A program made the position numbers and the translations under genes. The notes beneath the pieces are model-generated. The model saw only the letters and a list, made by a program, of their open reading frames with translations, did no database searches and was not told the DNA's origin. A DNA stretch of 64,000 nucleotides, taken from contig CP092880.1 of the NCBI GenBank assembly GCA_030710605.1, positions 19,281,791 to 19,345,790 on the forward strand, written 5' to 3'. Of the stretch, positions 1 to 64,000 are shown one piece after another. Every line of letters begins with the position of its first letter. Within the stretch, counting starts at the first letter, position 1. Source of the DNA: Cordylochernes scorpioides. Its lineage: Eukaryota; Arthropoda; Arachnida; Pseudoscorpiones; Chernetidae.

Positions 1-74
1 GATACTTGGCATGGTCGGCCCAACTAATAGTGCTTGAGTTTACTGTCAAGTTGGTTTGTGGCTTGAATTTTTTG

Positions 75-1421
75 TTATCTCTTGGGGGGAAAAACTATTG
101 CTTGAGTCTTAGTTGGGTTAATGTCTAGTTTCCACTCATCGCACCATTTGATTATGTCATTTAGGTAATTCTGAAGCTGAGTAACCAATAGGTTGACTGA
201 TTTAGAGTTAAATAAAATTGCTGTGTCATCTGCGAAGAGCTTAAGTTTACATTTAGAGTGCAGTGGGATGTCATTGATGTAAATATTGAAAAGGTAGGGT
301 CCGAGGATAGAGCCTTGAGGTACTCCAGTCTGGATTGGCTTTGGTTCAGTTATAAAATTTCCTTGCTTGACTGAAAATGTCCTGCCCGGTAGATAATTCT
401 GCATAAAATTGATAATGTCACTTGGAAACTGGTGTTTTGTGAGTTTCTTTATAAGGCCATTATGCCAAACTTTATCAAATGCTTTCGCAAAATCTAGAAA
501 GACAGCACCTACCACTTCCTTGTGGGATCTTCTTATCTGGATGTAGTCCAGAACTGCAATGAGTTGGTGAGTTGTTGAATGCCCCCTTCTAAATCCGAAT
601 TGCTGCGGGATGATGAAGTTAGAGTTGTCCAAGTACATCTGAAGTCTACGTAAAATAATTCTTTCGTAAATTTTGCCGATGGTGGGGAGGAGGCTGATAG
701 GTCTTAGATCTTCAGGGGATTTAGCGGATTTTTTTGGAATTGGAATTATGATAGCATGCTTCCAGACTTTGGGGTAGTAACACAAGTGCAGTGCGGCGTT
801 GAATACTCCAGCTAGAAATACAATCCATTTGATGGGAAGATTCTTGGCCATTTGCGGAGTGATATTGTCATGGCCAGGAGCTTTGTGGTTAGCTAAGTAT
901 TTAATCACTTCTTTGACTTCATTTGGTGTCGTCATTGTGAGCATTTTTTCTTGTTGGTGATTATAAGTTATATTTGGTTGGTCTTCTTTTTCCTTGGAGA
1001 ACTGGTTGGAGAAGTGTTCTGCAAGTTCATTTCCGATTTCTTTGTCGGTCAATAAGGTTTTGCCGTTCGTTACTAAGCTTGAGATCCTTTCCGTTTTTTT
1101 TTTCCTGATGGGTTTTGTTTTTCTCCAGAAGTCCTTTGGGCTTGATTCAATCTTGTGTATGAATTGATTCCAGTTCTCGGTGGAGTCGGATTTGAGGGCT
1201 TTGTTAACTTTTCCCTGTAGGTTTAAATAAATGGCTCTATGGGCTGGATCCCAGGTTGCTTGCCATCTCTTACGAGCTTTATTCTTTTCTTTTATCAAGG
1301 CCTTGGTCGAGGGGTTCTGTTTTGATGAAGAGGATGATATAACTGTGTTTTTTGAGTAGCTGTTGTAGATTTTATCATTTAGTATGGTCACTGCTGAGTC
1401 AATATAGGCTTCCGTTTTCAA
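75..1421 (-). pseudogene. Reverse transcriptase part of Jockey-like ORF2
   Basis: This 448-residue open stretch holds a complete LINE reverse transcriptase core. Visible motifs are the 'NHKAPGHDNITPQM' finger region, 'FLDFAKAFDKVWH' (motif A), 'QTGVPQGSILGPYLFN' (motif B) and 'LFADDTAIL' (motif C, near 222-242). It is in the same frame as the endonuclease at 1,524-2,210 and separated from it by a single TAG at 1,524-1,526, so the two once formed one polyprotein. It ends at a TAA at 75-77, but coding-like sequence continues below it towards position 1, so this stop is probably also a lesion. The encoded enzyme would have copied the element RNA at the nicked target site. Confidence 0.88.
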
Positions 1422-1523
1422 GAGTACTCTAGGAGGCGTACTGGAAATTAAGTCTTGTTGGAAGTGTACCCAGTTAGTGAGTCGGCAAGCCCTAGTCGTG
1501 AATTCATCCTTCGGGCAGGTCAG

Positions 1524-2210
1524 CTATAGGATTACTGGGAGGTGATCTGAAGATAAGGCATCCAGGGTCTTAATCCTCGAAGTCCAGGGGATGTTTTTAA
1601 GAATTGCGATGTCTAGAAAGTCTGGATTACCCAAAGGACTGTAGTGCGTGGGTGAAGAAGGTGCGACAATGTCCAGGTTTTCTTTTTCGGAAAAATTAAG
1701 AAGCACGGTTCCACTATTATTGGAGGTTCTTGAGCCCCAAAGAGGGTGCTTGGAGTTCCAGTCTCCTGCAGCGATTACTGATTGATTATTCTCTAACAAG
1801 AGATTCAGATCTTCCTCCTGGAGTGGTAGATCGGGTTTCTTATAGATTGACGAAATCTGCACTACTGCCCTTCCATCTGGTTTCATTAGAATTGTGGTGT
1901 TATCCATGTTAGATGTTTGAATCAGCACTTTTTTATATTTAAGATAGTTTTTTAGAATTATTGCCGTTCCACCGCCCCTTCCAACGATTCTATCGTCTCT
2001 TATTGTCTGATAGTTTCTGAGTTTGAGGTCGACAGATGGTTTTAAGTGTGTTTCACTGAGCAGTGCCATGTCTATTGAGTTTTCTTCTAAAAACTGTAGA
2101 AATTCTTCTTTTTTGAGTTTGATTCCGTTGCAATTCCAGAAAACGATTTTTAAAGGTAATTTGCCTTTCATTGTAAGTAAGTTTTGATATTTTCTAATAA
2201 CTTTTCGCAC
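1524..2210 (-). pseudogene. Endonuclease domain of Jockey-like ORF2
   Basis: This 228-residue stretch is the N-terminal apurinic/apyrimidinic-like endonuclease of the LINE. Key signatures are 'IVFWNCNGI' near residue 23, 'LLSETHL' with the catalytic glutamate, 'AAGDWNSKH' with the metal-binding Asp and Asn, 'NPDFLDIAIL' and the terminal 'SSDHLPV'. The natural start is probably the internal Met just before KGKLPLKIVFWN. It ends at a TAG and then runs in frame into the reverse transcriptase. Family knowledge says this enzyme nicks target DNA; this copy cannot make a full ORF2 because of the stop. Confidence 0.85.
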
Positions 2211-2288
2211 AGTTCCCTGGTGTCAGAACGAGTAGTTTTCTTTTTTTGCAGTTTCAGCGTAACTTGCCTTTTGTTTTTCAACAGTTGC

Positions 2289-3368
2289 TTATTCTGTTAT
2301 AGTGGAGCTTGCTTGTGGTATGGTGTTAGGGGAGTTTTGTCTGGGAGGCTTTAGCTGCTGTTGTTTTGGCTTCGGAAAATCTGGGCATCCGCGGTAATTG
2401 GCTGTGTGCGCCTCTCCACAGTTAGCGCACTTTGGTGCGAGCTGTTTCGACTTTCTTGGACAATCCTTCGAATGGTGTTCTTCAGCACACTTGACGCATT
2501 TGGGCTTCAAAAAGCAGTTTAGCTGGCCATACCCAAAACCCTGGCAGTTAAAGCATTGGGTCACTCGTTTTGTAGTCCTGAATGATTCCACGACTATTTT
2601 TTGATAAAGTATTTCGGTTATTCCATAGATTCGTTTATTTTGTTCATTTTTCGGTAGCTCTACTAGGACTATATTCATCGGTATTTTGGTCGATTGTCTA
2701 TGGAGTCTTTTGACAATGACCTCAGTGAAGCCCATTGAGACCAGTTCAGTTACGACGTCTTCTTCTTTGAAGGCTGTTGTTACCCCCTTCAATACCACTT
2801 TCAGTGGTTTTTCCTCCTGTAGTCTGTAGGAATATCGTCCATTATTTTTCTGTACATACTCTCTGTTTTTTTTTTTTTTTTTTTGAAGTCGCCTATGTTT
2901 TTCGATTTAATTATGTGCTTTTTGCCAGAAATCGTGACTTGGAATGGTTCCGTGCACAAGCCTTTTAGTTCTTGGCAAAGAAGCTTCCAATCTGCTACAT
3001 TTTCTGCAATTAACAGGAGGAATTCTCGTTTTTTTCACGTTAGTGACTGTGGTCCATGGGCCATCGTTGTCGTTATTTTTTTCATCGTCTTGCGGTGGGT
3101 GAGCTGCGTTCATTTGTTGAGAAATTCCAGTGGCGGGACTTTGTTCGTCGATGTCCATTCTAGGCGTCTTCAGATTACGCTCGCTCCTAGTTGGCGATCT
3201 TGAGTCATCCGATTGGGAGCCGCGAGTTCTCTTCTTTGATTGAACCGTTTCCTCAAGTTTATACTCGATTCCACATTTGTCTAGGATCTTCGTTATTAAG
3301 GAGGCTTCGATTATGCATAGTTTCTCGCCAGTTGGTCCGATCGTCGATTTAATTACAATCGGTGGCAT
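2289..3368 (-). pseudogene. Gag-like ORF1 of Jockey-like LINE, broken
   Basis: Two stretches in the same frame (2,907-3,368 and 2,289-2,798) form one ORF1. The N-terminal half is polar and includes a serine/arginine-rich segment. The C-terminal half has a PRE_C2HC-like region followed by three zinc knuckles: CFNCQGFGYGQLNC, CVKCAEEHHSKDC and CANCGEAHTANYRGC. This is the usual architecture of Jockey-group nucleic-acid-binding ORF1 proteins, which package element RNA. A stop at 2,907 and a T-run of about 19 (near 2,866-2,884, poly-Lys in sense) separate the halves. The T-run may be a slippage-prone expansion. Confidence 0.82.
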
Positions 3369-3414
3369 ATTATTTTTTTTACAATCTCTACTTTTACCTG
3401 AACTAACGAGTAAA

Positions 3415-4195
3415 GAGAGAAAATATCTTTATTTACGGGCTGCTAACCAAAAGTTATGATTTTTGAGCCCAAACTCGATGTCAGGTGGCAAGGGACCCTA
3501 GGATCTGGCGGCAGGAGATGTCTCGCAGGGGTGGTGGAAACGCTGGGCAAGCAGGGGAATAGCGCCAGGGTGCAGTGAGGCGGGTGCGTTGAATAGGCCA
3601 GGAATCCAGGAGAAGTGGCAGATGGAATTGGAGGCAGAAGGTCCTTGAAGCCTAGAACTTGAGGGCCCTAGACTTCAGGATGGGGCAGCTTGAGGATCTC
3701 GCCTCGTGCTTGTCAGGAATGCACTGGGAGCAGCAGTTGGCACATTTGAAGGTGCGCTGGTCAGCAATGGATGTGCAGGTGCGGCCTTCATGGCCGTCTT
3801 CACCGCAGTGGAAGCACTTAGGAGCTCTGGTGCATTGGGCAGAGTTGTGGCCGAAGCCACAACAGCGGAAGCAGACGCGGGCGCGGATGGACTCCTCGAA
3901 GTTGAGGATTACTCCATCCACCACGATCCTTCCGCGAACGCCCAGGGCTCTAAAGGTCTTGAGGTCCACCTCGATGAAGGCGGTGCAGGTCCCGTTTCTG
4001 GATGCAGAACGGTGCGCCACGCGCACCACCTTGTCCCCAGGAAGCTTTCGAACAGCAGCGGTTTCCAGGAAGGTCTCCTCAATGGTGGAGTTGGATGTCT
4101 CCTCATCCACTTTGAAGAGGCAGATTCGCGGCATGATCTCCTTCTGCTGGCGAACCTTCATTCCATCCAGCTTGTTGGCCAGGGAGGTTGTAACC
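3415..4195 (-). mobile_element. 5'-truncated copy of the gag-only retroelement
   Basis: This block is closely similar to the 3' half of the full-length element at 47,194-48,737, including the same 3' UTR and AATAAA-type signal just inside the tail. It stops abruptly near 4,195, where the longer copy continues, so it is a 5'-truncated insertion as expected for target-primed reverse transcription. The tail here is only a short GAGAG stretch on the plus strand, against a long (GA)n in the other copy. I could not find a convincing target duplication. Confidence 0.8.
3652..4194 (-). pseudogene. C-terminal part of gag-like ORF with three CCHC knuckles
   Basis: The ORF encodes the last ~180 residues of the gag-like protein whose full version is at 47,447-48,709. 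It keeps an RNA-binding-like domain and three CCHC knuckles (CFRCCGFGHNSAQC, CFHCGEDGHEGRTC and a longer third one with C-X2-C spacing). It differs from the full copy by scattered substitutions, for example Ile for Leu after KE and Cys for Gly in the third knuckle. There is no start of its own: the N-terminal half is missing because of the 5' truncation. It is not expected to be functional. Confidence 0.8.
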
Positions 4196-4391
4196 GAATC
4201 AATACAAATTAATCAATAAAAATATATACAGATTAAAATAGAACAATAAAGAATTAATTATGTAAAACAATGAATTATATAAATTAACAATAAAGAATAG
4301 AATAACATCAATGAATAATATTTAACAACAATTTCTACAATAATTAACAATTAATAACAAATAAGAATCAAACATACATTTTTAACCAAAC

Positions 4392-4497
4392 AATTACCAT
4401 TTTTACTATTTAGCAACTCTCCGGTAAGAGGAAACCTCTCCCTATAGGACACTTTGGCTTTGAAATTAGTTGTCCTTTACAGAGAGGTTCTACCGTA
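4392..4497. mobile_element. Partial pogo/Tc1-like MITE
   Basis: The segment runs from 'ctatttagcaactctccgg' to 'gagaggttctaccgta' and matches, in the opposite orientation, the complete MITE at 16,098-16,275, including the phrase for tcctttacagagagg. One terminal inverted repeat is present and the other is missing, so this is a truncated copy. Confidence 0.6.
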
Positions 4498-4501
4498 TTA
4501 T

Positions 4502-5808
4502 ATCTCTCTCTCTCTCTCTCTCTCTCTTATAAACAAATTAATAATTTTGATATTTATATCATTTATATTTTGCTACTCTGTAAACTTCCCTTATTGCTCA
4601 TATCTTTAAAATATGTTGATTTTGATTGTAACTTAAATAAATTGCCGTGTCATTCTGAAGTTCGTCTTTCCTAATTTTATAAGTGACAATATTATGATCG
4701 GTGTAAAAACGATAAAATGTAAAAATTGCAGTGAAAATAATTATTAAAGTTCAATATAGCGCAATTCCTCTTTCTCTCTTAACTGGGAATATCAATTAAG
4801 GAGAACTCTTGTAGACTCATAAACTTAACAACATGCACTGGCATGCATAATTTATTCTGTAAATTGGAAGTTTCAGAACCTATAACCGAACTCTTATGCA
4901 AATATTTGGTTTGGAAGGAATAAACAGATAAAATTTTATTAATTGTTTTCCTTCAACGTTTTTTTCCCGTGTCCTTTATACCTTAGTGTGCGAAAACAAA
5001 GCTATAAGGTAATTAAGTAATTATAAATTATATTGTGATAACTATATATAATTTGAGTAAAAATTGAAAAGATGGTTAAAATAATTATTCCACACCTACT
5101 AAAAATAAAATATATATTCAGTATATAAGTGTAAAAATTTAAAATATAAATCATTATATACATTAAATAAAACGTTTGAAGACAATCTTCTGTAATTTTT
5201 TAAATTAGAAAATGTTTATATAAACAGTTTGAGCACTCAATTCATTGACTTGTAAAGGCTAAAAATATTTTACACTTAACATCATGACTGCAACCTTTTA
5301 AAATATATATTTATCAATATGATTAATTAGCGTGCCACCGGTTATAAGTATTTTTGTGGCTTATAATTATTTTTAAAAATAAATCAATTTTATACTGTCC
5401 TTTATTATTTTATCACATTGCAGTAAGGGTAGTAGAAAATTGATTTCTTTTTAAAATAATCATACGCCAAAAATAGTTCAAAATATATTTATTAATTATA
5501 AATTGTGTTGACAAAAAATTATAGATTCGTAGAAGGTAAAGAACCTTTATTACCTAAAGATATAAAACAATAAAAGAAGGACAAATTATATGTACATCAG
5601 CAGACGGCCTGTCCTATCCAATAACCGCTAGCCAACTAACAAACCAACAAAGCTGTGATATATAGACAGAGATGTCAATTTGCATAGACAATACTGAAAC
5701 TATACAAATCACAAGAGTATTCTATCGTAGAAATATTCCGGAATTGTAACTTGCAACAAATTGTTTTATTTTTATATTTAAACTTTATATCTTGAAAATA
5801 GAGCTTGC
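4502..5808. other. AT-rich non-coding stretch with a (TC)n microsatellite
   Basis: No gene is visible. It opens with a (TC)12-13 tract (4,502-4,527) and is otherwise very AT-rich. At 5,393-5,441 there is a short internally deleted relative of the MITE family seen at 14,622-14,838, with 'tactgtccttta' at one end and 'gcagtaagggtagta' at the other. A phrase near 4,636-4,680 about 'aaattgccgtgtcattctga' matches the dispersed repeat at 18,754-19,584. Confidence 0.6.
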
Positions 5809-5823
5809 CGGCATTCATATATA
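5809..5823. repeat. Target-site duplication, left copy (15 bp)
   Basis: The 15 bases cggcattcatatata occur here and again, without mismatch, at 13,620-13,634. They exactly flank the minus-strand LINE, whose tail abuts this copy. Confidence 0.9.
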
Positions 5824-6074
5824 CAACAACAACAACAACAAAAAGCCTTTATTGAGGACCTCTCGTCCTATAAAGGATTCGCCAGTTTACAGAGTAAGAG
5901 AAGAGAACTAAGAATACAGAGAGAAACCTATATGTAGTAGGTATAGTATTTTCTACACTGTGACTATATACAACCGCAACAACAAGCCTTTTACTGGAAT
6001 CAAAGTCCCATACAGGATTCGTTATTCTAATCCTGACATAGATTATTTGCTTATAATTATTTACATCAATTAGA

Positions 6075-6830
6075 TTATGTATATAACCTCCCCCTCTCTT
6101 CAGCCGTCTTCCAAAATTTGAACAACGCAAAAGCTCCAGCTCTGCTTCTTACCACCCCATTCAACAGGAGCTCCAAAGAGATTCCCTCAAGGCCTATTTC
6201 ACTGAGGAGCACTTCTCGTTCGTCTTTCAGCCCCATACATGAGAGCAAATGGTGATGTAGCCCCGGCTCCATTCTTGTCCCGCAAATCTCGCACGTCCAT
6301 CCTTCTGTTTTAAATATTCTGGGGCGATCATCAGTAAAGAGCACCGCGAGGATTCTCAGTCCGGCAATACACCGTTTGACCCGGAGCGGGAAATCGCTGG
6401 ACAGATAGTGTTCCGGTAACGCAGTTGAGCAGATGTTTTTATAGTGGGGGTATAGTCTTGAATTTAGTATTCTTGTGTGATCCTTTTGCAGAGATTGGTC
6501 TATTGCAGTCCTGATTATGTAGGGAATTTCTCTTTGTAATGTTCTATAGTCTGTGCAGAAATTCAGCCATTGAAATCCGGTGGTGTTTAAAATATTAACT
6601 ATACTTCCTGTGAAACCTATATATTTTTTCGTTACGTTTGAGATTTCCCATAGCTGGGACAAGCAGAGCAGCGGCAATCTAGTTTCACCCATTCCCAGCA
6701 TTCTCAACCAAAACTTTAGGGTAAGTTTCAAGACTGTAACGCTGAGTGACACTCTTCCCAATTCTATCCTGAGCATGTATCCGGGGGTGTATCTTGGTAG
6801 ATTTAGATATCTTCGCATAAATGAGTCCTG
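6075..6830 (-). pseudogene. C-terminal part of LINE ORF2 (after the gypsy insertion)
   Basis: This ~247-residue stretch is the C-terminal domain of the split LINE ORF2. It contains a zinc-knuckle-like motif, CEICGTRMEPGLHHHLLSC, close to the end, as in many LINE ORF2 proteins, and ends at 6,075. Its upstream neighbour in the protein lies 4.2 kb away at 11,083-11,389. The codons on the two sides of the gypsy element join in frame through the duplicated aattt. No RNase H domain is seen. The domain probably binds the element's own RNA or the target. Confidence 0.82.
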
Positions 6831-6835
6831 AATTT
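6831..6835. repeat. 5-bp target duplication of the gypsy element, left
   Basis: The bases aattt precede the left LTR and recur directly after the right LTR at 11,078-11,082. Five bases is the usual duplication size for many Ty3/gypsy integrases. Confidence 0.88.
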
Positions 6836-7007
6836 TGATGTGTATTCATTATATTTATTATTTAATTATTTATGACCATTGACCTGAATGCAGAATTTGC
6901 ATAGGTAATTGTTATTATTAATATAGAATGTAAATTGTAGCAGCACGATTATTAAATCTTTAGTAGGTCAAATAAATGTGTGATCCTTAAATTTTAAATA
7001 CACCACA
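6836..7007 (+). repeat. 5' LTR of the gypsy element
   Basis: A 172-bp LTR from TGATGTGTATTC to ACACCACA. It is short for this group and very AT-rich, with an AATAAA-like polyadenylation signal (aaataaatg, near 6,970). It differs from the right LTR at two sites only. The likely primer-binding region follows directly, beginning within gctggcgacgagg at 7,008. Confidence 0.92.
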
Positions 7008-7037
7008 GCTGGCGACGAGGATAAAAAAGTAAGTCTA

Positions 7038-7661
7038 ATGATGTCAAATATTGTTCCATTTCCTGCTTTTACGCCAGATCAAGATTTTGAAATTTTCGTG
7101 AAATGTTTACGTTTTGCGTTTGCTGCGAATGATACTTCGTTAGCTAAACAAGTACCAGTTTTACTGGCGGTGATAGGCCCAAAGTTATTTAAATTGGCCG
7201 AAGATTTGGCAGCGCCTGAAAAACTGGAAACCAAATCATTTGATGAAATAGTCGCACTTCTAAATAGACATCTCGTACCTACACCTAGAGTCATACCAGC
7301 TAGATATAAATTTTTTAAGTCAAGCCAAGAAGATGAAACTATATCTCAATTTATGGCAACATTGAGGGGTCTAGCAGAGCCTTGTAAATTCGGAAGCATG
7401 TTAAATGAAATGCTACGAGATAAATTGGTGGTTGGCGTTAGATCCGAAAATCTACTGAAACGCCTATTGCAAGAAGGCGATGACGCAACATTAGACAAAA
7501 TTTACGAGATAGCATTATCATACGAAGCCGCAGAACGAGATTTAATATAAATGAAAAATGTAGATTATGCAGATGCAAATGTTCATGATGTTAAAAAATT
7601 AAATAATGCATGTTCTCATTGTGGTAGACATAATCATCTATCAAATAAATGCTTTTTTTAA
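7038..7661 (+). pseudogene. gypsy gag, with an internal stop
   Basis: The main open part (7,038-7,550, 170 aa) is a Ty3/gypsy capsid-like protein with the typical helical stretch, including 'FKSSQEDETISQFMATLRG' and 'LRDKLVVGVRSENLLKRLL'. A TAA at 7,548-7,550 interrupts it. In the same frame the sequence continues at once with an ATG and reaches a first zinc knuckle, CSHCGRHNHLSNKC, before a stop at a T7 run near 7,653-7,660. The second knuckle (CHECGKIGHIKPAC) is in the next frame, at the start of pol. The protein would form the particle that packages element RNA. Confidence 0.85.
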
Positions 7662-9110
7662 AAACGCAAAATGTCATGAATGTGGAAAAATTGGACACAT
7701 AAAGCCGGCTTGTAAAAATAGAAAAACTAAATATGCCAAAATACAGCATGGATCAAAAGCTACTGGAAAAATAAATGTGGTTGAAGCAAGTGAAAATGGA
7801 AAATATTTTATTACATTAAATGTGGACAACAAAAATATACAGTTTGAATTCGATACAGGTAGTTGTCACACGTTGATGCCAATAAATTTATATAAGAAAT
7901 TGTGGAATAAGAAAATATCTCCAATAAATTTACATCTTAAATCTTATTCAAATACGAAGATTGATGTTATTGGCAAAAGAGAAGTGTTCGTAGCAGAGGC
8001 CAACAAAACTCTTCCTTTGATTATAACTGAAGCAAATAGGTCTGTATTGCTTGGCATTACTTGGATTAAGTGCTTGCCTGCTAAATTTTTAAAATTCTCG
8101 GACATAAATTTAGTCCAAGAAACAACATGTTCCTCTTTGGTAAATAAATTTGCAGAGGTTTTTGGCACTTCAAATGTAGGTGTAATTAATGACCATAAGG
8201 CGCATCTAATTCTTAGAAAAGATGCTAATCCTAGATTTTTCAGGGCGAGAAATGTTCCTTATGTAATGAGAAACGCCATTGAAAAAGAATTGGGAAATCT
8301 TGAAGCCCAAGGAGTAATTACAAAAATAGAAAGAAGCGATTGGGCTACGCCTATAGTTCCTATAGTGAAAAAGAATGGCCATGTCCGTATTTGCGGAGAT
8401 TTCAAAATAACACTAAACCCTGTACTTAAAATTGACCAATATCCACTACCAAAAATAGAGGACATTTTTGCCATTCTCGGAAAAGGAATAAATTTTAGTA
8501 AAATAGATTTGTCCCAGGCATATTTACAATTAGAATTGGACGAAAATTCAAAAGAAATGGCCGTAATAAATACACATAAAGGACTCTATAGATATAATAG
8601 ACTTCTTTTCGGCATTGCTTCTGCACCAGCAATATGGCAACGAATAATTGAACAAATATTGTCCGGCATACCAGGAACTCTTGTCTATCTGGATGATATA
8701 CTAATTACCGGAGAGTCAGAGGCTGACCATCTTAGAAATTTGGAGGCAGTCGTAAATAGATTAAATGAATATGGCCTCAAGGCTAACAGGGAAAAATGCA
8801 ATTTTTTCCAAGAAAGTCTTGAATATTGCGGTCATGTGATCGATAAAATGGGTTTGCATAAAACAAATGATAAGATAAGGGCTGTTTTGGATGCTCCAGA
8901 ACCACTAAATGTAACTCAGTTACGAGCGTTTTTGGGCTTAATTACCTATTATCATAAATTCATCAGAAACGCTGCAGATGTTTTATCGCCCTTATATGCT
9001 CTTCTAAAAAAGGGAACAAAATGGCATTTTTCAACAGAGTGCCGAAAGGCTTTTAGGCAAATCAAAGAAATTATCTCTTCAGATCAAATATTGATTGCCT
9101 ATGACCCTAA
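7606..9110 (+). pseudogene. gypsy protease and reverse transcriptase
   Basis: This frame starts with the second gag knuckle CHECGKIGHIKPAC, then an aspartic protease with the active site 'FDTGSCHT', then a full reverse transcriptase: 'YPLPKIEDIFA', 'FSKIDLSQAYLQ', 'FGIASAPAIWQR' and the catalytic YLDD at 8,686-8,697. The coding sequence leaves this frame near 9,105, where RNase H continues in another frame. The frame change from gag lies in a T7 tract and equals one extra base, so it could be a programmed shift, a mutation or a sequencing error. Homology to Ty3/gypsy is clear from motif order. Confidence 0.88.
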
Positions 9111-10212
9111 TTGCCTATCCGTCTGTCGTGTGACTCAAGCAGCTACGGACTCGGTGCTGTGTTGTCTCAAATTGATGTCGACGGAAATGAACGTCCCATA
9201 TATTTTATCTCAAGAACCTTATCTCAGGCTGAAAAGAAATATTCACAGATTGATAAGGAATGTTTGAGTATAATTTGGGCTTTAAAGAAATTTAACAATT
9301 ACCTTTTTGGAAGAAAATTCGAATTAATAACTGATAACAAACCCTTGCACCATATACTAAACCCCAAGCGGGAAATATCATCGAACATGTCTGCACGACT
9401 ACAGCGATGGGCATTGATCTTGTCTTCATATAACTTCACAATTGAGTGCAGGAAAACTGGAGACCACGGCAATGCCGATGGACTTTCTAGATTGCCACTA
9501 AAACAATATGAAGAAATGGAAGAAGATGCTGTAAATACAGTTCACATGATTAAACAATGTGAAGAATTGCCGCTCACATCGAGTCACATTAGGCGAGAAT
9601 CTTGCAAGGACTCAATCTTGAAAATAGTATACCAGAACACATTGTATGGTTGGAAAGATAAGCCATCAAATACCGAATTGCTCTCGTTTTATTTGCGAAG
9701 AGAAGAATTAACTGTAGAGCAAGGAATCCTACTTTTGGGAACACGAGTAGTTATTCCAAGGAAATTCAGAGCGAAAATTAAAGCTGAGTTGCACCAAGGA
9801 CATCTAGGTGTTGTAAAAATGAAAGCACTAGCGCGAAATTTTATTTGGTGGCCTGGAATAGATCGTGAAATAGAGGAAATTACTAGAGTCTGCAGAGAGT
9901 GTAATATAAATAACCATACGTTAAAGCAAGAAAGTGTTCACAGGTGGGAATCTGCTCCTACACCATGGTATCGAGTTCACTTGGATTTCGCGGGTCTATT
10001 CATGAACAAAATGTTCTTAATTGTCATTGACAGTTATTCGAAGTGGCCGGAAGTTATTATAATGAATTCCACGACCGCGGGAAATACTATCCGAGTTCTG
10101 AGAGACTTATTCTCGCGTTATGGTATTCCTGACCAAGTGGTCACGGATAACGGCCCTCAATTCGTTTCGGAAGAAATGAAATATTTTTTAAAAATCAAAT
10201 GGAGTTCATCAT
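9111..10212 (+). pseudogene. gypsy RNase H and integrase (N-terminal and core)
   Basis: This frame carries RNase H ('SCDSSSYGLGAVLSQ', 'KECLSIIWALKKF', 'TDNKPLHHIL'), then the integrase zinc-binding region with H-X3-H style start 'HQGHLGVVKMKALA' and 'CRECN', then the catalytic core with 'VHLDFAGLF' (first Asp) and 'VVTDNGPQFVS' (second Asp). Coding then shifts frame near 10,195, in an A/T-rich homopolymer stretch. RNase H removes template RNA; integrase inserts the cDNA and would make the 5-bp duplication seen at the flanks. Confidence 0.87.
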
Positions 10213-10890
10213 TTGAGGTCTGCTCCTTATTTTCCAGCTACCAATGGTTTGGCAGAACGTTTTGTACAAACTCTGAAAAGAGGCTTAAAGAATATGAGAA
10301 ATGAAGAATTAAATAAGAGTTTGGCAAATTTTCTGTTCACATATAGAACAGTACCACATTCGAGCACTAGGGAAGCCCCAGCAGTCCTTTTCTTAAAGCG
10401 GATGCTTAAATGTAAGTGGAACCTATTGAAGCCAAAATTGGAAGTCAAACCAGGATTTAAAAAGGGATATTCCCCTGATTTTGAGGAGGACGAGGATATC
10501 TTGGTCAGAGACTTTCTGGGTCCAAATAAATGGAAGGAGGGAAAAATTATAAAGATACTTGGAAAGTGTTTTTACACCGTTAAATTGAATGACGGCAGAT
10601 TATGGAGACGGCACGTATGCCAATTAAGAAAAAGTTACATCGCGCCTAGTCCAGCTTCCGAGATATTTCTGCCAGAGCAACTGATAAATTATCCAAGAAA
10701 TGTGAGCCGTGCAGAGGATGGTTCTGTGGAGATCCCAGTCTCTCCCAGTAAAGAGAACATTCCCTCCTCTTCAGGAATCTCTGCACCAGAGGAGCCCGGT
10801 TCCGCAGCTTCGGCGTCGGACCAGGATAGGACGCCCCAGCGGCGGTATCCTATGAGGGACAGGAGACCTCCCGAGAGATTTGGATTTTGA
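10213..10890 (+). pseudogene. gypsy integrase C-terminal part
   Basis: This frame continues the integrase core with 'APYFPATNGLAERFVQTLK', which includes the catalytic glutamate, followed by the C-terminal DNA-binding region and a Pro/Ser-rich tail ending in 'RYPMRDRRPPERFGF', a basic end common in this group. It stops at 10,890, 15 bp before the right LTR, leaving room only for the polypurine tract. No chromodomain or envelope is seen. Confidence 0.86.
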
Positions 10891-10905
10891 AGGAGGGGAA
10901 GGAGC

Positions 10906-11077
10906 TGATGTGTATTCATAATATTTATTATTTAATTATTTATGACCATTGACCTGAATGCAGAATTTGCATAGGTAATTGTTAGTATTAATATAGAATG
11001 TAAATTGTAGCAGCACGATTATTAAATCTTTAGTAGGTCAAATAAATGTGTGATCCTTAAATTTTAAATACACCACA
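10906..11077 (+). repeat. 3' LTR of the gypsy element
   Basis: The 172-bp right LTR begins TGATGTG right after the polypurine tract and ends CACCACA, followed by the aattt target duplication (11,078-11,082). The two differences from the left LTR are at the 'ttcat(t/a)at' and 'gtta(t/g)tatt' sites. Confidence 0.92.
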
Positions 11078-11082
11078 AATTT

Positions 11083-13174
11083 GATCAACAATTAATGTAT
11101 GCTCATTTGCCCAAACAAGTTCCGCGTATAGCAGGGTTGATAGAACCATCGCGTCAAGAAGTTCCATAGAGGATTTAAAAGAGTTCATCTTCGACCTGGT
11201 CAGAATAGGCCAGACCGCACCACTGGCAGTGAGAGCTTTACCCTTATAGTATAATGCGGCTTGCTTAAAAGAGTTTGTTGAGGTAAGTGGATATCCTAGA
11301 TACATGTATCTTTCCGTGAAATTCAGTGTTTGTTGTCCCCAATACCAATTATCGGATTTTGAGCGCTTCCCTCCATTGCGAAATACCATTATTTTTTATT
11401 TGTTTTCGTTCAGCGTTAGCAGATTTTCCTCAAAATATTTTTGTATCATATTAATTTTTAACTGCAAATTGTTCTTAGATTCGCCTATCAGTACAATATC
11501 ATCTGCATATAGTAATAAATTGATATTTCCATGCTTTGGCAGATAAATACCAGGTATATCAGAGCAGTCAAAAGTACTAATCAAGTCGTTAATAAAAGGT
11601 ATGAATAAGTAAGGAGATAGTGGCTCACCCTGTAACACTCCGGATTTTATTTTGATAAATTCAGTGAATTAATTGTTCCATCTCATCGCAGCTGTCATGT
11701 TTCCGTAGTAATTCTTAATTAGATTTATAAATCGAAAATTCAATCCAATGTCTAACAATTTTTTCCATAGGAGAGCTTGGGGCACCGTATCAAAAGCCTT
11801 TTTAAGATCGATAAAGAAAGCGTAGAACTTTCGTCTTCTACGTCTAAGTGTTAATTGGATTAGTGAGACTAAAGTAAAAATATGATCCTGGCATGAATGT
11901 TCTTTTCTGAAACCCGCTTGATTTTCCGGTATAATTGCTCTATTTTCGGTCCAGTTGCTTAGCCGTATTTTCAGTATTGATGAGAAAAGCTTAGCGAGGT
12001 TGCTTAGAAGTGCTATTCCCCGATAATTGTGAGGATTGTCGGCATCACCATTTTTAAAGATGGGATGCATAATTGTTTTGCACCAAGTTGTTGGGAATTG
12101 GCCAGTTTTTAGAACTCTATTGTAAATATATTTTAAGGCAGTCACATAAACTGGGGGCAAGGCTTTTATGGCTTCATTTGGAGTATTATCAAGTCCACGA
12201 GCCTTGTTGCGCTTCAAGTGAGCGATTTCTCCAGTTATCTCCGACAAGGATATTTCGGCCATTAACTCGTCGTCTGGCATCAGTATAACTCTTATGGACA
12301 AATCGTACTTGACTGGTGGCGAAGTCGCGAGAAGTTCGGTATAAAACTGTTGCCATTTTTGAATAGAAATGTTTCCGAGAGTTGTTCTTCTATTTTTAAA
12401 CAGTGATATTGTTTTCCAAAAACCCGCAGAGTCCCTCACCTCCTTCAACCTCTCTTGTATTTTAATATAGTAGGTTTTCTTTTTGCAGGTCAGAAGTGAT
12501 GAGTATTTCTTTTTTAATAAAGCGTATGCCTTGCGGTCACCTTCACTGTTTGATCTTATGTAGCTTTTAAGCAGAGATTTTAGAGCTTTTTTTGTTAAGT
12601 AGCACTCACGATCGAACCAAGGTTTGGATTTAGGACCCTCGGGTGTTATTACTACTTGCATACCAGCAGTATGCATTGCACTCCGGATTTGATTGGTGAA
12701 ATTATTAGTTAGCATTTCAATCGGTGAATTCCAAGATCCTTGTATTGCGACTAGATTCTGTATGAAGGTAGTCTCTTTTTCGGATGCCCATTTGTACTTT
12801 TTAAAGGTACGAGGTGTAGAGCTTTCAAGTTTCATTCCATCTAAATTGGAATCCATTTTAATAACCATTGGCATATGATCCGAATATGGAAGTGGATTAA
12901 TCAACAAATCAATTCTGTGTTCTAGGAGCGAATGAGAAACTATACAGTAATCTACCACAGAGGAACCCCGTTCTGATATGTAAGTGTATTCCCCATTTTC
13001 ATCACTCTTCGTTCTTCCATTTATAAATACCAGGAGGTTATCTTCAAGAAAATTTATAAATTGCACTGCATTAGGGGAAATTACCTCGTCTTTGGAGTTA
13101 CGACTGGCATTTAAAGAGGTGGGCAGCATTAGTGGGTTGTGTAGGTATCCCTGTGTTCCTGTGCGCGTGTTCAA
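11083..13174 (-). pseudogene. LINE ORF2: endonuclease C-part and reverse transcriptase
   Basis: On the minus strand a single frame runs through the endonuclease end ('SVVDYCIVSHSL', 'YSDHMPMV'), a linker, and the reverse transcriptase: 'NKARGLDNTPNEAI', 'HNYRGIALLSNLAKL', 'AFFIDLKKAFDTVP', 'GVLQGEPLSPYLF' and 'LLYADDIVLIG' (catalytic YADD at 11,498-11,509). Two TAA codons interrupt it, at 11,669-11,671 and 11,396-11,398, with no frame change. It then runs into the gypsy insertion. The protein was the element's nicking and copying enzyme. This copy is inactive. 'VLQGEPLSP' suggests a clade distinct from the Jockey-like LINE at 1-3,414. Confidence 0.88.
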
Positions 13175-13375
13175 ATCACCAGCTAGTTCAACTTCGTATC
13201 CCTCTGAAATTTTAACTTCTATACATTCCTGTAAAATATTTATGTGTGTGTTGTGTGTGTGTTAGTCATATAATTTTCATTCGGTGGTAGGTATACAAAA
13301 AAAATACATGTTAATATTCTGGTGTTCAATTTTATAGTAATAATTATATCCAGTGTTTTTCTATTTCATAATTTA

Positions 13376-13619
13376 CTAATAAATCTTTAATAGTATTTCC
13401 AATTCCGACGATAATACGCCCGAAAATCTACCTAGTTTGTGATTTCTGGAGGCTTTAGATTCCATCAATTGAAATCCGTTCAGTTTGTATCCTAAGTAAT
13501 GATCAGTCCATGTTTCAGTTAGAGCGAATATGTTAAATTTTTTCAGGTAATCAACTAAAGGGAAAGTGGATGAAATCCTGACTAAACCATTAATATTCCA
13601 GCACAACAATGAAAGCTGT
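13376..13619 (-). pseudogene. LINE ORF2: start of the endonuclease domain
   Basis: The segment encodes the beginning of the endonuclease, with 'LLCWNINGLV' and 'IFALTETWTDHYL' carrying the metal-binding Asn and catalytic Glu. It stops at 13,376. The missing middle (13,175-13,375) can be read only in pieces because of small shifts and a GT-rich stretch. The upstream edge is the target duplication at 13,620, so the insertion was 5'-truncated just before the endonuclease. Confidence 0.75.
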
Positions 13620-13634
13620 CGGCATTCATATATA
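13620..13634. repeat. Target-site duplication, right copy (15 bp)
   Basis: Exact second copy of the 15-bp duplication at 5,809-5,823, marking the 5' boundary of the LINE. Confidence 0.9.
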
Positions 13635-13740
13635 GAAGTTTGTATTAAAATATACAAGTATCGGAGTCATCAACAATCAATTCTGTCATCGTTTGCTTTT
13701 GTGAATGAAATAAATACCCAAATATGGCCATTTCTTATAA

Positions 13741-13811
13741 GCATCGGTGGTTCAGTGGTAGAATGCTCGCCTGCCACGCGGGCGGCCCGGGTTCAATTCC
13801 CGGCCGATGCA
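13741..13811 (+). tRNA. tRNA-Gly(GCC)
   Basis: A canonical 71-nt tRNA-Gly with anticodon GCC in the loop 'CTGCCAC'. The seven-pair acceptor stem is GCATCGG/CCGATGC with discriminator A, the A box is GTGGTTCAGTGGTAG and the B box GGTTCAATTCC. A run of at least twelve T follows directly, a strong RNA polymerase III terminator. The 5' flank ('aatatggccattt') and the 3' flank ('acaatttttaaaactcattt') recur at the other two copies (22,000-22,070 and 35,096-35,166), so the gene lies in a duplicated cassette. It looks functional: all stems pair. Confidence 0.93.
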
Positions 13812-13819
13812 TTTTTTTT

Positions 13820-14620
13820 TTTTTTACAATTTTTAAAACTCATTTATATTATTATTATTAAAATATACAAGTATCAGTATACAAGTCATCAATTCTGTCA
13901 TCGTTTGCTTTTGTGAATGTATGTAAATAATGGATTTCATATTTTTTATTAAATTTTGTTCTGGCCTTTATTTGTTTAAATCTCTTTTTAAAAATCGTTT
14001 AAAATGCAGTCGCAATCATTAGCGAACACATATGTTTGCCTAATATTTCCATATGCTCTTTTATTTTTTACAGAAAAATATTTACATGCCAGTATTTTGG
14101 ATAATTTTTTTTATAAACCTTTTTTTTTATTCTTACTGAGAAGATGGGCATCGCAGTCAGGATTCTTTAGTCAGTCACTCAACTCAGGCAATTTCAAAGG
14201 TTAATGGGGGTTTGGTGGAAAAGCTGCCGTCTATTTAAACTATATTAATTTTGAAACAACTAAATGGATTGCAAAAAATAATTAAATCAAATACCTAAAC
14301 ACTAATATAATACAATTTTTGCCATTACACACTTTTTTCCTGTAGTTTATGTGTTTCTTCTGTATTGCTATTCTATGGCACTTCTACTATTTATTATTGA
14401 CGTACTTTCAGTATGAAGGATACTTCACTCGGGGGATTCCTCGGGCGAAGCCGGGTCATTCTTCTTGTTTTGCATAAAATAAACATTCGTGCTTTTTTTT
14501 TTTATCCTTTCATTTTATATGTATAGATGGCGCGTTATTGCTTTGTGTTAATTTATACCTAACTGGCCTTGTCTTTATTGTTTGCGGAAGAGCATTGCTC
14601 GATGCAAATATTTGAATGTA
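13820..14620. other. AT-rich non-coding stretch
   Basis: No gene is visible. It holds the 3' flank shared with other tRNA-Gly cassettes, then AT-rich sequence. At 14,436-14,456 the phrase 'cgggcgaagccgggtc' resembles the end of the dispersed repeat family at 18,754. Confidence 0.5.
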
Positions 14621-14621
14621 A

Positions 14622-14838
14622 TTCTACTGTCCTATAAGCTTATGTCCATAGTTTTCTTGAAAACCATTTCTGAGATTCCACCTTTCAGTGCTGCGTATAT
14701 AAGCAACATCGTCCAATACAGTATTAGAGCTCTGAGAAGCCGCCTGGTGGATTAAATTGGCGAAACCGCTGGGAGGGTTCACCACTGATGAGCCAAGCCC
14801 TCCCAATATGTTTTTTCATCTCAGTAAGGACAGTAGAA
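14622..14838. mobile_element. MITE with TTCTACTGTCC inverted ends
   Basis: A 217-bp element with terminal inverted repeats ttctactgtcc / ggacagtagaa. Related copies lie at 54,700-54,835, 55,528-55,743, 57,301-57,530 and, much shorter, 5,393-5,441. A 7-bp hairpin stem inside (GGGAGGG at 14,771-14,777 with CCCTCCC at 14,798-14,804) is kept in other copies with compensating changes. There is no coding capacity, so a transposase must act in trans. Confidence 0.75.
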
Positions 14839-14954
14839 GTTTGTATTATGTATAAAAGAAACATTCGTGCTTTTAAATACTTTCATTTTATATGTGTAGA
14901 TGGCGCGTTATTGCTTAGTGTTAATTCATATTTCTGTAATAAATTAGACACTTC

Positions 14955-15199
14955 GGTCAGTTAAAGATTTATTTTCTCAACTTTTCAACAAAATTCTTTT
15001 GTCTTCGTCAGGAGAAATAAATAAAAAATAAAGCATTTGGCAAGGCGTTAAAAATTGTTCTGAAGTTGCAAAGGAGAACGTCCTTACAGCCTCAGAACCA
15101 TTTTTTAAACCTTTTCAAATGCTTTATTTTTATTTATTTCTTCTGACGAAGACAAAAGATTTTTGTTGAAACATTGAGAAAATAAAACTTTAACTGACC
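14955..15199. repeat. Foldback repeat with ~85-bp inverted arms
   Basis: The sequence from ggtcagttaaag reads back as its near-complement ending in ctttaactgacc, with arms of about 85 bp around a ~65-bp centre. Each arm contains CTGACGA followed 18 bases later by GAAA (minus strand 14,983-15,011; plus strand 15,143-15,171), resembling a hammerhead core. The transcribed strand would fold into a long hairpin. Confidence 0.75.
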
Positions 15200-15330
15200 A
15201 AATTGTATATTTTATTAAACTTTTTAATTATTAAATCAGTTAGAAAATTAATTATTTAATGCATATGTATTGAAATTTTAAAAAAATACTTCATGGAGAT
15301 TTCAGTTACGGGATTGTAGGTTTTCTACTA

Positions 15331-15630
15331 GGGGTCGGTGGAAGGGTGGTCGAAACCGTTGGTTTTGGACCGCTACGACCCGGGTTCGATTTCCGCATTG
15401 GACACTTTGGACATTGGACAATGCTCCGGTGGCCCCCGATTCTTGCAAAAGTTCAACCCAACCAGCGAGTGCAAGTTACCAAACGGGGCTATGGCACATT
15501 TGTAAATGCAAAGTCGAACTGTTTTTCACATGTGTGGACATGTGGTGCACTTACAGTAAAAACAGTCGCCTACTTCTACCCACCATGATTATTATGGCCT
15601 GTACTACGTGTACTAGGGATAAACAAAAAA
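15331..15630 (+). mobile_element. tRNA-derived SINE
   Basis: The head (about 15,331-15,403) has RNA polymerase III boxes: an A-box-like 'ggaagggtggtcgaaac' and a B box 'gggttcgattt'. It is followed by a unique body and an A-rich tail 'gataaacaaaaaaaaa' near 15,618. The tRNA-like head does not fold into a clean tRNA, as is usual in SINEs. The parent tRNA is not identifiable. No second copy is visible in the window. Confidence 0.6.
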
Positions 15631-15634
15631 AAAG

Positions 15635-16090
15635 GTTTGCTACTGGGTTTAGAAGGCCAAGGTTTCAGAGTAAAGAGGAAGACAACTAAAAATATAAGCA
15701 GACGAAGATGAAAAAAGGAAGCGTGACATCCACGCAGTTAGCAGAGTAATGTAGATGCTGACAGCCATGTTGGAATGCTGTCGATATCTTTAGACAACTG
15801 CGACATCCTTCTCAAGGTCTTCTGCTGCAGAAATAAGCGTCTTCCTTCAACACCTAGCAGACGACTGTTTACGTCTTTTGGATTATTTATTTTTAAGATC
15901 CCTCACAAACTTCCAGTGTTTCTGGTAGGGTTTAATCTAATAATATCTTTACCTCTTTGTTTACCGTGATCTCATCTTCCTTGTTTGTTTTTTTATTTGA
16001 AAATGTTAGGAATAATCTTTAGAATGTTTCTTATAAAAATATCTTTACATTTTTAGGTGTATTTATATAATATGATACAAGTGTATAATA
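15635..16090. other. Non-coding stretch
   Basis: No convincing gene is visible. Short open stretches here lack codon structure or recognisable domains. The composition is less AT-rich than the flanks (15,680-15,860) and may be decayed retroelement sequence. Confidence 0.4.
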
Positions 16091-16097
16091 GTATTTA

Positions 16098-16275
16098 CAG
16101 TAGAACCTCCCTGTAAAGGACAACACCTAATTGCAGAGCCAAAGTGTCCTTTAGGGAGAGGTGTCCTCTTACCGGGGAGTTGCTAAATAGTAAAAATGAT
16201 AATTTTACAAATAAAAATTGTCCTTTGTAGATATGTGTCTTCTAGTGTGAGTGTCCTCTCATGGAGGTTCTACTG
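16098..16275. mobile_element. pogo/Tc1-like MITE, complete
   Basis: A 178-bp element starting CAGTAGAACCTCC and ending GGAGGTTCTACTG, flanked on both sides by TA, the duplication typical of Tc1/mariner/pogo elements. It has no ORF. A partial second copy is at 4,392-4,497. Confidence 0.85.
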
Positions 16276-16330
16276 TATATATTTTTAAATATATAGATTA
16301 TAAATTATATTGAGGTACATCATTAAAACA

Positions 16331-16500
16331 AGCCTTTATTGGGGACCTATGCCCTACACAGGGTTCACCCAGGTGCATAATTGTTTAGAAAAGATGAGTT
16401 ATTTACAAATTATCGTTCATTTACATATACCTATACATGCTTAACATTTCACAGTGTTTCTTCTCTTGCGCAGCCCTGTAAAACTTGTACAGTGTATTGG
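16331..16500 (-). mobile_element. LINE 3'-end fragment
   Basis: The plus-strand phrase 'aagcctttattggggacc' (minus: AATAAAGGCTT) matches the 3' end of the split LINE (5,840-5,870, 'aagcctttattgaggacc'). This is a short 3' UTR fragment of a related LINE, on the minus strand. Confidence 0.55.
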
Positions 16501-16599
16501 AACTATATTGAGGTATATCATTTAATGATAAATTAGATCAGTGTGTAGTTTGAAAGAATGTAGATTTATTTATATTTATTTTTTTCTGTTGTTTTTCCA

Positions 16600-16905
16600 T
16601 GTGTTAAGCGTCTTTACGCAAATCTGGCCTTAAATACCCATTTCTTGATTTCTCATGAAGCCTCTGGGACCAAAAATCTTTTTGATCGCAGTGGTTACAG
16701 CCTACTCCACGCTGACGAGCGCCAACAGCGCGAAACGCGTTCGTGAATGACTTTTCTTGATTTATCAAGAAATTGGGTTGGTCAAATATCACGGAGAAGC
16801 TAAATAAACGTTTAGTTTATTTTTGCTCCACTAGAAGGCGCTCTGCCATCTAAAAAGCACATGTGCTCGTGGTCAGGAGATGCCTTCTTTATTTTTAATA
16901 TATAT
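16600..16905 (+). mobile_element. Hammerhead-bearing repeat, left-truncated copy
   Basis: This segment is the reverse complement of most of the foldback element at 18,331-18,686. It has that element's right arm ('agatgccttctttattttt' at the end) but not the left arm. It carries a hammerhead ribozyme motif at 16,706-16,747. No ORF of note. In other animals such ribozymes occur in Penelope-like elements and retrozymes, which is the likely origin. Confidence 0.75.
16706..16747 (+). ncRNA. Hammerhead ribozyme motif, type I, copy A
   Basis: All core boxes of a hammerhead are present in order: CTGACGA (16,712-16,718), stem II GCGC-caaca-GCGC (16,719-16,731), GAAA (16,732-16,735), then CGCG, T (16.1 position) and T (cleavage H17), with predicted cleavage after 16,741. 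Stem I pairs CACG (16,708-16,711) with CGTG (16,742-16,745). Stem III is ACGCGT, a palindrome too short for a stable single hairpin but ideal for pairing between two copies, as in dimeric hammerheads known from Penelope-like elements and newt satellite. Activity is inferred, not shown. Confidence 0.75.
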
Positions 16906-17061
16906 ATATTATTTTTATTGTTATATTTTATTATATTTCAAATCATTTTAAAGAAAAGCGTTTGAATTTACATGTATGGGTAAGCCGTCGTTATATAGGC
17001 AAATAAGGAGTGGTTTATGCTTAAAATATGTAACTTCCTTAAGTTTTGTCTATGAGTGTAT

Positions 17062-17535
17062 TGTAAAATGTATGAAAAGGCCAATAATTCAGAGTAAAGT
17101 TGGGGGAAGATGAGTGGGGGATGGCCATGTGTTGTCAGGAGGGGTCAGACGTCAAAAACAGCATTCCTGTGTGGGTGAGGACAGAGTCTGGTGACATCTG
17201 TGGCAAGGAGAAGACGTGGCGACCCTCCTCCGGGCGTGTGGATGATCCTACAAGGCGGTGACAGGAGAGCCTGACATCGGAGCGGCCTACAAGACGGTGT
17301 AGTTCAGACTGGACATGTACAGTGTGGAACGGAAGATTTCACAAGAGTGACATCCACGGCGCCAAGGATTCTTCTGACGGGGAGTTCGAAGGCAAGTCCC
17401 ACTGTTGTATTCCTTCTGTTAAGTGAGATACAATAAAGCGCTAACTTTAGCTGCATCCATACGAACTCACATGTGTATCTTTGTGGCATCCTGATTTGAC
17501 AAAGAACACGAACGGCATATGGGAACGACGTAACA
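17062..17535 (+). repeat. Solo-LTR-like repeat, copy 1
   Basis: A ~474-bp block beginning TGTAAAATG and ending ACGTAACA, clearly related along its length to 44,344-44,800 (for example 'gagatacaataaagcgctaa' and 'gtatctttgtggcatcc'). It has a good AATAAA polyadenylation signal near 17,431 and TG...CA ends, so it is probably a solo LTR of a retroelement whose coding part is absent here. Flanking duplication is not clear. Confidence 0.6.
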
Positions 17536-17854
17536 ATATTTTAGATATTGCTATTATAAGATGCTCTCTGATTGAGTTTTTTTAATCTTTTTATAAACTA
17601 TATTCCTATCTTTTTCCTACTAAAAAAGTTTGATATTATAATATTCATAAAAACCCAATATTATATTATAACATTTTCTATCAATTTAATAACACCTTCT
17701 ATATAATAAATATATCATAAATTATAATTTTGTATATCTTAGAAATTTTATAAAGTGTAAAGTACAAAGAATAATTTTTAGTAAGGCTAATGCTTATAAA
17801 AGCCACGTAAAGATTTCAATATAAGTTGCAATTAATTCTTTAAAGCTCCCCTAG

Positions 17855-18073
17855 GTGGAGCTACCAGAAATTATAGCCACCCACAGAGTGTATATCCCAT
17901 CAGAAGAGATAACGGCCCCACTGGAAGCTATTCCGGGGAAGAATTTAATCGTAGACGATGGTTTTAAGCTCAGCAGACGATGTTATCTCGTCCTAGATGG
18001 GATGGGCCATTTACTGATTGTTGGATGCTCTCTCTCCAAATATTTACAACACACGGAGTTTATAGACATTTAG
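17855..18073 (+). CDS. Possible terminal exon of an unrecognised gene
   Basis: A 72-residue open stretch of balanced composition stands out from AT-rich surroundings. It is preceded by 'ctttaaagctcccctag' (ending 17,852), which looks like a 3' splice site (pyrimidine-rich, CAG-like), and it ends in TAG followed by ATAAA-type signals. The peptide contains 'PLEAIPGKNLIVDDGFK' and 'VLDGMGHLLIVGC'. I do not recognise it. It could be the last coding exon of a host gene whose other exons lie outside the visible homology, or a pseudogene fragment. The start at the Met may be internal to the exon. Confidence 0.3.
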   Translation: MELPEIIATHRVYIPSEEITAPLEAIPGKNLIVDDGFKLSRRCYLVLDGMGHLLIVGCSLSKYLQHTEFIDI

Positions 18074-18330
18074 TGAAATTGTTTGAGCTGTACTACAGTG
18101 ATTTTTTATTTTAAAATATTATTATTATGTCTCTATAAAATCGTTTGGCTTAAATTTGCTTTTGGCTTAATGTTCTTAAATATGTTTTATAGAAGGAAAG
18201 TCCTGTTGAACTGCCTCCCATTCCTTAACACTTATTATAAAACATAATATTCTTATTTTTCTTAAGAGTTTTTTCTATATTTGCATATAAAATAAATGAA
18301 TTGATGTTCATATATATATATATATATATA

Positions 18331-18686
18331 TTAAAAATCAAGAAGGCATCTCCTGACCACGAGCACATGTGCTTTTTAGATGGCAGAGCGCCATCTAGTG
18401 GAGCAAAAATAAACTAAACGTTTATTTAGCTTGCTCCGTGATATTTGGCCAACCCAATTTCTTGATAAATCAAGAAAAGCCATCCACGAACGCGTTTCGC
18501 GCTGTTGGCTCTCGTCAGCGTGGAGAAGGCTGTAACCACTGGGACCAAAAAGATTTTTGGTCCCAATGGCTTCCCGAAAAATCAAGAAATGGGTATTTAA
18601 GGCCAAATTTGCGTAATTGCGATTGGCGCTCAGCCATCTAAAAAGCACATGTGCTCGTGGTCAGGAGATGCCTTCTTTATTTTTAA
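18331..18686. mobile_element. Foldback element with ~65-bp inverted ends and a hammerhead motif
   Basis: A 356-bp element. Its left end (ttaaaaatcaagaaggcat...) and right end (...atgccttctttatttttaa) are inverted repeats of about 65 bp sharing 'gagcacatgtgc'. The centre contains a hammerhead motif on the minus strand. Related pieces: 16,600-16,905, 19,587-19,730 (truncated) and 45,555-45,655 (arms only, forming a hairpin). It lies next to (TA)n tracts. It encodes nothing. Confidence 0.8.
18483..18524 (-). ncRNA. Hammerhead ribozyme motif, type I, copy B
   Basis: On the minus strand: stem I TCCACG (18,524-18,519) pairs perfectly with CGTGGA (18,488-18,483), CTGACGA is at 18,518-18,512, stem II is GAGC/GCGC (18,511-18,499, one A-G mismatch), GAAA is at 18,498-18,495, and the palindromic ACGCGT plus T precede the predicted cleavage site between 18,489 and 18,488. 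Compared with copy A, stem I is longer and stem II is weaker, while all core boxes are identical. This supports a real motif instead of a chance match. Confidence 0.72.
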
Positions 18687-18753
18687 TATCAACACCTGAC
18701 CCACTTATCTTTTATTTTTTCTATTGTTTTTTCATATATATATATATATATAT

Positions 18754-19584
18754 ACTAGCGGATGTACCCGGCTTCGCCCGGGTTTTACCCGAGTAAAGGT
18801 TTGTCTAAAGAACATTTGTTAAAACAATTCTCTATAAACTTATAAAAAAAATAATATATATATTTTGATAGTTTGAAACTCGTAAATTTGAATATCTCGA
18901 TAAAGTGAACATTTTTTACCTGTCCCTTGAAAAATACTCGGTAAGTTGAATAAAATCAATATTAATTGGTTCCCTTGGTAATTGGAAGTTAAAGGAATGG
19001 TATCTTGCCTTGGAATTGTATCATTATTTTTGTCTCAAATAAATTGCCGTGTCATCCTGAATTTTGTCTTTCCTAATTTTCTACATTACAAAATCATCAT
19101 TTTATCTAGTGAACATTTTTTCCCGGTCCCTTGAAAAATACTCGATAAGTTGAATAAAATCAATATTAATTGGTTCCCTCGGTAATGGGAAGTTAAAGGA
19201 ATGGTATCTTGCCTTGGAATTGTATCATTATTCTTGTCTCAAATAAATTGCCGTGTCATCCTGAATTTTGTCTTTTCTAATTTTCTACATTACAAAATCA
19301 TCATTTTATCTATTCTCCCAATATATATGTTGTAGATAAATGATAAAACTAACTTTAACTTGTGCGCAATTAATAGGTAGAAAATCTTACTTTTGATAAA
19401 TAATCATCATCATTTAGTTAAATTTACAAATCTGCAAATAACTCTAAGGATATTCAAGAAATTATTTTTCAAAAACCTTCCCGGGGATATACCTAATAAT
19501 ATCCCAAAATTTCACGGCGATTGGATGTATGGTTTTTGAATCTATAGAGTATAGACAGACATTCAATTATATATATATATATAG
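18754..19584 (+). mobile_element. Dispersed repeat with CCCGGCTTCGCCCGGG head and (CAGA)n-TA tail
   Basis: It starts ACTAGCGGATGTACCCGG and ends near 'agacagacattcaatta' followed by (TA)n. This layout (ACTAGCGG/GC-rich head and 'ttgaatctatagagtacagacagac' 3' end) resembles the ends of CR1/Zenon- or RTE-type LINE derivatives. Internally a ~204-bp block is tandemly duplicated (from 18,907 and 19,111). Other copies: 21,155-21,898, 41,060-41,323 (minus) and, with a variant head, 23,186 and 23,739. No ORF, so it is non-autonomous. Confidence 0.65.
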
Positions 19585-19586
19585 AT

Positions 19587-19730
19587 TGAAAATAATGAAA
19601 GCATATCCTGACCAGGAGCACATGTGCTTTTTCGATGGTAGAGCGCCATCTAGTGGAATAGAAATCAACTAAACATTGATTTCCCATGTTCCCTGATATT
19701 TGGCCAACCCATTTTTAATATCAATACTTG
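19587..19730. mobile_element. Truncated copy of the hammerhead foldback family
   Basis: It matches the left arm and neighbouring part of 18,331-18,686 ('gagcacatgtgctttttcga', 'gatatttggccaaccca') and then jumps to 'tttttaatatcaatac'. The ribozyme centre is deleted. Confidence 0.65.
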
Positions 19731-19759
19731 ACCTTTTTATATTTTATTTTATATTGCTT

Positions 19760-20165
19760 TTCTTATATATATATATATATATAATAAAATTAATATATAT
19801 AATATTTATTATTATTATAATCAATAATCGGTGAGCACTTCCAATTTTTGAATTTATCATATTTACATATTTACAAAGAAACGTGATTAGGCCCTTGAAT
19901 TATTATTGAGATTAATATACAATTCAAGCCCAGAGAATAAATAATTTACATTTAATTTTATTGTATCGCGCGATTGATCAAAATTCTTTCTAATTTCTCT
20001 TTTAAATTTAATTGATAAAAATTATTTTCACACAAGGAATATATTCATAGAATTTTAAATAATTTTTTAAAAAGTCAAAAAAAGATTAAATATTTAAAAA
20101 TTTGCCTTGTAATATTTATAAATATTTAATGTTATATATAATTATATTTTTCATATACACGCGAC
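19760..20165. other. AT-rich non-coding stretch upstream of the coiled-coil gene
   Basis: No gene is visible. It begins with a (TA)n tract (19,764-19,783) and is over 75 percent A+T by eye. It leads into the putative promoter of the gene at 20,214. Confidence 0.5.
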
Positions 20166-20166
20166 T

Positions 20167-20175
20167 TATATAAAC
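20167..20175 (+). promoter_or_regulatory. TATA box candidate
   Basis: The sequence tatataaac lies 39-47 bases upstream of the ATG at 20,214. In a very AT-rich setting such matches are frequent, so support is weak and comes from position. Confidence 0.35.
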
Positions 20176-20213
20176 ATTAAAATTGATTTTGATTAGTGAA
20201 TAAAAAAAATAAA

Positions 20214-20942
20214 ATGGCAGATCTTGAAATTCTTTCAGAAATCGATCAAGAAATTAAAGTAGAGGAGACCAATATAGAAGAAGCTAAGAAAGAAGAGACA
20301 AAGAAGAAAGGACTTGAGATAGAAAAGACTGAAGCTGAGAAACCAAAGTCCATGGAAAGTGAAATCAATGTAGAGAGTATTAAGAAAGAAGATCTCAAGG
20401 CAGAAGAGGTTTTAAAAGAAAAACCCAAAGCAGAAGTAGCAAAGGAAGAAGAAGCAAAAGCAGAAAAAGTTGAAGAAGATGTTCCAAAGGCAGAGGAGGC
20501 CATAGATGCTATAGAAGAAGTTCTAAAGGTGGAAGAGGCCATAAAGCAGTTAGAAAATATGCTAAAGGGATTAGAAGTGATTCCAATAGGAGAAGTGGCC
20601 ATAGAAGATTTCACAATAGCAGAAGAGGCCTTAGAGGTAGAAGAAGCCATAGAAGCTACAGAAGATGTTCGAAAGTTAGAAGAGAGCACAGAGGCCATAG
20701 AAAAGTTTCTAAAGATAGCAGAAGAGGCCATAAAGATCATAGAAGAGATTATAAAGGCAGAAGACGACTTCGAAGATATTCCACTCTCAAAAGACACCAT
20801 AGAAGAACCTGAAAACGTCCAGGATGTAGAAAATGAAACTGAAAAAGGCTCGATTCATGAAAAGAAGCATAAAGTCAATTTTTTCATAGAATTCTTAAAC
20901 CTATTAAAAAACCTTTTTGCTGCTGGAGGAAAGGAAAGGTAA
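20214..20942 (+). CDS. Acidic Glu/Lys-rich coiled-coil protein, unknown function
   Basis: An uninterrupted single-exon ORF of 242 residues starting ATGGCAG (context aaaATGG). The protein is dominated by Glu, Lys, Ala and Ile in heptad-like order, with repeated themes such as 'VEEAIEATEDVRKLEES' and 'AEEAIKIIEEIIKAEDD', so it should be mostly helical and coiled-coil. There is no signal peptide or membrane span. The C-terminus differs: 'KVNFFIEFLNLLKNLF' is a short amphipathic hydrophobic helix followed by a glycine and basic tail, a possible membrane or partner anchor. It matches no transposon protein I know. It is followed by ATAAA signals near 20,977 and 21,002. No homolog is recognised, and low complexity makes any family call unsafe. 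It may be a young or fast-evolving host gene. Confidence 0.6.
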   Translation: MADLEILSEIDQEIKVEETNIEEAKKEETKKKGLEIEKTEAEKPKSMESEINVESIKKEDLKAEEVLKEKPKAEVAKEEEAKAEKVEEDVPKAEEAIDAIEEVLKVEEAIKQLENMLKGLEVIPIGEVAIEDFTIAEEALEVEEAIEATEDVRKLEESTEAIEKFLKIAEEAIKIIEEIIKAEDDFEDIPLSKDTIEEPENVQDVENETEKGSIHEKKHKVNFFIEFLNLLKNLFAAGGKER

Positions 20943-21154
20943 ATGTTTAATTAGAAAACTATATATTTATTTTTAGATAATAAAAATGCATATATTTGGA
21001 TTGAATAAAATATATATATGCTTTTTTTATTATCTAAAGATTTAAATATGGATTTTTCTATATTCAGATAGATATATGTGTATTTCGTACTAATAAATAA
21101 TTTTAAGATGTGTTACCTTTTTGTGTAATTCTTTTGCTTTTTATTTTATAATGT

Positions 21155-21898
21155 ACTAGCGGATGTGCCCGGCTTCGCCCGGGTTTTACCCGAGTGAATG
21201 TTTGTCCAACAAACATTTGTTAAAACAATTATCTTTAAACTTATAAAACGTACTCTGCTTCGCCCGGGGTTTTACCCGAGTAAAGGTTTGTCTAACGAAC
21301 ATTTGTTAAAACAATTCTCTAAAAACTTATTTTAAAAAAAAAGAGATATATTTTGATAATTTGAAACTCGTAAATTTGAATCTCGCGATAAAGTGAACAT
21401 TTTTTCCCGATCCCTGTGTGCCGTGTCATCCTGAATTTTGTCTTTCCTAATTTTCTACATTAGAAAATCATAGTTTTATTTAGTGAACATTTTTTCCCGG
21501 TCCCTTGAAAAATACTCGATAAGTTGAATAAAATCAATATTAATTGGTTCCCTCGGTAATTGGAAGTTAAAGGAATAGTATCTTCGCCTTGGAATTGTAT
21601 CATTATTCTTGTCGCAAATAAATTGCCGTGTCATCCTGAGATAATCTTACTTTTGATAAATAATATTTAAGATAACAAACTTAGTGATAAGAAAACTTGT
21701 TATCATCGTCACAATGGGGGCGCTGCTTACGAGTTAAATCTACAAATCTGCAAATAACTCTAAGGATATTCAAGATATTCATGAAATTATTTTTCAAAAA
21801 CCTTCCCGGTGATATACCTAATAATATCCCAAAATTTCACGGCGATTGGATGTATGGTTTTTGAATCTATAGAGTACAGACAGACAGACATTCAATTA
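21155..21898 (+). mobile_element. Second copy of the CCCGG-head dispersed repeat
   Basis: It starts ACTAGCGGATGTGCCCGG, has a second internal 'cttcgcccggggttttacc' head at about 21,258, and ends with 'agacagacagacattcaatt' and (TA)n. It is collinear with 18,754-19,584 but lacks one of the tandem internal units. Confidence 0.65.
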
Positions 21899-21999
21899 TA
21901 TATATATAGTATTCAATTATATATAGTACAAAAGTGATATTGTACTGGGATAAGGTGCATAATATGCATATTCTTAATATGCAAATTGTAAAAAAAAAA

Positions 22000-22070
22000 T
22001 GCATCGGCCGGGAATCGAACCCGGGCCGCCCGCGTGGCAGGCGAGCATTCTACCACTGAACCACCGATGC
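22000..22070 (-). tRNA. tRNA-Gly(GCC)
   Basis: Reverse-complement copy of the tRNA-Gly at 13,741-13,811, 71 nt, with one difference in the T loop (GGTTCGATTCC, the standard B box). All stems pair and an A-run on the plus strand (T-run in sense) gives a polymerase III terminator. The 5' flank in sense ('aaatatggccatttttt') matches the flank at 13,741, and the 3' flank 'acaattt' is shared too. Confidence 0.93.
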
Positions 22071-22071
22071 T

Positions 22072-22334
22072 TTAAAAAATGGCCATATTTAGGTATTCAT
22101 TCCATTCCGGATTAGTCCGCGTAAAAAAAAGTTCTTCAAATGAAAAAAAGAAATAGCCAAAAATACTAATCAAAATGCAGCCGAAAATTTTCCTCAGGTT
22201 TATAAAGAGCGACATGCAAAATTTGGTACCAATTGGTTCAGTAGTTTTTGAGTTTATCGCGAAACAGACAGACAGACAGAAATTGACTTTTATATATATA
22301 AATATATATAGAGATATATAGAGATATAGAGATT
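22072..22334 (+). repeat. Repeat tail with (CAGA)n next to tRNA-Gly
   Basis: The segment contains 'ggtaccaattggttcagtag', 'gcgaaacagacagacagac' and then (TA)n. This has the layout of a LINE/SINE 3' end ('...cagacagacagaaa' plus TA tail). It leads directly into the 32-bp minisatellite. No coding potential. Confidence 0.5.
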
Positions 22335-23185
22335 TACTCTTCATTGTTGGCTTTTTAACTTACATTAATTCTTCATTGTTGGCTTTTTATATTACATTCA
22401 CTTTTCATTGTTGGCTTTTTATCTTACATTCACTCTGTTGGCTTTTTATATTACATTTACTCTTCATTGTTGGCTTTTTATCTTACATTCATTCTTCATT
22501 GTTGGCTTTTTAAATTACATTTACTATTCATTGTTGGCTTTTTATCTTACATTCACTCTTCATTGTTGGCTTTTTATCTTACATTCATTCTTCATTGTTG
22601 GCTTTTTATCTTACATTCACTCTTCATTGTTAGCTTTTTATCTTACATTCATTCTTCATTGTTGGCTTTTTATATTACATTCACTCTTCATTGTTGGCTT
22701 TTTATCTTACATTCACTCTGTTGGCTTTTTATATTACATTTACTCTTCATTGTTGGCTTTTTATCTTACATTCACTCTTCATTGTTGGCTTTTTATATTA
22801 TATTTACTCTTCATTGTTGGCTTTTTATCTTACATTCATTCTTCATTGTTGGCTTTTTATATTATATTTACTCTTCATTGTTGGTTTTTATCTTACATTC
22901 ATTCTTCATTGTTGGCTTTTTATATTACATTTACTATTCATTGTTGGCTTTTTATCTTACATTCACTCTTCATTGTTGGCTTTTTATCTTACTATCATTC
23001 TTCATTGTTGGCTTTTTATCTTACATTAATTCTTCATTGTTGGCTTTTTATATTACATTAACTCTTCATTGTTGGCTTTTTATCTTACATTCACTCTTCA
23101 TTGTTGGCTTTTTAAATTATATTTACTCTTCATTGTTGGCTTTTTATCTTACATTTTTTCTTCATTGTTGGCTTTTTATATTACA
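22335..23185 (+). repeat. 32-bp minisatellite array, about 26 units
   Basis: Tandem units of 32 bp built on 'ttcattgttggctttttat' followed by 'cttacattcactc' or 'attacattcactc'. Two classes alternate (tatctt and tatatt), and a few units are shortened (near 22,435 and 22,720). Because 32 is not a multiple of three and the unit has no stop in some frames, long artificial open frames appear. They are not genes. A short array of the same unit lies at 35,238-35,440. Confidence 0.93.
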
Positions 23186-23849
23186 CTAGACGAATGGCCC
23201 GGGCAACGCCCGGGTTTTACCCGAGTGCGTATATATTTTTAAAACGTTTTAATTCAAATACTATTCGTTACAATTATAAATTGGCGCCATGGATGTCACT
23301 CTTGTGAAACGTCGCGTTCCAAACTGTGTGTTTTTAAAACGTTTTAATTAAAATACTATTCGTTACAATTATAAATTGGCGCCGTGGATGTCTCTCTTGT
23401 GAAACGTCCCGCCCCAAACTGTGTGTGTCTTGAAAATATAAAAATAAAAATGTGAATTTTCATAAAGATTATATCATGTCGATTTTTTTTTTTTTTGCAT
23501 TTCACCTACTAAATCGATAGAGATAATTACATTTGCAACATGAACTTAGGTATATTGACTAAATAGAAAACTGCATAGTAATAAAGATCATTTTTTAAAG
23601 GCACCATATCGTTTTTTTTTTTCAATAAAATCGAAACAAAAATTAACGATAAATAACGATAATTGCCTTAAAAAGAAATTGCCTTAAAAAAAGAAACATT
23701 CGCGGTGATTTTGTCTTGCATTCGTTTATACAATTATTATATACGAATGACCTGGGCAACGCCCGGGTTTTACCCGATTAAATGCTTTTGTTCAAATACT
23801 ATTCGTTACAATTATAAATTGGCGCCGTGGATGTCATTCTTGTATAATA
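23186..23849 (+). repeat. Cluster of CCCGGGCAACGCCCGGG-headed repeat fragments
   Basis: Two heads ('gacgaatggcccgggcaac' at ~23,188 and 'cgaatgacctgggcaacgcc' at ~23,742) are each followed by 'actattcgttacaattataa' and 'attggcgccgtggatgtc' blocks. The latter block is present three times (near 23,262, 23,356 and 23,800), partly in tandem. They look like 5' ends of a non-autonomous LINE-like repeat related to the one at 18,754. Confidence 0.55.
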
Positions 23850-24249
23850 CAGGGTGATCCAAAAGTCCCGCACTATTTTAAAAATTAATAACTCCGCGAA
23901 TATTTGCGCTAGAGCAATGCGGTAAACACCATTGTGTTCAGGATGCAATGGGATTTTTTATGGCAAATAATGAAAAATTCGAAATTGATTTTAGTTACAA
24001 TTTTATTCGCCAGATGGCGCTCTACCAGAATCAGAGATTCAGCGGCCAAATTGTTTGATAAATTGAAAAATATAACTGATCGGCATGTATTTTTCCTTTT
24101 TGAATACCAGGAAAGAACCCTAATAATATCAAATAACAAATTAATAAAACACCACTTCGCCAAAAGTATGAAGAATTGGTTAACGATTTTCAAATACAAT
24201 CAGAGATATGTAAAATAGGCAAATGCAAATTAAAACATGTAGCAAAAAT
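23850..24249 (+). repeat. 400-bp repeat with mariner-like end, inverted partner at 34,659
   Basis: It begins CAGGGTGATCCAAAAGTCCC immediately after a TA, as expected for a Tc1/mariner-type terminus, and ends near 'acatgtagcaaaaa'. It is almost identical to the reverse complement of 34,659-35,057, with two differences noticed in about 400 bp. Both strands contain ~95-residue open stretches with no recognised domain. No second inverted terminus is seen, so each copy is one-ended or truncated. Confidence 0.75.
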
Positions 24250-24836
24250 ATTTATATTTTATATGGGGTTTTGTGAAATAGATTGAATGTTTGAAAAATA
24301 CTGCTGATATCAATACACGAATATTTGATATGGTAATATAGTACCAAAAATTATGATGGCACTACTAATAGGATTTCTTGCTATAAGAAATGTGTAGCTT
24401 CTTGACTAATTGGAGACCCTTGACTATTTAACTGGATATTTGTCATGATCCAACAAATGAAATATAGAGGGGAGTGACAAAATATATTTGTCGTACTTTA
24501 TTCCAAATATCCTATGGGCTTGTCAAATGTTATCATTGTTTATTATACTGTACACAATTTTAAAAAAATGTTTCCTCTCAAATAAAAATAATTTTTAAAT
24601 CGACCTTTTGCGTTGAAAAACGTGGTACTAAAATCATTTTGTATTATTTTTTTTCACAAAATTTCTAAAGTTATTGGTATACAGAAAATAATCCTTATGC
24701 TATTTCTTCTAATGAGCGAAAAGCGAAAACTAAACATAAGGGGAAAAATTGTGTGTACCAGTGTTATTCGAGAAGTTATAACACTCTGGTTTGCACGACA
24801 TAATATGTGAGCAAATGACAAACAAAAAATTACTGT
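24250..24836. other. AT-rich non-coding stretch
   Basis: No gene or recognised repeat is visible between the 400-bp repeat and the transposase remnant. It may be the 3' part of the DNA transposon whose transposase follows on the minus strand. Confidence 0.4.
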
Positions 24837-24984
24837 TCACAAATAAAAAAAGATAGTCAAGATGTGAGGACAGCATTTATTATCCCCATATCCCAACACA
24901 AAGAGCTGCAAAATATTGGTAGATAATATAATACATGGCGGCTTATATAACACATGAGGTAACTGCCTTCTCTCTTGTATTAGG

Positions 24985-25728
24985 TCACAATCCTTGCTCA
25001 ATGTGGCACCCTTCATTCTCAATCACCGCCTGCAGACGATAAATGACAGAATGGACAGCATTAAATAACATATCTGTTGAAATTGATAAAACGTGCCATC
25101 TGATAGAAGCCTTCAACATGGCCAATGTGGTAGGCCAGCATCGATAAACACACGATTTAATGTACCCCCATAAACAAAAATCGCAAGGCGTCAAGTCTGG
25201 TGATCTTGGAGGCCACTGGTATATAAAGTGGCGACTTATCACACGATTTTCACAGAACGTATCCTTCAGCAATTGTTTGGCACCTCGGGAGATATGAGGA
25301 GGTCCTCCATCTTTCATGAATGTTATTTCGCTTAGTGCTTTTGCCCTGCAATATGGGAATACCCTTTTCTCTCAAAAGTTGGACATAACGTTCATCAGTT
25401 ACAAAAACGGTTTTAAAAGTTCTTCCATTGATTTTTCAAAGAAAAATGGCCCAATAATAAAAGAAGTGAACCCACACAAAACTGTAACTCTAGGCTGGTA
25501 AAGTGGCATTTCTGTAAAAATCCTAGGGTTGTCTGTTGCCCAAATGCGGCTGTTTTGAATGTTAAATTCTCCGTTTAGAGAAAAGTGAGCATCATCTGTC
25601 CACAGAACATTCGACAGCCAGTTTTCATCAATATCAATTCGCCGGAAAACCCATGCAGCGAATTCTTGACGCATCTCAAAATCGCCAACTTTCAGCTCGT
25701 GAAATCTTTGAATTTTGTATGGGTACAC
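24985..25728 (-). pseudogene. Tc1/mariner-type (IS630) transposase fragment, frameshifted
   Basis: Two adjoining minus-strand pieces (25,399-25,728 and 24,985-25,317) give the DDE catalytic half of an IS630/Tc1-mariner transposase. The first has 'NVLWTDDAHFSLNGEFN' (first catalytic Asp) and 'PRVTVLCGFTSFIIGPFFF'. The second has 'KDGGPPHISRGAKQLL' (second Asp) and 'QWPPRSPDLTPCDFCLWGY' (third acidic site). A frame change separates them and the N-terminal DNA-binding half is absent, so it is inactive. This transposase family is common in arthropods. It may be the source for the end seen at 23,850, but no intact terminal repeats are visible. Confidence 0.82.
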
Positions 25729-25734
25729 ACAATA

Positions 25735-28218
25735 GAGACATTAAGTGAAGCGTCTTCGGATATCACAATCATACTCGGCGAATTTAACGCCAAAAGTTCA
25801 ATTTGGGGATCACCTGTCCTGGATAACAAAAGTCAGCAGGTTGAGAACATGCTAACAGACCTCGACCTTACACCGTTAAATAACGGAGAGAACACCTATC
25901 TAAGTCCACAGGCACAGAATCCGCAATAGACATCACAGCGATAAATTACAACATCGCACCCACAACACAATGGAAAATCATGAGAGGTGCAATCAGTGAC
26001 CACAGACCAATTTTAACAACCCTAAACTTCAAAATTGAGAACGTCCATTAGAATAAAAGAACATGGAACTTTAGGAAAGCCGACTTGAAAAAAATTCACA
26101 GAAAAGCTTGAAGAACTGTGCAACGAAAAATTGAATTACAGAACGCTTGACAAAAACTTGGAAAAATTCTCTTCGAACATTTCAAAATCTGCAAAAGCAT
26201 CGATACCTAGAGGTAGACGTAAAGACCTGTGGATACCTTACTGGAAGGACCACAACATCGAGGCAGTGATTTCAGAGAGAGAGACAATATCAATGAACTT
26301 CTTAAAAAAATAAAACAGAAGAAAACAGAAAGAACTCATTGAAATTAGTCACAAAATAGAACAAGAAATTTGGAGATGCAAACAAGAAAAATGGCAGAAT
26401 TCTGCGAAAAAATGGATCCAAGAAAGGACAGCCAACACTGGAATATGATTAGAGTGTTAGAGAACAATCAACACCAACACCAATCCTCCAATACTCTAAC
26501 CGATATGTATAGAACAGCGAGAACGAGAACAAACAGATGGCTGACATAATTGCTGAATATCTTTCAAGCACTTCCATACTCAACTATACGAATGAAGACA
26601 GGACTCTAAAAATAATATAAACCAGTTAGTTAAACAAGCAAGAAACTTCCATCAACAAGATATTTTCTCGAGAGACTTCACACTGAATGAGCTAAACTTA
26701 TCAATAAAAAAATCCAAGAGGTCACCAAGAGATAATCTAATCTTTGGTTAAATGATCAAACACTTTAGAAGACAAAGCTAATAATCAGCTCCTACGAATA
26801 CTGAACATTTCATGGCAAACTGGTAAACTACCAAAGAATTGGAAGATATCAATTATAGTGCCAATACTGAAGCCAAACAACGATGCCAAGGAATACAAGA
26901 ACTATCGGCCAATTGCTCTCACCAGCATACTTTGTAAAATACCAGAACGAATTATCCACTCTAGGCTCATAGTCTGGCTCACTAACAATAATAAAATAAA
27001 CCTCTACCAAACTGCCTATAGATCCCAGCACTGTACGACTGATCAACTGTTTTACTTCTGTCAATCAATAATAGATTCTTTCCAGGAAAAACCGCCAAAG
27101 AAGACCACGGCTATATTCCTTGATATGACCTCAGCTTTTGATCGAGTGTGGAGGGAGAAATTACGTGAAAAGCTGCACAACATCGGAGTAAGAGAAAAAC
27201 CTTAATCTGGATTGCAGACTTCTTAAGGGGAAGAAGGTTAAAGGTTCGGGTCAATGGAGAATTTTCCAAGGAAGGAAGAACATGGGCTGGTGTACCTCAG
27301 GGATCTGTGCTCAGTCCTCTACTCTATCTGCTATATATTAACGACATCTATCCTTACCTCACTGAAGACACAAAGGTTGTCTGTTATGCAGATGATATAG
27401 CCATATGGCACACAAGTAGCAGCATAGAAAAATCGTTAAAAATACTGAACACATCAATGAGAGGACTGGAGAAGTGGGCAATGGAACTCCAAATGACCAT
27501 AAACCCAATAAAACCAAACCTATGCGTCTTCTCCACTCACAGGGAAAAGGGCATAAATATAACAAAAAAAAAAGCATAAACAAACAAATGATTGATAAAA
27601 TTAGAAATCCATAATACCTAGGTGTGATACTGCAGTCCTGTATCTTTCAAGTTGGTCTCGAAGACCACGCCATCACCATCTCCTAAGCGGCAAAGTACGC
27701 GATCTACGTATTCATCGTAGATCGCAAAATGCGTGGTGTCGCTGGAGACCCACTGGCGATTCTCCACAAACTCTGCAGCGCTGGAAGAGGCGCCATATTC
27801 ATTGTACATAGTGTATATAATGCATATTATCTTTTTTTAATAGTGCAGACTGTGCATGTATTGACAAGATGTCAACAAAATTATTTTAATTATTATTGAT
27901 GAGGAATTAGAATTTTCAGAACACATAATTAGCACCTCAAATAGAACTATCAGAAAACTAAACATTCTGAGAAGGCTATGTGGAACAAATTGGGGAGCAA
28001 AACCCAGAATTCTCAGAACAACATATACCACCTTAATAAGGCCGATAATGGAATATGCAACACCGGTCTGGGCTCCCTCAAGCTCATCACTAAAAGTAAG
28101 ACTAGACAGTGTTCAAGCAAAAGCGGCCAAAATAATCACTGGTGCTGTTTCATCCATCAACAATGAGAAAATTCAGAGAGAATGTGTTCTAGATCTACTC
28201 GCTCGAAAGCAGAAGACA
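25735..28218 (+). pseudogene. LINE A: endonuclease and reverse transcriptase remnants (plus strand)
   Basis: A decayed plus-strand LINE of the I/Jockey supergroup. Pieces in order: endonuclease 'ITIILGEFNAKSSIWGS' (25,760-25,925), linker, reverse transcriptase 'NDAKEYKNYRPIALTS' and 'AIFLDMTSAFDRVW' (26,858-27,205), 'GVPQGSVLSPLLYLLYIND' with 'VVCYADDIAIWH' (27,290-27,579), and the thumb/C-terminal part 'LIRPIMEYATPVWAPSS' (28,030-28,215). Several frameshifts and stops break it, and about 250 bp of foreign sequence (27,630-27,890) interrupts it. The collinear C-terminal part probably continues at 33,712. Confidence 0.82.
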
Positions 28219-28231
28219 AAATAAAAACAAC

Positions 28232-29640
28232 TTGGATCGGCACTTCAGAAACGAGGAACCAAAGGACGAGATCTCTCTGACCACTTGTGGTTTGGTAGAT
28301 CCGCCCTTTTCTGAGAATGAGGTGAAACTGACGGCTTTCAAGTTCGGGAAAATGAAATCTCCTGGTCCCGAAGGGATCGATAACACGGTCGTGAAAGCCC
28401 TGGTAAGGATGCACCCATCGCTTCTTTCCAGGTTATTCAATAGGTGCCTGGACACTCGTACTTTTCCTGAGGCATGGAAGGTTGCCCGAGTAGTGCTTCT
28501 CGAAAAGTCTGGTAGAAAGGGTAATTCTCCTAATGATTATCGTTTGCTTTCTTTACTAGCGTGTCTAGGTAAGGTCCTGGATAGCCTACTAGCTCAGCGA
28601 CTGAAGCACTGGCTAGAAGGTAATGAGCTCCTTTCCTCTTTCCAACATGGTTTTAGGGAAGGGAAGTCCACAACCACAGCTCTGAACGAGGTGTTAGAGG
28701 GGGTTGAGATGGGCTTAAATAAGGGTGCTTGGGTTCTTTTCGTGGCCCTGGACATTGATGGCGCGTTCAACTCCATGAACTGGAACAAGCTGATGAGAAA
28801 TTTGATGGACATGGGTTGTCCTGATAATTTGTGCAGCTTGGTTCGTGACTTCCTGAGGAATAGACGGATTAGCCTCAGTTTTGGTGGGCGGAAGTTGGAA
28901 AGAAACTGTGCTAGGGGTTGCCCCCAGGGCTCTTGCTGCGGACCTATTCTGTAGAATATCCTGATAAACACCGTTTTCCCGGAGGAGCTCCCTGAGGGAG
29001 CCAGGCTGGTTCTCTATGCTGACGACCAGTTCCTTATTGTTGAGGCTGCTTCGAGAGCGAAGGCTGAGAAGTGTGTTGAAACTTCTCTCCAAATTCTCTC
29101 GAACTGGGCCCATGACTCTGGCCTTAAGTTCAATGTCTCCAAAACTAAAGCCCTCAGCTTTAAGCCTAGGGATATAAGAACTAAAAGGAAAGGGATCAAA
29201 TGGGAACACAAGCCGGCTATCGGGATCGAAGGACGGAGGGTAGCGTTGGTCAATAGGATGACCATCCTGGGGGTGGTCATTGATGACAAGATGGGTTGGC
29301 AATACCAGGCGGAGGAGATGGTGGCGAGAGGCAGGGAGGCGTTGTGCAGGCCTGTCCTGGTTGGCTCTCGACAGGGGGGGGGGAGAAGGAGGGTACTATT
29401 TTTAGGAACCTCTGCCTCTCCTGTGTCGAGCCAATCCTGCTATATGCTTCCAGGGCTTGGTGGCGCCGAAACAGGGATCAGAAGGTGGCATCAACTCTAG
29501 AGAGAGTGCAGAGGACAGCGGCACTCAGAATCACAGGGGGATATCGCAATACCAGCAGTGAGGCCTCATTGGTCCTCGCTGGGCTTATTCCCCTGGGGTT
29601 GAAACTAGAGGAGGAGACCATCAGACAGAAGATCTAAGAG
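28232..29640 (+). pseudogene. Reverse transcriptase of R1-like LINE
   Basis: The first open part (28,232-28,954) holds 'FGKMKSPGPEGIDNTVVK', 'NDYRLLSLLACLGKVLD', 'FVALDIDGAFNSMNW' (motif A) and 'CARGCPQGSCCGPIL' (motif B), ending in TAG at 28,952-28,954. The next part reads 'ARLVLYADDQFLIVE' (motif C) and 'RMTILGVVIDDKMGW', then passes through frame changes including a G8 run near 29,376-29,383. The stop replaces the residue expected in 'GPILWN', so a single substitution may have caused it. The copy is inactive. Confidence 0.82.
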
Positions 29641-29812
29641 AACAGGGAAGATGCCCTGGGACTTGAAGCGGGTGCCCTGGAATGGAAGAGGGACCCAAGA
29701 AAGCCTCCGCAGTGGTTGCCAAAGTGGAATTGGAGTCCTGGAGAGCCGACAGGGATTGGCACGGAGGTTTCACTGATTGTAGTAAGTCTGGAACCAATAC
29801 TAGGCTGGGGTA

Positions 29813-30535
29813 GTGATATACACTAATGGAGAGCTGATCTTCCAAGAAAGTTTAACACTCAGAGTGGACGAATTGGTCTTTTCAGTCGAGCTGGTTGCGA
29901 TCAGGGTAGCCCTCAGAGTGTGTGCCGAGAAGAACTTCAGCCCGGACCGCCTCTATTCAGATTGTATGTCGGCCCTCGTCGCCATCAATCTGGAGAAAGG
30001 GCAACTCGCGCATCAAATAATCCAGGAGCTGGAGATGATGACGCGGGCTCCGGAGCTCCCTTGGTTTAGGAAACACAGCCTCATCGAAGGTAATGAGTTC
30101 GCAGACAGGATCTCTAAGGCAGGATGCGCAAAAGGTAGATCACTGAGGACCACAGTGACCAAGAAAGAAGTTTATAGGAGGATCAGGGGGCACGTCCAGG
30201 ACTTATGTTTGGACAGATTGAGGAACATTGTGAAGGGGAGAGAGTTATTCAATGGGGTAACAACACCCAAGTACCTCTGTAAGGTAATGTCCCACAAACT
30301 CATTAGGGTAGTTCGGGACATGGGCTCTTCCCCAAGTCTCCACAGAATTGAAATTAAGAGCAATCCTGATTGCGTCTGTGGAGAAAGGGATGTGAACGCA
30401 CGCCACTACGTCTTGGATTGTCCAAGGGTAGTGGGTGTGCAGGAAGAGAGAAGGAGGTGGTGGTCTGGGAGGTGGTGTTTCAAGGTACAATGTCCAATCA
30501 CTAGCTTGGATACCGTTACTTGGCTTATGAGTTGA
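29813..30535 (+). pseudogene. RNase H-like and CCHC C-terminal part of R1-like LINE
   Basis: This 240-residue stretch has RNase H features ('VELVAIRVALRVC', 'LYSDCMSALVAI', 'IEGNEFADRISKAG') and near the end a zinc-knuckle motif CVCGERDVNARHYVLDC. This order (RNase H then CCHC) is found in the I, LOA and some R1-related elements. The first catalytic Asp of RNase H would be in 'YTNGEL', where Asn stands for the usual Asp, suggesting inactivity. It ends at 30,535, about 65 bp before the next element. Confidence 0.75.
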
Positions 30536-31254
30536 ACAGAATAGCAGCGAAGGCATGCTTCGCATGCCGGCTTGTGGACCGAAAGGTCTGGGTGGCCATC
30601 TGCTTCTAGGGTATACCAACTTGCTTAGGTGGGATCCTCCAGTTCTTGTGTATTTTGGCTACTGTTTCTATTTCTTTAAAAGTAAGTTTATTTTTCTGTA
30701 GCAAGGGTTCTTTTGTGCCTTTTTTCGCTAGCGCATCAGCAGCTTCATTGCCTTCAATGCTAACATGTAAGAGTATCCATTGAAGGTGAATTTTTGAGGT
30801 ATTGAGAGTTTTTGGAGATAACCAATTATGTTCCTGCTTACTTTGTCTCTAAGTTCCCCTATGTGACTCAAGTGTTGTATGGCACTTCTACTATCAGTAA
30901 GAATCCATATATCGTGATGTTTAATGTTTCTGATGGATTTTAAGACTTCATAGATGGCTATAAGTTCTGATCTGAAGACTGATCAAAATTCTGGGTTTCT
31001 TCTGTTTATTTTCTCAATGCCATTTGTGGTTTTAATGAGAGAGCCACTGCCAGTGTGTCCCAACTCATCTCATCGGTATAGATAGTTATTGCATTTTTAG
31101 GAATTTTATTAATTATTTCTAATGATAATTGTTTTAAGTATTCTGGATTTTGGTATTGTCTGTTGGTGGTTTCATTTAAAGTGGCATTAAAAATAACATT
31201 TTGTTAGTGGTTCGCATGGAGATATTTTTTTCAGCTAAATAATATTTTTCCACT

Positions 31255-31584
31255 TTATATTTTAAAAAATCCATTTCTTTTGGCCAGGTGGAGAGGGCCT
31301 TCTTTTTTGAGTCTTAGATTGGATTCCCAATTAAGTATGTAATTGAAAGTTCTGTGTTTGTTTTCATAACTCTTGATTTTGTTTATATATTTTGGCAGAT
31401 TGTAGCTTATTCTATTCTTTAAGGGCATAATGTCTGCCTCGTAAAGTACAATATCATTAGGGCAGGGTTTTCGAAGACCTGTAATAATTCTAGCTGCACT
31501 TAGTTGTATCCTTTCCAGTGATTTTAGATTTGTTTCAGATGCTGTACCATAGATTTGATATCCATATTCCAGGATAGGTCTCAT
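31255..31584 (-). pseudogene. LINE B reverse transcriptase thumb region
   Basis: A 109-residue open stretch with 'MRPILEYGYQIYGTAS' and 'LERIQLSAARIITGLRK', the conserved region after the reverse transcriptase core in I/Jockey LINEs. Part of LINE B. Confidence 0.72.
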
Positions 31585-32430
31585 TAGAGATGTGTAAGTT
31601 AATTTTATTGTTGTTGCTTCAGCTCCCCACTTTTCCTGAAATATATTTCAAGATTTTTAGTCGGTCTCTTCCTTTTCTAACAACTCCTTCAATATGCTTA
31701 CTGGAGTTGATTTCTGGATCCAGGGTATAGCCGAGATATTTAGGATGTTTATTATATTGCAATTGTTGTTCTTTCAGAATAATATTTGGTCTTATTTTGT
31801 ATAGTTTCTTATCGGTAGTAAAAAGACAGGTTTCAAATTTTTGGGGGTTAAATTCTAATTTATGTTTATTAGCAAATTTTTCTAGGTGGAGAAGAGTCTT
31901 GTTAAATTTCCTTCAGCTTTTTTTCAGTTAGTGCTGCTGCTCCATAGAATAATGTCATCAGCGAAAAGTCCAATATTGGTTTTATGTGAAATTTATTTTC
32001 TATGCCTGCAATAAATAGGGTGAAGAGAGTTGGGCTAAGGACTGATCCTTGTGGTAATCCTTGGTACAATTTGAAGGTTTTAGATAGAGTGCCATTATAT
32101 TTGATCCTGATTTATATATTTTTAAGAGAATCATTTATCCAAGTGATAGCTTTTCCATCAATTTTGAAATGTTTGTATAATTTTGTAATTAACTTGTTTT
32201 TCCATACCTTATCAAAAGCTTGTGTAAGGTCTAAAAAGCAGCTATGGTGTGGTTAGTTGGTTTTTCGTTTTGGGCATCTTTTACCTTTTGTGTGAAAAAT
32301 AAGAGTTGGTCTATTGTCCCATGTCCTTTCCTAAATCCATATTGTTCTTCTGGTAAGAGATTTCTTGTGTCGGGGTGGTAGGTGAGTCGTCTGAGTATAA
32401 TTTTTTCCATTAATTTGCAGAAAATATTTG

Positions 32431-32968
32431 TTAGGGAGATAGGTCGGTAGTTTTTTGGGTCATCAGCAGATTTGTCAAGTTTTTAATGGGAATTATTGTT
32501 GCATTTTTACAGTCTTGAGGTAATTTTCCAGTTTTCCAGGAGTTATTGAAAATATTAAGAAGTCTTTCTTTGGCAATTTTGCCCAAGTTTGATATCATTC
32601 GGCCATGGATTCCATTTGGCCCAGGAGTCTTGTTTAGGTCAGTATTTTCTACTGCATAAACTAGCTCTTTCATATTGATTTTTTTCATGGAAAATATTAT
32701 GAGTGCTGGTGACATTTTTTACAGTCATGAATAATCTTTCGGGCATTTTTTCAACCTTGATTTTACTACTTATTTGATATGAATTACCTAAAAGATTGGC
32801 AGCAATTTTGTCATTATTTGCTGGTGTACCATCTGTATTCTTAATCATATTTGTGTTTTCAGTTTGTGGCTGGACTCTGTCAATTTGTTTTGCCCAATTC
32901 CAAAGTTTTGTATTTGGGTTTCTTGGGTTCAGGTTTTCACAAGTTTGTTTCCATTTTTCCCTTTTCAC
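32431..32968 (-). pseudogene. LINE B linker and start of reverse transcriptase
   Basis: Two overlapping minus-strand frames (32,639-32,968 and 32,431-32,715) encode the linker ('NLNPRNPNTKLWNWAKQI') and the finger region ('LNKTPGPNGIHGRMISNLG', 'QDCKNATIIPI'). A frame change separates them. Part of LINE B. Confidence 0.7.
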
Positions 32969-33711
32969 ATTTACGCATAATCTTTTTTTATTTTTGCAAT
33001 CACAATGTTCAGTTCAGTTCTACAATATTTTTGGTTTTGGGTGCACTTTTTTGTAGTTCATTTCTTTTAGTTATAAGTCTTTGAATATTTTTTGCCTGGT
33101 GTGTATAATTTGGAATCCATTTCTTAATATTACCTCTTGGTATTGAAACTTTGGCTGCTTTAATAATGGTGTTTTCGAAAGATATCATATTAGCCTTTTT
33201 GAAGTTCCAGAATTTTTCTTAATTGAGCTAGTTTTGGTCTTGGTGCTAATTTCTATCAAATTAAGCAAATGATCACTTCCAAAACTTTTTAATATTTTCT
33301 ATTTGCATTTGTGGAAAATGTCAGGATAGTAAAAACTTATATCAAGGGCTTGTGCAATATTATAGCTTGTAGGAATGATGGGTAGGATTCCCATCATTTA
33401 AGTACATGAAGGCATTGTCGTCAAATATGTTTGATAGTATTTTGCCTCTTGGGTTTGGCGTAGAACATCTCCATAGTTGATGTTTGGCATTAAGGTCACC
33501 TACAATAATAGTGTTATCTGAAAGAAATTGAGCCATTGTTCCATCGTCAATAAATTATTGTTTGGAGGGTGATACATATTGTATATGTGGATGGCTTTGT
33601 TTTGATTGAGGTAGACTTTGATACCTTGGGCTTCGAGGTCTAATGTGTTTGTAATATTAACGGCTATGTCCTCATAGTACAAATTCTTGATTAAAATTGC
33701 TAGGCCACGCC

Positions 33712-34515
33712 CTTCAACAGCATATACAGATGGATCTTCAGACCTTACCCTGAGTAATGGAGGGGCCGGAATTAACATAATACTGCAAGATGGAACAAAC
33801 ATCAAAATCAAAGAAGGAGCAGGACAGATTTCGTCAAACTTCACTTGTGAACTGACAGCTATCTGGAAAGCCCTTTATGTATGCCTTAACCAACCATCCC
33901 TGCATCAGGCAGAAGGAATTTTAATATACAGCGACTCCATATCCGCTCTAGAAGAAATTCAGAAGGGCAATACTAAAATCACACAGAAAATACACTCGTT
34001 ACTTACCCAACTGGAACCATTGGAGAATAAATGCATTCTACAATGAATCCCTGCCCATGCTGGGATCAGGGGTAATGAAATGGCATTCGAATTGGCAAAG
34101 GAAGCCAGAAAGTTGAGCCAAAGGAAAGAACAAATGTCATTATTTGACGCTGATTCTTTGTCAAAATACAAGATAATTAAACGAAAAAATAAGAAAAGAT
34201 CAAAATGCGAAATAAACTCTGAGAGAAAAATGACAAAAACTATAACAAGACTTAGAACAAAACACTATAAAGGAATGACAATACATCCAGATGGCACAAG
34301 AACCTATAGGGCATGCAACAATTGTCCTAGTGTGGAACTTACACCTACCCACATATTCTTATAGCCAGCAATGGCCGCAGCCTTGCAAAAATTAGACATA
34401 GACCCTGAGCAGCAGCTTTACACACCTAAGATAGTGGACATTGCTGCTGCTGTGATGGAGATACATGGATACATCTGAGGCTCTTTATTGGACACGACAA
34501 CAACAACGGCATTCC
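33712..34515 (+). pseudogene. LINE A: RNase H and 3' end
   Basis: RNase H is clear in 33,715-34,043: 'AYTDGSSDLTLSNGGAG' (first Asp), 'CELTAIWKALYVC' (Glu), 'ILIYSDSISALEEI' (second Asp), then after a TGA 'IPAHAGIRGNEMAFELA' with the downstream catalytic region. The tail encodes 'CNNCPSVELTPTHIF', a degenerate zinc knuckle, then a short 3' UTR ending 'cgacaacaacaac'. It is collinear with the C-terminus expected for LINE A (25,735-28,218), from which it is separated by two other LINEs. Roughly 100 residues are missing in between. Confidence 0.78.
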
Positions 34516-34658
34516 AGAGTAAAATAAATTATCAGAGATAGATACATATTTTTCAAATAAATTAAAATAAATATAATCGATACTGACTGAGAGTTGAATT
34601 AAAAATATTAGAAATTTATTATCTTCGGAAACAAACCGTATCTAAAATATCAATTTTC

Positions 34659-35057
34659 TTTTTGCTACATGTTTTAATTTGCATTTACCTATTTTACATA
34701 TCTCTGATTGTATTTGAAAATCGTTAACCAATTCTTCATACTTTTGGCGAAGTGGTGTTTTATTAATTTGTTATTTGATATTATTAGGGTTCTTTCCTGG
34801 TATTCAAAAAGGAAAAATACATGCCGATCAGTTATATTTTTCAATTTATCAAACAATTTGGCCGCTGAATCTCTGATTCTGGTAGAGCGCCATCTGGCGA
34901 ATAAAATTGTAACTAAAATCGATTTCGAATTTTTCATTATTTGCCATAAAAAATCCCATTGCATCCTGAACACAATGGTGTTTACCGCATTGCTCTAGCG
35001 CAAATATTCGCGGAGTTATTAATTTTTAAAATAGTGCGGGACTTTTGGATCACCCTG
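34659..35057 (-). repeat. 400-bp repeat, inverted partner of 23,850-24,249
   Basis: Near-identical reverse complement of 23,850-24,249, ending CACCCTG next to TA (35,058-35,059). It lies immediately beside the tRNA-Gly cassette flank (ataaatgagttttaaaaatt), so it inserted at a TA in that flank. Confidence 0.78.
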
Positions 35058-35095
35058 TATATAAATGAGTTTTAAAAATTGTAAAAAAAAAAAAA

Positions 35096-35166
35096 TGCAT
35101 CGGCCGGGAATCGAACCCGGGCCGCCCGCGTGGCAGGCGAGCATTCTACCACTGAACCACCGATGG
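35096..35166 (-). tRNA. tRNA-Gly(GCC), first base mutated
   Basis: Third copy of the tRNA-Gly cassette. The body is identical to 22,000-22,070, but the first transcribed base (35,166) is C in place of G, so position 1 cannot pair with C72. The T-run terminator and 3' flank are kept, while the 5' flank differs from the other copies from this base on. It may be a pseudogene or a boundary effect of the insertion. Confidence 0.8.
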
Positions 35167-35237
35167 TTATGAAAAATCCCATCCGTGAGCTTCAGACAAA
35201 CAAACAGACAAACAGACAGAATAAGGCAAATATATAA

Positions 35238-35440
35238 GTAGATTTACTCTTCATTGTTGGCTTTTTATCTTACATTCATTCTTCATTGTTGGCTTTTTAT
35301 ATCATATTTAGTCTTCATTGTTGGCCTTTTATCTTACATTCATTCTTCATTGTTGGCTTTTTATATTATATTTGCTCTTCATTGTTGGCTTTTTATCTTA
35401 CATTTATTCTTAATTGTTGGCTTTTTATATTATATTGTTG
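35238..35440 (+). repeat. 32-bp minisatellite, short array of about 6 units
   Basis: Same 32-bp unit as 22,335-23,185 ('ttcattgttggctttttat'), again just downstream of a (CAGA)n-TA repeat tail and near a tRNA-Gly copy. The shared neighbourhood suggests the array belongs to the repeat and moves or duplicates with it. Confidence 0.9.
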
Positions 35441-35510
35441 TTTTCTTGGCCGACTGTTTTACATATGGTGTTATCTTAAAATTACTTGTTTTGAATAATA
35501 TAAAAATGAA

Positions 35511-35528
35511 TGTATGTGTGTGTGTGTG
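35511..35528 (+). repeat. (TG)n tract bordering the Tx1-like element, 3' side
   Basis: A TG repeat directly abuts the 3' end of the minus-strand Tx1-like element. The other border, at 40,846-40,860, is also a TG repeat. Confidence 0.85.
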
Positions 35529-35549
35529 ACAATTGACAATTAAAAAATA

Positions 35550-35555
35550 TTTATT
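35550..35555 (-). terminator. Polyadenylation signal of the Tx1-like element
   Basis: AATAAA on the minus strand, about 20 bp before the 3' border of the element with the CA repeat and about 100 bp after the ORF2 stop. Confidence 0.6.
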
Positions 35556-35655
35556 GTCATCTTAGACAATATTACATATTTTCAATCATAGGGAGAGAAA
35601 AAGAAATAAGAAGATGAGAAGAGAAGAGAAAATATATACATATATGAAACATATT

Positions 35656-38600
35656 TTACAAGATGGTGATGGGAGATGGAGGAAGAAAACCTCGGCGCTG
35701 GAGGGTCCTGGACCAGGCGATGAGCGGGTCTTCCACTGCTTCTCCGAGCCCAACCTGTACAAAGTAGCGATAAATTCGCAACTTTGCCGACGCCAAGATG
35801 GAAAGGGCGTCGTCCTCAAGGCCGGACCCGCCGAAGATCCAAGCCTGCAGGTCAGGGGGCCGCCCTATGATGTTGAAGGCCTCTCTGATGAGAGGCCTGA
35901 TGGAGCGGCAGCACCAGTAACGGTGGCCGAGGGAGCGGTCGATGGACCCGCAGGCAGGACAGGAGGGGCCGACCGAGGCAGGATGGGCCGGATGGGGCAG
36001 GGCGTGGAGGGCTAGCTTGAGAGCTGCGTCGGCCTCGTGACCCGAATAGGCGCAGCGCCGCAGCGAAGCCCAGTCGATCCTGGATGTTGGATTGATGGTG
36101 GGCGTCCATCTCGCCAGGAATCTGGAGATGGGCGTGGCGGCGAGGCGCTGACGATCCAGGGCCCATCGGGCTGAGCGGGTCGTGAGGCCGTTGAGGAACG
36201 GCGTAGCCGTCCCACGCAGCACCACGGCCGCAGCAAGGGAACTGGATGAAGGCGTGAACTCCGCCCCGAAGCCCACGGCGTTCTCGGAGGTCAGCCTCCG
36301 ACAGAAGGCGCCCAGGGCCGCGGCGTCAGCCAGGGCCGAGCGCGTAGGGCGGGCGAAGAGGTGTTCCTCCTCGATGAGGTCCCGGACTCGGGCTCCGCTC
36401 CAGCGGGCGGGGGCCAGGAGGTCGGGAGGGCGGAGGAACCGGCAGCCGCCGATGATGGGGAGGTCCAGCAGCTGAGCCGTGGGGACCGCCCGGTGGTTGA
36501 GGCCCAGGATGTTGGAGGCCTCCTCCCAAAGCTTCAGCAACCGGAGACGGCGGGGCTGGAGACGGGTGCCGTCCGGTGGAGGGTGGATCCAGGCTTCCCC
36601 GCTGTTGCCGCCGACCAGCCAGCTGAAGGCATTTCTGCCCCCGCGGAGCTCGACCTGCACCCCCTTGAGGCAGGCGAGCTGGAGCTGGGTCGCGAGGTCG
36701 AGGAGGCCGAGGCCTCCGATGGCAACTGGCCTCGCCATGACATCGGCGGGAAGCCACGCCGTGTGGTCCTGTCCCCAGACGAATCTCGCCAGTCGGGCCT
36801 GCAGCTTGGCGATGGTCGGGGGTGATGGTAGGTAGCCATGCAGGTGGTGCTGGATGACAGAGCCCACCAGCGTGTTCGCCGCTCTTGCTCGCCCGACGAG
36901 GGAGAGGCCGCGGGTGAAGGGCGTCCATTTGCGGCATGCAGTCTCCAGGAGGGCCAGGAGATGCTGCTCCCGGTGGGCGACGGTGCTCCTGGGGGCGATG
37001 TCGAGCCCGAGGACCCTGATGGAGGTGGTCGACCAGGAGGCGCCGAGAGGGGAGTCGCCGCGGTTGCGCCAGGCGCCGCACCAGAGGCCAGCGCTCTTCC
37101 GGAGGTTCACGCCAACCCCGGAGGCCTGCTTGTACTCTTCGAAGACGGTCGCCACCCGTTCGAAGTCTTCGTCACGATGGAATAGAAGGACGATGTCGTC
37201 GGCGTAGGCGATGACATTGCCCACGCCGAGGGTCAACTCCAGGCGACGTAGTAGCGGCCCCGTGGCGATGCTGAAGAGTGCGGCACTCACGGCGCAACCC
37301 TGTCTTAGGCCGTTGAGGAGGGGGAAGGCGGTGGTGTAGAAGCCTCCGGCCCGGATGGTGGCGTCCGCCCCGGCGTAGAGGATGTTAATCCAGGCCCTGA
37401 AGGCCGACGGGAGGCGGAGGGACGTTAGCAGGGACTCCAAGAAGCCGCGGTCTAGTGAGTCAAAGGCGGACTCCAGGTCTACGCCCATGACGGCCAGCGG
37501 CGAGCCCAGGGCGGTGGCCTCCTCGACGGCGTCCGTCACCATGGCGATGTTCCATGACGGGGACCTCCCGGGGACGGCGTAAGTCTGGCATTCCGGCACA
37601 AGGGTCCGCAGGTGGGGCTTGAGGCGCCGGTGAAGGATGGCGGCCAGGACCCTGTAGTCGGCCGAGGGCAGCGCGACGGGCCTGTAGCCGTCAAGGCCGC
37701 GACCTCCGCGGGCCTTGGGCACGAGGCAGATGGAGCTGCGCCGCGTCGACGGAGGCAGGGCACCGCGGAGCCGTGATGCCGCGAACACCCGGGCCAGAGC
37801 TTCCGCGAAGAAGTCCTCGCTAAAGGCGACGAGGAGCTCGCACGGCAAGCCGTCCCAGCCGGGGGCCTTGCCGCGAGGGAGGTGCTCGATGGCGTTGGCG
37901 ATCTCGCTGGGGCTGATGTCCGGCCGGTGGAGCGGGTCCTCCTCACTCAGCTCGCGGGTGGTGGTGGGCGCGCTGCTGGCGATGAAGGCAGCTCCCGCAG
38001 CTGGATCGCTGGTGGGACGGGCGAAGCGGGGCTGGAAGGTCGCGAACGCCCTCCGCCGAAGCTCGGGGCCCTCGATGATGTTATCCTGCTCGTCCCTGAT
38101 TACGCTGACCGGGCGTCGGAGGCGGATGGCGCGTGCTAGGTCCGGCAACGATGGGTAGTCGGCCCGGATGGAGGAGGCCTCGAGCTGCGCCGCGATGTAA
38201 CGTCTCGCCCTGTAGACGTAGCTGTCGTTGGCAGCGTGGCGTGGGTCGTGCAGGGATCTGGCCTCCGCCAGCAGCCCCGCCTTGATGGAGGTCCACCTAT
38301 CCCAGAAGGTCCCGTCGTCGTCATCGTGCGCTGTGTCTTCCTCCAACTCCCGGATGTAGCCAGCCAGATGTTCGAGAGCAAGGCCCGAGCGGAGCATCGC
38401 GGCCAAGCGAGGCTGGGTGGGGGAGGAGACGGCGGTGGTGGGCGGGCCCACCTGGAGCAGCACGAGGCGGTGGTCCGAGAGGTGGTAGTGGCTGGTCGCG
38501 TAGATGGACACGCGATCCAGGACTCCAGTAGGGACGAGGATCCGGTCCAGGCGGTTGGATTCGACTTGGTCGCCGTGCATGGAGACTCTGGTAGGCAGGT

Positions 38601-39132
38601 GGGCGGCGTCGAACTGGGTGGCCACGTCGACCAGCGCGGCCAGGTCCAGAAGAGCGGCGAGGGCATCCGATGATGATGATGATGAGGGGCCCCGATCCCT
38701 GATATTAAAGTCGCCGATGATCCAGCAGGCCCCCTCCTCTTCCTGTGCCGCTGTCGCCGCCAGGAGCTCCAGTTGTTGGTTTCTCTCCCGGGGTTCATGC
38801 GCCAGATGAACGGCGATGGCCGTCATTTCCTCGCCGTGGACATCTATTGTTGCCAAGGCGATGTGGCCCGGCCACAGGATACGCTGTTGTAGCACGGCTA
38901 CGCCTGGTCCGAAGACGCAGGCGAGTCCGAATCCCGAGATGGCTACGGGATGGGCCAACACAACAGCGCCGTAGCCGAGGCAGAGGTCTTGGCCGCTGCC
39001 CAGATGAAATGCGTTTGTCTCCTGGACAAACGCGATGTCCACGTGATGTTGCCTGAGTAAATGACAAAGGGCAAGGCTCCTCCCCCGAGTGGCGAGCCCT
39101 CGCGCGTTGATGGTGGCGACGCGGTAACTCAT
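35656..39132 (-). CDS. ORF2 of Tx1-like LINE: endonuclease and reverse transcriptase, intact
   Basis: An uninterrupted 1,158-residue ORF. Residues 1-230 are an apurinic-type endonuclease: 'ATINARGL' (N9), 'AFVQETN' (E38), 'IIGDFNIRD' (D141, N143) and 'HLSDHRLV' (D220, H221), all catalytic positions kept. The reverse transcriptase follows, with 'PRGKAPGWDGLPCELL', 'MGVDLESAFDSLDRG', 'GLRQGCAVSAALF' and the catalytic YADD at residues 643-646 (37,195-37,206). A C-terminal zinc knuckle C-X2-C-X8-H-X3-C lies at 1,058-1,074. No RNase H. The start ATG (39,130-39,132) overlaps the ORF1 stop as ATGA, suggesting translation by termination-reinitiation. With every catalytic residue present it could still be an active enzyme. 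Confidence 0.92.
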   Translation of the reverse strand: MSYRVATINARGLATRGRSLALCHLLRQHHVDIAFVQETNAFHLGSGQDLCLGYGAVVLAHPVAISGFGLACVFGPGVAVLQQRILWPGHIALATIDVHGEEMTAIAVHLAHEPRERNQQLELLAATAAQEEEGACWIIGDFNIRDRGPSSSSSSDALAALLDLAALVDVATQFDAAHLPTRVSMHGDQVESNRLDRILVPTGVLDRVSIYATSHYHLSDHRLVLLQVGPPTTAVSSPTQPRLAAMLRSGLALEHLAGYIRELEEDTAHDDDDGTFWDRWTSIKAGLLAEARSLHDPRHAANDSYVYRARRYIAAQLEASSIRADYPSLPDLARAIRLRRPVSVIRDEQDNIIEGPELRRRAFATFQPRFARPTSDPAAGAAFIASSAPTTTRELSEEDPLHRPDISPSEIANAIEHLPRGKAPGWDGLPCELLVAFSEDFFAEALARVFAASRLRGALPPSTRRSSICLVPKARGGRGLDGYRPVALPSADYRVLAAILHRRLKPHLRTLVPECQTYAVPGRSPSWNIAMVTDAVEEATALGSPLAVMGVDLESAFDSLDRGFLESLLTSLRLPSAFRAWINILYAGADATIRAGGFYTTAFPLLNGLRQGCAVSAALFSIATGPLLRRLELTLGVGNVIAYADDIVLLFHRDEDFERVATVFEEYKQASGVGVNLRKSAGLWCGAWRNRGDSPLGASWSTTSIRVLGLDIAPRSTVAHREQHLLALLETACRKWTPFTRGLSLVGRARAANTLVGSVIQHHLHGYLPSPPTIAKLQARLARFVWGQDHTAWLPADVMARPVAIGGLGLLDLATQLQLACLKGVQVELRGGRNAFSWLVGGNSGEAWIHPPPDGTRLQPRRLRLLKLWEEASNILGLNHRAVPTAQLLDLPIIGGCRFLRPPDLLAPARWSGARVRDLIEEEHLFARPTRSALADAAALGAFCRRLTSENAVGFGAEFTPSSSSLAAAVVLRGTATPFLNGLTTRSARWALDRQRLAATPISRFLARWTPTINPTSRIDWASLRRCAYSGHEADAALKLALHALPHPAHPASVGPSCPACGSIDRSLGHRYWCCRSIRPLIREAFNIIGRPPDLQAWIFGGSGLEDDALSILASAKLRIYRYFVQVGLGEAVEDPLIAWSRTLQRRGFLPPSPITIL

Positions 39133-39683
39133 TGGGGCCGTCCTTCACGCAGCACCTTCCTGGTCTTCTGGAGGGTCTTGCGGATGGTATGGTTGGAGTC
39201 TGGGATTGAGGCCTTGATGGTTTCGGCCACCTGGTCGAGGGCGGCGACCTGTGCTTTTGACAGCGAGGGCACTCGCTTCTCCATTTTTCTTTTAGAGGTG
39301 AGTAGCCACTGTGCGTCCTCGCGGTCTATACCGGGCAGCCCGTCCCAGTCGATGGAGAGGTTGGGGGACTGCTTGAGGTGCTCCCGCAGCTGGACGAGTG
39401 CGGGTTTTCCCCGGGGAGACGCGGAGGGAGTTGAGGTCAGCTCCTCCTCCGACATCTCAATGTCGAGCGGAAAGGTCTCGGGCTCTAGGGGCCGCGGGGC
39501 AGCCAGAGGAGCAGGGAGGGCGACAGGGGCGGGCTGGGCAAGATCCCTCGGTTCGGCAGGATGGGGCGCCGAGGGGGTCACTGGAGCCTCAGTTGAAGTC
39601 TTCGCCGTTTGGACAGGGGACGCCAGTGTTGCGGGCGCAGGTGTCGGCCTCCTTGGCTGCTGAGGAGGAGGAGGAGGAGGGGC
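39129..39683 (-). CDS. C-terminal part of Tx1-like ORF1, displaced by one frame
   Basis: This frame is open from 39,683 (just after a TAG at 39,684-39,686) down to the TGA at 39,129-39,131. It starts Pro/Gln-rich (encoded by the GGA repeat), then has 'PATLASPVQTAKTS', a proline-rich linker, 'FPLDIEMSEEELTS' and a basic helical end 'KTLQKTRKVLREGRPQ'. It has no good start of its own and follows ORF1 directly in a frame differing by one base, so it is most simply the natural C-terminus of ORF1. Its TGA overlaps the ORF2 ATG. The likely break point is the C4 tract (plus-strand gggg 39,679-39,682). Confidence 0.75.
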   Translation of the reverse strand, partial: APPPPPPQQPRRPTPAPATLASPVQTAKTSTEAPVTPSAPHPAEPRDLAQPAPVALPAPLAAPRPLEPETFPLDIEMSEEELTSTPSASPRGKPALVQLREHLKQSPNLSIDWDGLPGIDREDAQWLLTSKRKMEKRVPSLSKAQVAALDQVAETIKASIPDSNHTIRKTLQKTRKVLREGRPQ

Positions 39684-40759
39684 CTAGCGTCGGTGGGAGG
39701 CGCTGCTTGCCTGGGGCTGCTGTTCTGCCTGGCGAGCGATGGGCAGTTTGCTCTGCGGTGGCCCTGCTTGCCGCACTTGGAACACTTGATGCCAAAGGAG
39801 AGGAAGGCTGACAGGGTGTCTCCCTTGGACTTAATGGTCAGACGGGTGGGCAGCGACTCCAGTCTCACGCCCTCGCGGAGCAGGATGAACGCCTCCCGGC
39901 GGCCGTCGTTGAAGGTGTATTCCCCCATCTTGATCATGATGGGGGCGATGGAGGTCACGGTGCCGAAGTTGCGCAGGGGCTCCACGATGGCGCTGTCCTC
40001 AACGAAGCCGGGCAGATTTGCGATGGTAATGCGTTCTGCCCTTTTTCGGAAGGGGAAGACCTTCAGGTGGGTGCCCTCGATGTCCAGGCCCACCTCCACC
40101 AGACGGCTCGCATGGTCTTTGCTCGCGAGGCCCACGACATAGTGGCCGTTCATCCTGTTGAACTGGCTTATTTTCCCTGGCCCTCCGAGCAGGTGGCCAA
40201 TTGCCCGGAGGAAGGAGTAGTCCGGGATGTCTGGGCACAGCTCCACGAAGACGTAGTTCTCGTGGTTGGTAGTGGTCTGCCTCGCCTTGGCGTCGGCGAT
40301 GTTGGCGCGTGTCGCCTTGATTTCCTGGGGCGGCATTGACCTCGGCCCTGTTGGCCGCTTCTGCTGCTGGGAGCTGCGCTTCTCAGCAGGCCTGCTTGGC
40401 TGTTTAGAGGCGTGGTCAGGTGACGGTGAGACGAGGCGCCTTTTCTTGCTCTTCACGACTGTGTAGCCTTCGTTGGCGTCCACCTCCGCCATCTCGCTGT
40501 CGGCCCAGTTGAGCGAGGCCGGGCTGGCTGGAGTTACGCTGGTCGTAGCAGCAGTCTTCGGCGCCGTGACGTCACCACGCGCGGCGGCCGGATTTACATG
40601 CATGTCGCCTGCCGGCGAATTTGCATACTTTTGATTTTCAGAAGAAATTTCTTTAGTTTTCTTCATATTTATTTCTTTTGGCGATAATTCCTCGCCTGTT
40701 GGTAGCAGGATGCTGGGCCTTTCAGGCACTTCTTCAGCACACCCTGGGCTTTCCGCCAA
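39578..40759 (-). CDS. ORF1 (gag-like) of Tx1-like LINE, frame broken near its 3' end
   Basis: A 393-residue ORF. The N-terminal third is polar with basic clusters ('VVKSKKRRLVSPS', 'RPAEKRSSQQQKRPTG'), plausibly nuclear localisation signals. Residues ~160-320 look like a folded domain pair ('NYVFVELCPDIPDYSFL', 'ITIANLPGFVEDSA'), the second resembling an RNA-recognition fold. A zinc knuckle CSKCGKQGHRRANC lies at 326-339. After about residue 360 the frame turns into a Leu run and an unrelated basic tail, because the natural reading continues in the frame described at 39,129-39,683. The protein should bind element RNA. The Met at 40,757-40,759 is the first in the frame. Confidence 0.85.
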   Translation of the reverse strand: MAESPGCAEEVPERPSILLPTGEELSPKEINMKKTKEISSENQKYANSPAGDMHVNPAAARGDVTAPKTAATTSVTPASPASLNWADSEMAEVDANEGYTVVKSKKRRLVSPSPDHASKQPSRPAEKRSSQQQKRPTGPRSMPPQEIKATRANIADAKARQTTTNHENYVFVELCPDIPDYSFLRAIGHLLGGPGKISQFNRMNGHYVVGLASKDHASRLVEVGLDIEGTHLKVFPFRKRAERITIANLPGFVEDSAIVEPLRNFGTVTSIAPIMIKMGEYTFNDGRREAFILLREGVRLESLPTRLTIKSKGDTLSAFLSFGIKCSKCGKQGHRRANCPSLARQNSSPRQAAPPTDARPLLLLLLSSQGGRHLRPQHWRPLSKRRRLQLRLQ

Positions 40760-40845
40760 TACCTCACTTGCCAGACTAGGCGCCTTTTACACACACTCAA
40801 AAGGCGAAAACGGCGGAGCCCGCAAAAGCGCGGCCGCACGCTCGA

Positions 40846-40860
40846 GTGTGTGTGTGTGTG
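40846..40860 (+). repeat. (GT)n tract bordering the Tx1-like element, 5' side
   Basis: A GT repeat of about seven units directly follows the 5' end of the element (plus-strand side). With the tract at 35,511-35,528 it reconstructs one TG microsatellite interrupted by the insertion. Confidence 0.85.
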
Positions 40861-41059
40861 GTCTGTATGTCCTTTATGCCTGACCAAACCACTCATTGGA
40901 ACGCCATGAAACTTTGGGAAGTTATTTAGTATAGTACTGGGAAGGTTTCTAGCAAATAAAATTTTTGAAATAACTTTTCGCTTTGAAATAATGAAGATAA
41001 ATATTCTAATTTATCTGTTATAATTCAACAATCTGCTCTAAATATTATCATGATGATAC

Positions 41060-41323
41060 GATGATTTTGTAATGTAGAAAATTAGGAAAGACAAAATCCA
41101 GGATGACACGGCAATTTATTTGAGACAAGAATAATAATACAATTCATAGGCAAGATACTATTCCTTTAACTTCCAATTACCGAGGGAACCAATTAATATT
41201 GATTTTATTCAACTTATCGAGTATTTTTCAAGGGACCGGGAAAAAATGTTCACTTTATCGTGAGAATCGTTAGACAAACCTTTACTCGGGTAAAACCCGG
41301 GCGAAGCCGGGTACGTCCGCTAG
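41060..41323 (-). mobile_element. CCCGG-head dispersed repeat, minus-strand copy
   Basis: Reverse complement of the 5' part of the family at 18,754: it ends on the plus strand with 'gggcgaagccgggtacgtcc' and 'gctagt', preceded by the shared 'gcaatttatttgagacaaga' and 'caattaccgagggaaccaat' blocks. 3' truncated. Confidence 0.65.
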
Positions 41324-41627
41324 TTTTGAATATTTTTTTAGATTGAGATTATTAGCTAGTATGTAAAAAAATTAACTCTTGAATTTTTTTTTTTGTATTT
41401 ATATATAAATAAAATTAACTCTGTTGATTTTTTTTTGTATTTAATCGATAACAGCGAAGTTACGCATGTTAAAGTTAGGAAAAATATTTTGATGTTAAGC
41501 AAAACCTGCTCCATCTCGTTTTACATAAATGTTGAAAATTTGGTCGAAATTGATGCATTGTAACGAAAGTTTTTAGCGAACACCACTTATGAAATTTCCA
41601 TTTTATTAATATAGATATATATATATA

Positions 41628-41657
<30 letters not shown>

Positions 41658-41662
<5 letters not shown>

Positions 41663-42236
41663 TAATTTAAGAATCATAAACACCTGTGTAAATACTCACC
41701 ACCTCTTCTTACACCCCCTACTCTAATATGGACTTTTAATCATGGTACCCAATCCTCCTTTAATCAATTTAACTTATATGTATCGTTTTTATGCGTTCAA
41801 TTAAATAAAGAGGTACATCTAAAGGGAACGTAGAAACCAAAAGGGCTTATCCCGCAGCCATGAGGTCAACCGTCGCGTCAACGCGGCGCCAATAAAATGA
41901 CGTAACAGGGCTTACCCGCAGCCAAATAAGGTCAAGCGCCCTGTCGACGCCATGGCGTCAGACGTCCGGTGACGTAACACTTGAGAATATAAAAGAGGCT
42001 TGCCCCGCAGCAGTCGGTCAGTTCATTAGATGCCAGATAGCGGACAGCAGCAGCAGGTAGATCGTTAGTGGATGGCCCGCCGGCCGCTACTTGGTCTCTG
42101 CCTTCCCTCTCTCTGATGTCTCGGATTCCCCTGTGATTCGTCTCTGTGTGCTTTACCACTCACCACCATCACAACTGCGCAATCATCATCTTTCCCCACG
42201 ACTCAATACAACAGACCAGACCACCGAAATACCACA
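41658..42236 (+). repeat. LTR-like repeat with a core promoter
   Basis: A ~579-bp block with perfect 7-bp inverted ends TGTGGTA/TACCACA. It contains a TATA box (tataaaag, 41,988-41,995), an arthropod-type initiator TCAGTT (42,018-42,023) at the right spacing, and upstream a duplicated module with TGACGTAAC sites (near 41,898 and 41,971). It lies against a (GT)n tract on the left. No flanking duplication or second LTR is visible, so it is a solo or orphan LTR candidate. Confidence 0.55.
41988..42023 (+). promoter_or_regulatory. TATA box and initiator
   Basis: tataaaag at 41,988-41,995 and TCAGTT at 42,018-42,023 put the predicted start at A 42,020, 32 bases after the first T of the TATA box, the canonical distance. 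Two TGACGTAAC elements (CREB/ATF or PAR-bZIP type) lie upstream. Confidence 0.6.
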
Positions 42237-43010
42237 TCTAAAGAAAGAAAGTCGACAGGATTCGACATAGAGTCGACAGGATTCAACATATATATGTAAT
42301 AAGTTGAAGTCCTGGTAGCTCTTGTAGAATCCTGTCGACTAGCTGTAATAAGTTGAGGTTTGGTTGTTGACTCTCGCTATACTGTGTTGACCGAGAGGAA
42401 CAGTCAGGATGGGGAGTTTTCCAGTACCTCTCTGCACCTTGGAAGACCTTTTACAATTCTCACAAAGTACAGGCAGTCGTGGTCGAGGCAGAGTGGAAAA
42501 CTTGGGAATGTCCACACAAAAAAACGAAGACACAGTTGCACTAAGAAAGTAGTTGAACTAACTGTGAAGTGACTGTAAAGGGACTGTATTTATATGTTAA
42601 GACGGGGGGCCTTATGCGACAGGGGCCGTTCCTGAGAAAGGGGGCCTTGCATGTCACCAGGTGTGAGAGGGGGCTTTGCATTCCACCAGATGTGGAGTGT
42701 GGGTGGTCTTGGTCCATTTTTAGACCTTGTTGTGGGAATTCTAAATCTATCTCGATTTTGACGTTATGACTTCTAACTCTTGCTTAGCTCAACTCTTAAT
42801 CTATTACAGATTATTATTTATTTATCCTCAGTTTGTACAAATTACATTACATATGATGATGTAAAGACACATATCAATAATATGTATAATCATTTACAGA
42901 TGTGTTTCTATTATACAACATTAAAATCTTATTATAAGTTATATACAATATGGGGTTGTTGGTTTAAATTACCATATATATATATATATGTTATATAAAA
43001 AGAAAGAGAT
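42237..43010. other. Non-coding stretch with a 14-bp inverted repeat
   Basis: No gene is recognised. The 14-mer agtcgacaggattc (42,271-42,284) is repeated in inverse orientation at 42,327-42,340, and a near-direct copy starts at 42,250. A second motif 'gtaataagttga' occurs twice (near 42,295 and 42,343). The G-rich part 42,600-42,690 repeats 'gggggccttgcat'-like phrases. It may be the leader of the retroelement whose LTR precedes it. Confidence 0.45.
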
Positions 43011-43021
43011 TTTCTGCTTGA

Positions 43022-43275
43022 TTTTGGTATGCAGTCGTGGAAAAGATTATAATAAAATTAGTTATCAAAAATAGCTTTAATTGAGCTAAAGGAATATATA
43101 AAAACATAATTTGATAAAAGTTCTGCCTGGCTTAAGGCGTAAGAATCTAAAAAATGAAAAACCTATTTACAAAATGTACAAAAGATTTGAGCCGGCCATC
43201 GGGAAACAACAACAATGAGTTTTTATAGGGGAAGCGTGATCTCTAGCGGTCGATTTAACAGAGTATTTAAATCTA

Positions 43276-43276
<1 letters not shown>
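43022..43276 (+). repeat. Dispersed repeat, uninterrupted copy (empty site)
   Basis: This block (from 'atgcagtcgtgg' to 'cgatttaacagagtattta') matches 47,022-47,193 plus 48,738-48,820, where the gag-only retroelement is inserted. Shared phrases include 'tgcctggcttaaggcgtaag' and 'gagtttttataggggaagcg'. It is thus a paralogous empty site. Its own nature is unknown. Confidence 0.75.

Positions 43277-43329
<53 letters not shown>
43277..43329. repeat. (TA)n microsatellite
   Basis: An uninterrupted TA tract of about 26 units, directly after the repeat at 43,022-43,276. Confidence 0.95.
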
Positions 43330-43332
<3 letters not shown>

Positions 43333-44339
43333 CGTTTTATTTGCCATCTGATTGGCTGATTAAGGTCACGTGAAAGTGAACTGATTGGCTCTGATTGACT
43401 GTTCATCGTCATGTGATCTTAATCAGCCAATTAGCATTGAGTTCATTCGCCAAATAGTGCACAGTGTTTCTTTAGCTCAGAGATTGCATGCATTGAACAG
43501 TAAAATAATACATTTAATATAAAAAGTGGGTAAGATTGTAAGAATATTTTTATATATTTTAAGTAATATTAAAATATTTTTACGCTCTATCTGTAATTTT
43601 AAAAACAGACTTATCTCAGAGTTAAATTTGACTTTTTCTTCTTTCTTATCTCCACTCAATCATATTAGAGTATCTAGCTTGTAAAGCTTGTTGATGGTGT
43701 CTGCCGGGGTAGAGTAGAGCTCATTAATGGATGAGTCAATACAGTCAGATTTGACAACCATCATGACTGCGTGAAGTAGAATGCGTCTGCCTTTTTCATT
43801 AAGACTGGGAGCACTACTCAGTGGCAGGCCGACTTAGCTCCAAAAGAAATGGCCGCCTCTGACATGAGGAACAGACGCCATGTGCAACCGCTCCTAACAT
43901 GGAGTACAAACGCTTCTCATCCTGTATCCCTGGATTAGGAGCCCTTACAGGGTACTGTCAGCCGGGCCAGCTGAGCCCAGGTTTTTTAGTGAGATTTTTA
44001 CTGCTCCCCCTCCTCCTTTTTCATCCGGGCTTGGGACCGGCAAAGGAGGAGTTGAGTTAAATTTATGAATTATTAGGATTATTTATTCTTTGGATGATAG
44101 GGGGATATCTTATGCATTATCTTCTTTGTTTTTAATGAAACGTTTTTGCGGTATGAAAATAGCTCTATTTTATTTATTCGGTTAATTATTAAGCAAAATT
44201 GATTTTGAAAATTTTCGTCGCATGTGAGATTTGTCAATGCTCTATATTATTTAGAGAGCTCTTTAGAATATCTTTAGTAAGTTTTAGAACGGGCAGTCAT
44301 CTTTAGACCTGTTAGCTGAACGTTCTAATGCTCTAGTAT
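43330..44339. other. Non-coding stretch, with a GC-richer block resembling LINE 5' sequence
   Basis: No ORF of note. The block 43,690-44,060 is GC-richer and contains 'catccgggcttgggaccggc' and 'actgctccccctcctccttt', which on the minus strand looks like the untranslated leader of LINE families, but no adjoining ORF supports this. At 43,395-43,450 short near-palindromic phrases ('gattaaggtcacgtgaaag' and 'catgtgatcttaatcagcc') face each other. Confidence 0.4.
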
Positions 44340-44343
44340 ATAT

Positions 44344-44800
44344 TGTAACGTGGACGACAAGGCCAAGATACCAGAGTAAAGTTGGGGAAAGAGGGGTGGA
44401 CTCCAGCTGCCCCCGCTGCCATGTGGCATTTGTCAAAAACAGCATTCCTGTGTGGGGGAGGACAGAGTCTGGTCACATCTGCGGCAAGGAGAAGACGTGG
44501 CGACTTACCTCCGGGCGTGTGGATGACCCTACAAGGCGGTGCCAGGAGAGACTGAAATCGGAGCGACATACAAGGCGGTGTGGGCCAGGCTGAATGTGTA
44601 TAGTGTGGAGCGGAACGCTTCACAAGAGGACGTCAACGGCGCCAGCGGGGCGTCAACGGGTAGGTCGAAGGCAAATCCCACTGTTGTATTCCTTCTGTTA
44701 AGTGAGATACAATAAAGCGCTAACTTTAGCTGCAATCCCTTCGAACTCACATTTGTATCTTTGTGGCATCCTGAGTAGACAAAGTGGGTATGACGTAACA
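44344..44800 (+). repeat. Solo LTR, copy 2, with 4-bp duplication
   Basis: A 457-bp block from TGTAACGTGG to ATGACGTAACA flanked by atat on both sides (44,340-44,343 and 44,801-44,804). It is related throughout to 17,062-17,535 and carries AATAAA near 44,711. No internal retroelement region is present, so it is best read as a solo LTR left by recombination. One strand has a stretch with C-X2-C spacing (near 44,408) but no convincing gene. Confidence 0.65.
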
Positions 44801-44819
44801 ATATGAAGAGTGGAATTTT

Positions 44820-45300
44820 CAATACGTCTATTTTCTAAAAAACTTTAGTAAAAATCACAAAATTGTCACTGTATTCTTGAAACCCCATCAAACTTTCTGA
44901 TTTTCTTGAATACATTTATAAAATATCGCAATCTACAAGATTAAACATTCAAATCAAAAAACGGTATATCTTGTATAGAAAAATATACTGTGTTTAATTG
45001 AATATTTTAGTGATCAGAACCTTCGTCTTTTTCAAAGGCTTCTAAACTCTGAATGAAAATTCAACAAGACATAAAGGTAAATCTGGAAGATCTTTTTGTC
45101 AGATTTACACAACCACATAAAATTTAAAAAACAATATAATGCGGCTTATGATTGTAAAACGATATTTGAAAATTTATCCCGCATGTATTTCTTTTAAACG
45201 AAAAATCGAAATTTATTTTTAAGGAGAAATAACGATTATTTTCAACCTTAAAGATGAATTGTGAAAGGATGAATTGTGAAGAGTAATCATAAACGGAAAA
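44820..45300. other. AT-rich non-coding stretch
   Basis: No gene or recognised repeat is visible. Confidence 0.5.
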
Positions 45301-45305
45301 ATAAA

Positions 45306-45382
45306 AGTGTCCAGGGATGGGAATCGAACCCACAGTGTTCCGCTTACCGGGAAGATGCCATGTCCACTAGGCTACCCTATTT
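45306..45382 (-). tRNA. tRNA-like sequence or pseudogene
   Basis: The minus strand has an A-box-like 'tagcctagtggaca', a perfect B box 'ggttcgattcc' in a good T arm, and a T-rich terminator just downstream. The acceptor stem and the anticodon arm pair poorly (an eight-base loop), so the amino-acid identity cannot be given. It could be the head of a tRNA-derived SINE. Confidence 0.45.
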
Positions 45383-45554
45383 TATTCATATCATGATATG
45401 ATAAATAAACCAATTTCACTATTATTAGGGAGATTAAGTTGTCAAAACCTTTATTAGACAAACTTTCTATTGAAGCCAAGTTAATTCGCTATATATTTTG
45501 TTGTGAACAAAACAGTAAAAAATATTAAAAAAAGGACAGGTGTTGATATTAAAA

Positions 45555-45655
45555 TCAAAAAAAGCATATCCTGACAAGGCTCACATGAGCTTTTTAGATG
45601 GCAGAGTGCCATAAAATGTGAGCTCATGTGAGCCTAGTCAGGATATGCCTTTTTA
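45555..45655. repeat. Hairpin made of foldback arms
   Basis: 'gcatatcctgacaaggctca' and 'catgagctttttagatggca' are followed after a short loop by their near-complement ending 'gtcaggatatgc'. The arms match the inverted ends of the hammerhead foldback family, but the ribozyme centre is deleted. Confidence 0.7.
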
Positions 45656-45659
45656 TGTT

Positions 45660-47020
45660 TTTATATATTTTGTTGTGTGCTTTCAAATTGTGGCGAAGAA
45701 ATATTTTATTATTTAATTTAATATTATTCAATTAAAATATTCAACAGATTATAATATATTTATATATATTACTCTGTATTTGTAAATTCATCTTTAAAAT
45801 ATTTCTTTGCTGGCTTGCTTAAGATTGCCTAGCTGTAGATAGTTTTGTTGAGTTGTTAATAATTGTCGACTCGTCGCGGTGACGTCATCAATAAATACTT
45901 TTACATCTTAAGATATTTCAAGGCTTGATTTCTACGCTACAATATAAAATATATATTTATTATATTAATTACAATAATATTAATTATCATTAATTTTCAA
46001 CTAGCTTTCATATAAATTATATTTAATTCTACTTTATCGTTCAGTCATAGCTTGCTATACTGACATTATACTCTCAATTCGACATTTATATTTTCTATAA
46101 CTTTCCTTAAATATTATAAACATTTTTATTTATAATATATATATATAGTCCAACTTGAATAATTCAAAGCCCAAAGAACCAAAAAAAATCGAATTATCCA
46201 AAAATTCGAATTTAAAACGGAAATTCTATTTATAGGAAATTCAAGGGACCAAAATAAATATTTGAATTAAAGACATTGGAATTATCCAAGTTCTATTGTA
46301 ATTTATTTTAATTATGTGTTTATTTATTTGGATAATTACCCTTATAGCATTGCCCATATATACTCAATTTTTCATCAATTTAAAACGATATTACAAAATT
46401 TAAAAATAATATTACAAAATAAGAATAAATTGAGCTTCGAGCCGATAAAGTTTGTTCAAAGAAAATTAACTTGTTGCAACATCAATGAAATTAATCTAAA
46501 TAAAAAGGACTATTGACCGCCTCTATTTATTGACTAACCCTAGTATAAAAAATGGCGGGAAACTAATCGCGGTAAATCCAAATTTACGAGTTTTCGTTGC
46601 TTCTTCTTTACTGAAGAATTTTAAGAGAAAATTTGAGATGAGATTAGAAAGTTAATGTATTTCTAGCTATAATCAAACGTAGTTCTTAAATATTTACATG
46701 CTGTAGCTTAAAGTTTTAGGTTGAATAATCTTTGGAATCTCTAATTCTCTAAAATTTATTTCGATATATTTGTAAATATCTGAAATTTATTAGGAATTTT
46801 TTTTCAAACTGGTCTTTTTTTCACTTACGTTTTCACATTTCTAATATGCTATTTGGCACTAACAAGTTATATTATGAATTCTTTCCGGAAAATAAAGAAT
46901 ATATATATTATACTTAATAAAGAATGATAAGATTTCTGTTGATTTTTTTTTTTTATCATCTTGAGGATTATACTATGGAATTATTTGCTGGTTCTTTTTA
47001 GTACTAAATGGTATTAGTGA
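45660..47020. other. AT-rich non-coding stretch
   Basis: No convincing gene. The block 46,150-46,310 ('gaattatccaaaaattcg', 'ggaattatccaagttct') resembles a MITE with inverted halves. Otherwise the sequence is simple AT-rich. Confidence 0.45.
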
Positions 47021-47181
47021 TGCAGTCGTGGCAATAATAATAATAGTCTTGATCAGAGGTTTCTTTAATTGAACTAAGGAATGTATAAAAGACATAATTA
47101 GGTAAAAGTACTGCCTGGCTTAAGGCGTAAGAATAAAAAAATGAAAAGCTTATTTACATAATGTACAAAAGATTTGAGCCT

Positions 47182-47193
47182 GCTATTGAGATA
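47182..47193. repeat. 12-bp target duplication of the gag-only element, left
   Basis: gctattgagata here recurs exactly at 48,738-48,749. Confidence 0.85.
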
Positions 47194-48737
47194 GAGAGAG
47201 AGAGAGAGAGAGAGAAAATATCTTTATTTACGGGCTACTAACCAAAAGTTATGATTTTTGAGCCCAAAATCGATGTCAGGTGGCAAGGGACCCTAGGATG
47301 TGGAAGCAGGAGATGTCTCGCAGGGGTGGTAGAAACGTTGGGCAAGCAGGGGAATAGCGCCAGGGTGCAGTGAGGCGGGTGCGTTGAATAGGCCAGGAAT
47401 CCAGGAGAAGTGGCAGATGATAATGGAGGCAGAAGGTCCTTGAAGCCTAGAACTTGAGGGCCCTAGACTTCAGGATGGGGCAGCTTGAGGCTCTCGCCTC
47501 GTGCTTGTCAGGAAGGCCCTGGGAGCAGCAGTTGGCACATTTGGAGGTGCGCTGGTCAGCAATGGATGGGCAGGTTCGGCCTTCATGGCCGTCTTCACCG
47601 CAGTGGAAGCACTTAGGAGCTCTGGTGCATTGGGCAGAGTTGTGGCCGAAGCCACAACAGCGGAAGCAGACGCGGGCGCGGATGGACTCCTCGAAGTTGA
47701 GGATTACTCCATCCACCACGATCCTCCCGCGAACGCCCAGGGCTCTAAAGGTCTTGAGGTCCACCTCGATGAAGGCGGTGCAGGTCCCGTTTCTGGGTGC
47801 AGAACGGTGCGCCACGCGCACCACCTTGTCCCCAGGAAGTTTTCTAACAGCAGCGGTTTCCAGGAAGGTCTCCTCAATTGTGGAGTTGGATGTCTCCTCA
47901 TCCACTTTGAAGAGGCAGATCCGTGGCAGGATCTCCTTCTGCTGGCGGACCTTCATTCCATTCAACTTGCTGGCCAGGGAGGTTGTAACCTCAGGGATGG
48001 TGTCAGGATTGCTGGAATGGAGGACCAGCTTCCCCTTGGTGCGCAGGGAGGCCCAAACGCCTTGGGGGAGAGTGTGAGCAGCGCGGACTGTTTTCAGCAT
48101 CTCCCTTGGGTCAGCCTGTGGGTCATCTGAGATGACCACTGTGTGGGCCGCCGATTTTTCTCCATGAAGGATCACTTGGGCGGCCGCAGGCTTGGAGACG
48201 TGGGAAGGCACAGGTTTTGAAGGACCATTCAGGTTTGTCCTCTTTGCAGGCGGGTTGGGAGCTTCAGACTGCTTCCTTTTGGTTGGAGCAGGAGCAGGCA
48301 GGGAGGAGGCAGGCTTCTTGGCAGGGAGAGCAGCAGGAGCAGGAGTGGCGGGCTTGATTGGGTCAGTCTGGGAGCTGGTTTCATTGCAGGAAGGAGCAGG
48401 GCAGGTTTGAGTGCCGCGGCAAGCAGTCTTGGGCTTGTTGGCCTCCTCAATTTCGTCCAACTCTGCGAAGGACTCGAGGGTGTCAGTGAGGTTCTCTACA
48501 TTGGTAGCGAGGGCCTTGAACATTTCAGTCCGCGAGGCGATGTAGCGTATCAGGTCCTCATGCAGGGATTTCAGGGCAGGATGGCCAATGGAGCTCAGGA
48601 TGCTGCAGTTGCGTGAGATCACCATCTCATCTTCCCTCTCCAGGTCGGCGACGTTCACGATGCGGGTTTTAGGCTTGTAGGCCTTCTTTTTCTTCTTGGC
48701 AGATTTCATAAAGGAACAGACGACCCGTAACCATTAT
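47194..48737 (-). mobile_element. Full-length gag-only (non-autonomous) retroelement with (TC)n tail
   Basis: A 1.54-kb minus-strand element flanked by exact 12-bp duplications (gctattgagata). It has a ~28-base leader, one intact 420-residue gag-like ORF, a ~230-bp 3' UTR with AATAAA, and a tail of about ten TC units where LINEs usually have poly(A). There is no endonuclease or reverse transcriptase. It is inserted in a dispersed repeat whose uninterrupted paralog is at 43,022. A 5'-truncated relative at 3,415-4,195 shows the family has moved more than once. It must use another LINE's enzymes, recalling HeT-A in having gag but no polymerase. Confidence 0.85.
47447..48709 (-). CDS. Intact gag-like protein with three CCHC knuckles
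   Basis: A 420-residue intact ORF beginning ATGAAATCTGCC. The N-terminus is very basic ('SAKKKKKAYKPKTR', a likely nuclear localisation signal). Residues ~40-95 form a predicted helical segment, then comes a long Pro/Ala/Lys linker. Residues ~195-345 look like the folded RNA-binding region of LINE gag proteins ('PRICLFKVDEETSNSTIEE', 'VRVAHRSAPRNGTCTAFIE'). Three zinc knuckles end the protein: 348-361, 367-380 and a longer one at 391-410 with C-X2-C and a His before the last Cys, the arrangement of I/R1-group gag proteins. An out-of-frame upstream ATG lies in the leader. Purifying selection on a gag without polymerase would imply a role in its own transport or packaging. Confidence 0.88.
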   Translation of the reverse strand: MKSAKKKKKAYKPKTRIVNVADLEREDEMVISRNCSILSSIGHPALKSLHEDLIRYIASRTEMFKALATNVENLTDTLESFAELDEIEEANKPKTACRGTQTCPAPSCNETSSQTDPIKPATPAPAALPAKKPASSLPAPAPTKRKQSEAPNPPAKRTNLNGPSKPVPSHVSKPAAAQVILHGEKSAAHTVVISDDPQADPREMLKTVRAAHTLPQGVWASLRTKGKLVLHSSNPDTIPEVTTSLASKLNGMKVRQQKEILPRICLFKVDEETSNSTIEETFLETAAVRKLPGDKVVRVAHRSAPRNGTCTAFIEVDLKTFRALGVRGRIVVDGVILNFEESIRARVCFRCCGFGHNSAQCTRAPKCFHCGEDGHEGRTCPSIADQRTSKCANCCSQGLPDKHEARASSCPILKSRALKF

Positions 48738-48749
48738 GGCTATTGAGAT
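48738..48749. repeat. 12-bp target duplication of the gag-only element, right
   Basis: Exact copy of gctattgagata, adjoining the 5' end of the element. The host repeat resumes directly after it. Confidence 0.85.
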
Positions 48750-49104
48750 AAAACAACAACGAGTTTTTATAGGGGAAGCGTGACCTCTGGCGGTCGATTT
48801 AACAGAATATTTGAATCTATGAAATATAATTTTAAATAAAATAATATTTTTATATAACATATATATAACTAAAAAAGTAATGAAGAATAAAAGAGAGATA
48901 AATATAATGAGTAAGTTTATATTATTATTATATTTGAGGTGAATATCAATAAATATTTAAATTGTTTAACAGCAAGATTCAACAACGGAACCAAGCATTT
49001 AAATCGGCTTTGACACGTCATGAGCTTGTCCAAAACACAACTGGGGTAACGAACCACAGATATTCTTCAATCAAATAGGTAATCTAAATAAATATATATA
49101 TATA

Positions 49105-49921
49105 TGTGATATCTTGGGACCTCTGGGACCAGTGTTACCTGATGCTAGACGAACCTCGATGTCAACTCTACCGTGCAGTCGTGGTGGAAGGCGACACAGC
49201 TGGGCCAAAGGTGAAATAAACAAACAGAGATTCCACTAAGAAGCGTCTGACGTCAAGAAGGAATGGGATGAGGAGAGAGAGAGAGATCTTAAGAGCAAGT
49301 GTTACCGTTGGAATCCAAGCGAAGACTGGCAATTCTAGGGACTCGATTTAACACCACGACCTTGCTGCTTTCTAATTGGCTGACCTATTTAGGTGATTCT
49401 TTCCTAATTGGTGGGACTTTTTCACGTGGTAGTGGGCTATTGGTTGACCTACTTAGGTATTGTCTTCTGATTGGGCCGGGCTTATCTCTTTGACGGAAGA
49501 AATACGTCCGGTCTTGTTCCGGAAATTGGGCGTCTCTCAAACTTTTATAACTTCTGGTCACAAGATACGTCCTGTCTTGTCCGGAAATATTGGTTTAAAC
49601 TTAGCTCGCAGGGTGTCCGGGGTCAGAAGGTTAACTGTGGCGTTATTAATAATTATGTTCTCTTCTAGGCCTACCTCTTAGGTTTGACTTCTACGATCCT
49701 CTAAGCCTGATTTGTTTTAACCTTAACTTTCTCCTGTCTCTCTCCATTCCTTCTATCTGTACAGTTGCAATACTTTATTAGATTCTTACGCGGTACAGAT
49801 TGATGTTAGTTGAGGCTTTCTATGTGCAGTACATAAGAAGTTATATACAGTCATGGGGTGGAACATGTGGTAGTGGATATTTAGACTATTTACAACAATT
49901 CCATGGTCTTAAATCATCACA
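49105..49921 (+). repeat. Left LTR (817 bp)
   Basis: TGTGATATC...CATCACA. It contains a (GA)n stretch near 49,275 and a repeated 'ggaaattgg/ggaaatattgg' phrase with 'gtccggtcttgttccgg' and 'gtcctgtcttgtccgg'. AATAAA-like aaataaac is at 49,213. No long ORF is credible. Confidence 0.88.
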
Positions 49922-52900
49922 GATGGCCCCGGATGTGAGAGGGTTCATATGGAGGGATTTAAGAGAGCGGAATAGGAAGACTGTTATTAAGGAAGTAATT
50001 TTTAAAAATTAATTGAAATGAGTTGGTATATAACATGGGGTTGATTTCTGTATATCCATAAGAGATAATAAAACATGAACAACTAATATTAAACATACAA
50101 GTAAAAATAAAAATATGAATAAAATATTTAATAGGGAACATATAATGATTATAGGTAAAAATATAAATGATTGGATGGGTAAATCATGATCTTTTCGTGA
50201 TGGGCGTTAGAAAGGGTTGAGGGGTTAGTTATTACTTGGTTGAGGCAAGGTCACTTTGACTCAAGTCCCAAACCATTTAATGTGCACGGCGCGGAAAACC
50301 TAGGCCATGTTTCACATGTAAATTTAAGGACCTAATAAAGTTACAGTACCACAATCGAAAAGTAAGATAAGGGGATTGTTATGGGTTTTAGTAATTAGTC
50401 GTTAAGACGTACGCATGCAGGATAAAGAGGGCGAAGATCAGTGACCAGAAATCAAAGTTTTAATTAGAGTCGTCAGGGGCTTAGCGAGAAAAAGAGTAAA
50501 ATAAAAAAAAAGATGTGCCCTGGAATAAAGAAAAATACAATTTGCACGTATCCAAGCCAGAAGTTGGGATAAGGTAAATCTGGGGGACGATGTGTCAAGA
50601 TTGTTAATTACGAAATCAAAGTAGGTCAAGTCTAGCCTGCGAAGGAGTTAAAAGTTCCTGCGGAAAAGGAATGTTAGTAATTCTTAAGAAGTAACCTTTA
50701 AAGTGGTTGTTTAAGAGGTTATTGAAGATTGCCCTGTTTTTAGATCATGATTTTTAGTTTGATTATAAAAGAATATATCATTGAGATATGAAATTGCGAA
50801 ATTAAGGCTTTGCATATAGCGTTAAAGGATTTGAAAAATCGAAAATAGAATGGCGAAGTTAAATGCAAAGTAATCTTTAAAAAAAAAAAGTAAAAATAGT
50901 GATGATGTGATACAAAGATTAACACACTACAGCAGTATATAAGGGGTAATAGAAAGTGAAAATATTAAATGAAAATTAAAAATGAGCAGTAATATACTCG
51001 ATAGCATTGACATGGTAGCGGAAGGTGAAACAATGTAAATAACATCTAATTTATAAAGTGAGAAAAAATATAAAATGATAAATGCAAATTAGTGATATAA
51101 ACATGAAATATAAACTTGAGATTATTAGATACGAAAGATTAAATATAAAGTTGATTATAGAATAGAGTCATAAAGCAAAAGTAAATAAGTTTTGGTAAAG
51201 AAAAATAAAATAAAATGACACTAATCTAAACTGATTGGTGAGGTAAATAAAATATAAGAGCTATATAATGATTATATACAAGATATTAAAATGAAAAAAA
51301 AATGTTCATCGAGAAAGAAGAGCAAGTAAGATTATAAATAGAAATTATATATTGGGAAAGAATGTAAAGTTGTAGGCCAAATGAATGTTCCTGTTTTTTT
51401 AGGATGGGTAGAAAGAGCTTTAAATTGTCCTCGATTGATATCTTTGGTCTTGTTGGCCTAAGTTTTTCTAACTTATCGAATTTGTTTTAAGTTTGGTGCG
51501 ACTCGTGGATCACATTGTTTCTAACTGTGAAACTCACTGAGTCCTAATGTTGTCGTTTTTTTAAACTTATGTGGGTGTGTGTGATTTTTGTAGGTAAAGT
51601 GTTGTCTTTGGCACGCACTAATATTTAATTTAATAGGTGGCGAAAGTTCATTAGAGAACACGGGGTGGCGACGGATGTAACAAGATGTCGGCTGTTTGTT
51701 TGCTCGGGGGGGCGAGGGGGAGCGAAGCTATTTTTAATGCGATTCCGGATGTAGGTCAGGGAGGCCTTTTGCGAGGCTGCTTGCTTTCTTTCAACTTATT
51801 GGAAGTTAATTCGAACTACGTTCGGAGATATTATTTCTATAATTGTAAACGCAAAAGCGTTTTGATTTGTCACTTTTGGTGAAAAGCGTTATGGGATTGA
51901 CATAGGGAGATACAGAGGTTGTAATTATCCTGTGTGTTCAAGCATTTGTTCGATTTGTGTTTGTATTTCGAAAATTCGGATATTGTATCTGTTGATATTA
52001 AATCGACTGGTTGTTGTGTTTCGATATTTTGCGGACTTAGTAAAAATGTTATTCATGGATATCGGGTTAGAATTGAATGAAATTGCGACTATCTACGTGG
52101 ACAATGTGTGGTTAAATAAATGTGTCACAGGCGTGATGAAGGCGTCTTTGGCCTGAAAATTGAAAGAGTTTAGTGGTGTGGCGCTGTGACACGAAGCGAA
52201 AAAATTGTAAATGAAAAGGTGCCACGTGAAGTCTTTGTTTTGTACAAAATCTAACCTGTTTTGCTAAGAATAACAAATTTACTAAAGTCATGGGTGCTGG
52301 TTGTACGAACATATCGAGAATTTTTATGTTGTTAGTGGATATGACACGTTTAATGTGAGAAAAAAAAAGATTGTGTGTGTTTAGTAGGGCGACGTTCTAA
52401 AGCTTGTGTGGCTCGAAATTTGATTTGGGTGTAAAGTCGCGCATTGAAAATTGTCGTCAATTGGAAAAAGTTATGTGATAGGGTGTTGTTTATTTTGTTG
52501 AGAGCGATTTGTCGATATTTAAATATGCAGGTAAAAGGAAGGAGTGTAGTTATGTGGGAATTTAACGATTGTAATAGTTTTGGAAGGCTGTTACTTAGGT
52601 TATTTCTGTCTAAAGCTATGAAAAAAAAAAGGACATAGGGGCGTTGAAAATGGGATTAGGAACATTATAATGAGGTTAAATAAGAGTGTTGGAGTTCACC
52701 ACGTGTGAGCAACCTGTTCCAGGAGGGAAAAATTTAGTAAATGGGACAGTTTTATTAACCTGTCCATGGGACACGTGTTGCTTGCACGAAGTGAATTGGT
52801 AAAAGGTAGTAGGTAGAGGCACATTATCTTGATACAGGAGTATCTGAGAACAGTTTATAATTAGTAGAAATCGTTTTACGGAATTTATGGATAAAATGAC

Positions 52901-53787
52901 AAAAGGCAATGGTGTATCGATTATATGGAATTTTAGATTCTGCGTTATGTTACTTATTTTTAAGATCAAAAAGATATAATCTATGGTGACAATATTGTTA
53001 GCTATGGCGTTAATAGTTAAGTTAAATGGATGGACAGGTATTTTCTTTTACAAACTGGTTTCTATTATTTTAAAAGTATTCTGCCTAATTATATCGATAG
53101 ATGCTCCTGTATTAAGTAGTAGAGTAGGTTTACATTATTGGACAGTTCCGCTCGAACGAGAAATTGTTCAATAAAAATTATAGAAGTAGGAACCTACTGT
53201 TGTGTGGTCTTGTATGTCGGGACAGTCCTGGTCTTGGGTCGTGGTTGGAGGTTCCTTGGGACAGTTAAGAGTTCATTGCTTGCGCTGGGCTCGTGGTTTA
53301 GAGAAGGTCGGGGGAGCAGGTAACATACGCTCGCGTGTTGGTAACTCGGAGGGGTGCTTGCAGGAGGTTTGGTGGCTTTCTCAGTCTTGTAGAGTATTGT
53401 AGTTGGGCCCGATCTGCTTGGGCGTCGTAGTTGGTGAAGAAGCTCTGCGCCACGTACGAACCATCGTAGCGATTCCACCTCTCGCGATGTCCGGTCACGG
53501 CAGAAAGCTGATGTAGCGTCGTCGTCAACCTCCCTAGGACATCTGACACCGGCGGCGGGGGGCGTGACGTCTTCTTGGCTGGAGACAATTTCCTGCGTCC
53601 TACCGAGAGTGTTTTCTTTCTTCGGAAAAGTGGGGCTTTCTCCACTTTCGTAGTCGGTATCGGTCTTCATGGGCTCCTTTGAATCCTCCTCTCTTCCCTG
53701 TTCCATCTTTCTGTACAGACAGTGGTCTATTTGCTTACTTGTACCTTGGCGTCCACTATCCTGTCGACTCTTCGTTACGGGGGAGTC
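49922..53787 (+). other. Interior of the LARD-like element, non-coding
   Basis: 3.87 kb, AT-rich in the first half, with more balanced composition after 51,400. No conserved retroelement domain in any frame. Short open frames (at most about 75 residues on the sense strand) look random. The last 600 bp are GC-richer and hold a 170-residue antisense frame. The region just inside the left LTR carries the primer-binding site and presumably packaging signals. Confidence 0.7.
53194..53706 (-). CDS. Antisense ORF in the LARD-like element, doubtful
   Basis: A 170-residue uninterrupted frame on the strand opposite to the element's sense. The predicted protein is hydrophilic, Pro/Ser/Thr/Arg-rich, and without recognised motifs. 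It could be chance in a GC-richer block. Placement next to the 3' LTR and antisense orientation are noteworthy because antisense accessory ORFs exist in some LTR elements. No promoter or homolog supports it. Confidence 0.2.
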   Translation of the reverse strand: MEQGREEDSKEPMKTDTDYESGESPTFPKKENTLGRTQEIVSSQEDVTPPAAGVRCPREVDDDATSAFCRDRTSREVESLRWFVRGAELLHQLRRPSRSGPTTILYKTEKATKPPASTPPSYQHASVCYLLPRPSLNHEPSASNELLTVPRNLQPRPKTRTVPTYKTTQQ

Positions 53788-54604
53788 TGTGATATCTTGG
53801 GACCTCTGGGACCAGTGTTACCTGATGCTAGACGAACCTCGATGTCAACTCTCCCGTGCAGTCGTGGTGGAAGGCGACACAGCTGGGCCAAAGGTGAAAT
53901 AAACAAACAGAGATTCCACTAAGAAGCGTCTGACGTCAAGAAGGAATGGGATGAGGAGAGAGAGAGAGATCTTAAGAGCAAGTGTTACCGTTGGAATCCA
54001 AGCGAAGACTGGCAATTCTAGGGACTCGATTTAACACCACGACCTTGCTGCTTTCTAATTGGCTGACCTATTTAGGTGATTCTTTCCTAATTGGTGGGAC
54101 TTTTTCACGTGGTAGTGGGCTATTGGTTGACCTACTTAGGTATTGTCTTCTGATTGGGCCGGGCTTATCTCTTTGACGGAAGAAATACGTCCGGTCTTGT
54201 TCCGGAAATTGGGCGTCTCTCAAACTTTTATAACTTCTGGTCACAAGATACGTCCTGTCTTGTCCGGAAATATTGGTTTAAACTTAGCTCGCAGGGTGTC
54301 CGGGGTCAGAAGGTTAACTGTGGCGTTATTAATAATTATGTTCTCTTCTAGGCCTACCTCTTAGGTTTGACTTCTACGATCCTCTAAGCCTGATTTGTTT
54401 TAACCTTAACTTTCTCCTGTCTCTCTCCATTCCTTCTATCTGTACAGTTGCAATACTTTATTAGATTCTTACGCGGTACAGATTGATGTTAGTTGAGGCT
54501 TTCTATGTGCAGTACATAAGAAGTTATATACAGTCATGGGGTGGAACATGTGGTAGTGGATATTTAGACTATTTACAACAATTCCATGGTCTTAAATCAT
54601 CACA
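53788..54604 (+). repeat. Right LTR (817 bp)
   Basis: Same length and sequence as the left LTR except for one base noticed at 53,853. It is followed by (TA)n. Confidence 0.88.
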
Positions 54605-54643
54605 TATATATATATATTATGATGCATTAGCGCGCCATCTGTT

Positions 54644-54891
54644 ATCAAAATGCGAAGCTATTATAAACAGGTATGATTCTTTTTAAAAATAAACAATTTC
54701 TACTGCCCTTACTGCAATGGAAAAATTAATGGGAGGGCCTGGCTCATCAGTGGTTAACCCTCCCAGAGGTTTCGCCAGTTTAATCTACCACTGATGAGCA
54801 AGGCCTCCCATTTTCCATTGCAGTAAGGGCAGTAGTAATTGTTTATTTTTAAAAAGATTAATACGCGCTTATAATAGCTTCGAATTTTGAT
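54644..54891. repeat. Foldback repeat with ~110-bp arms, MITE-related core
   Basis: The left arm from 'atcaaaatgcgaagctatta' pairs with a right arm ending 'taatagcttcgaattttgat'. The inner part (54,700-54,835) is a short form of the ttctactg MITE family with 'actgcccttactgcaatgg' and its complement. It would form a long hairpin. A lone arm lies near 61,630-61,663. Confidence 0.75.
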
Positions 54892-55278
54892 ATAAAGTAT
54901 ATAAGAAATAGAACTATTAACCCTTTAGGTGCCGGCCGTTTTCAAGGTCATTCCTGATTATTATTATCCTTCTAAAGACATCAAACTATTCTTTAAATTA
55001 TTTTTTATTGAACGCTTTTATGATTCATACAAACATATTAAACACAATGCAACAGAATATGCGCTTTAAAATACAATTAATTGATTTTCATTAGATTTTT
55101 TTAAGGAGAAAAAGAGCGTCAAGTCACATCAAACCGATACATCGGCTTGTCTGGTGCTTAAAGGGTTAAACATGAATTTTTCTTTTTCAAATAAAGCAAA
55201 CTTTCTACTGTTCTTACTGAGATGAGAAAACTTTTATATTGGCAAAACATGGAAAAATTGCCGGGAGGAAATTAATCT
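54892..55278. other. AT-rich non-coding stretch
   Basis: No gene is visible. A phrase 'accctttaggtgccggcc' (54,920) and 'ggtgcttaaagggttaa' (55,151) are short inverted ends enclosing ~250 bp, a possible further MITE. Confidence 0.45.
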
Positions 55279-55512
55279 ATAGAAGCAATGGGCGCTTCTC
55301 CCGTCAAAATAAACGTCAAAATCTGACGCCATCTATTGACCGTCGCGGCCCATTAGCCCGAAGCCATGGTCTCTAGGTGGACGCTTCTCAGTTTGCCAAA
55401 GCTGGTGTTGTGGCTTTGTCACCGACCCAAGCCCGCTAGTTGCGGCGACGGTCAATAGATTGCGTCAGGTTTTGACGTTTATTTTGACGGGAGAAGTGCC
55501 CATTGCTTCTAT
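55279..55512. repeat. Foldback repeat with ~72-bp inverted ends
   Basis: The left end 'atagaagcaatgggcgcttc' is mirrored by the right end 'gaagtgcccattgcttctat'. The arms include 'aaaataaacgtcaaaatctg' and its complement, with the centre 'gccaaagctggtgttgtggc'. It encodes nothing. Confidence 0.78.
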
Positions 55513-55527
55513 TGGTAAATATATAAT

Positions 55528-55743
55528 TTTACTGCCCTGAAAGCTCTTAGGTCCATAGTTTTATTAAATCCCATAACTAAGTTTCCAGCCTTCAGTATAG
55601 CATATAAAATCAGAATCGTCCAAACAGTATTAGCGCTCTAAAAAGCAGTCTGGTAAATTAGATTGGCGAAGCCGCTGGGGGGCTTCATCACAGATATACC
55701 AAGCCTTCTCAATATTTTCTCATTGCAGTAAAAACAGTAGAAA
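55528..55743. mobile_element. MITE of the ttctactg family, diverged copy
   Basis: Related along its length to 14,622-14,838 ('aggtccatagttttattaaa', 'gattggcgaagccgctgggg', ending 'aacagtagaa'). The internal hairpin is degenerate in this copy. Confidence 0.65.
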
Positions 55744-56011
55744 TTTTGTTTGATTTGAAAGAGAATTGGGACAAGAGAGAGATTAAGCATAAAAAATAAT
55801 TTACGTTTAAAGCCGGAAATACTCAAAGGGTGGTAAAGGGAGAAAATATTGCAGGTAAAGATATTTGAGGAGGTGTAGATTGCTGATATTCCTCCTGCGC
55901 CCTATCAGACAGTTACAAGCCAGCCAGTCAGCAAGCGGCGTAAGATCTGTGATTACGGAAGGACGATAGCCTCTGATTACAAACCATTTGGCAATCTCGA
56001 CGACGCCGTCG

Positions 56012-56056
56012 TTACGTAACGCAAGGCTGCCATTGGTGTGGTGCTGAGTCACGTGA
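56012..56056 (+). promoter_or_regulatory. bZIP and E-box sites upstream of the GST gene
   Basis: Three palindromic sites lie 17-61 bases before the ATG: TTACGTAA (56,012-56,019), GCTGAGTCA (56,043-56,051, reverse TGACTCAGC, the antioxidant-response/MARE core bound by CNC-Maf factors) and the overlapping E-box TCACGTGA (56,049-56,056). For a detoxification gene an antioxidant-response element is biologically sensible. Some of these may lie in the 5' UTR. Function is inferred. Confidence 0.5.
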
Positions 56057-56072
56057 ACACATCCTTGTCACA

Positions 56073-56741
56073 ATGGCGCCTGTGCTCGGTTACTGGGACA
56101 TCCGTGGGCTGTGCGAGCCCATTCGATTCCTGCTGCACTATGTTGAACAGGAGTTTGAGGACAAGCGCTATGTCGTCGGTGCTCCTCCCAACTTCTCCAA
56201 TGAATGGTTTCAAAAGGATAAGAATAGCTTGGGGTTGTTGGTACCCAACCTGCCCTACTACGTCGACGACAAAGTCAAGCTGACTCAGAGTGGAGTCATT
56301 ATCCGCTACCTGGCTCGCAAGTTCGACCTGGCGCCCCGCGATATGGATGAACAGCTGGTAGCTGAGCAGCTCGAGGGACATTTCTACGACTTCAAGATGG
56401 ATTTAATCCGTTTCGCCTACTTCAATCCAAATTGGAAAGAATTGATGGGGAGGCATCTGGAGCGGCTTCCCAGCAAGTTGAGTGGCTTGGAGATACTTCT
56501 AAGCGACGGCCGTCAGTGGTTCCTGGGTGACCGGCTGACCTACGTCGATTTCCTCGCTTACGACGCCCTGGACTTTGAAAGGATCCTTAACCCGGAATGT
56601 CTTGATGCTTTCCCTAAGATCGTTGAATTCCTCAAGCGCTTCGAAGATCTTCCTCAGATCCGGCGCTTCATGGAATCCGGCAAGTATTACAAACTTCCTC
56701 TCTTCGCTCCAATCGCCTCTTTCGCCAACAAGAGAGAATGA
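56073..56741 (+). CDS. Glutathione S-transferase, mu class, single exon
   Basis: An intact 222-residue enzyme with an excellent start context (cacaATGg). The N-terminal thioredoxin-like domain has 'LGYWDIRGLCEPIR' with catalytic Tyr7, the cis-proline loop 'VPNLPYY' (Pro61) and the glutathione-binding 'LTQSGVIIRYLARK' (Gln72, Ser73). The helical C-terminal domain includes the N-capping box 'LTYVDF' (Thr156, Asp159). Length and motifs fit cytosolic mu-class GST, which conjugates glutathione to electrophiles. Mu-class enzymes are characteristic of chelicerates, crustaceans and vertebrates and rare in insects. No intron is visible and flanking MITEs crowd it, so a retrocopy is possible, but no poly(A) tract is seen. 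ataataaaa at about 56,789 is a polyadenylation signal. Confidence 0.95.
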   Translation: MAPVLGYWDIRGLCEPIRFLLHYVEQEFEDKRYVVGAPPNFSNEWFQKDKNSLGLLVPNLPYYVDDKVKLTQSGVIIRYLARKFDLAPRDMDEQLVAEQLEGHFYDFKMDLIRFAYFNPNWKELMGRHLERLPSKLSGLEILLSDGRQWFLGDRLTYVDFLAYDALDFERILNPECLDAFPKIVEFLKRFEDLPQIRRFMESGKYYKLPLFAPIASFANKRE

Positions 56742-56799
56742 GGATTTTGCCAGATCTACTTCCTTTCAAAGAATGTATCAGTATTAATTGATAATAAAA

Positions 56800-57230
56800 T
56801 TTTGTTATCATCTCACTTCTTAATTTGACAAAAATTTCACGGGGAGAGAAAGGCATATTTTTTCGTGCGACTTCATAAAATTATTTGAATTGAAACACAT
56901 AAAACAAAATAAGATTCGAACTATAGTCAAGAACACTATCCATCAAGAGTTTATATAAATATACTTTCCATTTACATCTTGAGTATATGTATTTAAAATA
57001 CTTACATATTTTCACACACAATTTTCTAATAGAGATGAGTGTTTAACTATCTCCATATAGAACAAAGTTTAAACAAAATATATCATTCCAAAAACTCTTC
57101 TATTTACTAAACCCAACTTAGAAACATGCCGTACCTGTTGGCGTAGTTGATGTAAGCATTTAGAATCCCTGATTTACTTCAGTCAATGTCGTCAAAAATA
57201 ATCTAAAATAAGATGACATATACTATTATT
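56800..57230. other. AT-rich non-coding stretch after GST
   Basis: No gene or clear repeat is visible. Confidence 0.5.
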
Positions 57231-57233
57231 AAA

Positions 57234-57677
57234 ATTTTACACAAATAAATTTACTGGCAAGGAGTTTCTTTTAAATATCATCAAATATTATCTCTACAGA
57301 CCTTACTGCAATGATATGAGTTATTGAATGAGAGGGCTTGGCTCATCAGTAGTGAACCCTCTCAGCGGTTTCGCCAAATTAATCTCTAGACCGCTCTACT
57401 ATTGTATTGGACTGGTTTTGTTATATACCCTGCATTTTCTATGGAAGGCAGCTTAGGGGTGTTTAGTGAACTAAGGACACAAGGTATTGCATCGAGCAAA
57501 GCTCTTCCGCAAAATATGTTTTCATAACCAATATATATTAGTAAATTAAATTTTATTGCCATCTTTCGTTAATATTTTACACAAATAAATTTACTGGCAA
57601 GGAGTTTCTTTTAAATATCATCAAATATTATCTCTACAGACCTTACTGCAATGATATAGATGGCAATAAAATTTAAT
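57234..57677. repeat. 84-bp direct repeats around a MITE copy, with a 20-bp inverted repeat
   Basis: The 84-bp block beginning 'attttacacaaataaattta' and ending 'ttactgcaatgatat' occurs at 57,234-57,317 and 57,574-57,657. Between them is a partial ttctactg MITE (57,301-57,530). The second block is itself enclosed by a perfect 20-bp inverted repeat (57,545-57,564 and 57,658-57,677). This looks like a composite formed by insertion or gene conversion. Confidence 0.75.
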
Positions 57678-57679
57678 AT

Positions 57680-58679
57680 ACTATTATTGTTTGTAAAAAA
57701 TATGAAAAATCTCTCACAACGAATTTTTAAATGAAAAAAGCGTAAAGACAAAATATTGTCATGTAAAAAAATTAGGAAAGACAAGCTTTTAGAATTAAGC
57801 GAAATTTTGTTTAAGGCAAGTACAATAAAATAATTATAAAATACCAGGAAGTCAATGTGGGAAGTTTACAGAGAGATTATCAGAATATAACAATAAAATA
57901 ATTAATCTGTTAATAAATTAAATACTCTGCTACATATTTCCTTCCTTATGGGAGCTGTGACTCACAACTTGCAAATCTTGTTGCTACTGTCTTGGATATG
58001 ATGTGTTTCTGCCAAGTATTGCCTCGGAGTCTTTGATCTTTATTCCTAGTACCTTTGCGTCCATTTTCTTAAGGCGTGAAGAGGGGCTTAGTCGTCTTAT
58101 CGTCTATAGGGACATCGTCTTCTTTTAAGGTAGTTTTGGCTTTGACACGATGGTGTTATCCTGAAGTCATTCGAGGAAAATGCAGTCCACAATACCCATT
58201 GTCTCAAGGTCTACTCGGCAGGCTTCAGTTTGTCTTTCATAAACTACCCAGCATTTCCATCAAAATGTCACATAGAAAATTAGAAAAGACAAATTTCAGG
58301 ATGACATGGCAATTTGTTTAAGGTAAATTCAGTGAGAGAGATAAATATAACCCAGGTTACTGGAGCGCAGAACGACAACTACCTGGGTAAGTGCAACAAA
58401 ACATGTATAAAAGAATACCAGAATGTGGGGAGTTTATACAAAGCAGCACAATATAAATATCGGAATTAATAAACTGGTCAATAAATAATAAATATTTTGC
58501 TACAACATCATTAAATTTTGGCAAGTGAATACAATAAAATATAAATATACACAGGCGTTATAAATGATGCGCTTCGAGGCAAAATGGTCAGAATGAAAGA
58601 GTGCATAAAGCAGTTCAGCTTGACGACGCCACCTCGGAGCCTCGGTCGGTTCGTTCCTCACGCGAAGCGCGCCTGCCGA
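57680..58679. other. Non-coding stretch with decayed repeats
   Basis: No gene. Phrases near 57,775 and 58,275 ('ttaggaaagacaa', 'aggatgacatggcaattt') belong to the CCCGG-head repeat family. The block 58,030-58,240 is GC-richer and may be a decayed retroelement fragment. Confidence 0.45.
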
Positions 58680-58940
58680 TCTCAGGTAAAATATAGCCAT
58701 GGAGGTGTTGCAGGATGAATCCCAGGATCAGGCTGTTGGCCGCATGGGCGCGACTCACCAAGATAGAGACCGCGGGTGAATAGAAACGCGATGGCTCGCT
58801 CCAGCAATCCCATCAGGTTGGAGGCTTGGGAAACAACGGCGTTCCTGGCAGTAATCGTGCAGTGGGAAATATGATTGCTGCCAAAGTTAGCTAATGTCCT
58901 CAAGTGACATGCAGGCTGCGCGTAGGACAACTGTCCCATT
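58680..58940 (-). pseudogene. Degenerate Tx1-like ORF2 fragment
   Basis: The minus-strand frame resembles the region after the reverse transcriptase core of the intact Tx1-like element (36,830-36,990): for example 'FTRGLYLG' against 'FTRGLSLVG' and a terminal 'PATPPWLYFT' over the 'HGYLPSP' region. The DNA phrases 'gagaccgcgggtgaa' and 'ggaggccgcgggtgaa' also match. It is an old relic of the same family. Confidence 0.65.
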
Positions 58941-59600
58941 CAACTGTGTCAGGCCCCCTGTTTTCTGGACCTATGTTCGGAATAGCCGGAAGAAACTGGC
59001 GCCTTTACTCTACGGGGGATCCTGTCAAAGAGGCGTCGTTTTTATCTTCTGAACTCAAATTGAATATCTAGTTTGGCTCTGTCAACACTGCCGTTTGCTA
59101 CTAAACCAAATACACAATAGTATACGTAATAAACGATTAAATATTTGCAAAGAAAGAGTTTGTTACAATTATTTAAGTGGCAAGCTTTCTTACGGTCGCG
59201 TTTCATCAGACTAACGGATCCCGAAGGCATGCAACATACACCTATGGACAAAACTTAAGTGGAAAGTCTTTGATGTCGTCAGTCGTTTTTTTTAAACACA
59301 GAGGAAATTTTTCTCACACTTGGTAATCTCGTGTGTATTCAACAATGGACACTGTGTACCAAATATCTTTCAGAGTTATTGTCTGAATACCGATATACAT
59401 GCTGAAAGGTCCATAAGTGTACATATGTAATCAAGATTTATTTTCGTTTATTATGTATCTTAAGTTGCAAATATATCATTTAACACAATACTATAGTTAT
59501 AATACAATCCGTATCATATGACTTATACACACATAATTATAAAATTATATAGGGTATACCTCTCTCTTCTCTCTCTCTCTCTCTCTTCTGAATGCAAAAT
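58941..59600. other. Non-coding stretch
   Basis: No gene recognised. A (TC)n tract lies at 59,562-59,585. Confidence 0.45.
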
Positions 59601-59604
59601 ACAA

Positions 59605-60170
59605 GGTGTGTTCATTAATTTCCAGGACTGTTCCGTATTTAAAAATAAATAAATAAAATCTAATTCAATTTTTTCCAAATATGTCCATCCTGCCTCAATA
59701 CACCTGTGCCCTATCCCCCCCCCCTATTTTCGAATCAGGAGACAAAATCATTTTTTGAGAGGCTTCTTTCGGTTGTCTTCGAATCAGCTTGTATCATGAA
59801 CGTCGTCAAATTTACTTCCTTTTAGCTTCATTTTCAATTTAGAATGGAGGAAAAAGTCATTGAGGCTAAGTCGGGGTAATAGGGTGAATGAGGGAGCTGT
59901 GTGGTGGAATGCTTAGCCAAGAACTGCAAACACAATATGGGCTGTGTGCGGTCGCGCATTATCGACGTGGAGCACACAGTCATTGTTTTGTCATCTTTCG
60001 GGTCATTTAAGGCGCATAGAGGAAGAATTCCTGTGATTATTTCTGAAACACTCCATGAAAACAACAACAATCTTGGCGAGCTGCAATGCGAAGGCGTGGC
60101 TGACTTCTGCGACAGTGCCAGACTATCAGGGACTACAGCGGTGATCCAACTGGACAGGACGGAGTGGTGC
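59605..60170 (-). pseudogene. Mariner transposase relic
   Basis: The minus strand reads, with breaks, the catalytic end of a mariner transposase: 'TVCSTSIMRDRTQPI' over the first part, then 'FLAKHSTTQLPHSPYYPDLA' close to the classical mariner phrase that precedes the third catalytic Asp (59,834-60,070). The left end 'caaggtgtgttcattaattt' near 59,606 could be its terminal repeat. Heavily decayed. Confidence 0.65.
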
Positions 60171-60308
60171 TCTGTGGAAGTGCGACACGACTATATGGTC
60201 GAAGCACCCCGAAGTTGGAACCGGCGATCCGACTGAACTCATAGAGCATTGGACGCTCTGTGGAAGTCCGACGACAATGTCTGTGACGTGAAAGTCGCGC
60301 GCAATGTG

Positions 60309-60632
60309 TCAGCGCCGCCGTCTGCAATACAAGCTGAAAAGATGTGCTACACGTCTGTACCCATTACCTTTGCTCCTTCGTCTGCAGAAATTGAAACTAC
60401 TGTACGGTCTGACACATTCAGCAAATTTAGAGTATTCTATGATCCCGGGCAAGGTTAGCATAGATATATCCATGTCTAGAAATTTTAGAATACGAAAGAT
60501 CCAGTTGCAAATAAATGGGAGACTGGTGTACTGGCGGGCCAAAGACAGGCCATTGGACTTACAGGTGACGCATGACTGTCGGGCCGAGTCCGGGTGGGCT
60601 GGATGGGGCAAGGCGTGCAGAGCTAGCCTCAC
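60309..60632 (-). pseudogene. Tx1-like ORF2 C-terminal fragment, interrupted
   Basis: The minus-strand frame begins 'MRLALHALPHPAHP', matching 'KLALHALPHPAHP' of the intact Tx1-like ORF2, followed by a decayed CX2C knuckle. Its upstream continuation (ORF2 'LNGLTT' region) is found at about 61,215-61,370. The ~560 bp in between (60,633-61,190) are a later insertion resembling an LTR. Confidence 0.7.
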
Positions 60633-61190
60633 TGGGCCGGAGAGACGACCAGCCGATGTTGATGGGCAGGTTTATATTGAAGCGATGCAGCAAAGAAGAG
60701 AAGAAGTGGGCAAGCCAAGAGAAGAAGGTATGCAGGGGCCCCTTCAAGGAAGTGTTGATTGACAAATTCCAGAGGAGGGGGCGGCAGACGGGGAGTCCAG
60801 CTGGTGTCGTCGTGAAGGAAGCCGGCCGGCCTGCCGGGGATTTGTGTGCCGAGAAGACATGGCAGTCTGGGGGAAGAAGTCTGTCTGGTGACAACGGGAC
60901 CTGCAGCAGGGAGAACGGCGGTGACGACAGACGCGGCAAGTTGGCTACGTGGAAGTGGGCTCCGAGACCGTGTGGATTAACAAGAGGAGGGCGGTGTAAA
61001 GAAGGACGAGGAGGAACCTACCCGGGGCAGACATCGAAGGCAAGTTTATCTACTATGTCTAGTTACTAATATCCCTTTTAAAGTTCTGCGAATAAATCCA
61101 TAGTGCTAAGCTGTATACAAAACGAACCCACATTGTTTTCTCAGAAACCTTGCACGCAAACATCGACGGCTGAGAAGAGTCGTAACAATA
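60633..61190 (+). repeat. LTR-like block inserted in a Tx1-like relic
   Basis: A GC-rich block ending 'gagtcgtaaca' followed by atat, with an AATAAA signal near 61,091. The layout (GC-rich body, 'catcgaaggcaag', AATAAA, GTAACA end) parallels the solo LTRs at 17,062 and 44,344. Both flanks belong to the same Tx1-like relic. Its exact left border and duplication are not resolved. Confidence 0.5.
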
Positions 61191-61370
61191 TGTTCCTTCT
61201 AGGGTAGAGAACTAGACGATGAACATGGCAGCCAGACGTGGACGCTCCAGCATGCGGCGGGTAGTTCGCGTAATGACTCGCAAGAACGGCGTAGTCGTCC
61301 TGCTCAGCACTACGGCCTCACAGATGGTGTTTACTCGGAAGGTCCCGCGCAGATTCTCGTCGATAAGACG

Positions 61371-62530
61371 TTGATATTTTATCAAAAACTTTTCCTCTAT
61401 ATTTTTATTTTCTTATCACCAGACTGTTTGCTTATTTTAAGTTTTCCGTTTTTCTCCAATCAAATCAACGCTATGTATTTCATATAGACAGAACAACTTT
61501 CCGAATTCCTCTCTGACACTGTTTGAGGTATAACTGAGTTTAAAAAATAAACCGCGTGATGCTTGTTGTTTTATGATTTAAAATATTTTTATTTTTGCAC
61601 AAAATAAGGAATGATCAATAGAGAATTCGAAACTATTATAGACGCGTATGATTTTTTAAAATATTCAATAGAAAATGGAATCTGCCTCATTATTTCCACA
61701 ATTTTCACTGAGTAATGTCGTCATATGTTAAGTTTATGATCTGCCCACGTCCTCTGATTAACTATTACACACATGAGAAACTGGAATCCATTCGATTCAT
61801 TCGGAAATTCTGTTCATTGTTATGCCGATATTTCTTTTTAAAGCACTGGTCATATTATAGTTAAGTTGTTTTGGATTGAAGAATAGTTAAATTATCTATA
61901 TATATATATATATAATAATAAATAGTTATTTAATTTTATAGTCCAGTTTTGTATTAAGATTATCTTCACTATTATGATCATTTAAATACAAATTATAAAA
62001 TTTGTAAAATGTTATTAATTTGTAGATAGAGAGAGAAAAAAAAAATCCTTTACTTCTATTACATCCTCAAGTTAATTATATATTTATAATTAATAACAAT
62101 AAAAAAAATTAACAAAGTAACGTCTATTACATCGGCTTTTACACGTCATTCAGACATACTCTAATCCTATATATAGAATAATCGAAGAGATAATATATAT
62201 AATAGTTAGAAAAAAGAGAGAAAGACAGAACCATGCACTTTTAATCAAACTAATAATAAGGAAAAAAAAAAAAAAAAAAGAGTTTTATAAAGAAGGTAGA
62301 TAAGATTGTTAGTATATATATATATTTTTTTATGATTTTATATTTTATCCTTTTTTTTTTTTTTTAAAGATTTTTAAAGGTTTTTTTATTTTATAATATG
62401 ATTATAAATAGTTGTATTTAGTAATATATCTATAGTATGAATTAACATTTGTTATAAGTTTGGATATTATGTTTTGAAACCCTAATGGTAGACCAGACAT
62501 ACACAAAAAACTTTAAATTGAAATAAATTG
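61371..62530. other. AT-rich non-coding stretch
   Basis: No gene. It holds poly(A), poly(T) and (TA)n tracts (61,898-61,915; 62,262-62,279; 62,351-62,366) and a lone foldback arm near 61,630. Confidence 0.5.
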
Positions 62531-62532
62531 GA

Positions 62533-62617
62533 AAAAGAGATCTGCTGGAACGGGGATCATCAGATAAAATTCCAGCGACATTTCAACCCCTTCTTTATTA
62601 TGTCATAGATCTCTTTT
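62533..62617 (-). other. Nested inverted repeat with a possible pseudoknot
   Basis: The outer arms aaaagagatct (62,533-62,543) and agatctctttt (62,607-62,617) are perfect complements. Inside, gctggaa (62,544-62,550) pairs with ttccagc (62,570-62,576), and gggg (62,552-62,555) can pair with cccc (62,587-62,590), crossing that stem. On the minus strand GAAA and CTGATGA boxes occur within it. It lies ~550 bp downstream of the Penelope-like reverse transcriptase, on the same strand, where the element's terminal repeat would be expected. Confidence 0.55.
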
Positions 62618-62619
62618 AA

Positions 62620-63162
62620 ACCGTATTTTATGTGTTAATATTAAGTTGTTTCAGTGAAATATTTAAATGAACATATAACAGATACAAGTGTTAACAAATT
62701 CAAACTGTAAACCTACCTTGGCCGCTGCGTCCTCCATTGTGTATATCTATTTCTGGCTGGCACATGTCGCGGGAGGGGAATGTCCCCCCACATTTCAAAT
62801 TTAGACCATTTATTCAGAATTTTTTTGAACAACAAGAAAATTAAAGAAGATAGGAAAAATAGTTAAAGGAAGAAAGCTAAGTTTTATAATCTTTACAGAT
62901 AGTTATATCAAAATAACTGATTTAACACTTATTCATCTTTTAATATTCCTTTAAAAAGGCAAATTATAATAGTTTAATAAAGCTATTAATTGTGCAAATT
63001 CATCTTTATTTAACTTCCATTTTCCTCCCCAGAAATTGGAGATTAAACAAAAATGAACTATATACTTTAACACTTTAAAAATCTTGTGAAAAAATCTTTT
63101 AATCAGTTATTTAATAAAAGTTTAATTAACTGTTAAAGATTATAAATTTGTATTAGTTAATA
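62620..63162. other. AT-rich region downstream of the Penelope-like reverse transcriptase
   Basis: No ORF. A GC-richer patch at 62,715-62,800 ('gccgctgcgtcctccattg') breaks the AT-rich sequence. It is probably 3' untranslated or repeat sequence of the element. Confidence 0.4.
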
Positions 63163-64000
63163 TTAAGAGAAATTATAGAAAGTTGATTTCATAAATGGAT
63201 ATTTCCATTTATTTTTTTTTAAATATTTTATAATTGATATACTGTTGAAATATTTTACTTGTTTGATACTAAATTTGTTTTTAATAAATTCCATGTTTAA
63301 ATTTTTAACATCTTCTATGAAATTATCTAATATATTATTTATTCTATAAAATCTTAGAAACTGACCATAATATATACCTTTACAGCAATTTAATGATATA
63401 TTAGAATTCATATTACAGTATTTTATAATATTGAAATTATAATTACTCTTTTTATTATAAACTCTAACAGCACTATTTGTAAGGTCTATATTCAAGTCTA
63501 AAAAGTTAACTTTTTTGTTTCTATAAATTTTTTCATTGTTCTTAAGTTTCAAGTATTTAGGATATATTTCAGGTATTAATTTTTTAAACAGTGGATTATT
63601 AAATATTATTATGTCATCTACATATCGGAATATTTGCCAATTAATATTATTTTGTAGAAAGTATTCTCTTTCGTACCAGAACAATATTAAATTTGCTAGT
63701 AACGGACTAGAAGAAGTACCCATGGGAACGCCTTCTGATTGAATATATATTTTATTTTTAAATTCTATATAGTTAAAATTTAAAAATGTTTCCAGTAGAG
63801 TTTTTGCTGTTTTAAGATCTAATTTAAATGTTTTATATCTGTTATGAATAATTTTAATGTAGAAAGTTTTGTCATTAATTAATTCATTAAATAAATTGGT
63901 TATTTTATTATTTAGATCTCTTAAATTTATTTTAGAATATAGGTCCTCAAAGTCAAATGTGTGTACTGTTTCAATGTTTGTCCAATTGTTCATTAAATAA
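63163..64000 (-). CDS. Penelope-like reverse transcriptase, C-terminal part, runs off the window
   Basis: The frame is open from the window edge to a TAA at 63,163. It contains the palm: 'HTFDFEDLYSKINL' (motif A), 'SEGVPMGTSSSPLLANLIL' (motif B, G-x-PMG style), 'IFRYVDDIIIFN' (motif C, YVDD), then 'VNFLDLNIDLT', 'VYNKKSNYNFNIIKY' and 'YYGQFLRFYRI'. PMG and YVDD differ from the YADD of LINEs and the YLDD of LTR elements here and fit Penelope-like elements. The ORF ends ~40 residues after the thumb, with no C-terminal GIY-YIG endonuclease, so it may be endonuclease-lacking or of the group with an N-terminal endonuclease (Naiad-type). Very AT-rich codon use, no breaks. The Met at 63,993 is probably internal. 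Confidence 0.75.
   Translation of the reverse strand, partial: YLMNNWTNIETVHTFDFEDLYSKINLRDLNNKITNLFNELINDKTFYIKIIHNRYKTFKLDLKTAKTLLETFLNFNYIEFKNKIYIQSEGVPMGTSSSPLLANLILFWYEREYFLQNNINWQIFRYVDDIIIFNNPLFKKLIPEIYPKYLKLKNNEKIYRNKKVNFLDLNIDLTNSAVRVYNKKSNYNFNIIKYCNMNSNISLNCCKGIYYGQFLRFYRINNILDNFIEDVKNLNMEFIKNKFSIKQVKYFNSISIIKYLKKNKWKYPFMKSTFYNFS

Follow-up and report, generated by a model that had tools for sequence, protein, structure and literature searches.

The hammerhead ribozyme motif at positions 16706–16747 of the window (the whole 64,000-nucleotide stretch of Cordylochernes scorpioides DNA analyzed here) belongs to a non-coding repeat unit of about 349 nt, and this repeat is very probably a non-autonomous, retrozyme-like element with a minimal type I hammerhead, copied by the reverse transcriptase (RT) and GIY-YIG endonuclease of Penelope-like elements (PLEs). 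In the examined loci we observe the motif, the unit, two discrete 3′ ends, a head-to-head order of copies, a near-obligate pairing of those ends at insertions, and short target duplications. This evidence supports copying by PLEs, not cleavage by the ribozyme, which is a separate question.

The plus-strand sequence of the motif (copy A), which has a complete core, places every hammerhead box where the sequence-only reading had put it: the stem I strands CACG and CGTG (16708–16711 and 16742–16745), the core box CTGACGA (16712–16718), stem II as GCGC-CAACA-GCGC (16719–16731), the box GAAA (16732–16735), the palindrome ACGCGT as stem III (16735–16740), and U17 at 16741, with a predicted cut between 16741 and 16742. 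This is the type I arrangement, with CUGANGA, GAAA, and UH boxes ordered round three stems, of which stems I and II have 4 bp each and stem III has shrunk to the loopless palindrome. A strict finder, which asked in turn for CTGANGA, stem II with 4 bp or more, GAA, stem III with 3 bp or more that opens with A and closes with T, any base but G, and stem I with 4 bp or more, returned one match in the window; 200 simulated windows of 64 kb (first-order Markov model, searched on both strands) returned none. The bare boxes CTGANGA..GAAA are less distinctive, with seven matches against 2.2 expected. The hammerhead observation at 16706–16747 is confirmed.

Covariance models, the check suggested along with that reading, did not bear it out at their curated thresholds. 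When 331 nt were searched, the alignment to Rfam Hammerhead_1 (RF00163) spanned exactly 16706–16747 and scored 21.7 bits (E 0.0068) against a cut-off of 34, and a scan of the whole window at E ≤ 1 reported no hammerhead, neither copy A nor a second copy, B. Among the matches listed, unit copies scored 22–26 bits with RF02275, for which the cut-off is 52. Scores below threshold for both copies were among the outcomes that the sequence-only reading had named as refuting it; we do not read them as disproof, because the models expect a longer stem III. Copy B (18484–18523, minus strand) retains an intact core and a stem I of CCACG/CGTGG, with six stem I positions paired; it passes only a relaxed finder because of a single stem II mismatch (GAGC/GCGC). 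Stem I of copy A is one pair shorter than that of 16 full aligned copies (CGTGA versus CGTGG).

The repeat unit occurs alone, in tandem, and head to head. At locus L011 two hammerheads follow one another 349 nt apart (cleavage to cleavage), with unit sequence throughout, and this 350-nt L011 unit serves as our reference, in which the predicted cut falls after position 189. In the window, copy A lies in a unit copy at 16575–16901 (plus strand, reference 22–350 of 350) that ends at a short 3′ site, S. A head-to-head insertion consists of a minus-strand arm at 18328–18616 (reference 62–350, S end) and a plus-strand arm at 18624–18732, which covers reference 285–350 and a further 44-nt tail, ending at a second site, T; all three were delimited by blastn chaining and their flanks. 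Two diverged copies lie on the minus strand: a 5′-truncated one at 19585–19715 (reference 218–348, from the blastn chain) and a fragment at 45546–45612 (reference 284–350, from the chain and flanks), whose flank runs on, by eye, into tail-like sequence. No open reading frame of at least 150 aa overlaps 16575–16901, and the 349-nt unit does not encode the RT and GIY-YIG domains of an autonomous PLE, which the element is not; nor is it established as a satellite. No tRNA, 5S, or 7SL-like match, as in the small-RNA head of a SINE, was found in 16600–16930 at E ≤ 10.

The genome comprises 2.62 Gb in 24 contigs, and the core 29-mer CTGACGAGCGCCAACAGCGCGAAACGCGT has 9,039 exact copies in it (4,492 + 4,547; reversed control, 0), in agreement with the earlier proposal that the hammerhead sits within a dispersed repeat. 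A 28-mer near the 3′ end of the unit has 11,338 copies and a 26-mer near its 5′ end 3,096, a gradient that fits 5′ truncation, with the reservation that the three words may not be equally conserved. Joining unit matches over gaps of up to 60 nt gave 208 chained copies, 28 of which are longer than 400 nt (maximum 824 nt). Copies exceeding one unit need a multimeric or circular template, and the data do not separate these two.

These 208 copies come from 107 loci and the window, all 107 loci being first listed places on contig C1. Their 3′ ends are discrete: 75 copies end exactly at reference 350 (S) and 39 exactly at position 44 of the next unit (T), and the next commonest ends adjoin these, at 349 (15 copies) and 43 (8 copies). 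Copying of the RNA thus starts at either of two sites, S or T, separated by a PLE-like "tail" of 44 nt that lies within sequence beginning CAACACCTGACCCAC. The 5′ starts are scattered along the unit, as in spread 5′ truncation. When copies within 40 nt of each other were grouped, 61 groups were head to head (−+) and one was +− (at L100, touching the locus edge), alongside 59 single copies and ten other arrangements, which include two −+− groups that each also contain a +− neighborhood.

The two 3′ ends are combined in a near-obligate manner. Fifty-eight −+ pairs lie clear of the locus edge; six have an unclassified arm, and the other 52 comprise 25 ST, 23 TS, three SS, and one TT, giving one S and one T in 48 of 52 where independence of the arms predicts 50% (P about 6 × 10⁻¹¹). 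This count includes a second look at the S ends in search of diverged tails; plain blast classes gave 46 of 52. The rule is broken in four pairs, and of these the SS pair at L017 also runs into tail by eye. In a comparison of flanks, none of the pairs duplicates another. Single copies end at S in 39 cases and at T in ten, with seven unclassified; two of these single copies, at L107 and L108, seem to be duplicates of a single insertion. Flanks share sequence beyond chance, as expected of short target duplications: the longest shared flank word averages 8.98 nt in 55 pairs (7.24, s.d. 0.24, in shuffles) and 6.42 nt in 55 single copies (5.14, s.d. 0.23). Shared words reach 11–12 nt at L039, L055, L056, and L065, of which up to 2 nt at each end may be element. 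The arms overlap by 1 to 21 nt at the junction in 32 of the 61 pairs, and the flanks are (AT)n-rich by eye.

This anatomy makes PLEs the right comparison, as the sequence-only reading had proposed. PLE insertions have an optional tail of 30–40 bp set by two RT start sites, both target strands are cleaved and extended with a preference for AT, and the pseudo-LTRs (pLTRs) carry hammerheads (PMC11167929); one member of an inverted pLTR pair may carry the tail, duplications measure 8–10 bp, and repeats are head to head (PMC3846280). Like PLEs that bear pseudo-LTR hammerheads, the element has two 3′ ends spaced 30–44 nt, inverted copies arranged head to head, and short duplications of the target, and by eye its surroundings look AT-rich (PMC11167929, PMC3846280); its minimal hammerhead is like theirs (PMC11167929). 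It differs in being about a tenth of PLE size, with no RT or GIY-YIG gene, and in that the near-obligate rule of one S and one T is quantified here, whereas the tail is described as sitting "optionally" on one inverted pLTR there (PMC3846280).

We infer from this anatomy both the agent and the following order of steps. The RNA would be reverse-transcribed and inserted by the RT and GIY-YIG endonuclease of PLEs in the same genome, with both strands of an AT-rich target acting as primers. One cDNA would begin at S, the end of the unit, and the other at T, 44 nt further on; both would run 5′-ward until they stop. Fusion of their two ends would give the head-to-head junction, and the target would be left with a short duplication. 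The ribozyme would most likely act on multimeric transcripts, cutting them when two copies pair through ACGCGU.

PLE genes are abundant in the genome. PLE-type GIY-YIG frames were found with a regular expression in four of 20 ten-kb loci (chosen for holding the unit), and Pfam places RVT_1 and GIY-YIG together in a frame at L011, both at or above cut-off, and at L022, both below it, with GIY-YIG alone at L018, L109, and L112. The L011 frame has no match in the PDB at E ≤ 0.01. A genome-wide GIY-YIG scan gave 17,015 first-look candidates, and 146 of the 150 scored were listed as matches. The PLE locus L112 bears a different hammerhead family. Among the few flanks inspected by eye in the fetched loci, none showed an autonomous PLE sharing the 3′ end of the unit. 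Separately, the frame at L109:1402–2829 carries its GIY-YIG domain near the start (residues 34–114 of 476), compared with near the end at L011, and Pfam found no RT in it; L111 was noted alongside L109. The domain order at L109 is reminiscent of PLEs with permuted domains.

This abundance would also suit an explanation in which the copies are solo pseudo-LTRs, that is, terminal fragments of a 3-kb autonomous PLE, the body having been lost or left uncopied, and not a small element in their own right; PLE pseudo-LTRs do carry hammerheads and have like tails and inverted copies (PMC11167929, PMC3846280). We nevertheless consider it improbable, since multi-unit copies repeat at 349–350 nt with no ORF between them (L011), 28 of the 208 chained copies exceed 400 nt, and a non-exhaustive look through the fetched loci noticed no copy joined to an ORF.

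A non-autonomous element copied by PLE enzymes must also be set against the animal non-LTR retrozymes (Cervera and de la Pena 2020, PMC7229834), which it resembles closely. Their small non-coding units span 170–400 nt, a range that includes the 349 nt found here, and common to both are tandem copies, a type I hammerhead, strongly self-paired RNA, and thousands of copies. On the strength of these likenesses, and of frames in the window that resemble LINE RTs by eye, the unit could be regarded as a classical animal retrozyme whose hammerhead makes a circular RNA that LINE enzymes copy, with tails and inversions as by-products of twin priming. The second 3′ end 44 nt downstream, the near-obligate S/T pair, and the strong head-to-head bias are instead traits described for PLEs, and we know of no LINE that combines them, which leaves this reading very improbable. 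The element also departs from the published retrozymes in its minimal hammerhead with a loopless stem III, of the sort known from PLEs, and in the PLE-type tails and head-to-head pairs at its insertions; RNA circles have been demonstrated for those retrozymes (PMC7229834), whereas the present element is known from DNA sequence. PLEs have been put forward, on indirect grounds, as likely mobilizers by the retrozyme authors themselves (PMC7229834, PMC7761336).

The RNA of the unit is predicted to be strongly self-paired, as animal retrozymes are: the minimum free energy of the 349-nt circle is −117.7 kcal/mol, against −70.8 (s.d. 4.9) in 60 dinucleotide shuffles (z = −9.5; lowest shuffle −84.7). 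Across 110 consensus-predicted pairs, in an alignment of 314 fragments that includes bait copies and in which cells are copies and not events, 80 cells had changed on both sides yet remained paired, compared with 25–35 when partners were slid by 1–3 columns. Within the ribozyme such cells number three at the stem II pair 168–178 and nine at the outer stem I pair 149–198. In the monomer no stem III is possible, and the active fold (−15.9 kcal/mol) is less stable than the best predicted fold (−19.3 kcal/mol). Pairing of two ACGCGU strands is predicted at −7.5 kcal/mol, and that of ACCAUGGU in a second hammerhead family at −11.2 kcal/mol. These models make dimeric action through ACGCGU plausible.

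The cDNA ends were examined as a record of template cutting. No copy has its 5′ end at reference 190, the predicted cut; the ends peak instead at 188 (six copies, with one at 189), where varied neighbors precede TT. The peak is best explained by an RT stop at the hairpin CGCG-AAA-CGCG (177–187), and an origin in two untemplated bases added after run-off at 190 is possible. Because the hairpin stop explains the peak, there is no sign of ribozyme-cut templates, and we reject them as the source of these ends. The templates look uncut here, much as in the anole PLE, for which unprocessed RNA is the main substrate and insertion in vitro is independent of the ribozyme (PMC11167929).

Whether the ribozyme core is held by selection was assessed in an unbiased sample (loci L029–L108), which was recruited through patterns outside the ribozyme and so avoids the bias of bait copies. 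The 12 core sites show nine changes in 845 site-copies (1.1%), and the remainder of reference 46–345 shows 893 in 24,551 (3.6%); excluding sites variable in at least 15% leaves 669 in 23,828 (permutation p 0.003). The 39-nt windows of lowest divergence fall in reference 47–92, a region that is biased because it contains the 26-mer that served as anchor for half these loci. All 12 core sites are intact in 55 of 60 unbiased copies, whereas 12 random sites average 77% and only 2% of draws reach the core's value, and variation is found at the permissive sites N7 and H17 (4 and 2 of 59 gap-free copies). Genome-wide counts of single changes in otherwise perfect motifs read differently: set against 9,039 perfect copies, 247 carry a change at G5 (G to A in most of the 100 listed), 29 at A14, 47 at loop base 172, and 83 at loop base 175, so that the catalytic G5 is altered more often than either loop base. 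A constraint on the core is thus possible but not proven: the sample favors it, and the genome-wide counts give no clear result. The check for randomly mutated genomic cores thus came out mixed, the unbiased copies speaking for the hammerhead and the G5 counts against it. We regard the sequence-only interpretation as a whole as partly supported: the hammerhead, its dispersed repeat, the loopless stem III, and the comparison with PLEs stand, and cutting of transcripts and circularization are predictions.

The genome-wide counts, which give no sign of special protection of G5, and the uncut appearance of the templates both suit the idea that the hammerhead is a relic, which once cleaved and whose motif, now functionless, is passed on as the element is copied. 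The anole PLE, in which ribozyme mutants had no effect on insertion in vitro, suits this idea too (PMC11167929). We find this doubtful, given the whole core kept in most unbiased copies, the variation where it is permitted, and a diverged subfamily (L033, L083) that has CTGATGA, a stem II of GGGC/GCCC or GGGC/GCTC, and C at H17 while keeping core and loop. L033 is 78% identical over 111 columns, and its stem II is changed on both sides, to GGGC/GCCC.

Hammerhead retrozymes of small size are already known, as are minimal hammerheads in PLEs and the tails of PLEs. In the dispersed minimal hammerheads of animal genomes and the dimeric hammerheads of PLEs, too, stem III is absent or tiny and cleavage as a dimer is expected (Cervera and de la Pena 2014; Lunse et al. 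2017, via PMC7761336); distinct here are the palindrome ACGCGU and the definition of the host element, its copy number, and its insertion anatomy. The newt satellite hammerhead is likewise of type I, with a dimeric mechanism proposed (PMC6155905), whereas the present copies are dispersed or form short multimers, the longest chained copy being 824 nt. A search of literature titles and abstracts, which permits a limited claim, found no retrozyme with PLE insertion ends and no S/T rule. With the PLE signatures in the examined loci, the question of which enzymes spread animal retrozymes can be put to a direct test, and the S/T pairing seen in 48 of 52 classified pairs sharply constrains PLE integration, a poorly known reaction. 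We tentatively raise a broader view, about which we remain slightly more doubtful than convinced: such retrozymes may be the SINEs of PLEs, each insertion consisting of two target-primed reverse transcriptions, one per strand, obligately from S and T. If so, the S/T rule would stem from an asymmetry between two RT protomers that share a single RNA signal, and PLE integration would proceed through two cDNAs whose roles are fixed.

The second hammerhead family has a 319-nt unit and 9,048 exact copies (4,492 + 4,556) of a 31-mer core in which stem III is ACCATGGT. Among 100 matches listed, neighbors within 800 nt were arranged −+ ten times and never +−, and three same-strand pairs lay exactly 319 nt apart. 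The window holds a head-to-head copy of this family at 55251–55508, in which the CTGACGA box is lost because the plus arm starts inside the ribozyme. A third, hammerhead-like family forms a head-to-head pair at 14937–15027 (minus) and 15127–15217 (plus), with CTGACGA-stem II-GAA, a stem I of GAGAAA/TTTCTC, and a 4-nt remnant of stem III; a close relative, also a pair, lies at L112 about 600 nt beyond the GIY-YIG frame. At E ≤ 1 Rfam reported neither of these families as hammerheads.

Several other features of the window were noted. A Twister-P1-like ribozyme at 44004–44058 (minus) scores 43 bits against a cut-off of 67.2 and has the core CCGGTCCCAAGCCCGG intact; this core also occurs at L018 and L020, and L021 has a 41-bit match. 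A review mentions RTE elements whose 5′ end carries a truncated twister (PMC7761336). A 1,162-aa open frame at 35656–39144 (minus), endonuclease/RT-like by eye, lies within a 4-kb stretch of 66.5% GC in surroundings of 30–44%, and broken frames at 7603–10890 (plus) resemble LTR-retrotransposon pol by eye only. Three near-identical tRNA matches (13741–13811, plus; 22000–22070 and 35096–35166, minus) have an anticodon loop around TGCCACG. A long inverted repeat at 42250–42340 matches a miRNA model at 33.6 bits, below the cut-off of 71, and the frame at 55977–56741 (plus) encodes a glutathione S-transferase with both N and C domains.
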